Shown piece after piece: positions 1 to 40,801 of a stretch of 40,801 bases of DNA. The notes beneath the pieces were generated by a model that made no database searches, was not told where the DNA came from, and saw only the letters and a program-made list of their open reading frames with translations. Every line of letters begins with the position of its first letter. Position 1 is the first letter of the stretch. The position numbers and the translations under genes are program-made. Source of the DNA: Candidatus Heimdallarchaeota archaeon (GTDB lineage Archaea; Asgardarchaeota; Heimdallarchaeia; Heimdallarchaeales; Heimdallarchaeaceae). The stretch lies in the NCBI GenBank assembly GCA_030608385.1, contig JAUWEG010000011.1, positions 1 through 40,801 of the forward strand. The letters are read 5' to 3'.

Positions 1-1
1 T

Positions 2-1111
2 AATATCTCAAAAATACCTTTCTTGCCAGATGAAGCCTTATTTGTAATAGATGCATATGCAGAAATTGCAGAAACATATCTACAAGATATTAAAGATATT
101 ATTGCTGGAATTTCAATTCTTCTAAGTAAACCAGCAGGAAGTAGTGATGCTACACTTGTGCACTTTTTCCTAGGATGGGTAAACGTTCTGTTTGCTGGAA
201 CATCAATCGGAGAAATAACTGCATTTAATGGTACATATGAGAATTTTGACTATGCATATGGTAACTTCTCAATTGTAGATACAGAACTAAGTACTCCTGA
301 AGTTCAAGACATCATTAATAGAGTTGGTGGAAACATCACTATTGGAAAAGACTTTCTAAGTTTTGCTTACGACTTCACCCAAGTTGGAATACCTTTTGCT
401 AGTTTAGGTTTGAACCTGGCTACTGGATTTACAGATCTAGAAGGAATCATAGATATCTTTGAAACAACTGATTATCAGAATGTTACAAACTATCAGACAA
501 TTCTTGATGATACTTCAGCTATTAATGTAACCCTAACTAGCATTGAAGCTGATGCTATTGCAGTCAATGATTCTGCTACAGTAGTATATGATAAATCTCA
601 GATTCAAGGATATGGTTTCCTTAGTGAATTTGCAGGTGGATTTGCCGAAACAATGATACAGTTTGATATGATTAACTCTATTGCAAGCACAAAATACATC
701 GCAAATGCCATTTATTATATGGTATACTCATTGCAAGAATTGAGTTACACTTATTCAAACATTACTGCTGGAGAAGAAAACTTTCTAGATTCTTACTTTA
801 TTGACGCCGAGGATAACTTCCTAGCTGCAAACGAGTCATTGAACTATGCAATATCAAATATGACTCAATCGATATTCTACATGAATAAATCAGTTGATGC
901 TGGTATGACTCAGCTGGAATCTCCAAGAAACACTCTTATTATAATTAGAGACTCGCTGATAGATGTAAACGCAGAACTTGTCACCATTTTTGCAATATTA
1001 GCGTTACCAGATCCAAGCACTCAAGCAGCTCAATTTGTAACAAGTGTAAATAACATCTTTACAATTCTTGAAGATGTGAATACAGAACTCCAAACAATGA
1101 GTCTATCATAG
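2..1111 (+). CDS. Secreted/extracellular protein fragment; reading frame open to the left window edge (5' truncated)
   Basis: Codons upstream of the listed TTG (2-22) contain no stop (NISKIPF...). About 10 N-x-S/T sequons and no cysteines in 362 aa suggest a glycosylated surface protein. Confidence 0.7.
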   Translation, partial: NISKIPFLPDEALFVIDAYAEIAETYLQDIKDIIAGISILLSKPAGSSDATLVHFFLGWVNVLFAGTSIGEITAFNGTYENFDYAYGNFSIVDTELSTPEVQDIINRVGGNITIGKDFLSFAYDFTQVGIPFASLGLNLATGFTDLEGIIDIFETTDYQNVTNYQTILDDTSAINVTLTSIEADAIAVNDSATVVYDKSQIQGYGFLSEFAGGFAETMIQFDMINSIASTKYIANAIYYMVYSLQELSYTYSNITAGEENFLDSYFIDAEDNFLAANESLNYAISNMTQSIFYMNKSVDAGMTQLESPRNTLIIIRDSLIDVNAELVTIFAILALPDPSTQAAQFVTSVNNIFTILEDVNTELQTMSLS

Positions 1112-1241
1112 ATAGCCTCTTTCCTATCTTTTTTTTCATTATTTTCTTCCGACAAAAAGCTATTTTATACCATTGCCTAAAGAGAATAACTTTTTATTAA
1201 AAATTCTGTTATAAGATTAGAATTGTAAATAGGGTAATACT

Positions 1242-2549
1242 ATGAGTCCAAGTAATGTTTTTCTAGGATACGATCATGGCAAAGGCGATTTTCAAGAGCT
1301 AAAAGATACAACTAAATATCAATCCATTATAGAAGGGGATTTAACTGACATATCTAGGCAGTTGTCTTCATTAGGTTTAGATGGTCTTCTAATTTTCCAT
1401 CATGAAAAGGACGAATGGCATTTGGTTTTTGGCAGTCATCTAGGACTTGTTGCTCAAAGAACAGGTCGAAGAATAGCTGATACAATTAGTAGATCAGGAT
1501 TTTTGATTTCATCAGGCGAGAGAACAGGCATAAAATGCCGTTTGGAACAAATCACTGAAGATAATATTGGTGATTTACATAAGACAGTACAAGAGAAGTA
1601 CATAGATACAGATCTTGGAGGTTTTCAAGGAGACTCTAGACAAGATTCTTTCCCTAAGAAAGTGTTTGCACACGATACACCACCTGCTAAAGGTGTTTTC
1701 GAAGAAACTCCAAAGATTCAAGATCAAAAACTACCACATCCTGAGGATGTTTATGAGCCAAAACCTATCGTTGAACCAACACATGAGCCAGCAATTGAAC
1801 CTGTTGCTGAACCTGAACCAGAACCTGAACCACAAACTGTAGTTTTTTCAGAACCTGAACCTATTGTTGATCCACCAGCTAAAACTTTTGTTGAACCAGT
1901 TGTTGAACCTGTTGCTGAACCAGAACCTGCTGAAGAGGTTGTTGATGAACCTAAGGCTGAAATTATAAAAGCGGTTGAGGAAACAGTAAAAGATGTCGTT
2001 GAAGACGTCGTTGAAGACGTCGTCGAGGACGTTGTTGAACAAGTTGCTGAAGCTGTAGCTGAGGGTGTTGCTTCAGAAATATCAGACGAACAAGTAGCAG
2101 GATTAGTGAAAGAAGCTATCGAAGAAAAAACCGATGAAATCGTAGACAAAGTAGTTGAAGAAGTTTCCGAAGAAGTACTAGAAGAAGTAACAGAAGAAAT
2201 TGAAGAAGCTGTTGAAGAAGTACTCGATAAGGAAGAAACAATTGCTGAAGCTGTTGAGGAAATCGTCGAGGAAATCATCGAAGAAATTGTAGAAGAAGTC
2301 ACTGAAGCTGTTGAAGACGTCGTTGAGGACGTTGTTGAAGATGTTGTTCAAGATGTTCTTGAAAAAGCAGAAGGTATAAGCGAAGAAAAAGCTGAGCATA
2401 TAGCTGAAGATGTAGTTGAAAAGGTTGTAAACGAAGTTACTGAAGAAGCTGTCGAAGAAGCTGTCGAAGAAAAAGCAGATGAAATCGTTGAAGCCGTTGA
2501 AGACGCCGTAGAAACAAAAATAGATGAAGAATCAGAAGATTCTAACTAA
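1242..2549 (+). CDS. Acidic repeat protein: ~120-aa N-terminal domain, Pro-Glu linker, long E/D/V-rich helical repeat region
   Basis: ATG ORF of 435 aa; EPEPEPEP-type linker then EDVVEDVVEDVVEQV... repeats. Confidence 0.8.
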   Translation: MSPSNVFLGYDHGKGDFQELKDTTKYQSIIEGDLTDISRQLSSLGLDGLLIFHHEKDEWHLVFGSHLGLVAQRTGRRIADTISRSGFLISSGERTGIKCRLEQITEDNIGDLHKTVQEKYIDTDLGGFQGDSRQDSFPKKVFAHDTPPAKGVFEETPKIQDQKLPHPEDVYEPKPIVEPTHEPAIEPVAEPEPEPEPQTVVFSEPEPIVDPPAKTFVEPVVEPVAEPEPAEEVVDEPKAEIIKAVEETVKDVVEDVVEDVVEDVVEQVAEAVAEGVASEISDEQVAGLVKEAIEEKTDEIVDKVVEEVSEEVLEEVTEEIEEAVEEVLDKEETIAEAVEEIVEEIIEEIVEEVTEAVEDVVEDVVEDVVQDVLEKAEGISEEKAEHIAEDVVEKVVNEVTEEAVEEAVEEKADEIVEAVEDAVETKIDEESEDSN

Positions 2550-2620
2550 TTCTATTCTCTTTTTTTATTTTATTTTTTCATTTCAAAAGTCATTTATAGA
2601 GAAAGTAGACAGTTTTCTTA

Positions 2621-3643
2621 ATGTCTAATCGAACACTAACTATTCTTGCGGGAGGCTATTCTAGAAGATTTCAGAAAAAGGATGACCAGTGGTTAGACAA
2701 AGCTTTGTTGTATATTAACAATAAACCTCTTTTGATACATCTTTTAGATCAAGGAAACAAAATATATGATGGCATCAATATCTCTGTAAATACAAATTCT
2801 AGAAAGCGCGATTATAAGAAGATTGTAGAGAGTTATTTACCAAATATCAATATAGATTTCACTGTCGATTTAAGAAAAATCTCTTTAGATGGCGTTCTAA
2901 AAGGAATTTATTCAACTCTTAAGAAAAGAACAAAATCTTCAGTTCAATTCATACCTTCAGATCGTCCCTATCTCGACTTAAGAATTTTAAGAGGTTTAAA
3001 AGTTATGAAGAGGGGAGTAAGTTTGCTCAGATATGATAATGGTATGATTGAACCTTTACTTTCCCTATACGGAGCACAAGCATCTTTTCCAGAGAACTTG
3101 TCTCAACTTCCATTGTCAAGAGCAGATGTTCCAATTAGATTTTCTAATGAAATTCAAGTTTATAGTATAAATAAAATACTTGATAGAAATAATTTATCTG
3201 TCAAATTTTTTTCTAACATAAATATTCAACCTGATATTGAAAATGAAAGAATAGACTATTCTAATTCAGCTTCAGTTATTATCCCCGATTCAGTACTAAT
3301 TGAAAGAGAACGGCCAAATTTTACATTTGATGATACTAGATACAACAAGGAAGATGAAATTGTTGAGACTCTTATTGAAATTGAGAATTATTACTCAGCT
3401 TTTCTTTTATCCTTTTATTTCTGGAAACAAAAGAAAATTTCCATTGGAAAATACAAAGCGTTTGGAATTGAATCGTTGAAGAAAGAATATGATTTTTGGA
3501 TTAATAATGAAATGCCTTTTCTTGCTCTTCACTCTTTGGATGATCTTATTAGATATTTTCCTGGAGAGAGAAAACCAAGTGTCAATGCTAAAATAAAGCA
3601 TTTAAGAAAAAAAATGAAGATTGAACCAAGAAGAATAATGTAA
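2621..3643 (+). CDS. mobA: MobA-like molybdopterin nucleotidyltransferase with C-terminal extension
   Basis: N-terminal LTILAGGYSRRF...DKALL resembles the NTP-transferase signature LAGGxSxRMGxDKALL; convergent with a molybdoenzyme gene. Confidence 0.7.
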   Translation: MSNRTLTILAGGYSRRFQKKDDQWLDKALLYINNKPLLIHLLDQGNKIYDGINISVNTNSRKRDYKKIVESYLPNINIDFTVDLRKISLDGVLKGIYSTLKKRTKSSVQFIPSDRPYLDLRILRGLKVMKRGVSLLRYDNGMIEPLLSLYGAQASFPENLSQLPLSRADVPIRFSNEIQVYSINKILDRNNLSVKFFSNINIQPDIENERIDYSNSASVIIPDSVLIERERPNFTFDDTRYNKEDEIVETLIEIENYYSAFLLSFYFWKQKKISIGKYKAFGIESLKKEYDFWINNEMPFLALHSLDDLIRYFPGERKPSVNAKIKHLRKKMKIEPRRIM

Positions 3644-3654
3644 ATCTCCTAGGT

Positions 3655-6372
3655 CTATTCTTTAGATATTTTAATAGCACATACTTTGAATTCAGGAATT
3701 TTCGCTAGAGGATCTAAGGCATCATTAGTTAGAAGGTTTGCAGCAGATTCTTTGTAATGGAAAGACATGAAGACTAAACCTTCTTGGATTCTATCAGTAA
3801 CTCTAGCAACAGTTGTTAAACGACCTCTTCTTGATTCAATAGTAATCTTATCTCCACTCTTAATACTGAGTTTTTCAGCATCCTTTACGTTAATCTCACT
3901 TCTTTCTATAGGTCTTCGTTCGTGTAAAGCTTTAGATCTGCGGGACATTTCACCTGTATGGAAGTGATATAAAATACGACCAGTTGTCAGCATGTATGGA
4001 TATTCCTCATCGGGTAATTCTGCAGGATCTATGTAAGAAATAACATGGAATTTACCTTTTCCTCTAGTAAACTCTCCTTGATGGAGTATTTTAGTTCCTT
4101 CGTGTTTCTTATCTTTACAAGGCCATTGTAAACCAATTTCCTTAATTCTTTCATAACTTATCCCTCCATATATTGGGGATAGAGTTGCTACTTCATCCAT
4201 GATGTCACTAGGACTATTATAATTTGCTTCAATTCCAAAACGATTTAACATTTCTTGGAGTATGTCCCAATCATCTCTTCTGTTACTTATTGGATTAATT
4301 GCTTTCCTAACTCGTTGAACTCTCCTCTCTGTATTTGTGAAAGTACCATCTTTTTCAGCAAAAGATACTCCTGGAAGAACGACATCTGCGTATTTTGCTG
4401 TTTCAGTGAGGAATAGGTCTTGAACTACAAGGAATTCAAGGTTTTCAAGTGCTTCTTTTACATGATTTAGATTTGGATCACTTAAAGCAGGATTTTCTCC
4501 CATGATGTAAATTCCACGAATGTCTCCACTATGAGCTGCATGTATTACCTCCACAACTGTTAAACCAACCTTGTCATCAAGATTGGAAACCCCCCAAGCT
4601 TTCTCAAATTTAGCTTTGTTTTCTGGATCAGTTACTCGTTGATAACCAGGATAAACATTAGGTAATCCTCCAAGATCACAAGAACCTTGAACATTGTTCT
4701 GGCCTCTTAGAGGATTGACTCCAGTACCAGGACGTCCAATGTTTCCAGTTATCATGGCAAGATTAGCTAGAGATAAGACATTATCTGTTCCAGTGATATG
4801 CTGAGTTATACCCATTGAGTAAACTATAGCTGCTGTTTTGGCATTTGCATATAGCCTAGCAGCTTCTTTAACCTCTTCAACATTAACATTTGCGATTTTA
4901 CAGAGTAATTCCAGCGATGTATCCTTTAAGCCTTCTTTAAATTCTTCAAAACCTTCTGTTCTGCTTTTGATAAATTCTTCATCATGTAGATTCTCATCAA
5001 GAATAACTTTCATGAAAGCATTGATTAGAGCAACATCCGACCCTGGTTTCTGTTGTAGATAGATTTCTGAATAATCAGCAAGTTCTATTCTCCTTGGATC
5101 TGCAACAATCAGCTTTGTAACTTCTCTTTTGACTGCTTGTTTAATTTTTATGCCTATAACTGGATGAGCTTCAGTTGTATTGCTACCTATTATGAATATT
5201 ACTTCAGCATCGTTAGTTAAATCACCAATGCTATTAGTCATAGCACCTGAACCAAAAGCTTTGGCGAGTCCTGTTACAGTTGAAGCATGACATAACCTTG
5301 CACAATGATCTACGTTATTGGTTCCAACAGCTGCTCTTGCGAACTTCTGCATAAGATAATTCTCTTCGTTAGTGCATTTAGCAGAGGCTAGGAAAGCAAG
5401 AGCTCCAGGACCACTTTCATCTCGAATACTTTTTAGTTTCTTTTCAACTAAATCTAATGCTTCATCCCAAGAAGCTTCTACAAATTCTCCTTCTTTCTTA
5501 ATCAATGGTGTGTTCAACCTTTCTGGATGATTAACAAAGTCCCAACCATATCTGCCTTTTACACAGAGAGCCACACCATTAACAACATTGTCATGATTTG
5601 AATCAACATAAGAAATTGTGTTAGTATTTGGATTTGCTAGAACATCAAAATTGCACCCAACACCACAATAGGAGCAAACTGTTGTGGTTCTGGTTAAATC
5701 TTCACAATGTTCTACATCCCGTACTTGATGATTAACAAGAGCTCCTGCTGGACAAACTACAACACAATTACCACAAGCTACACACCCTGCACTCTCAAAG
5801 CTCCCACCATCTGGTGTGGTGGGATAACCATCAAATTTTCCTCTCTCAATAGATAATACGTTACAAACTTGTAGTTCACTAGTAACTCTAACACAATTAC
5901 CACATTTGATGCAGTTTTCGTAGTTAAGTGAAAAGAATTCGTTCGATTCATGCAAATCTACTTTCTTTTCCTCAATCTCTACAGGTTCATCCAGATATTT
6001 TTCTTCAAGAGCTTTAATTTTACAATATTGACCAGTTGCACAAGCTACACATTCTCCAGTGTGTAATTTTGCAAATTTAGTGATTAGTGCTTTTCTAGTT
6101 CTTAAAATTCTTTCAGTATCTGTTTTGATTATTGCATTTGGTTTAGCAAGTTCCTTGCAGGAAGCTACTGTTTTTGAAGCATCACCGATAGTTTCTTCCA
6201 CAACACAAACTCTACATTTAGCAGCGGGTTCTAAAGCAGGATGATGGCATATTGTTGGAATTTCAATGCCGTTCCTTTCAGCAATAGAATGATATGTTTC
6301 ATTCGTGTAACATTCAATTTCCTTACCATCAATTGTTATCTTAATAATTTCTCCATTTGCCATGATTTTCAC
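3655..6372 (-). CDS. fdhA: Formate dehydrogenase alpha subunit (molybdopterin oxidoreductase, NuoG-like Fe-S N-terminus, Cys type)
   Basis: N-terminal 2Fe-2S ferredoxin cysteines, two 4Fe-4S clusters (CIKCGNCVRVTSELQVC, CVACGNCVVVCPAGAL), CSYCGVGCNFDV, DHCARLCHASTVTGLAKAFGSGAMTN. Confidence 0.93.
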   Translation of the reverse strand: MKIMANGEIIKITIDGKEIECYTNETYHSIAERNGIEIPTICHHPALEPAAKCRVCVVEETIGDASKTVASCKELAKPNAIIKTDTERILRTRKALITKFAKLHTGECVACATGQYCKIKALEEKYLDEPVEIEEKKVDLHESNEFFSLNYENCIKCGNCVRVTSELQVCNVLSIERGKFDGYPTTPDGGSFESAGCVACGNCVVVCPAGALVNHQVRDVEHCEDLTRTTTVCSYCGVGCNFDVLANPNTNTISYVDSNHDNVVNGVALCVKGRYGWDFVNHPERLNTPLIKKEGEFVEASWDEALDLVEKKLKSIRDESGPGALAFLASAKCTNEENYLMQKFARAAVGTNNVDHCARLCHASTVTGLAKAFGSGAMTNSIGDLTNDAEVIFIIGSNTTEAHPVIGIKIKQAVKREVTKLIVADPRRIELADYSEIYLQQKPGSDVALINAFMKVILDENLHDEEFIKSRTEGFEEFKEGLKDTSLELLCKIANVNVEEVKEAARLYANAKTAAIVYSMGITQHITGTDNVLSLANLAMITGNIGRPGTGVNPLRGQNNVQGSCDLGGLPNVYPGYQRVTDPENKAKFEKAWGVSNLDDKVGLTVVEVIHAAHSGDIRGIYIMGENPALSDPNLNHVKEALENLEFLVVQDLFLTETAKYADVVLPGVSFAEKDGTFTNTERRVQRVRKAINPISNRRDDWDILQEMLNRFGIEANYNSPSDIMDEVATLSPIYGGISYERIKEIGLQWPCKDKKHEGTKILHQGEFTRGKGKFHVISYIDPAELPDEEYPYMLTTGRILYHFHTGEMSRRSKALHERRPIERSEINVKDAEKLSIKSGDKITIESRRGRLTTVARVTDRIQEGLVFMSFHYKESAANLLTNDALDPLAKIPEFKVCAIKISKE

Positions 6373-6547
6373 ATAATTAAATGATTATTTTGATAATGAT
6401 TGTGTTACTAAAAATAATTTTTACAAAAATCTTTCGCTATCTTATTCACAACTAAAATTGTTTTTTTACACAAAACTTTAATCTAGCTAATATTTTTAGT
6501 ATTTAATATCCAATTGATTAATATATCATACTTGTAGCATAAACAAA

Positions 6548-7594
6548 GTGGAAAGCATGTCAGAGACAACTCACAAGATTTACTTCCAGAATGCACAAAA
6601 TTTGAGGGCTCTAGAAGATGAATCTGTTGACCTCATTCTCACAAGCCCAATGTATCCACTTGTTCAAATATGGGATTATGTTTTTTCTCAGCTTAATCCT
6701 GACATAGGTGTAGCATTAGAAAAAGAAGATGGAAATCTAGCTTTTGAGTTAATGCATCAAGAACTAGATAAAGTGTGGAATGAAGCTTTCAGAATACTGA
6801 AGACTAATGGAATTGCATGTATTAATGTTGGAGATACAACTCGAAGTATTGGTGATGATTTCAAACTGTATGCATCTCATTCTAGAATTATTTCTCACTG
6901 TTGTAAAATAGGTTTTCAATGTCTTCCGCTCATCATTTGGGCAAAATTAACCAATGCCCCTAACAAGTTTATGGGGTCGGGTATGTTACCCCCTGGAGGA
7001 TATGTAACTCTAGAACACGAATATATTCTTGTTCTTCGTAAAGGCGGTAAAAGGGAATTCAAAACAGACATTGAGAAGAAAAAGCGAGTCGATAGTTCAT
7101 ATTTCTGGGAAGAAAGGAATAAATGGTTTTCTGATGTTTGGGATCTCAAAGGCGTCCACCAAGCGTTAAAGCAGAGCAATACACGAGAAAGAAGTGCAGC
7201 TTTTCCTTTTGAGTTAGCTTATCGTCTAATAAGTATGTATTCCTTAAAACATGATATTGTGTTAGATCCTTTTCTAGGAACAGGGACCACCATGCTAGCT
7301 GCTATGGCTTTAGAAAGAAATAGTATTGGAGTAGAAATTGCTACTAATTTCAACGAAATAATCGATGGAAGAATAAAAGACATAGTAACTTATGCCAATG
7401 AATACAATAATAATCGATTAGAAGAACATAAGGAGTACATGATTGAACATGCTCAAAAACATGGGGAACTTAAGTATAAAAACGAATTTTATGGCTTTCC
7501 TGTTAAAACAAAACAAGAAATAAGTTTCAAACTTGAAGAGCTCACAGCTGTAAAGAAAACCAACGATACCACCTATCAGGTATTTTATGATTAA
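6548..7594 (+). CDS. Site-specific DNA methyltransferase, probable N4-cytosine beta-type
   Basis: Motif IV-like DLILTSPMYPLVQIWD at the N-terminus and motif I VLDPFLGTGTTMLAA at the C-terminus. Confidence 0.85.
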   Translation: MESMSETTHKIYFQNAQNLRALEDESVDLILTSPMYPLVQIWDYVFSQLNPDIGVALEKEDGNLAFELMHQELDKVWNEAFRILKTNGIACINVGDTTRSIGDDFKLYASHSRIISHCCKIGFQCLPLIIWAKLTNAPNKFMGSGMLPPGGYVTLEHEYILVLRKGGKREFKTDIEKKKRVDSSYFWEERNKWFSDVWDLKGVHQALKQSNTRERSAAFPFELAYRLISMYSLKHDIVLDPFLGTGTTMLAAMALERNSIGVEIATNFNEIIDGRIKDIVTYANEYNNNRLEEHKEYMIEHAQKHGELKYKNEFYGFPVKTKQEISFKLEELTAVKKTNDTTYQVFYD

Positions 7595-7667
7595 TGATTT
7601 TCTATCTTACTCTAAATTTTTATAGCACATTAACTGCTTTTGATTAACATAGAAAGAAGTGTGACTT

Positions 7668-8522
7668 TTGACCATAAATACAAAAGTAGCCATAATAGTT
7701 CCTGAAAAAGATCAAGCAGCTCAAACAATGTGGCACGTTTTAAATCAGCAATCATTCTTCAAAGAAACAGATGAAAGTTTTGATAGCAATCCTGTCTATT
7801 CGCTTAAGCAAAACCCTAGTGACATAAAATTGATTCACACAAAGAGTGATGGAGTAGAATCAAGTCATCTGGATGAAGGAATGAACGCCGACTTATACAT
7901 ATTTGCTAGCAGACATAGAGCAGCTTCTGGAACACCTGCACTATTAATACATCCTACCGGAAATTGGTCAAAAATCACTTTAGCAGGTAGAGAATCTGAG
8001 CTTTCCTATACTTCAAGCTGGGCTTTGAACTATGGATTGAGAAAACTAAAAGAGAAACAAGAAGAATTCAAACTAGATGAATTTAAGGTAGACCTAGAAG
8101 TAACTCATCATGGTCCTACAAAATTAACAACCCCTCTTATTTTCATGGAACTCGGCAGCAGTGAAGAATATTGGGTGCATGAAACAGGTGCCACGGCTGT
8201 AGCTGAAGCCATAATTGAAACAGCTCAAGGTTTCATACAGCGAGGAAATTTTGATAATCAAAGTTACATTGGAATTGGGGGAAATCACTATGCTTACCGC
8301 TTTCATAAATATCTGATGGAAAATCCAGATGTCTATATTAGTCACATAGCAGCTAAACATTCTTTGGATGATTTGACAAAAGATGTTCTAAAACAAGCGT
8401 TTGAGAAAACAATTGAATCACCTGTGGGAGCATTGATAGATAAGAAAGGAGCAAGATCAGAACAAAGAAAGAATACAATTGAAATGCTGGAAGATTTAGG
8501 AAAAGAGCACGTATTAATCTAA
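7668..8522 (+). CDS. dtdA: Archaeal D-aminoacyl-tRNA deacylase (DTD2 type), TTG start
   Basis: ADLYIFASRHRAASGTPALLIHPTGNW, VTHHGPT, GIGGNHYAYRF are family hallmarks. Confidence 0.9.
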   Translation: MTINTKVAIIVPEKDQAAQTMWHVLNQQSFFKETDESFDSNPVYSLKQNPSDIKLIHTKSDGVESSHLDEGMNADLYIFASRHRAASGTPALLIHPTGNWSKITLAGRESELSYTSSWALNYGLRKLKEKQEEFKLDEFKVDLEVTHHGPTKLTTPLIFMELGSSEEYWVHETGATAVAEAIIETAQGFIQRGNFDNQSYIGIGGNHYAYRFHKYLMENPDVYISHIAAKHSLDDLTKDVLKQAFEKTIESPVGALIDKKGARSEQRKNTIEMLEDLGKEHVLI

Positions 8523-8615
8523 ATTTTAGAAAGCACTGATCGATTCTCATAATATTAACCTTTTAAGAGTATTTTTTGGGTTTTTATAGAATTTTTTAGA
8601 AACATTACTGATATT

Positions 8616-9500
8616 ATGCATAATGTTAGGGTAAAAGAGGTAAAGGATTCTCCTATTCGAGATAAAGTGGTAGTCATTACAGGAGCTTCTTCTGGAATAG
8701 GAAGAGCAGTATCACTTGCTTTGGCAGAACATAAACCAAAACTAGTGATTGTTGCAAGAAGAAAGAAAAAATTAATGCAGACAGCAAAGGATCTAAGAAG
8801 ACTAGGTCTAAAGGTATTACCAATAACAGCTGATGTTAGAGACAGTGATGATAGAAATAGAATTATAGATTTTTCAATAACTGCCTATGGTTCGATTGAT
8901 GTTTTCATTAATAATGCGGGATTAGGAAAAGTAAATTTGTTTCTAGAGCAACCTGAGGAAGAGATTAATGAATTAATAGATACAAACATTGTTTCTTTAA
9001 TCAAATTAACTCAAAAAGCTGCAAAAGTGATGAAAGAGCAAGGTCATGGGCACATTATCAATCTATCTTCTACTTTGGCAATGCTTCCAACATATCCATT
9101 CGCTGTTTACTCTGCCACCAAATCAGCTGTAAAAACATTTGATGATTGTATAAGAGAAGAAATGTTAGGACATGGAATATTGATTTCAACTATTTTACCA
9201 GGACCTTATAATACTGAATTTAATCAAGTAGCGAATATTGGAAATGCATCGTTCAAAGGATATAAAGTTGCAAAATTGGCTCAAGAAATTGTTAAACTTA
9301 TACTAAACCCAAAAGAAAACCTCATTCAACCAAAGATGTTTAGACTGTTAATCTGGATAACAAAACGTTCTAAGAAATTCAAAAAGAAAGTTGTTTCAGG
9401 TATTGCATCACAAATAATTGCAGGGAAACATGTAACAGATAGAGAGCTTACATCAGAAAAAGAAGTTATTGAAACAGAATTACAGATTGTTACCGCATGA
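8616..9500 (+). CDS. Short-chain dehydrogenase/reductase
   Basis: VVVITGASSGIGRA, NNAGLG, YSATKSAVKTF. Confidence 0.92.
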   Translation: MHNVRVKEVKDSPIRDKVVVITGASSGIGRAVSLALAEHKPKLVIVARRKKKLMQTAKDLRRLGLKVLPITADVRDSDDRNRIIDFSITAYGSIDVFINNAGLGKVNLFLEQPEEEINELIDTNIVSLIKLTQKAAKVMKEQGHGHIINLSSTLAMLPTYPFAVYSATKSAVKTFDDCIREEMLGHGILISTILPGPYNTEFNQVANIGNASFKGYKVAKLAQEIVKLILNPKENLIQPKMFRLLIWITKRSKKFKKKVVSGIASQIIAGKHVTDRELTSEKEVIETELQIVTA

Positions 9501-9576
9501 CATCGATTGCTTTGGAAGATTCATTTTTTTCCTTCTATATTTTGTTGAGTTTAAATATTAACCTTGAGTACTACCT

Positions 9577-9759
9577 TTGACTAAAATGTTACTCTTTCGA
9601 ATGTTGAAAAGTTTAAGATTGAAGAACAAAAAAGGTGGCCCTATCTTAGAGGAGATCTTACTAATTGGTATAGCCATACTCATTTTCGCAATTATTTTTG
9701 GTATTATAATGAGTTTAATAGACTGGTCTCAAGTTTCGTTTGAAAACCTCTTTGGATGA
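9577..9759 (+). CDS. Small type IV pilin-like/class III signal peptide protein (TTG 9577 or ATG 9586 start)
   Basis: KNKKGGPILEEILLIGIAILIFAIIFGIIM: basic residues, GG, then hydrophobic segment with Glu at +5 if cut after GG. Confidence 0.5.
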   Translation: MTKMLLFRMLKSLRLKNKKGGPILEEILLIGIAILIFAIIFGIIMSLIDWSQVSFENLFG

Positions 9760-9812
9760 TTTATATATCACTTTTTTTTGGGTTTTTAAACAATTGTCGA
9801 TATTATTTATTT

Positions 9813-9871
9813 GAGGCTAGCAAGACCACGTTAACATAATTCTCCAAAAAGCACTTTTTGCTAGCTTCCTC
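9813..9871 (+). ncRNA. GCTAGC-ended inverted-repeat element, copy A (candidate small RNA)
   Basis: GAGGCTAGCAA ... TTGCTAGCTTCCTC; TATA-like TTTTTAAA at 9783-9790, about 26 bp upstream; strand inferred from TATA position. Confidence 0.4.
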
Positions 9872-9976
9872 CATCTCAATCTATATTCTGTTTTGAGAAG
9901 TTGACAGTTAAACAATGTAGTTGAGTAAATTATAGTTTATAAAAAAGGTTTAAAAATATAAAAAAAGGGAGAAAAT

Positions 9977-10915
9977 TTAACTTCCCATTAAAGCGTTTAG
10001 AACAGCCATAACGGTATGCAATCTATTTTCAGCTTCATCAAAAACTACACTATTTCCACTTTCAAAAACTTCTTCTGTTGCTTCTTTATGTTTGTAGGGT
10101 AAACAGTGCATAAAGAGATAATCAGATTTAGCGTTAGCACAAAGTTCCTCGGTGATAACATAGTTCTCAAAAGCCTTGAGCTTAGCTGCTGCTTCCTTTT
10201 CTTCTCCCATAGAGATGAATGTATCAGTTACAACAACATCTGCATTTGTTACTGCTGCAATAGCATCATTAGTTATTGTGATTTCGGCACCAGTTTCCTC
10301 TGCATAATGTTCAGCATTTCTTACAATATCACTAGGTGGTTCGTAACCTTTTGGTGTAGCTACTGACATGTTTAAACCCATCTTTGCACATCCAATTAAC
10401 AATGAATTGCAAACATTATTTCCGTCACCAACCCATGCAAGTTTTAAACCTGCTAGCTTGCCTTTGTGCTCTTCAATAGTAAGAAGATCAGCAAGAATCT
10501 GGAGCGGATGGTATTTATCTGAAAGTGCATTGATAACTGGAACAGTAGAATGTTTAGCTAACTTTGCAACATCTTCATGTGCATAAACTCGCGCAAGTAT
10601 ACCGTCAACCATTCTTGCAAGAACACGGGATGTGTCCTTAATAGATTCACCAGCACCTAGTTGGATATCTGCTGAACTCAGGAAAATTGCATGCCCTCCT
10701 AGGCTATACATTGCAACCTCTGTTGAAACTCTAGTACGAGTTGAACGTTTCTGGAAAATCATCCCCAAAGTTAAACCAGAAAGTGGTTTAGTTCTTTTAT
10801 AGGCTTTAAAATCAGCTTTCAAACGTTTAGATTCATCTAGAAGAAAACGGATTTCATCTGCTGTGAAATCCTCTAATGATAGAAGTGATCTACCTTTCAA
10901 ATCCATTTTGCTCAC
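9977..10915 (-). CDS. argF: Ornithine carbamoyltransferase
   Basis: FQKRSTRTRVSTEVAMYSLGG, HPLQILADLLTIEEH, MHCLPYKH. Confidence 0.95.
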   Translation of the reverse strand: MSKMDLKGRSLLSLEDFTADEIRFLLDESKRLKADFKAYKRTKPLSGLTLGMIFQKRSTRTRVSTEVAMYSLGGHAIFLSSADIQLGAGESIKDTSRVLARMVDGILARVYAHEDVAKLAKHSTVPVINALSDKYHPLQILADLLTIEEHKGKLAGLKLAWVGDGNNVCNSLLIGCAKMGLNMSVATPKGYEPPSDIVRNAEHYAEETGAEITITNDAIAAVTNADVVVTDTFISMGEEKEAAAKLKAFENYVITEELCANAKSDYLFMHCLPYKHKEATEEVFESGNSVVFDEAENRLHTVMAVLNALMGS

Positions 10916-11129
10916 TTGGTCAAAAGTGTAAAGAAGATTTAAAAAATGTTCGATGCGACTTGCTAACCTCTATCTCTGTTTTCAATAGGTACTCTCATAA
11001 CCACGATTTTGATTCATTCTTAATTTAGAAAGCATCTGGAAATTTAATAATTTTTGCAATTTCTCATGTAAATTCTTGTCTATACATAGAATTTTTATGC
11101 TACTTTCAATAAAGTACTGTTGAGAAAAA

Positions 11130-11504
11130 ATGGTAAATTACAAACGATTTTGGATATCTACACTTACTGGTGCCATATTGGGAGTAGCTTGTATAATTGG
11201 TGTGGGACAGCGTATTCCTGGAACTTATGCTGAAAATATTGTTTATCTAATGGGTATATGGCTTTTGAGAGTAATCCTAGGAATGACTATTGGTTTAGCT
11301 GAAGGAATAACATTTCTAAAAGGAGAAAAATGGGAAAAATGGTTAAACGCAGGAATTAGAGGGATATTATTTGGGCTTGTTTTTTCAGTAGCACTTTTGC
11401 TGATAGATCCTTTCTTCAGCTTTGCAACCTTTGGTGCAGGAATAGCTTATGGTCCTATAACCGATTTAACAGCAACTTGGCTTGGAAAGAAAAAGGAAAA
11501 ATAA
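11130..11504 (+). CDS. Small integral membrane protein, unknown function
   Basis: 124-aa ATG ORF with several hydrophobic helices; abuts convergent acr3. Confidence 0.65.
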   Translation: MVNYKRFWISTLTGAILGVACIIGVGQRIPGTYAENIVYLMGIWLLRVILGMTIGLAEGITFLKGEKWEKWLNAGIRGILFGLVFSVALLLIDPFFSFATFGAGIAYGPITDLTATWLGKKKEK

Positions 11505-11507
11505 AAA

Positions 11508-12572
11508 TCACATTGGCGTCCCTTTCCACCAATGTTTCTTTTTAAGAAATTTAGCGAGATATACTAAACCAACCATGATTGGTATCTCCCAAAATAACCC
11601 CATTGTAGTGCCTAGAGCTGCTACTGAACCGACACCATACATGGCAATAGCTGTAGCAATAGCAATTTCAAAATGACTTGATGATCCAATAATTACAGTA
11701 ATCACACCTTCTCTATATGCTAAATTTGTGAATCGAGTGATAAGTAAATTATAACCAACTACTATAATGAAGCCTAATAGTAATGGTACCGATACTAGTA
11801 ATAATAAATTGAAATTACTTATCATTACATTTCCATTTAATGAAAACAGAACAACTAGAGTTGTCAGCAAAGCTAGTATTGACATTTTACCAACAATTGG
11901 GATGTATTTACTCTTAAACCATTCTTCTCCTTTTGCTTTTATGATTAGTGCTCTACTGATTACACCTAAAATAAGTGGAATTCCAATAAAAACTGCTACT
12001 GATATAATGAGTGATATAACATCTATGGAGATATTTGAAATTCCAGACAGTAATACAACCATAGGAGCATATCCGATTATTATTGTTATTGTATTAAGAC
12101 TTGTAGTAATCACATTTTGTTCTTGATTTCCATCAGCTAAATAACCCCAAACCAGAACCATGGCTGTGCAAGGACTAGACGATAAAAGAATTATTGCAAA
12201 CATTAATTGTTCATTTCCAGGAAGGAATAATCTAGCAAGCCCCCACCCTACAAAAGGTGCAATTATCCAATTTGATACTAAAGTTAGGATAATTGGTTTA
12301 GGATTCTTTGCTAGCTTCTTTAATTCTGAAGCTTTAAGATTCAGCATTGCAGGATACATCATAAAAAAGAGACATATCCCTATTGGTATTGATATTCCCC
12401 TAACTTGCCAACTATCAATAGTTTCTGCAATTCCTGGTGCATATAGAGAAAGCAGAATACCCGCTGCCATACAAATTACAATCCAAATTGGTAATAATTT
12501 TTCAAATAAACCAAGTCCCTTATTCTTTTTAGTATCTTCCTCAATTTGATTGGTTTCAATACTGTTACTCAA
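11508..12572 (-). CDS. acr3: ACR3-family arsenite efflux transporter (TTG start)
   Basis: Ten-TM protein with SSSPCTAMVLVWGYLADGNQ and GSSSHFEIAIATAIAMYG signatures. Confidence 0.93.
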   Translation of the reverse strand: MSNSIETNQIEEDTKKNKGLGLFEKLLPIWIVICMAAGILLSLYAPGIAETIDSWQVRGISIPIGICLFFMMYPAMLNLKASELKKLAKNPKPIILTLVSNWIIAPFVGWGLARLFLPGNEQLMFAIILLSSSPCTAMVLVWGYLADGNQEQNVITTSLNTITIIIGYAPMVVLLSGISNISIDVISLIISVAVFIGIPLILGVISRALIIKAKGEEWFKSKYIPIVGKMSILALLTTLVVLFSLNGNVMISNFNLLLLVSVPLLLGFIIVVGYNLLITRFTNLAYREGVITVIIGSSSHFEIAIATAIAMYGVGSVAALGTTMGLFWEIPIMVGLVYLAKFLKKKHWWKGTPM

Positions 12573-12602
12573 ATCTCTTCACATGCCAGAAATTTATATA
12601 TA

Positions 12603-12673
12603 TCAATGATAGTTGTTTCATATTAAAAACTATTGATGTGTAAATGTCTGATAAATAGTTTATTAATATAGTT
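12603..12673. promoter_or_regulatory. Candidate ArsR operator cluster in the acr3/arsR divergent region
   Basis: ATAGTT half-sites at 12609-12614, 12655-12660, 12668-12673; inverted AACTAT at 12628-12633. Confidence 0.45.
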
Positions 12674-12681
12674 GAAGTAAT

Positions 12682-13095
12682 GTGAAATGTATGGAGTATA
12701 GTAAAAAAGAGATGAAACTAATCACAACACTAGCAAAATGTGAAGATATCGAAGATGCACGTGCATATTATGATAAAATAACAGAATACGGAAAGAAAAT
12801 ATTAAAAGAATCATACCTTGCTGACTTATCAAAGCTATTGGAAGCTTTTTCTCATGTTGATAGGATTTTAATTCTTAGAATCTTAATGGAAAAGGATCGA
12901 TGTGTATGTGAATTAGAGGCCATATTAGGAAAAAGTCAATCAAATATATCTTATCACCTTAAAATCCTTGAAAATCTAAATTTGATTAAAGGTTGGAAGA
13001 AGGGTAAATTTACACATTATTCTATTGTTCAAAAATCGTTAGAATACTTCAAAGATTTATTCAATAATTGGATTAATGATGAAATTTTTAACTAA
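12682..13095 (+). CDS. arsR: ArsR/SmtB-family transcriptional regulator
   Basis: DRCVCELEAILGKSQSNISYHLKILENLNLI: ArsR wHTH with CVC metalloid motif; divergent from acr3. Start could be ATG 12682 or ATG 12688. Confidence 0.9.
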   Translation: MKCMEYSKKEMKLITTLAKCEDIEDARAYYDKITEYGKKILKESYLADLSKLLEAFSHVDRILILRILMEKDRCVCELEAILGKSQSNISYHLKILENLNLIKGWKKGKFTHYSIVQKSLEYFKDLFNNWINDEIFN

Positions 13096-13195
13096 ACCAA
13101 AATCTATTTTAGGCTTTTCTTTAAAAGAATTGTGTATTTATTCGCTATTTCAAATATTACAAAAAAAGGAGAAAAAAAGAAAGTTTAGAACAGAA

Positions 13196-13552
13196 TTAAA
13201 AGGCATGATTCTCATTACCACAATTCGAACAAAATTTGCTTTTACTCTGCATAATCTTTCCACAGTAAATGCATTTTACTTCCTCTTTCTTTATTATGAG
13301 TGCAAAGACATACCGAAGTCCAACAATAATAAATCCTATTACAAAAATCCCTAAAACAGAGAAATCTGCTATTACAAGAATGAGAAGTGTAATATCTTTT
13401 TTATCATAAAAATAAACAAGAGCAATTATGATGAGCGATAATGATATTAGACTTATTACAACTAACAAAAAAATCAGTAAAGGTTTTATTGACACCCAGA
13501 TAGATTGAACCATTCTTTTAGATTCTTCTAAAGTCATGTTTATTTTCTCCAT
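13196..13552 (-). CDS. Membrane protein with C-terminal zinc ribbon
   Basis: Two TM segments then CIYCGKIMQSKSKFCSNCGNE. Confidence 0.75.
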   Translation of the reverse strand: MEKINMTLEESKRMVQSIWVSIKPLLIFLLVVISLISLSLIIIALVYFYDKKDITLLILVIADFSVLGIFVIGFIIVGLRYVFALIIKKEEVKCIYCGKIMQSKSKFCSNCGNENHAF

Positions 13553-13704
13553 TGGTAATATCTTTAAGATAAGAAGGTAAATTGAGAATATTTAACTCTT
13601 TGTTACAAAAAATAGCATTCTACATGAAATCATCTGGTAATTATAAATATGTTTTATATTAGTAGGAGGGGTAATAGAAAAAAGAAAAAATAAAAAGATT
13701 GAGA

Positions 13705-14910
13705 TTAAAAGAAGGTGGGTTCGCCTTCAAACACTCTTTTTGGAGGTTTCATCTTCATTGTTTCTTCAGCAGATAAGATTTCTATTAGTTCATATTTGGA
13801 AGTACCCAAGCCCAATTTTTCAGCAAAAACAACGGTTTCGTAAGGATCTTTGTATGGTCCATGAACTCTTGTGAATGGGTGAAGATCTTCATTTGGATCA
13901 AGATTTACATGTTTGAAGTAAGGAGGAATGTTCTTCTCAATTATACTTTCCTTTTTGATTAAATCAAGTGTAGCTGTTTCAACTGCAACAATATCTTTGC
14001 TGCCAACAACACCAATGTCATCTATGATAGATGGTTGACCAAGTCCCATGCAATCGCAATATATCGTGATTTGAGTTAAGAAATTGATATACATAACCTT
14101 AGCAGGTTCAAAGGTTTTCAGTACTTCATTTGTTGCTATAGCCATCATCTCATTGAAGGCAGTGTAACTTTCACGAGGAAGTTTAACAGCTCCAAGACCT
14201 CCATCAACTTGTAAACAAGTCATACATTGATGACAATCATGGTAGTTTCTTTTGAGATCATCCTTTTCTTCATCATAACTAAGAGCACCATAAGGGCAAG
14301 ATTCAACAAGTTTCTTGGCTAGTTCAGGATTTCCTTTTGCTTTGTCCCAATACTCATCTAGACCAGACGCCCCATGGATTTTTCTCCAACGGGTTGGGCC
14401 AGAATAACCACCAAGAGCTAGATTCTTTATAGCTCCACCATATCCACAAGCACCATGACCTTTAGCATGAGATAAATCAACTAATACATCTGCATCCTTC
14501 AAGGCACCTGCAAGTTCCAGTGTATCTATTCCTCTATAGTTAACGTCTACTGATGTAGTATAACCGTCCTTTACACCTGCAATCGGGATAATAGGACACC
14601 CACAAGTTTCTTGAGTGTAACCTCTGTTAACAGCGTTATAAACAGAAGTGGGATTATCTGTAACAAAGGGATACCCTCCTCGTTTCTTGATTGCTTCTAC
14701 TATTCTACGAACAAAGAAAACAGGAATAGTTTGATAACCATCGTTGAAACCAAGGTGCATTTTAACAGCAACCTTATCCTTCTTTTCAATGGGTGTTTCT
14801 TCAAGTAGAAGTTCTGTGATTTTGTCTACCTTTGCTGCAAAAGAAGCAAAAGCAGAATTTCTTCCATGTTGAACGGAACCGAAATAGACTTTTGATTTTT
14901 CTGAACTCAT
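13705..14910 (-). CDS. DUF362-family protein with Fe-S-type cysteine cluster
   Basis: VAVKMHLGFNDGYQTIPVFFVRRIVEAIKKRGGYPFVTDN and CHQCMTC segment. Confidence 0.85.
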   Translation of the reverse strand: MSSEKSKVYFGSVQHGRNSAFASFAAKVDKITELLLEETPIEKKDKVAVKMHLGFNDGYQTIPVFFVRRIVEAIKKRGGYPFVTDNPTSVYNAVNRGYTQETCGCPIIPIAGVKDGYTTSVDVNYRGIDTLELAGALKDADVLVDLSHAKGHGACGYGGAIKNLALGGYSGPTRWRKIHGASGLDEYWDKAKGNPELAKKLVESCPYGALSYDEEKDDLKRNYHDCHQCMTCLQVDGGLGAVKLPRESYTAFNEMMAIATNEVLKTFEPAKVMYINFLTQITIYCDCMGLGQPSIIDDIGVVGSKDIVAVETATLDLIKKESIIEKNIPPYFKHVNLDPNEDLHPFTRVHGPYKDPYETVVFAEKLGLGTSKYELIEILSAEETMKMKPPKRVFEGEPTFF

Positions 14911-15009
14911 GAAAAAAGTAGACTTTGAGTTATTAATAAAAGATTCGGATAAAGTTTTTACTTGAACGTATAGGTATAAATGTACTGAAACATTTTATGA
15001 TGTGATATT

Positions 15010-15882
15010 GTGCCGAATAACTCTTGGATAAATGGGAAAACTTGCATGATAACTGGTGCAAATACAGGTATTGGGAAAGAAACAGCAAGAAAAATAGCTT
15101 CTTTAGGAGCTCATTTAGTAATGGTTTGTCGTAATCTAGAAAAAGGAGAAGCAGCTCGTCAGGAAATTATTCAAAAAACTAATAATCAGAATGTTGATCT
15201 TCTAATCTGTGATTTATCATCATTAAATGAAGTAAAACAGTTTTCTGATGAGTTTCTGAAGAAATACTCAAGTTTACATGTTCTGATAAATAATGCAGGC
15301 ATTTTCCGAATGAAGAGAAATATAACTGAGGATGGATATGAAATTACTTTTGCAGTAAATTATTTAGCTCATTTCTATCTAACTAGATTGTTGCTTTCAA
15401 TTTTGAAGAAGAGTTCTCCTTCAAGGATAGTAAATCTTTCTTCTGATATACATAAATTCTTCAAAATAAAACTAAAAGATCCCTTATTGGAAAAAAGATA
15501 CAGTGGACAACAAGCCTATAGTAATTCTAAGACAGCTATGGTTCTCTTTACCTACAAGCTAGTAAGAGAATTAGAAGGTACAAGAGTATCAGTATTTGCA
15601 GTAAATCCGGGACATATTAAGACACAATTGACTACAGTAGGACTTCCAAAATGGATGAATACAATGTCGAATCTAATACTTAATCGTCGAACTCCTGAAC
15701 AAGGTGCAAAAACTTCAGTTTATGCTGCTGCTTCTAATGGTTTAGAAGGTGTAACTGGGAAATATTTTACTGACTGCAAAGAAACAAAAACTGCAAAAAT
15801 GACTAAAGTTATAGAAAATCAAGACTATCTCTGGGAATTGAGTGAGAGATTAGTCTCAAATGCTATTGAGAAAGAAAGTTAA
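15010..15882 (+). CDS. Short-chain dehydrogenase, retinol dehydrogenase-like (GTG start)
   Basis: KTCMITGANTGIGKETARKIASLGAHLVMVCRN; LINNAGIF; YSNSKTAMVLF. Confidence 0.92.
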   Translation: MPNNSWINGKTCMITGANTGIGKETARKIASLGAHLVMVCRNLEKGEAARQEIIQKTNNQNVDLLICDLSSLNEVKQFSDEFLKKYSSLHVLINNAGIFRMKRNITEDGYEITFAVNYLAHFYLTRLLLSILKKSSPSRIVNLSSDIHKFFKIKLKDPLLEKRYSGQQAYSNSKTAMVLFTYKLVRELEGTRVSVFAVNPGHIKTQLTTVGLPKWMNTMSNLILNRRTPEQGAKTSVYAAASNGLEGVTGKYFTDCKETKTAKMTKVIENQDYLWELSERLVSNAIEKES

Positions 15883-15928
15883 TAAACACTCAAACAGGAC
15901 ATATCAAAATGAAACCAGGTCGTGGACA

Positions 15929-16861
15929 ATGCCTAAGCCCTATAGCGTAATTAATGAAGAAATAAAAGATGCTCTAAAAGGAAAAGTGGGGGAAGAAAGA
16001 GCAAAAGAAATCAGAAAAATACTAAAAGAAATACAATGGGATGTAGGGGACTATAGAAAGATAAAGGATAAACTAAGACGCGAATTAAATGAAATCGAGA
16101 TGGTGGAACAAGCAAGAAAAGCTTCTCGAAAAAGCACTAAAACCAAAAAAGAAACACCACAAATCCTTGTTATAGGTACAACAAATAGTGGTAAGAGTAC
16201 TCTTATAAACAGTCTATGCGGCACTGAAATCCCCGTAGGAGACTATGAATATACCACAACAGAACCACAATATGGTGCCTTAGAATACGAAGGAATAAAA
16301 TTCCAACTTGTAGAGCTTCCTGCAATAAGTGAAGGAGGTTGGATTTATGATAAGTCAACTCTAGCATTAGTATACTCGACAGATTGTCTATTAATTTTAG
16401 GTAGATCTTTTGAAGATTTTTCCATAGTGTTATCTGAGTTAGAGGAGCAAGATATTGAATTAATCGAGAAAAGGTTGGGTGATGGTTTCGCTCAAACTAG
16501 TCCAAGGAGAATTCCAGCTTTAATAGTAAGGAAGGAAAATCTCGGTCTCATATCTTATAACAGTCTGAAGAATGTGTTCGTAAATGATATTGAAGAGATA
16601 AAGAGAAACATGTTTGAAATTATCAAACCAGTAAGGATATTTACAATGAATTCCTTTAATGAAATTCAAGATCAACCTGTAGTGTTTTACAACGATACAG
16701 TGGTTGTTGAAGATGTTGTAAACAAAATAAGCAAAAGCAAAATTGATATTTTCAAAGATGCTGTAGTTCTTGAGGGTGGTCCAAATGGAAGAAGAAAAAG
16801 GGTTGGAATAACTTACGAACTTCATGATAGTGATGTTGTCCATTTAACTTTCCACAAATAA
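15929..16861 (+). CDS. Divergent DRG/Obg-like GTPase with C-terminal TGS-like domain
   Basis: GTTNSGKSTLINSL P-loop, YEYTTTEPQYGALEYEGIKFQLVELPAISEGG aligned with DRG G2-G3 region, C-terminal RVGITYELHDSDVVHLTFHK like the DRG TGS end. Start placed at MPKPYS (15929) rather than 15860. Confidence 0.8.
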   Translation: MPKPYSVINEEIKDALKGKVGEERAKEIRKILKEIQWDVGDYRKIKDKLRRELNEIEMVEQARKASRKSTKTKKETPQILVIGTTNSGKSTLINSLCGTEIPVGDYEYTTTEPQYGALEYEGIKFQLVELPAISEGGWIYDKSTLALVYSTDCLLILGRSFEDFSIVLSELEEQDIELIEKRLGDGFAQTSPRRIPALIVRKENLGLISYNSLKNVFVNDIEEIKRNMFEIIKPVRIFTMNSFNEIQDQPVVFYNDTVVVEDVVNKISKSKIDIFKDAVVLEGGPNGRRKRVGITYELHDSDVVHLTFHK

Positions 16862-16879
16862 AGAAATAAAGAAGAAGTT

Positions 16880-17443
16880 CTAAGCAAGGTTAGAACCGCA
16901 GCTTTCACAGAACATGGACCCTTCAGGTGGTTTGTGACCACAGTAAGGACAGTAACTTCCCTTTTCAGAGGGAAAGATAACTTCAGCTTGTTTCTTAGGT
17001 AAGGGAGCAACAAATTCAGGAGCTTTATCATATGAAACTGTTTCACCTAACAGAATCTCTCCTGTATTGGCATCATAACTATACTTAATGTTATTTCTTA
17101 CACGTAAATCGACTAGAATTCGTAGAATTTGTTGTGGTTTGACTCCTGCTTCAGAGGCTAAGTTTTCTATTTTTACCGCACCACTACGATTCTGAATAGA
17201 TGCAAGAACATTGTTTCTCATCCTTCGATCAACATCAAGATGATTAATTGCTCCAATGAAAATGAAGAAGGCAGGTATAAACATCCAATAGCCCCAATTA
17301 GCTATTCCCCAAAAATCATGGGCAGGGGCAGCGTACTTCAGAACAAGTGACACAATACCAACAATTGTAAAAACTAAAGCAGTACCAAAAGCAGAATAAT
17401 CTCCTTTATAGTCTTTTTTTGAATAATAACGATCTTGTGACAT
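16880..17443 (-). CDS. Membrane protein with winged-helix-like segment and C-terminal zinc ribbon
   Basis: Two TM segments, RMRNNVLASIQNRSGAVKIENLASEAGVKPQQILRILVDLRVRNNIKY, then CPYCGHKPPEGSMFCESCGSNL. Confidence 0.8.
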   Translation of the reverse strand: MSQDRYYSKKDYKGDYSAFGTALVFTIVGIVSLVLKYAAPAHDFWGIANWGYWMFIPAFFIFIGAINHLDVDRRMRNNVLASIQNRSGAVKIENLASEAGVKPQQILRILVDLRVRNNIKYSYDANTGEILLGETVSYDKAPEFVAPLPKKQAEVIFPSEKGSYCPYCGHKPPEGSMFCESCGSNLA

Positions 17444-17563
17444 AATATATCCTCAAACAAAATGAAACTAGGAGATTATTATATGTTAGCATTCACAAAA
17501 AAACAAAGAAGCGGAACAAAAAACTTTTAATGGAAAGAAGAAGAAAAAGGTTAAGACATGGGT

Positions 17564-17672
17564 GCCCAGATAGCTTAGCTGGGAGAGCGCTGGACTGAAG
17601 ATCCAGTTGTCGCGTGTTCAAGAATTGTTTCAGATGCGTTCTGAAACGTTGAATATCACGCTCTGGGCTCCA
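17564..17672 (+). tRNA. tRNA-Phe (GAA) with 33-nt T-loop intron at 17623-17655
   Basis: Acceptor GCCCAGA/TCTGGGC, anticodon arm CTGGA CTGAAGA TCCAG, T-stem GCGTG/CACGC; spliced T-loop TTCAAGT; encoded CCA. Confidence 0.9.
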
Positions 17673-17755
17673 ATTTTTCTTTCTTCAAATTACTCATTGC
17701 CTTTAATTAGTAATTCTTCTTTTTAGGTTTTTAAGCATAAAACCAGTATTTATTC

Positions 17756-17834
17756 TGAAGCTAGCTAATATATCTGCCTGGTGATTTTCACCCCCACCTT
17801 GCTTCCACCCCCTGCATTTCTCTTGCTAGCTTCA
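17756..17834 (+). ncRNA. GCTAGC-ended inverted-repeat element, copy B (candidate small RNA)
   Basis: Perfect 10-bp inverted ends TGAAGCTAGC (17756-17765)/GCTAGCTTCA (17825-17834); TATA-like TTTTTAAG 17728-17735; internal hairpin GGTGA-TTT-TCACC; pyrimidine-rich 3' flank. Confidence 0.45.
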
Positions 17835-17897
17835 CTTTCTTCTCCTTTACCAAAAAGATATAACGTATGAAGATTTTTTTCTTCAAGTGATACTCAA

Positions 17898-18389
17898 ATG
17901 AGAGGTATGAGACGTAAAGAAAAAGCAATAGAGAGTATTGAAGAGATGAAATATATTCTCCAAACAGTTAAACACATAACTATTGCTATGTGTGAAGACA
18001 ATGTTCCCTATTTAGTAACATTAAGTCATGGTTACGATCCTGAGCAACATCGTATTTACTTCCATTGCGCAAGTGAAGGGAAGAAAATTGATATTCTTAA
18101 GAAAAACAACATTATCTGGGGTCAAGCACTTATTGATGAAGGTTACGTTCAAGGTTCTTGTGATCATCTTTATGCTACAACTCAATTCAAGGGAAAAGTT
18201 ACATTCATTGAAGATTTTGAGGAGAAGAAAACTGCTTTACAAGTCATGATAAGAAAACTAGATAATAAACCAGAAGAAATTGAAAAGGCACAATTAACTG
18301 AGAAATCTATTTCTAGAGTTGCTATAGGAAAAATCGATATTGAATACATGAGCGGAAAGAGAGCAAAAGAGGTGGTAATAAGCCTCTAA
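17898..18389 (+). CDS. Pyridoxamine 5'-phosphate oxidase-related flavin-binding protein
   Basis: NimA/PPOX-like: ITIAMCEDNVPYLVTLSHGYD...RIYFHCASEGKKIDILKKN. Confidence 0.8.
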   Translation: MRGMRRKEKAIESIEEMKYILQTVKHITIAMCEDNVPYLVTLSHGYDPEQHRIYFHCASEGKKIDILKKNNIIWGQALIDEGYVQGSCDHLYATTQFKGKVTFIEDFEEKKTALQVMIRKLDNKPEEIEKAQLTEKSISRVAIGKIDIEYMSGKRAKEVVISL

Positions 18390-18409
18390 TCTTTGCGTTA
18401 TGTTGATAA

Positions 18410-18676
18410 GTGTATGTTGTTGCATATCCACCTATGCCATTAATGGGAAAATGTGGACATTGTGGAAAATCTTTAGATTCGGGAAAAAAGACTTGTGGTG
18501 CAACTTGGGCAATATGTAATAAATGTAAGATGCCATTACACCCACATTGTAAAGGTGAACACAGATTAGTTCATAATAGACAAGATTATTGGGCAAAAGA
18601 AGCAGTAAAAGGAGAAAATCAAGAAACTCTTCTAACAAAGATTCTAGTTACGATTAAAAAAATACTCTCTATTTAA
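18410..18676 (+). CDS. Small multi-zinc-finger-like protein
   Basis: CGHCGKSLDSGKKTCGATWAICNKCKMPLHPHCKGEH Cys/His ligands; start codon uncertain. Confidence 0.6.
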   Translation: MYVVAYPPMPLMGKCGHCGKSLDSGKKTCGATWAICNKCKMPLHPHCKGEHRLVHNRQDYWAKEAVKGENQETLLTKILVTIKKILSI

Positions 18677-18721
18677 GAGAGAAAAAACAATTCTTTTAAC
18701 TAACTTGTTTTAACTTACATT

Positions 18722-19705
18722 ATGGAATACAGAAGATTGGGTACAACAGGTATAAAGATATCACCTATTGTTCTAGGCACTATGCAAATGGGATGGAGAG
18801 TAGACGAAGAAGAGTCATTTAAGATAATGGATAAGGCTCTAGAATTAGGTATCAATTGTTTTGATACTGCGGATGTTTACAGTTACTGGGCTGAAAACAG
18901 CCATGCAGGTAAAACTGAAGAAATAATTGGAAGATGGTTAAATGATAGGAGTACAAGAGATGATTTAATTCTTGCAACTAAACTTCGAGGTGCCATGTCT
19001 GACGATATTAATGATCGAGGATTATCACGAAGACACGTACATCAAGCAATTACTAACAGTCTTAAGAGATTGCAAACTGATTGGATTGACCTTTATCAGA
19101 TTCATAGTTTTGATAACGACACACCTATTGAAGAAACATTACACGCAATGAATCTACTTGTAGAAAAAGGAATAGTAAACTACATCGGGGCATCAAATAT
19201 ACATCCTTGGATGTTGGTAGAATCCTTCTGGGTAAGCGAAAAGAATGGATATGCTCGTTTTGAAACAGTTCAACCACCCTACAGTATTGTCAGAAGAATG
19301 CTCGTTGAACATCAAATGGAACATGTAATCAAGAAATTTGGCCTTGGTGTCATTCCTTATAGTCCTCTAGCTGGTGGTTTCCTAACAGAAAGGTATTCTG
19401 CTGATGGTCCTCTTCCAGATACTCCAAGAAGTGAGGGAGCACAAAAGAGATACTTCACTGAAAAGAGATGGGAAATTCATGACACAGTAAAGGAAATTGC
19501 TAAGAGCAAGGAAGTTAAGATGACACAAGTTGCAATCGCTTGGATACTAGCAAAGGACTTCATAACCGCTCCAATTATAGGTGCTAATTCAGTTGAGCAA
19601 TTAGAAGAAAATGTTGCTTCTTTAGAAGTTAAACTAGATGAAGACGAAATAAAGAGATTAGACGAAGTATCTGACTGGGTAGCTGATTACGAGAGTATTA
19701 GATAA
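18722..19705 (+). CDS. Aldo/keto reductase
   Basis: MEYRRLGTTGIKISPIVLGTMQMG, FDTADVYS, WIDLYQIHSFD. Confidence 0.95.
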   Translation: MEYRRLGTTGIKISPIVLGTMQMGWRVDEEESFKIMDKALELGINCFDTADVYSYWAENSHAGKTEEIIGRWLNDRSTRDDLILATKLRGAMSDDINDRGLSRRHVHQAITNSLKRLQTDWIDLYQIHSFDNDTPIEETLHAMNLLVEKGIVNYIGASNIHPWMLVESFWVSEKNGYARFETVQPPYSIVRRMLVEHQMEHVIKKFGLGVIPYSPLAGGFLTERYSADGPLPDTPRSEGAQKRYFTEKRWEIHDTVKEIAKSKEVKMTQVAIAWILAKDFITAPIIGANSVEQLEENVASLEVKLDEDEIKRLDEVSDWVADYESIR

Positions 19706-19724
19706 TGTTTAGGAGCATGATTCA

Positions 19725-20516
19725 TTGATAAAAAAGATAGGACTAATTGGACTGGGATATATAGGCACTACCATTCTGAATGCTGTAAGTGAAGAAGCAA
19801 ATGAGAATCTGACCATCCAAGCTGTATATGATATAGACAATGTAAAAATGAAAGATGTTGCTGAAAAACATCCTTCAATTAGACTAATGCAACATGTGAC
19901 TGATTTCCAAGATTGTGATATTGTTGTAGAATGTGCAGTTCAACAAGTAGTAGCAGAAGTATTTGATGAAATAATAAAAAGCGGTAAACATTTCGTCCCC
20001 ATGAGTATTGGTGCATTTATATCTCTCCCTGGTTTGTTTTCCAAATATCAAAAATTAGCTGAGATAAAGAAAAAAAATATTATGCTTCCCTCTGGTGCCA
20101 TTGGTGGATTTGATTGTGTTGAAACAATTAAATTAGTGGGCATAAAATCTGCTAAACTCCAAACTAGAAAACCAAACAGAGCTTTTAGGAACAACAGCTA
20201 TATTGAATCAAACAACATCAAATTAAATGAGCATTCACCTGTGGTCATATTCAAAGGAAATGCTAAACTAGCTGCGACATATTTTCCAAGGAGTATTAAT
20301 GTTGCTGCACGCTTAGCTCTCTCCACATTAGGTCCTGAAAAAACATTAGTTGAAATAATAGCTGATCCTTCAATTTCAAAGAACATTCATGCAATCGAAA
20401 TTGAATCTGAAGTTGGGAAATATACTTTCCTTTTCGAGAACAATCCTTCACCAACCAATCCAAAAACGAGTTGGCTTGCAGCATTATCTGCTATTTATGC
20501 AATAAGAAGTATTTAG
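19725..20516 (+). CDS. Probable L-aspartate dehydrogenase (TTG start)
   Basis: IGLIGLGYIGTTI Rossmann motif; VECAVQQVV, LPSGAIGGFDCVETI, NPKTSWLAALSAIYAI match AspDH family. Confidence 0.85.
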   Translation: MIKKIGLIGLGYIGTTILNAVSEEANENLTIQAVYDIDNVKMKDVAEKHPSIRLMQHVTDFQDCDIVVECAVQQVVAEVFDEIIKSGKHFVPMSIGAFISLPGLFSKYQKLAEIKKKNIMLPSGAIGGFDCVETIKLVGIKSAKLQTRKPNRAFRNNSYIESNNIKLNEHSPVVIFKGNAKLAATYFPRSINVAARLALSTLGPEKTLVEIIADPSISKNIHAIEIESEVGKYTFLFENNPSPTNPKTSWLAALSAIYAIRSI

Positions 20517-20540
20517 ATTTCTGTGTTGATAGATAGGTAT

Positions 20541-21545
20541 TCAATGAATTTCCTTTATTTCTTCAACCCTTCCACCTATGTCTAGACCTGCATTTTTGCC
20601 AGTTCCCTCAAAAAGTATACTTTCTCCCTCTTTTTTACTGAGCTTGATTAAACGAACCTTAATTTCAGAAGTAATGCTTTCCAAAATTCTCCCTACCATA
20701 GAACCATCAATTGGAGAATGAAGATTAACTGCTTTGGATTTAGACGCAGTTATTTCAACCCTATACTTCTTATCAGTGACATGAAGTATAATTTCCTTTT
20801 CTTTTAGTTGAAGTTTGGTAACTTCTGCTCCAGTATAATTTGTAAATCTGTATAGCTTTTTATTGTGTCTAAAACCTACTAGATAGCCATCAAAAGCATT
20901 ACATAACCAAGGTATTTTAGCATATGAAGCCATGAGAGAAACACCTTCTTTATCGAAAGTATTTGATTGCATCCAGATATAATAGTGGGGAAAGCTTTTA
21001 CCATAATCTTTTTCCATATATCCTTTGCCATTTGTGAAATCGATTTTCTTTCCATCTACTGAAAGTTCTCCTTCGATAGAATGATCGAAACCTAGAACGC
21101 CGTGATAGCATTCCATAAATGGAACTAACTTATACCAACCCATTACACCTAAAGATAACTTCTTCTTAGACCAAGGTACTAATTCTCCTATTCTAATCTC
21201 TCCTTCTACTTTCTTTTCCTTTGAAGAAAGATTAAGTTTAATCTTTTCAGAGCTAAAGTAGTTTTCTCCTATTTCTACGATAAAATCCTTCTTTGAGAAT
21301 TTAAATGTGGATATATCAAATTCAAAGAAAGTAGTTTTCGCATTAATTCCATCAAAGAATTGAATAAAAGCTATACCCTTCCCTTCTTTATCATAGGAGA
21401 TTCCTGGAATAAGTGCATAAATCACGTCTTCAGCAGAATTTATTATTTTGAAGTACCAACCTTCAAAGTAATTGCGCTTTTTGTTTTTACCTTGAAAGAT
21501 AGAGTCATTCCAGATTTTTCGTAAAAAGTATGACATCAATTTCAA
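20541..21545 (-). CDS. Tocopherol cyclase-like family protein
   Basis: RNYFEGWYFKIINSAEDVIYALIPGIS...IAFIQFFDG and GYMEKDYGKSFPHYYIWMQSN. Confidence 0.8.
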   Translation of the reverse strand: MKLMSYFLRKIWNDSIFQGKNKKRNYFEGWYFKIINSAEDVIYALIPGISYDKEGKGIAFIQFFDGINAKTTFFEFDISTFKFSKKDFIVEIGENYFSSEKIKLNLSSKEKKVEGEIRIGELVPWSKKKLSLGVMGWYKLVPFMECYHGVLGFDHSIEGELSVDGKKIDFTNGKGYMEKDYGKSFPHYYIWMQSNTFDKEGVSLMASYAKIPWLCNAFDGYLVGFRHNKKLYRFTNYTGAEVTKLQLKEKEIILHVTDKKYRVEITASKSKAVNLHSPIDGSMVGRILESITSEIKVRLIKLSKKEGESILFEGTGKNAGLDIGGRVEEIKEIH

Positions 21546-21777
21546 CTCTAGATTATTTTTGATGTTAAAAATGGTAATCTCTGCCTTTTAATGATTGTTC
21601 ACTTACAATTTCTAGAAACATGAAATACAAATGTAATTTACAACAGTTCTTCGCAATCTGTCTTTGGTGCTTTTATATCTAGTTTTCTTGTAAGATACAA
21701 GGAGAGAGTCATCTGCTGGTGACATGAGTCCAGCATCTGAAATTAGATGAATTAGTGAGTAGTATAGGTGATAGATA

Positions 21778-21900
21778 ATGAATGAAAACAAGACTAAAGC
21801 AAGAATGGAGAAAGTTGAGAAGGATTGGAAGTATACTTTAGAGAATAAAGCAGAGCAGAAGAAATTTGAATACTATAATGGTCAAATGGTTTTCCGCTAA
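21778..21900 (+). CDS. Possible 40-aa small protein (MNENKTKARMEKVEKDWKYTLENKAEQKKFEYYNGQMVFR)
   Basis: ATG ORF preceded by GGTGATAG; below the ORF-track cutoff; lies just upstream of hyuA. Confidence 0.35.
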   Translation: MNENKTKARMEKVEKDWKYTLENKAEQKKFEYYNGQMVFR

Positions 21901-21939
21901 ACTTTAAATTGGTTCAGATTCTCTGTAATCTGAATAACT

Positions 21940-24015
21940 TTGAACGAAGATAATCTATCATCACAAGTTAGAATTGGAATTGATACGGGTGGGACTTTCA
22001 CTGATTATGTTATTGTAACTAACGGACATATTTCAGCATGGAAGACTCCTACTACTCCTGCTGATCCAAGTGAGGGTATAATCTTTGGTTTCAACGAAAT
22101 TATGGAAAAGCATCACTTTCAAAAAAATGATGTAGAAGTGATTGTTCATGGGACAACAATTGGAACAAATGCATTTCTAGAGGACAAATGTCCTCCCATT
22201 GCTTTCCTAACTACAAAAGGATTCAAAGACATAGTTGAAATTGGACGACAACAAAGGTCAGAACTCTATAATCTTAAGTTCAATCAGAAATATCCAGTTA
22301 ATTTCCAAAAAGATGTTCTTTACGAGGTTGAAGAAAGAGTTGATAGAAATGGAAAGATTGTCAAATCTCTTGATCTTCGTTCATTGGAAAATTCTTTACA
22401 GATGTTTGAGTCAAAATCAGTTAAGAACTTAGCCATCTCCTTTCTTTTTTCTTTTCTCAATATAGAACATGAGAAGAGGGTAGCTGAATATTTTTCGGAG
22501 AAGGGTTACAATGTTTTTACATCCCATGAGATAAGTCCTCAAATCAAGGAGTATGAAAGGGCTGTTACAACAATAGTTAATGCTAAGGTTAGCCCAGTGG
22601 TCAATTCATACTTATCGAGGTTGAAAAGTAAGCTAGTAAATCTGGGGGTGGAATCTCCTCTACTTATTATGCAATCCAATACTGGAATGGCAGATGTTGT
22701 TTCGATAGGTAAATCGGGCATACAAACTCTTTATTCTGGGCTTGCGGGTGGAGTCTTAGCTGCAGCTGATAGTCTTAAACACTTGAACAGAACGCACTTA
22801 GTTTCTCTTGATATAGGAGGAACATCTACTGATGTTGCAGCTCTAATAAAAGGTCCAATTGTTTTAAGATCAAGAGAATTTAGAGGTTTCCCACTAGTTG
22901 CAAGTATGGTGGATGTAGAAACAATAGGTAGTGGTGGTGGATCAATTGCAGACTTTAAAGATGGTTTATTATCAGTTGGACCAGAGTCTCAGGGGGCAAA
23001 TCCTGGCCCTGCGTGCTACTCTCTAGGAGGAGATAAGGTAACCTTAACAGATGCAAATCTGTATCTGGGTTATGTTCATCAAGATAATTTTGCAGGGAGT
23101 TTGAATATAGATAAAGATAAAGCAACTCTACAACTCAATAATCTATTAAATGAAATCAAGTCATCACCTTTCCCTCTTGAAATAGTGACCGTAGATGAAC
23201 TAGCATTATCTATCAGGAAGATACTAAACAATAACATTGCTAATGCAATCAGGGTTGTGACAATACAAAGAGGATTAGACCCAAGAGATTTTGCTCTGCT
23301 AGGGTTTGGTGGAGCTGGTCCCCTACAAGCTTGGGAAATAGCTCAAGAGCTTGAAATGAACGGGGTTATTATTCCGCCCTTCCCTGGTGTTTGGTCAGCT
23401 TTTGGACTTGTCTGTTCAGACATTAAACACGAACATACACAATCCTATCTTCAAACTAAAGATGAAGTAGATTTTACTGAGATGAATGAAAAACTTAAGG
23501 TAATTGAGGAGAATCTGAAAAAAATTCTTACAAGTGAAGAGGTTGGAAGCGAAGATCAATCCTTTGATTATTTCTTAGATATGAGATATGTAGGTCAATC
23601 TGACTTTCTAACCTTACTTGTTACATTCCCAATTGATAGAAACCAACTAGAATCTGTAACTGAAAAATTTCATTTGCTACATAATCAGAATTATTCTTGG
23701 TTTGATAAAGAACTCATAGTTGAAATAGTAAACTTGTCTGTAAGGGGAGTTGGTAAAGTACCAAGAATAGAATTCACAAGGTTAGCTAAAGGTTCGGAAA
23801 ATCCACCTGAAGATGCAATTAAAACAAATCGAAGTGTTAATTTTGATGGAGAGTGGATAGATATTCCAGTTTATGATAAGCAAAAATTGCTATCAGGAAA
23901 TGTTCTAGGCGGACCTTGTATTATTGATCAACTTGATACCACCACTGTAATTCCACCTTCAGTAATTGGGCGGATAAACAGTTTAGGATATATAATAATG
24001 GAGGAGAGAAAATGA
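21940..24015 (+). CDS. hyuA: Hydantoinase/oxoprolinase subunit A (TTG start)
   Basis: RIGIDTGGTFTDYVIV, HGTTIGTNAFLE, LDIGGTSTDVA, GFGGAGPLQAWEIA. Confidence 0.93.
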   Translation: MNEDNLSSQVRIGIDTGGTFTDYVIVTNGHISAWKTPTTPADPSEGIIFGFNEIMEKHHFQKNDVEVIVHGTTIGTNAFLEDKCPPIAFLTTKGFKDIVEIGRQQRSELYNLKFNQKYPVNFQKDVLYEVEERVDRNGKIVKSLDLRSLENSLQMFESKSVKNLAISFLFSFLNIEHEKRVAEYFSEKGYNVFTSHEISPQIKEYERAVTTIVNAKVSPVVNSYLSRLKSKLVNLGVESPLLIMQSNTGMADVVSIGKSGIQTLYSGLAGGVLAAADSLKHLNRTHLVSLDIGGTSTDVAALIKGPIVLRSREFRGFPLVASMVDVETIGSGGGSIADFKDGLLSVGPESQGANPGPACYSLGGDKVTLTDANLYLGYVHQDNFAGSLNIDKDKATLQLNNLLNEIKSSPFPLEIVTVDELALSIRKILNNNIANAIRVVTIQRGLDPRDFALLGFGGAGPLQAWEIAQELEMNGVIIPPFPGVWSAFGLVCSDIKHEHTQSYLQTKDEVDFTEMNEKLKVIEENLKKILTSEEVGSEDQSFDYFLDMRYVGQSDFLTLLVTFPIDRNQLESVTEKFHLLHNQNYSWFDKELIVEIVNLSVRGVGKVPRIEFTRLAKGSENPPEDAIKTNRSVNFDGEWIDIPVYDKQKLLSGNVLGGPCIIDQLDTTTVIPPSVIGRINSLGYIIMEERK

Positions 24016-25592
24016 GTTTTAAATTTAGTCTCATAGAAGCACAAGTCATTAATCAGTCATTGAAGAACGTAGCTTTAGAAACAGGAATCGTTCTTCAACG
24101 GTCAGCTTTTTCCCCAAATATCAGAGATAGATTAGACTTTTCAAGTGCTATAATGGATCACAAAGGCAGATTGATTGCTCAAGCAGAACATATTCCAGTT
24201 CATCTTGGTGCAATGCCAGAAGGAGTTAAAGCTTTAATCAAACATTTTGGTGAGGATAACATCAGGGATGGGGATATTTACATTGCAAATAATCCTTATT
24301 TGGGTGGAACACATCTTCCAGACATATCTGTGGTTAAACCTATTTTTTTCGATAGAACATTAGTAGGTTATATTGCAAATAGATGCCATCATGCAGACGT
24401 TGGAGGTGTAGTCCCCGGCTCTATGCCCAGTGGGAAGTATACTTTAGAGGAAGAAGGATTTGTCATAAATCCAACCATACTGGAAAGAGATGGCATTTTA
24501 AATCAAGAATGGCTTGATTATTTTCTTGACAATATTCGTGTTCCGAATGAGCGGAAAGGAGACATACAAGCTCAATTAGCTTCTACAAAGATTGGTGAGA
24601 AAAAATTCCATGCTCTTTTGAAAAAATACTCTCTAGATAGGGTTCAAAAAATAATAGATTTCTTGAATAAAAGATCAAGAAGTGCTTCTTTGGATCTTGT
24701 GAAAACTATTCCTGAGAATGAAATTGTAACCTATACTGATTACATGGATAATGATGGGGTGACGGAAGAACCAATTGCAATTACAGCTGAAGTGCAAAGA
24801 AAGGGTGACAAACTTATTGTTGATTATAGTAAAACTGACCCTCAAGTAGAGGGAAACATTAATGCTCCTTATGCAGTAACACTCTCTGCAACATATTACA
24901 TTCTTCGTTGTTTAGTTTCTAGAGACTATGCAACAAACTATGGGCTCTATGAAACTTTAGAAGTAATAACCAAAAAAGGTACCTTAGTGGATCCCTTGCC
25001 CCCTGCTGGAGTAGCTGCTGGAAATGTAGAAACAAGTCAGAGAATAACAGATGTTATGATTGGATCATTTGCACAATTGTTCCCAGACGAAGTACCTGCT
25101 GCAAGTAGTGGAACGATGAATAACATAATTATTGGTGGAACTAATCCTAAAGGGGTACAATTTACTTACTATGAAACTATTGCAGGAGGGATTGGTGCAG
25201 GGAAGGATTACACCCCTCCAAATGCTAAACACAGCCATATGACAAACACTAGGAATACTTCTGTGGAAGTTCTAGAACGATATTATCCTTTGCGAATACA
25301 TGAATACTCAATTATACCTAATACTGGTGGCTCAGGAAAATGGCAAGGAAGTAATGGTGTTCGTCGTTCAGTTGAGTTGTTAGCAGAAAAAGCTGTACTA
25401 TCAATACAAAGTGAAAGAAGAGAGCATTCTCCTTTTGGATTATTGGGGGGTGGAACTGGTTCTAAAGGTCGCAATATCTTGAGACAAGATGGTGAATCAA
25501 TTTGTCTTCCATCTAAAATCACCAAGGAAATTAAAAAGGGCGATATTGTAATTATTGAGACTCCAGGTGGCGGTGGGTATGAAGTGGATTAG
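24012..25592 (+). CDS. hyuB: Hydantoinase/oxoprolinase subunit B
   Basis: ATGA overlap with hyuA; NNPYLGGTHLPDISVVKPIF, HHADVGGVVPGSMP, ETPGGGGYE. Confidence 0.93.
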   Translation: MSFKFSLIEAQVINQSLKNVALETGIVLQRSAFSPNIRDRLDFSSAIMDHKGRLIAQAEHIPVHLGAMPEGVKALIKHFGEDNIRDGDIYIANNPYLGGTHLPDISVVKPIFFDRTLVGYIANRCHHADVGGVVPGSMPSGKYTLEEEGFVINPTILERDGILNQEWLDYFLDNIRVPNERKGDIQAQLASTKIGEKKFHALLKKYSLDRVQKIIDFLNKRSRSASLDLVKTIPENEIVTYTDYMDNDGVTEEPIAITAEVQRKGDKLIVDYSKTDPQVEGNINAPYAVTLSATYYILRCLVSRDYATNYGLYETLEVITKKGTLVDPLPPAGVAAGNVETSQRITDVMIGSFAQLFPDEVPAASSGTMNNIIIGGTNPKGVQFTYYETIAGGIGAGKDYTPPNAKHSHMTNTRNTSVEVLERYYPLRIHEYSIIPNTGGSGKWQGSNGVRRSVELLAEKAVLSIQSERREHSPFGLLGGGTGSKGRNILRQDGESICLPSKITKEIKKGDIVIIETPGGGGYEVD

Positions 25593-25665
25593 CCATTTGG
25601 TGACGTAACAATTTCTACGCGAAACTTCTCTCCAGCATCAGATGAAGTGCCGCCTTTTTTGCCGT

Positions 25666-25681
25666 ATAAACATATGTTTAT
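25666..25681. promoter_or_regulatory. 16-bp perfect palindrome ATAAACATATGTTTAT
   Basis: Directly readable; in the 229-bp gap upstream of the enoyl-CoA hydratase gene. Confidence 0.5.
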
Positions 25682-25821
25682 CGTATTATTTTAGTATTAT
25701 TCACTTTTGAATTGTACAGTCTAAAGCTCCTAAGTTATTTTGTGCTGCATTTTTCTACTTTCACTAAATATTTAACAATACACTGCATAAAATTTAGATA
25801 TGACTTAGGGATAGTTAGTTC

Positions 25822-26613
25822 ATGGCTGAGAATAATTCTTTACTCCTACTAGATTATGTAGGTAAAAATAATAACATCGCATTAATTACACTTAATCGTC
25901 AAAAAGCTTTGAATGCTTTCAATGATAAGTTGTTAGATCGGTTATCAAGTACACTCAAAACATTAAAGAAAAAGAAAAATGTCAGAGCAGTAATTATCTA
26001 TGCCGAAGGCAAAAGTTGGTCAGCTGGTGTGGATCTAAAATGGACTGCATCACTTGGATGGAGAGTAATGACAGCTATAAAGAAAGGGCAAAAAATGTTC
26101 TCACAAATTGAAAACCATCCAACTCCTGTGATAGCAGCGATTAATGGATATGCTCTAGGTGGAGGGATGGAATTAGCTCTTTCATGCGATATACGAATAG
26201 CAGCTGATACTGCTTTATTTGGGTTAACTGAGACCACGATAGGATTGCAACCAGGTTGGGGTGGAACCTATCGTCTACCCAAAGTTGTAGGTTTGAGCAC
26301 TGCAAAAGATCTCATCTTAACCGGAAGAAAATTCTCAGCTGATGAAGCTCTTGAAATTGGCTTGATTAGTGAAAAAGTTCCTCTAGAAGAACTGAAAGTA
26401 AAAGCGATAGAAAAAGCTGAGGTCATTGTTAATAATGCACCTATTGCTCTAAGAGAAGCCAAGAAAGCGATTAAGAAAGGACTTAGCACCTCAATCAATG
26501 GAGGATATAGAGCTGAAACTAAAGGAATAAGGACTTGTTTTAGGACTAAAGATATAAGAGAAGGAATAAAAGCTGTATTTGAAAAGAGAAAGCCTGAATT
26601 CAAAGGCGAATAA
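25822..26613 (+). CDS. Enoyl-CoA hydratase/isomerase family protein
   Basis: LNRQKALNAFNDKLL, GKSWSAGVDLK, AINGYALGGGMELALSCDIRIA. Confidence 0.93.
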   Translation: MAENNSLLLLDYVGKNNNIALITLNRQKALNAFNDKLLDRLSSTLKTLKKKKNVRAVIIYAEGKSWSAGVDLKWTASLGWRVMTAIKKGQKMFSQIENHPTPVIAAINGYALGGGMELALSCDIRIAADTALFGLTETTIGLQPGWGGTYRLPKVVGLSTAKDLILTGRKFSADEALEIGLISEKVPLEELKVKAIEKAEVIVNNAPIALREAKKAIKKGLSTSINGGYRAETKGIRTCFRTKDIREGIKAVFEKRKPEFKGE

Positions 26614-26640
26614 TTTCTATAATAGCTTATAGGGTTTCCC

Positions 26641-27378
26641 ATGAATCAAACAGAAGTAACAGCTGCAGAAGAGGAGTATTTAGAAACCTTCTTCTGGTTT
26701 TTTGAATATGGTACTAAAAACGTTAAAACCAATCAAATAGCTGAAATGATGAATGTAGATCCAGGTACAGTTACTTCAATGTTTAAGAAATTATCAAAAA
26801 AAGGATTTATTGAGTATAAACCATATTACGGTGCTAAGTTAACCTCTGAGGGAGAGGAAACTGCTAGAAAAGTTGTGAGAAAGCACAGACTATCTGAAAG
26901 TTTTCTTGAATGGTTAGGTGTTCCATGGTCAAAGATACATGAAGAAGCATGTAAATGGGAACATGTTTTAACTGATGAAATAGCTGAAATGATTGAACAA
27001 AAATTGAAACCAGAGAAAACACCGTATGGGGCAACAATACCTCAAAAGGAAGGTACTAAAACTAATGCAGAAACGAATAAACCACTAGCTCTTTTTAGTT
27101 CAGGAAGAAATATAGAAATTGTAGAAATAATTGAGCGAGCTATTGCTAGACATTTTCCTCATGAAGCAACTCTACAAGAAGTTTATATCGAATTAGAGGA
27201 AAAAGGGTTGAAACCTGGGACACAGTGGGAGATATTATCCACTAAAATCAGAGAGGAAGCTGTTGTAGAAAATTGGTCACTTTCTTATGATTTAGATATG
27301 ACTTTGGGAAACAAAGAGGGAAGAAAGACTAAAGTCCCATATTATCTAGTGAATATGATTTTGGCAAGAGAAATCTAA
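26641..27378 (+). CDS. DtxR/MntR-like metal-dependent regulator with unusual C-terminal domain
   Basis: wHTH TNQIAEMMNVDPGTVTSMFKKLSKKGFIEY and dimerization helix HEEACKWEHVLTDEIAEMIEQKL. Confidence 0.82.
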   Translation: MNQTEVTAAEEEYLETFFWFFEYGTKNVKTNQIAEMMNVDPGTVTSMFKKLSKKGFIEYKPYYGAKLTSEGEETARKVVRKHRLSESFLEWLGVPWSKIHEEACKWEHVLTDEIAEMIEQKLKPEKTPYGATIPQKEGTKTNAETNKPLALFSSGRNIEIVEIIERAIARHFPHEATLQEVYIELEEKGLKPGTQWEILSTKIREEAVVENWSLSYDLDMTLGNKEGRKTKVPYYLVNMILAREI

Positions 27379-27453
27379 ACCATTTATCTTCACAAGCTAA
27401 TATAAGTTTTAACGATTAAGAAATAAAGATAAATTTATTGAAGAGAACAATAT

Positions 27454-29046
27454 ATGGAGATACTATCTATGCTCAATACTTCAATAACCTCCAAAATATA
27501 TCCATCAGTACTAATCTTGCTTTTCCTTACTTCAAATGTAATGATTAGCCAGGGGAACATAGAAGAATCAACAGATGCAATTAGTATTCGTGGAAATCCT
27601 GTAATAACTTCTAATGGTGATTATTTTGATGCATATAATCTTTTTATTATTGAAAGAAGGAGTATGGTTGACTATACATCTGTGGATAAAACTCTTTATT
27701 TAACAGATATGGGGGGCAATATCATCATAGAAAAAGATATAGGACTTGATGGTTTCATGAGCGTTGAATTTCTCAATTCAACAACTCTTCTATATGGTAA
27801 TTATTTTGGAGCTTTCTTGTGGAATATTGAAACTGATGAGACCGAACAATTAGGATTCAAAGGGCACCATGAATATGAAAGAAATGAAGCAAATGACACT
27901 TATTTCACTCTGCAGCCATATATAATTGAAAACCAAGGAACAGAATATTTGTATGATCAAATAGCAGAATATACTCCTAATGGAACTTTGGTCTGGAGTG
28001 TGAATATGGGCGATTTTATACCCTTTAGTCATTGGTGTCCTTATGAGGACTTAGAAATTGGAGGGGTTGCTGATGTCACACATGCAAATTCTATAAGCTA
28101 CAATCAAGATCAAGATGTAATTTATGTCAGTTGTAGAAATACTAACACTTTCTACAAGATAGATCATAAAACGGGTTCTCTTCTCTGGTCTCTAGGAGAG
28201 CATGGGGATTTTACAATGAGAAATATTTATGGAAACATAAAAGATATTCTCTTCTATCATGGTCATGCACTAGAGATAACATCTGAAAATTCCTTCATCT
28301 ATTTTGATAATGATGAACACAATCAGACAGACAATTTGAATCATCATTCGAGGATTATTGAGATTACTATTGATGAAAATACAATGACTGCTAATACAAC
28401 TTATGAATTTTCATCCCCTAAGGAGTATCATACTGCTTGGTGGGGTGACGCAGATCTGTTACCCAATGGTAATAAATTAGGAACTTTTGGGACACACGGG
28501 CATGAAGGAGAAACTACAATTGGGGCAAGATTGGTTGAAGTAAATAGTAAATCAGAAATTGTTTGGGAGATGTATTTTCCAAAAGAAGGAGATATTGCAG
28601 TCGGAGTTTACAGAATGGAAAGAATATCACTTTCACCCATAATACAAATAGATCCATTGTATTGGATAAAATCTGGTGAAAAAGCAATCATAAACTGGGA
28701 AGCTTTCTACAACTTTAGGAATAAATATCCAATGAATGGCAGCTATAAACTATATTTTGAGGAGGAACTAATAGAACAATCTGAACTTGATTTCAAGAAG
28801 TATTGGCAACCAACTTCACTGAGTGTAGATTTGGGTTACTTAGAAGATGGTAACTACAATCTTACTATTGTTATTAAAGATGAAAGTGAGCATCAAAACA
28901 TTGAACAAATCAACGTACAAATATCAGAGAACCCTCCAGCAAATGCAAATAAATCAAGATTTCATCCATTATCTTTAGTGATACCACTATTTTTACTATC
29001 TGCTTTAAGTCTAAGAAGGAAAAAACTAATTTTTATTGTCAGATGA
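27454..29046 (+). CDS. Secreted, C-terminally anchored arylsulfotransferase (ASST)-like protein
   Basis: N-terminal hydrophobic signal; TFYKIDHKTGSLLWSLGEHGDF, YHGHALEI, EYHTAWWGDADLLPNGN; C-terminal TM followed by RRKK. Confidence 0.75.
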   Translation: MEILSMLNTSITSKIYPSVLILLFLTSNVMISQGNIEESTDAISIRGNPVITSNGDYFDAYNLFIIERRSMVDYTSVDKTLYLTDMGGNIIIEKDIGLDGFMSVEFLNSTTLLYGNYFGAFLWNIETDETEQLGFKGHHEYERNEANDTYFTLQPYIIENQGTEYLYDQIAEYTPNGTLVWSVNMGDFIPFSHWCPYEDLEIGGVADVTHANSISYNQDQDVIYVSCRNTNTFYKIDHKTGSLLWSLGEHGDFTMRNIYGNIKDILFYHGHALEITSENSFIYFDNDEHNQTDNLNHHSRIIEITIDENTMTANTTYEFSSPKEYHTAWWGDADLLPNGNKLGTFGTHGHEGETTIGARLVEVNSKSEIVWEMYFPKEGDIAVGVYRMERISLSPIIQIDPLYWIKSGEKAIINWEAFYNFRNKYPMNGSYKLYFEEELIEQSELDFKKYWQPTSLSVDLGYLEDGNYNLTIVIKDESEHQNIEQINVQISENPPANANKSRFHPLSLVIPLFLLSALSLRRKKLIFIVR

Positions 29047-29466
29047 TTAATTGCTCCTCTTTCGATTTAGAAATAGGTCACAAGTAATTAGTGATATAAT
29101 AACTATCGGAAGTGCAATTGTCAGAGTGATAAGCATATTAGTAGAGAATGGGTCAGTTTCGACATAAAAACCTGCGAATATAATTAAATAGGTACTCACA
29201 GCAAAAGCTAGAAGTAACAGAATTCTAATTAGTATTGTAATATTGAAGTCAGCGTTAATGTCTTTTTTCTTCTTTCTAAGAAAAGCAAAACCCATTACTG
29301 CAACTACGGTAAAACCACATCCGATGGCGATAACACTTGCTGAAACCAAAGCTGCAATCCCAATTATCAAGAAAACAACAAAAGCCACAACGCCAGCTAA
29401 CATCATTCCAAAAGCAGTGTACATATATACCTTGTAATCTTCAGGAACACCATACATTCTAGTCAT
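29047..29466 (-). CDS. Small integral membrane protein
   Basis: 139 aa, about four hydrophobic helices; stop directly abuts the convergent upstream gene. Confidence 0.7.
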   Translation of the reverse strand: MTRMYGVPEDYKVYMYTAFGMMLAGVVAFVVFLIIGIAALVSASVIAIGCGFTVVAVMGFAFLRKKKKDINADFNITILIRILLLLAFAVSTYLIIFAGFYVETDPFSTNMLITLTIALPIVIISLITCDLFLNRKRSN

Positions 29467-29546
29467 TAACTTCTTTATTCAAACACAGATTATAAATCAG
29501 TTTAGATTATTTTGTCTGAAATTAAAAATAAAAAAGGAGGAAGTAC

Positions 29547-30980
29547 CTAGTTGTCACTAAGTTTCCAGAGAATTCTTTTTGGATTATCTTCTAAGGTGAC
29601 ACCAGCTTGTTTTAGTTCATCTCTTATTTTGTCACTCATTTCCCAATTCTTATCTTTCCTATATTCACCACGGATTTCAACAAGAAGTTTAACTAGTTTT
29701 TCAACTAAATCCATTGATAAGTAATTGTTAAAATCTTCATATAAACCAAAAACTGACCTGAATTCATCAAATAGATCATCAGCTTTGTTAATAACGAATC
29801 CATTAATTTGGTCTGCCTTTCGAAGATAATCATTAACTTCCCTAGAATAATCAAAGACTACAGCAAAACCATTAGATGTGTTGAAGTCTTCATCCATAGC
29901 TTTGACAAAATCCTCTCTAGCTTTGGTGATTTTTTCTAGTAAATCTTTATCTAAATCAGATAAATCGCTTTTATCCACAGTTGTTTCAGTTGCATAATTC
30001 TTGGTTAGTAAAATAACATCAAACAACCTATCCGATGTTATTTGAGCTTGATCTATTGCATCCTCAGTAAAAATGATTGGACTACGGTAATGGGTTTGAA
30101 GGACAAATAAACGCACAGCATCTGTAGAATAATGTTGGAGTAAATCCACAATATTAACAAAATTGCCTAGAGATTTACTCATTTTTTCCTTGTCGATATT
30201 GATGTAACCATTATGGAGCCAGTAATTGGCAAATGGTTTTCCTGTAAGTGATTCAGATTGAGCAATTTCATTCTCGTGATGAGGAAAGATGAGATCTTGA
30301 CCACCACTGTGAATATCTAAAGTATCACCAAGATAGGCTCTGGACATTACGGAACATTCTATTGACCAACCTGGTCTTCCTTTACCCCAAGGTGATGGCC
30401 AACTTGGTTCACCTAATTTTTCCTTCTTCCATAGTGCAAAATCTGCAGGAAACCTTTTATTGGGATTTTTGGTATCTTCTGTTCCCTCTTGAAGAACATT
30501 TTCTAGCTTCTGATTTGATAGTTTTCCATATTCTTCGAACTTTCTGACATCAAAATAGACATCCCCATTACTCTCATACGCATATCCTTTTTCTATTAAC
30601 TCCTCAATGAACTCAATCATTTGGTTAATGTGGAGCATAGCTCTAGGATGTACTGTGGCAATTTTGAGATTTAAACTAGCCATATCTCTTCGGAAATAGT
30701 TTAAATATTCTTCAGCAACCTCTAATACTGCTCGCTTTTCTTTATTTGCTACTTCGATCATTCTATCTTCGATATCTGTAAAGTTCATTACATATACCAC
30801 ATTGTATTCTTTGTACTCAAGATATCTTCGAATAGTATCAAAGGCTATAGCAGATCTAGCATGGCCTAAATGCATGAGACCATTAACTGTTGGTCCACAG
30901 TTATACCACTTCACAACACCAGGTTCAATAGTCTTGAACTCTTCAAGTTGACGTGTAAGAGTGCTATAAATTTTTATCAT
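29547..30980 (-). CDS. cysS: Cysteinyl-tRNA synthetase
   Basis: YNCGPTVNGLMHLGHARSAIAFD, GWSIECSVMS, HHENEIAQSE, EKMSKSLGN. Confidence 0.97.
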   Translation of the reverse strand: MIKIYSTLTRQLEEFKTIEPGVVKWYNCGPTVNGLMHLGHARSAIAFDTIRRYLEYKEYNVVYVMNFTDIEDRMIEVANKEKRAVLEVAEEYLNYFRRDMASLNLKIATVHPRAMLHINQMIEFIEELIEKGYAYESNGDVYFDVRKFEEYGKLSNQKLENVLQEGTEDTKNPNKRFPADFALWKKEKLGEPSWPSPWGKGRPGWSIECSVMSRAYLGDTLDIHSGGQDLIFPHHENEIAQSESLTGKPFANYWLHNGYINIDKEKMSKSLGNFVNIVDLLQHYSTDAVRLFVLQTHYRSPIIFTEDAIDQAQITSDRLFDVILLTKNYATETTVDKSDLSDLDKDLLEKITKAREDFVKAMDEDFNTSNGFAVVFDYSREVNDYLRKADQINGFVINKADDLFDEFRSVFGLYEDFNNYLSMDLVEKLVKLLVEIRGEYRKDKNWEMSDKIRDELKQAGVTLEDNPKRILWKLSDN

Positions 30981-31104
30981 AAATTAGTTACAAAATCGGC
31001 TTAAAAAAGCGTTTCGCTTTAACAGAAGTTAAAATAATTTAACTTCTAGTCCTTTTTCATTCTAAAAAAATATATAGAACCCGTTTTATTTTAGATAGAA
31101 GAAA

Positions 31105-32094
31105 ATGACCATATTGGTAACTGGAGCAACTAGTGCAGTAGGATATTTTATTGCTAAGAAATTAAGAGAAGAGTATCCAAAGACAGAAATCAAAGCATTA
31201 ACTCGGTCAGACAAAAAATATCCTGCTTTAGAAGAACTAGGTGTCAGTTTCGTCAAAGGAGATCTAACAGATAAAGAATCTCTACTAAAGGCATTAAAGG
31301 GAATAAATGATGTCTATAATGCTGCTGGAGAAGCTAGAGATAATATCCCCTCAAGATTATATTACGATGTTAATGTGACAGGTACAAAAAATTTGCTTGA
31401 AGCATTTGTTGAGAACAATGGGAAGAAATTCTTGCATATAAGTACAGTTGGCATTTATGGTTACAAGGTAAAAAATCAACCAATAAAAGAGGATTATCCA
31501 AAAAAATCTGATCACCCTTATCATGAAACTAAATGGATAGCAGAGAAACTAGTATTCAAGTATGCACGAGAGCATGGTTTTTTTGCTTCAGCAGTTAGAC
31601 CACCTTACATTGTTGGACCCAAGGATAGACAAGTAGCACCCAAAATTTTTGATTACCTCCTGAAGGAAAGAAAGATACCTCTTGTTGGAACAGGTAAAGC
31701 TGTTGTTTCTTTTGTTCATCATAAGGATGTAGCTAGAGCTTTAGTTATGTGTGGAGCTACAGAAAAAGCTAATGGTGAAGCCTTTCATGTTATTGGCTCA
31801 ACTTGTACTGCTCGGGAGTTATTTGAACTGGCGGGAGAAATTACTGGAAAAGAACCTGTATTTGAAGAAATAAGTTTCCCACTAGCGATAACTGCAGCTG
31901 TTTTTAGTGAAACAATGGCTAAAATAAAGAAATCAACACCAAAAATATCCCGTAGAAGAGTAAATCAATTCAGTAGGACAAGAGTATATAGTTTAGAAAA
32001 AATTAACCAGATAGTGGGTTTTGAACCAGAATATTCTATTAAAGATTCTTTTCAGGATGCTTTTAACTGGATGAAAGAACAGAAGCTAGTATGA
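31105..32094 (+). CDS. NAD-dependent epimerase/dehydratase (3beta-HSD-like)
   Basis: ILVTGATSAVGYFIAKKL, STVGIYGY, YHETKWIAEKLV. Confidence 0.9.
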   Translation: MTILVTGATSAVGYFIAKKLREEYPKTEIKALTRSDKKYPALEELGVSFVKGDLTDKESLLKALKGINDVYNAAGEARDNIPSRLYYDVNVTGTKNLLEAFVENNGKKFLHISTVGIYGYKVKNQPIKEDYPKKSDHPYHETKWIAEKLVFKYAREHGFFASAVRPPYIVGPKDRQVAPKIFDYLLKERKIPLVGTGKAVVSFVHHKDVARALVMCGATEKANGEAFHVIGSTCTARELFELAGEITGKEPVFEEISFPLAITAAVFSETMAKIKKSTPKISRRRVNQFSRTRVYSLEKINQIVGFEPEYSIKDSFQDAFNWMKEQKLV

Positions 32095-32105
32095 TTTATT
32101 TGATA

Positions 32106-32831
32106 TTATTCCTCAAAACCATATTTCTTTTCTATTACATATATTGGTTTTTGCTTAATTCTGTTAAAAGAACGAAATCTGAATAAATGGAAGAATCCAA
32201 CAAAAAGCCGTTTGAAACCATAACTTGATTTTCCTGTTAATCTTGGTCTATGATTGACTTCAATTTCTGTAATTCTGAAACCTTTACTGGTAAGAATTGT
32301 TGGGATGTATCTATGTGCACCTTTTGTTAATGTTAAATCCGAAACTGCTTCTTTTCTGTAAATTCTCAGCATACAATTGTTATCATGGATTTTACTTCGA
32401 TTAATTACCCTATTTAGAGAATTATAAATTTTCGAGCTAGTTTTCTTGAAAAAAGCATCATTACGTTTAACTCTCCAACCACAAACAACGTCATATTCTT
32501 CTGTTAAGGCACTGATTAAATGAGGAATGTTATTTGGGTCATCTTGGCCATCTCCATCAAGTGTGATGATAGAATCTCCTTCTGCATTGTCAAATCCAGC
32601 AGAAAGAGCTGCACTTTTACCATAGTTTTTTTTAAATTGAATTATGTGCAGTTTTTCTTCCTTAGATTTGAGTGAAAGAAGTTTATCTAAAGTAGCATCC
32701 TTCGATCCATCGTCTACAAAGATTATCTCAAAATCAGTTGTTACCTTCTGCAATATCTCTTTTAGTTCACGGTATACAGGTATAACATTACCTTCTTCAT
32801 TATGAACTGGAATAATTGCAGAAACCATCAT
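32106..32831 (-). CDS. Family 2 glycosyltransferase, dolichol-phosphate mannosyltransferase-like
   Basis: SAIIPVHNEEGNVIPVYRELKE, FVDDGSKDAT, LDGDGQDDPNNIPHL. Confidence 0.9.
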   Translation of the reverse strand: MMVSAIIPVHNEEGNVIPVYRELKEILQKVTTDFEIIFVDDGSKDATLDKLLSLKSKEEKLHIIQFKKNYGKSAALSAGFDNAEGDSIITLDGDGQDDPNNIPHLISALTEEYDVVCGWRVKRNDAFFKKTSSKIYNSLNRVINRSKIHDNNCMLRIYRKEAVSDLTLTKGAHRYIPTILTSKGFRITEIEVNHRPRLTGKSSYGFKRLFVGFFHLFRFRSFNRIKQKPIYVIEKKYGFEE

Positions 32832-32897
32832 TTCAAAATCCTTATTCTATTTGAAAACAAAAACCTTTCTTTAATCTTTAACTCTGGTAGGTAAAAA

Positions 32898-32973
32898 TGG
32901 TGGACCAGTCGGGACTTGAACCCGAGGCCTCATCGGTGCAAGCGATGCGATCTCCCAACTGATCTACTGGCCC
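32898..32973 (-). tRNA. tRNA-Ala (UGC)
   Basis: Reverse strand GGGCCAG...CATCG CTTGCAC CGATG...CTGGTCC A CCA; G3:U70 alanine identity pair. Confidence 0.95.
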
Positions 32974-33371
32974 ATGTTGGATTGTCTTCCCTTCCTCCTT
33001 TTTTTAACATTTCGATATCGAAAAGATTTGTTTTAGTATAAACTTTTGGAAAATTGACATGAAAACTACTTTTTTTGATAATAGGCTGGTATTACACTTA
33101 CCGACAAAAACCAGTTTATAGACTCCCGACAAAAATCCTAAATTTGATGATTAATTGTCTTTCAGCCGTTTAAAGCCCCTCCCCATAGTTTCCAATGGAA
33201 ATGGTGGTTCTTTGTTGATTCAGCCCCTCTTCTTAACGAATGCGCTTCTAAGGAAAATAAAATTTATTCTATTAGATTTCTAGTGGAATGATAAATCGTT
33301 AAGTAAATATATTAGATGATTTTAAAAGTAAATATTATCTCTGTATAAATAGGAAAAACTCCGAAGAATAG

Positions 33372-33692
33372 GTGATGATGATGGTAACAATCGGCGAGGC
33401 ACAAAAAAAACTGCTTGAACTCATTAACAGTAGAAACAGTGTAAAACAATTAGATGTAATGAATATTCCAAAAACTCCAAGCAGAATAATGGGAGAAAAA
33501 ATGTTGAATGCTTTTGCTAGCCAAATATTGGATGACTGTGAAGGTTTAGAATGTGATCCAACTATTGAGGATGAATTAATTGAAAGCCTTCTTAGTACCT
33601 TAGCATTAGCAGGTGTAGTAGGAATAGATTTAGAAAGAAAACTACTTGAAATATTAGGATTAATGGAAATAGTAACAGCTGATAGTTCATAA
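33372..33692 (+). CDS. Small acidic hypothetical protein
   Basis: 106-aa ORF after AGGTGATG; tandem ATGATGATGATG makes the exact start ambiguous. Confidence 0.6.
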   Translation: MMMMVTIGEAQKKLLELINSRNSVKQLDVMNIPKTPSRIMGEKMLNAFASQILDDCEGLECDPTIEDELIESLLSTLALAGVVGIDLERKLLEILGLMEIVTADSS

Positions 33693-33783
33693 GAACAAAA
33701 AGTAAGGTCTCTGTCGAAGGGAGGGAGTCATCATCATTTTACTATTATGAGTTATGAAAAAATCTAAATAAGTTATTTTTAAA

Positions 33784-34317
33784 ATGTGTTTGATGATTGG
33801 TTTAAAACGTGGTATGGTTCAGTTAAAACCATATGACCCACAGTGGAAAGAACTTTTCAAACGGGAAAAAGAACTAATATCATCAGTAATAACTGATTTT
33901 CTAATTGATATCCAGCACATTGGAAGTACTGCTATCCCAAATATTGTGGCTAAACCAATTATAGATATCGCTGTAGCAATTGATTCACTTGATAACATTG
34001 AAAAAATCATCCTCCCTCTAGAAAATATAGGTTTTATTTATAGGGGAGAGCAGGGAATTCCAGACAGACATTTGTTTGTGAAAGGGGGAGAGAATTATAG
34101 AACCCATCATCTTCATGTTATGCAAAAAGGTCATTATGAATGGGATAAACATATTCTGTTTAGAGATTTTTTGAAAAAACATCCAAATGATGCAAAACAA
34201 TATTCTGAACTTAAACAGAAATTATTCCTTAAATATGGCAAAGACAGAGAGAAATATACTGACAGTAAATCAGATTTCATACAAAAGATAATTGAAAAAG
34301 CAAAGAAGAAGCAGTAA
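33784..34317 (+). CDS. GrpB/UPF0157 family protein (nucleotidyltransferase fold)
   Basis: VQLKPYDPQWKELFKREKE...IQHIGSTAIPNIVAKPIIDIAVAI...HHLHVM. Confidence 0.9.
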   Translation: MCLMIGLKRGMVQLKPYDPQWKELFKREKELISSVITDFLIDIQHIGSTAIPNIVAKPIIDIAVAIDSLDNIEKIILPLENIGFIYRGEQGIPDRHLFVKGGENYRTHHLHVMQKGHYEWDKHILFRDFLKKHPNDAKQYSELKQKLFLKYGKDREKYTDSKSDFIQKIIEKAKKKQ

Positions 34318-34338
34318 TGAATTAATAAAAGAAAATGA

Positions 34339-34413
34339 TGGAGCCTCGGAAGGGAATTGAACCCTCGACTAATTGATTACAAGTCAATCACTCTACCACT
34401 GAGTTACCGAGGC
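34339..34413 (-). tRNA. tRNA-Thr (UGU)
   Basis: Reverse strand GCCTCGG...ATTGA CTTGTAA TCAAT...GAGGG TTCAATT CCCTT CCGAGGC T CCA. Confidence 0.95.
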
Positions 34414-34474
34414 AACACTTTGCAAGGAGTTTTGATAATATTCTTATAAAAAATATTTTGATTGTTACTATCTT

Positions 34475-35149
34475 TTACTCTAGCTTGATTTTCTCGCGGA
34501 TTTCTATCCTACCAACTGTTAAATAAGGTCTAGCTGCTACAATCTGAATATCTTCTACTCTCATAGTTCCGATTTTCACATTTCTATATTTTTCAGTTAT
34601 TATATGAATTATATTTCTAGCTTCAGTTTTTTCTATTCTGACTAAGGATATATGTGGCATATAGAATGGAAAGTATTTTTCTAAATGTGGAAACTCTTCG
34701 AAAATCTTGTTGAAGATGGATTCAAGATGCTGATTCTCATCGAATACTTGTGCAAAAATGATTCTCTCGAAGCAATTAATTCCTCGAATTTCAATGTCAA
34801 AAGGTGAGAAGCTGCGTGTAACCTTGGTCATTTTTTCTTTTATTTCCTTAATATCTCCTTGATCTTCCCAACCAAATTCTTTGAGAGTTATATGGAAATA
34901 TATAGGATGAAAATAAGTATGTCTGTGATCAACCCTATCGAAAACAGCTTGAATTTGTTGGAGTTTTTCACAAAGAGAATGAGAAACCTTAACAATAGAA
35001 GCTAGAAAAGGAGGATTGTTCTTATCATAGAGTTTTCTTCCAGAGTAGATTACATTATCATCAAAAAGAGGAACTCTATCTTCTAACATAATTTTACTAT
35101 AATATTCCCAATTCTTCTCAAACAACTCTTTCTGAGTTTTAATATCCAT
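34475..35149 (-). CDS. 2H phosphoesterase / 2'-5' RNA ligase-like protein
   Basis: Two HxT/S motifs: FHITLKEFG and MPHISLVRI. Confidence 0.7.
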   Translation of the reverse strand: MDIKTQKELFEKNWEYYSKIMLEDRVPLFDDNVIYSGRKLYDKNNPPFLASIVKVSHSLCEKLQQIQAVFDRVDHRHTYFHPIYFHITLKEFGWEDQGDIKEIKEKMTKVTRSFSPFDIEIRGINCFERIIFAQVFDENQHLESIFNKIFEEFPHLEKYFPFYMPHISLVRIEKTEARNIIHIITEKYRNVKIGTMRVEDIQIVAARPYLTVGRIEIREKIKLE

Positions 35150-35265
35150 TCTTACTCCGATAAACTGACGGTTTCATGTTGATAATTCTTCCTATGAGAA
35201 ATTAAAGAATAGAAAAAAAGGTTTAAAAAGAAAGAGAAAGTAGAACGAATATAGCCAAAAGACCT

Positions 35266-35342
35266 GCCGTTGTAGCTCAGTCTGGTGGAGCAATCGGCTG
35301 TTAACCGATCGGTCGTAGGTTCAAATCCTACCAGCGGCGCCA
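35266..35342 (+). tRNA. tRNA-Asn (GUU)
   Basis: GCCGTTG...ATCGG CTGTTAA CCGAT...GTAGG TTCAAAT CCTAC CAGCGGC G CCA. Confidence 0.96.
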
Positions 35343-35416
35343 TCCTTCCTTCCTTCTTACTTACAATCATTGTTTCAATTTTTTTATGCTTTTATACTCT
35401 TTTCTTCATATCCTTC

Positions 35417-35500
35417 TGAAGCTAGCTTGCCTACTCTGCTTGGTGGTTCAGACGTTGCATTCTTATTAATGATATAGCAAGCTTAGTAGAGCTAGCTTCC
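35417..35500 (+). ncRNA. GCTAGC-ended inverted-repeat element, copy C (candidate small RNA)
   Basis: GAAGCTAGC (35418-35426)/GCTAGCTTC (35491-35499) with an inner CTACT/AGTAG extension; TATA-like TTTTATAC 35390-35397; T-rich 3' flank. Confidence 0.45.
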
Positions 35501-35536
35501 TTTTTCCATCTATCTTATTTTTGTAAGAATTGAGTG

Positions 35537-36832
35537 TTATCTTGATTTACATATTGAATCCAAGGTTTTCAAGAATAGCCTTATTTCTTCTATTGTATTG
35601 TAGTGAACTAAACTAATTCTGATAATCTTCTGCTTATTATAGATGTCTTGAGCATATGAATAATAGTGACCTGCGCGAGCTGCTATCCCTCCTTCCTTCC
35701 AGAGACGGTTAACTACTTCTTCTTCAGGAATGTTATCCACTTCAAAAGAAAAAGTTGGGTCTCTTTCGTCTAATCGATTTAGGTCAGTCAATCCGTATAC
35801 TGTTACTTTTGGCATGTCTAGTAAACCTGGGATATCCTCAAATCCAGTAAGGATGGCTTTGGAAAATTCTGTTTCGTATTTTTCTATTGCATCCATTGCA
35901 ATCTTCAATGCACGCTTATTTTCATCAAAATTCGAGAATTTACTTTCGTACTTTGATTGAACCTCCCTTGATAACCAAAGAAAATGATTAATAACACCAC
36001 TAAAAGCTGCAAATGTTGCTTGATTCCTGGTTCCCCACTCAAATTTGCCTGGAGGAGTTTTTGGAGCTGTTCTTACTTTGAAAGGTTGAAGATTTTCAAG
36101 ATGTTCTTTCTTACCATAGAGAAAACTACCATGAGAAGTAAAAAGTTTGTATCCTGAAAAAACAAGAAAGTCACAATCTAAAGCTTGAACATCAGTTGGT
36201 CCATGAGGAATATGATGTACTGCGTCCACTACAAAAAATGCCCCAACTTCTCGTGCTAATTTTCCAATCTCTTCCAAAGGACTTTTTGTTCCCAGCATAT
36301 TCGAAGCAGCTGTAATGGTTACAATTTTTGTATTAGAATCAATCAGCTCTTGTAAGTGATTCATATCGAGTGTACCTTCTTCCATGTTCAGCTTGGCAAA
36401 TCGAACTTGCTTGATTTTTCCACGTTTATTCAGTTCTACCCAAGGATCTATGTTGGTATAATGCTCATAATTTGTTGTGACAACATTCTCTCTGCCTGTG
36501 AGATTTTTGCCCAAAGCATAGCTTAAATTGAAGAGCAAAGAAGTTGAGGATTCTCCAGAAACAATAGTTGATGGGTCGGGAGTATTTAAAAAATCTGCTG
36601 CCGCTTGTCTCCCCTTAAAGATAATTTCACTTGCTTTTCTGGACTCATCAAAAATACCTCCTACATTCGCACTCCAATTGATTCGAGCTTCAGCTTCTGC
36701 TTGAGCTGCTTGCCCCAATACAAGTGTTGCAGTGCCATTATCAAAGAAAGCACGCTTTCGTCCATTGAAGTCAGTAGATGCTCTAGGAAAGGCTGCTCTA
36801 ATCAGTTCTATGAATTCTTTGTCAAACATCAT
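35537..36832 (-). CDS. Class V aminotransferase-fold PLP enzyme (cysteine desulfurase-like, no catalytic Cys)
   Basis: SGYKLFTSHGSFLYG PLP-lysine region; RAGHYYSYA where SufS-type enzymes have RxGHHCA. Confidence 0.88.
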   Translation of the reverse strand: MMFDKEFIELIRAAFPRASTDFNGRKRAFFDNGTATLVLGQAAQAEAEARINWSANVGGIFDESRKASEIIFKGRQAAADFLNTPDPSTIVSGESSTSLLFNLSYALGKNLTGRENVVTTNYEHYTNIDPWVELNKRGKIKQVRFAKLNMEEGTLDMNHLQELIDSNTKIVTITAASNMLGTKSPLEEIGKLAREVGAFFVVDAVHHIPHGPTDVQALDCDFLVFSGYKLFTSHGSFLYGKKEHLENLQPFKVRTAPKTPPGKFEWGTRNQATFAAFSGVINHFLWLSREVQSKYESKFSNFDENKRALKIAMDAIEKYETEFSKAILTGFEDIPGLLDMPKVTVYGLTDLNRLDERDPTFSFEVDNIPEEEVVNRLWKEGGIAARAGHYYSYAQDIYNKQKIIRISLVHYNTIEEIRLFLKTLDSICKSR

Positions 36833-36859
36833 CTGAATGATATTTGATTCACAAATAGT

Positions 36860-37717
36860 TTAAAAGCTTCTTACATGGTCGCTTAATCGTTCTAGAAAAT
36901 CTAATCTTTCTTCTGGTTTGATATCTCCTCTGGATAGATCAAAAACTATTCTGTGAATTCCGTTTTCTTCATATTCGTTGATTATTTGTTCTAAATCTGT
37001 ATCTCTATAAACATCTAAATGAACTGATAAATGGAAATCTCTATCCTTTAATCTATCCTGATAAGGTGCAATTATTTGTTTGATTTCCTCCCCACTTGCA
37101 CCAGCTGGATGTAATCCATCCCCATATTCTATTGCTGTTTCTATCATATAATCAGATGTACCTGCAACAATTAAGGGCAATTTGGAAAGTTCAGGTCTTA
37201 ATGGCTTGAAACTCACGTTTTTGAATTGAAAATATTTCCCTTCAAATGAAGTTTCTCCTCTCCATAAGGTTCGTATGATTTGAAGACCTTCACGAAGTTT
37301 GCTGCCGCGTTTTCTGAAGTTTTCTCCAAGATAACCAAATTCAGTTTCATTCCATCCCGCTCCGAATGTCATTACAATTCTTCCATTAGTTAGATAATCT
37401 AAAGTGGCTAACTGTTTAGCTACAATGATAGGATTCCTTATCGGAAGAACTAGTGTAGAAACTCCAAATTTAATTCGATTTGTGTGTCCTGCGAGAAAAG
37501 CTATCGTTGTTAAGGGTTCGGCAATATTATTGTAAAGTGCAGTAGTAGTATTTCCATAGATTGTCAAACCTTTTTCATCAGATTGCATGATATGATCAAT
37601 AGTCCAAAGAGATTCAAAACCTGCTTTTTCTGCAATTTTAGCAGTTTCAATTAAAAAATCTCTTTCTAAATTCATATCAAAGTTTTCTAATGTATAACCA
37701 AACTTCATTTTAGTCAC
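36860..37717 (-). CDS. Luciferase-like (F420-/flavin-dependent) oxidoreductase
   Basis: MKFGYTLENF...AEKAGFESLWTIDHIM; GRIVMTFGAGWNETEFGYLG. Confidence 0.9.
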   Translation of the reverse strand: MTKMKFGYTLENFDMNLERDFLIETAKIAEKAGFESLWTIDHIMQSDEKGLTIYGNTTTALYNNIAEPLTTIAFLAGHTNRIKFGVSTLVLPIRNPIIVAKQLATLDYLTNGRIVMTFGAGWNETEFGYLGENFRKRGSKLREGLQIIRTLWRGETSFEGKYFQFKNVSFKPLRPELSKLPLIVAGTSDYMIETAIEYGDGLHPAGASGEEIKQIIAPYQDRLKDRDFHLSVHLDVYRDTDLEQIINEYEENGIHRIVFDLSRGDIKPEERLDFLERLSDHVRSF

Positions 37718-37847
37718 CTGAACTATTTTTAATAACAGATATCTTTACCCTTGACATTTTCATACACCATTCTAGTTATCAATTAGTAAAATACATAGGC
37801 AGTTATAAAACTAAAGGTTAAAATCAAGAAATCTTTTCATATCAATA

Positions 37848-38873
37848 ATGAGTGAAAAAGAAGTTAATGTTCTTTGTATCTGGAAACCAAATGATATTTT
37901 AAGAAATTATCTAGAAGAAGGACTAAAAGGATACCATAATGTCAAGCTGATTTTTCCCGAAGATTTTTCTGGACAAAATTTGTTAGAACTTGCTCCAAAG
38001 GCTGATATTATCATGGGATGGAGACCAACAAAAGAATTACTTGAAGTTGCTACCAAGCTTCAGCTTTTCATTAATCCAGGAGCAGGAGTACAACATCTTG
38101 TTCCCCTTTTCAGAGAAGTAACAACAAATAGAAAGTTAATTTTAGTCAATGGACATGGTAATGCTTACTTCACTGCTCAGCATGTTGTAGCAATCTTATT
38201 GGCTCTAATGAACAAGGTGATTCTTCACCATAATTGGATGGTTGAGGGTCATTGGAGAAGGGGCGATTCATTTTCTACCTCTATACCTCTACGTGGAAGA
38301 AAAGTAGGTTTGCTAGGATATGGGGCAGTTAATAGATTAGTACACACTTTTCTGTCTGGATTCAATGTCGACTTTTCCATTCTAAGAAATAATTGGAGCA
38401 AACAAATGGAACCTTTAGTTACTCCTGCAGAACAGTATTCTTCTAATGATCTCCCAAAATTCCTGAGAGAAATTGATATTCTAGTTGTTGCCTTACCTTT
38501 AACATCTGTAACTGAAGGTTTAATCCAGGAAAAAGAACTTGAATTACTGGGAGAAGATAGTTTACTTGTTAATATAGGTAGAGGGCCAATCATTGATGAG
38601 AAGAGTTTATTTGAAGCCCTGAAGGAAGGCAAAATAGCTGGTGCTGCAATCGATGTTTGGTATAATTATCAACCAGAAGACGATGACAGAGGGAAAAAAT
38701 ATCCTTCCTCATATCCTTTTCATGAACTAAATAATGTCATTTTATCCCCTCATAGAGGTGCATCACCTATGAGTGATCTAAAGAGATGGGATGAACAAAT
38801 AGAAAATATACGTAGATTTGCAGAAGGCAAGAAGAAATTCTTGAATGAAGTAAATCTTAAAGAAGGCTACTAA
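37848..38873 (+). CDS. D-isomer-specific 2-hydroxyacid dehydrogenase family protein
   Basis: INPGAGVQHLVP, KVGLLGYGAVNRL, LLVNIGRGPIIDEKSLFEALKEGKIAGAAIDVW. Confidence 0.92.
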   Translation: MSEKEVNVLCIWKPNDILRNYLEEGLKGYHNVKLIFPEDFSGQNLLELAPKADIIMGWRPTKELLEVATKLQLFINPGAGVQHLVPLFREVTTNRKLILVNGHGNAYFTAQHVVAILLALMNKVILHHNWMVEGHWRRGDSFSTSIPLRGRKVGLLGYGAVNRLVHTFLSGFNVDFSILRNNWSKQMEPLVTPAEQYSSNDLPKFLREIDILVVALPLTSVTEGLIQEKELELLGEDSLLVNIGRGPIIDEKSLFEALKEGKIAGAAIDVWYNYQPEDDDRGKKYPSSYPFHELNNVILSPHRGASPMSDLKRWDEQIENIRRFAEGKKKFLNEVNLKEGY

Positions 38874-39448
38874 CTCTTACTTTTCTTTTTCTCTTTTCTA
38901 TTAAAGATTTTAACAAAAGGAAAGCCAAAGGAATAAAGGATTAACTCAAATAGAAACGATCCATTCTCTGGTGGTAAACCTTTTAGTCTACTTTCAAAAG
39001 CATCTACTGTATTTCCAAGTAAGTTCCCTATTGTAACCATATCTATGTGTAGTTGAATGTCTCGAGCCTTTTGCTCACCATAAAATTCCAATAATTTCTG
39101 TCTTGCATCTTCTTCTGGTGATCCACCTGTTTCTGCATAATGTTGGGCATAGGCAAGGCCTATAACTTCATCAGGGTCACAAGAACCGAAATCGTACCTC
39201 ATAATCTGTTCTATCTCTTCTTCTGTACATCCAAGATTTAATGCTGATTTTGTATGACCCCATTCACAATATCTACAACCATAAACAGCTGTTACAGCTA
39301 ACATAATTCGCTCTCTGAACTGTGGAGACAGTCTCTTTGTTTTCCTAGATTCTTTAATCTGAGATCTATTTCTGAATATTTTGGAAACGTCTCGCCTGAA
39401 TGCTTTGAAAGTATAAATTCGTTTCTTATAATATTGTGACCCATGCAT
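38870..39448 (-). CDS. Carboxymuconolactone decarboxylase/AhpD-like protein
   Basis: AVYGCRYCEWGHTKSALNLGCTEEEI (CxxC...H). Confidence 0.85.
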   Translation of the reverse strand: MHGSQYYKKRIYTFKAFRRDVSKIFRNRSQIKESRKTKRLSPQFRERIMLAVTAVYGCRYCEWGHTKSALNLGCTEEEIEQIMRYDFGSCDPDEVIGLAYAQHYAETGGSPEEDARQKLLEFYGEQKARDIQLHIDMVTIGNLLGNTVDAFESRLKGLPPENGSFLFELILYSFGFPFVKIFNRKEKKKSKS

Positions 39449-39534
39449 TAAGGTGTTTTTATCGAATAAAGTTAAAAGACTCTCTATTGTTCAGAGTTAA
39501 TTCAAAAATAAAAAGAAAAGAAAAAAGTAATAAA

Positions 39535-40572
39535 TTAAATTTCTGGAAAATGACATGAAACGTAGTGATGTGGTTCTATTTCCTCTAATTCAGGAGTAAC
39601 TTTCGAGCATATCTCTTGAGCCTTGTAACATCTTGGGTGAAATGGGCATCCTGTAGGAGGATTAATTGCACTTGGAACATCGCCCTCAAGAATTATACGA
39701 TCCATCTTTATACGAGGATCTGGACGAGGAATAGCTGATAGCAAAGATACTGAATAGGGGTGAGCTGTCTTACGGAACAATTCTCCTGTTGGACACATTT
39801 CCATGATTTTTCCTAGGTACATTACGGCTACTCTATCTGAAACATGTTTGATAACACTGAGATCATGTGCAATAAACATGAAAGTTAGATCGAAATCCTT
39901 TTGCAAGTCATGTAGAAGATTCAAGATTTGTGCTTGTACTGAGACATCAAGAGCTGAAACTGGTTCATCTAACAAAATTACTTCCGGATGAATTGCTAAA
40001 GACCTTGCAATACCTAATCTTTGTCTTTGACCACCACTGAACTCGTGAGGATATCTTAAAGCATGGTAATCTTCTAATCCTACCTTTGCAAGAATTTCAA
40101 GAACTCTTGATTCTTTTTCTTCATAGAGCATATCTGGATAATGTATATCAAAAGGCTCTTTGATTAGATCAAGAACCATTCTCCTTGGATTCAAACTGGA
40201 ATAAGGATCTTGGAAAACCATCTGTAATTGACGTTTAACAGCTAGTTCTTCTTCACGAGACATAGGTTGGAAGATGTCTATTCCTTTGAAATAAACAGAA
40301 CCCTCGGTAGGTTCTTCTAACTTGACAGCAACTCTGGCTGTTGTACTTTTACCACAGCCTGATTCACCAACTAGACCCAGAGTCTCACCTTTATTAAGAA
40401 ATAGGTTTACTCCATCAACAGCCTTAATATTTGCAACCACTCGAGAGAAAAGGATTGACTGTTGACTTACAGGAAACCATTTCTTTAGGTTATCAAGTGT
40501 TATAATGGGTTGTGTTTTTTGGTCCCAATGGGAGAAGAGATCGATTGTTTCATATTCTTCAAGTGAAGTCAT
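39535..40572 (-). CDS. Oligopeptide/dipeptide ABC transporter ATP-binding protein (OppF/DppF-like)
   Basis: [63 protein letters not shown]. Confidence 0.95.
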
Positions 40573-40801
40573 TTATGCTTCCTCCTTTATAGCTTTTTTA
40601 CTCTCACGTATAGCTTCCATATCTATATGCAAATCTAGTTCCTCGAAATGATGACAAGCGACACGACGACCCCTGCCGAACTTAAATTCAGGAGGTCGAA
40701 CACGAGAACAAATTTCAGTTGCATATTTACATCTTGGATGGAAACGACATCCCTTTGGGGGATTAATCAATCTTGGTACATTACCAGGAATTGTTTCAAG
40801 A
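40573..40801 (-). CDS. OppD/DppD-like ABC ATPase, C-terminal end only (truncated by right window edge)
   Basis: Frame reads TIPGNVPRLINPPKGCRFHPRC... through the edge; stop codon directly precedes the ATG of the downstream gene. Confidence 0.85.
   Translation of the reverse strand, partial: LETIPGNVPRLINPPKGCRFHPRCKYATEICSRVRPPEFKFGRGRRVACHHFEELDLHIDMEAIRESKKAIKEEA

Follow-up and report, generated by a model that had tools for sequence, protein, structure and literature searches.

Organization of the tRNA-Phe gene

Can a tRNA gene whose T-loop is interrupted by 33 nucleotides give rise to a working tRNA, and by what route did the insert come to lie there? The question is raised by positions 17564-17672 (+ strand) of the window, the whole 40,801-nt stretch of Candidatus Heimdallarchaeota DNA analysed herein. 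The answer that we hold with high confidence is that the locus is a functional tRNA-Phe(GAA) gene, probably the only one, in an Asgard archaeon of Heimdallarchaeia type. It carries a 33-nt bulge-helix-bulge (BHB) intron at position 59/60 that would be spliced by an alpha plus beta EndA endonuclease and RtcB, and this intron is one of a small family spread among tRNA T-loops.

The gene is complete, with a 7-bp acceptor stem, a 5-bp anticodon stem, a 5-bp T-stem and an encoded CCA, and its T-loop is 40 nt long as encoded, with the insert (17623-17655) at position 59/60. The features of the locus are as follows.

17523-17531, + strand: TATA-like A/T-rich element ACTTTTAAT, about 33-41 nt upstream of tRNA-Phe
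17564-17622, + strand: 5' exon of tRNA-Phe, with acceptor GCCCAGA, D-arm and anticodon arm
17595-17601, + strand: anticodon loop CTGAAGA in the 5' exon, anticodon GAA at 17597-17599
17612-17616, + strand: T-stem GCGTG in the 5' exon, which also holds variable TTGTC and T-loop TTCAAG (54-59)
17617-17620, + strand: 5' strand of the central helix, TTCA (T54-A57), joined by A17621 in the lowest-energy fold
17621-17623, + strand: 5' bulge AGA, splice site 17622/17623 (alternatively, 4-nt bulge GAAT at 17622-17625)
17623-17655, + strand: predicted intron at 59/60, 33 nt, AATTGTTTCAGATGCGTTCTGAAACGTTGAATA, exactly missing in congener G016
17627-17647, + strand: inner hairpin GTTTCAGA-TGCGT-TCTGAAAC, stems 17627-17634 and 17640-17647
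17650-17653, + strand: 3' strand of the central helix, TGAA, joined by T17649 in the lowest-energy fold
17654-17656, + strand: 3' bulge TAT in the fold, splice site 17655/17656
17656-17672, + strand: 3' exon, with T60, T-stem CACGC (17657-17661) and acceptor TCTGGGC (17662-17668)
17669, + strand: discriminator U73 in the 3' exon, followed by the encoded CCA (17670-17672)
17674-17678, + strand: T-run 3' of the gene, a possible terminator

With the unspliced gene as input, no tRNA was reported by ARAGORN or Rfam. After deletion of the insert, 76 nt are left, which ARAGORN calls as tRNA-Phe(gaa), and the T-loop reads TTCAAGT. The preliminary description of this DNA, in which a tRNA-Phe gene with a 33-nt intron at 59/60 was proposed, agrees with our analysis in all coordinates, and those of its suggested checks that could be made by computation speak for it.

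U is an unusual discriminator for archaeal tRNA-Phe, a point against the main reading; A73 is found in some congeners (for instance G011, G019, G023 and G024), and a U before CCA is also carried by tRNA-Ser genes of the window genome. Elsewhere in the window, positions 1242-2549 hold an open reading frame with a long acidic low-complexity tail (repeats VEDVVED and EEIVEE).

Predicted structure of the insert

The 109-nt transcript is predicted to fold 3.7 standard deviations below its dinucleotide shuffles (z -3.7; 0 of 200 as low), and an in-register 4-bp central helix together with a hairpin with 9 or more pairs was obtained for 0.06% of 20,000 shuffled inserts. The outer helix, the 4-bp central helix and a 3-nt 3' bulge are all present in the pre-tRNA of the window. 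The strict BHB (4-bp central helix, 3-nt bulges) has an energy of -15.1 kcal/mol and the minimum-energy fold one of -18.0 kcal/mol, the latter with a 5-bp central helix (TTCAA/TTGAA) and a 4-nt 5' bulge (GAAU); the 3' bulge is 3 nt in both. Two 3-nt bulges had been claimed for this insert. The central helix and the 3' bulge stand, while a BHB strictly canonical on both sides was set aside, as the minimum-energy fold does not have a 3-nt bulge on the 5' side. As modelled, the insert is a BHB with a canonical 3' bulge and an ambiguous or somewhat relaxed 5' side, which we call relaxed because the minimum-energy fold leaves 4 nt in the 5' bulge. This departure of the 5' bulge counts against the main reading, as does an inner helix that is not stacked on the central helix in several congeners.

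Among 22 introns of the Phe/Tyr/Pro family from the window genus, standard pairs account for 99.3% of the cells of T-stem, central helix and inner core (97.7% for the TGAA strand), and all slid pairing registers reach 57% or less. Two-sided changes were seen in the T-stem, and one-sided TGAA/TGGA changes preserve pairing in the central helix, where two-sided changes are not possible because the exon-side TTCA is fixed by tRNA function. Covariation was counted for these three parts alone, since gap placement by MAFFT is faulty outside the inner core. A hairpin apex of the form AGA-YGCGY-TCT is common to nearly all introns of the family. The idea that the apex loop pairs with another part of the tRNA found no support and was abandoned.

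The tRNA-Phe locus in congeners and across the phylum

In congener G016, tRNA-Phe is intronless and shows no difference, over its 76 nt, from the spliced form predicted for the window gene, with matching neighbours at the locus (zinc-ribbon protein, GTPase-like protein and aldo-keto reductase). The proposal that removal of 17623-17655 restores TTCAAGT is thereby confirmed with a natural sequence. G002 and G003, two genomes of the sister genus, have an intronless tRNA-Phe as well. Exactly at 59/60, an insert of 32-33 nt is present in at least 14 further congeners (about one nt less in G021, which has a 37/38 intron in addition). The insert is also present in tRNA-Phe of named Candidatus Heimdallarchaeota MAG records, and in identical form in the record of isolate RS_12_51 (L016). 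As the named relatives belong to Heimdallarchaeota, an origin of the DNA in Thermoproteales was rejected. The upstream element ACTTTTAAT is kept at the Phe loci of congeners, the intronless locus included, and is a putative promoter from which the gene would be transcribed.

A survey of 231 genomes of the phylum, using a pattern that required neither an intron nor a BHB sequence, gave tRNA-Phe candidates in many of them. Besides the window genus, Hodarchaeum mangrovi (G037) has a T-loop insert, and so, with a patchy distribution, do genomes matching named Loki-, Thor- and Njordarchaeal records. When 43 inserts were placed in BHB register (one false intron call, in G051, being left out), 29 paired at 4/4 and 9 at 3/4 positions. 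The other 5, family f28 (G191, G199, G204, G215 and G211), do not fit the 59/60 register and may represent another T-loop insertion site; one example in tRNA-Phe reads TTCA-CATGG...GGCCGA-AAAT. Inserts at 59/60 with TGAA were also observed in tRNA-Phe of Nanoarchaeota, Aenigmatarchaeota and Woesearchaeota records (L084, L089 and L070). Some matches of the pattern scan, to intronless tRNAs or in bacteria, were recognised on parsing as due to chance and discarded.

A family of introns in tRNA-Phe, tRNA-Tyr and tRNA-Pro

The 17-nt core TTTCAGATGCGTTCTGA (window 17628-17644) occurs exactly twice in the window genome (G000 in the genus comparison). The second copy, at C89:6852, lies inside a tRNA-Tyr(GTA) gene with introns at both 37/38 and 59/60 (G000:C89, locus L163, around 1385-1545), likewise missed by ARAGORN and Rfam. 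Such genes escape standard annotation, so that an Asgard MAG can give the false impression of being devoid of tRNA-Phe and tRNA-Tyr. The core was also found at 59/60 of tRNA-Pro(TGG) in congeners G005, G006, G017 and G021; tRNA-Pro is intronless in G000, G010, G013, G014 and G022. For tRNA-Tyr, a 59/60 intron with the TTTCAGATGCGTTCTGA core is present in G000 and G013, a diverged one keeping AGA-NGCGY-TCT in G008, G017 and G022, and none in 15 other congeners. All the family sites found are at position 59/60 of three tRNAs (Phe, Tyr and Pro). A core search allowing 3 mismatches gave mostly noise and was replaced by a later search.

The distribution is patchy even within the clade G000/G013/G017/G015/G006, whose EndA alpha genes, the one short gene from which relatedness within the genus was judged, are 91-96% identical in DNA: G000 and G013 carry the Tyr and lack the Pro intron, G017 carries the Pro intron and the other type of Tyr intron, G006 carries Pro without Tyr, and G015 lacks Tyr. 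Such differing states between close relatives indicate recent gain, loss or exchange. Even between genomes in which the identity of the EndA alpha genes has fallen to about 70%, the core of the Phe intron has hardly changed. The apex AGA-YGCGY-TCT is nearly invariant, even though the interiors of such introns are not expected to be conserved.

Near-identical introns in different isotypes, patchy among relatives, resemble the intron transposition of Thermoproteales, and the sequence comparison suggests that the family spread among the T-loops of Phe, Tyr and Pro tRNA genes within the genus. A serious competitor, to which we assign a somewhat less than even chance, is that this took place by gene conversion between near-identical T-arms, or that an older multi-copy state was followed by losses, instead of transposition (reverse splicing, reverse transcription and recombination). 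The intronless Tyr and Pro T-arms are identical (CCGTGTTCAAATCACGG) and could seed conversion, while the Phe T-arm differs from both; inheritance with loss is plausible since many congeners are without the Tyr and Pro introns, but the mosaic of Tyr and Pro states in the clade, with two types of Tyr intron, calls for several events either way. With respect to the spread by transposition, we raise the tentative idea, which we consider less likely than not, that this is a still-mobile BHB intron family, inserted at the RNA level at 59/60 of several tRNAs, with an apex that stays near-constant while the host genes have diverged to about 70% DNA identity. If so, the interior of the intron would do something, be it in mobility, in splicing efficiency or in guiding a modification.

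Splicing enzymes and the proposed fate of the transcript

Two separate PF01974 (EndA) genes, each encoding about 180-190 aa, are present in the window genome, together with a gene for RtcB ligase. EndA alpha (C205), 183 aa from its ATG, has the catalytic Tyr, His and Lys, and its best match is the alpha subunit of Aeropyrum pernix (3p1z_B, E 5.5e-38), to which the Crenarchaea-specific loop (CSL) could be aligned, with Lys39 at the position of A. pernix K44. The CSL lysine is responsible for the broad substrate specificity of EndA (PMC6379350). The EndA beta-like protein (C47) has neither the CSL nor the catalytic pattern, and the two would form one enzyme (heterotetramer). The architecture of EndA, on which cleavage at this site was said to depend, turned out to be of the two-gene alpha plus beta type with the broad-specificity loop. 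Two EndA genes are found in most genomes of the phylum, and a GxPxGxRKPK-like CSL, with the lysine, is present in 31 of 31 Asgard EndA alphas aligned (that of the window genome plus 30 others; loci L009 and L231-L260). Judging from these alignments, the CSL appears widespread in Asgard archaea, so that, contrary to its name, it also occurs outside Crenarchaea.

The 33-nt insert is almost certainly cut out by the cell. In the splicing pathway that we infer, the T-arm and insert of the pre-tRNA would fold into T-stem, bulge, TTCA:TGAA helix, bulge and hairpin; EndA alpha (Tyr/His/Lys plus the CSL-type loop), with its separate beta, would cut on the 3' side of G59 and on the 5' side of U60; and the exons would be joined by RtcB to give a normal 76-nt tRNA. 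Retention of the insert, giving a mature tRNA with an extended T-arm, is conceivable in that T-stem and insert make up one stable extended hairpin. We nevertheless regard it as highly improbable: it would disrupt the contacts between T-loop and D-loop that are needed for the L-shape of tRNA, the insert is absent in G016, many species lack the Tyr and Pro inserts, the BHB layout is followed, and EndA and RtcB are present.

A second intact tRNA-Phe, whose existence had been raised as a point against the intron, was sought, and none was found in the window genome, a fragmented MAG that is 88.8% complete, so that another copy could be missing from it. Three near matches to the Phe anticodon stem-loop have no tRNA context around them, and a 'Phe' called by ARAGORN at C190 is a mis-call, its sequence being that of an intron-containing tRNA-Ile(GAT). 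The same genome has a tRNA-like gene without clear isotype (L127, G000:C72:6538-6609), with an 8-nt anticodon loop GTTTAGGC, on a contig that also bears two tRNA-Gln genes; an assembly error, an odd tRNA or a pseudogene are all possible.

That the Phe gene itself is a decaying pseudogene with a random T-loop insertion, as its being overlooked by standard gene finders might suggest, is very hard to sustain, because all stems are intact, the exons equal the intronless gene of G016, the insert lies at one exact site throughout the genus with its BHB pairing kept, and this is the only tRNA-Phe found, with its upstream A/T-rich element retained.

Comparison with known tRNA introns

Archaeal tRNA introns at non-canonical positions were reportedly described by Marck & Grosjean 2003 and Sugahara 2008. 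Position 59/60, BHB introns and non-canonical tRNA introns of Asgard archaea are already known, the first being a listed non-canonical position in archaea (PMC4090602). Our literature search, which covered only part of the subscription journals, brought up no paper that deals with position 59/60 in Heimdallarchaeia, with the present intron family or with a CSL in the EndA of Asgard archaea.

Heimdallarchaeia are often placed near the origin of eukaryotes. If the splicing proposed above takes place, non-canonical, relaxed-BHB tRNA splicing extends to this branch of Asgard archaea. The gain and loss of tRNA introns can be tested directly in this genus, where some species carry an intron at a given base and close relatives lack it there.

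The present intron shares with the known non-canonical tRNA introns of archaea a BHB at the junction, the T-loop position 59/60, the short length and a host with a two-gene EndA. These are classically from Crenarchaeota, Nanoarchaeota and Thaumarchaeota, whereas the present host belongs to a Heimdallarchaeia-type Asgard genus. The predicted EndA resembles the (alpha beta)2 enzyme of A. pernix (3p1z) in having an alpha with Tyr/His/Lys and the CSL lysine and a separate non-catalytic beta, but it is from an Asgard genome. In Atabeyarchaeia and Freyarchaeia, introns are reported in 92-95% of tRNA genes, often at non-canonical positions (PMC11291895, 2024); these are likewise Asgard tRNA introns, in other Asgard classes, and the parts of that report available to us make no mention of 59/60 in tRNA-Phe, the intron family or the EndA loop. 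As far as the transposition of Thermoproteales tRNA introns (Fujishima et al. 2010) can be followed through later accounts (PMC4033280, PMC4090602), the two systems have in common that several tRNA genes carry introns of near-identical sequence, with a patchy distribution over related species; the window genus differs in that three tRNAs are involved, always at 59/60 as found, in another phylum and on a smaller scale.
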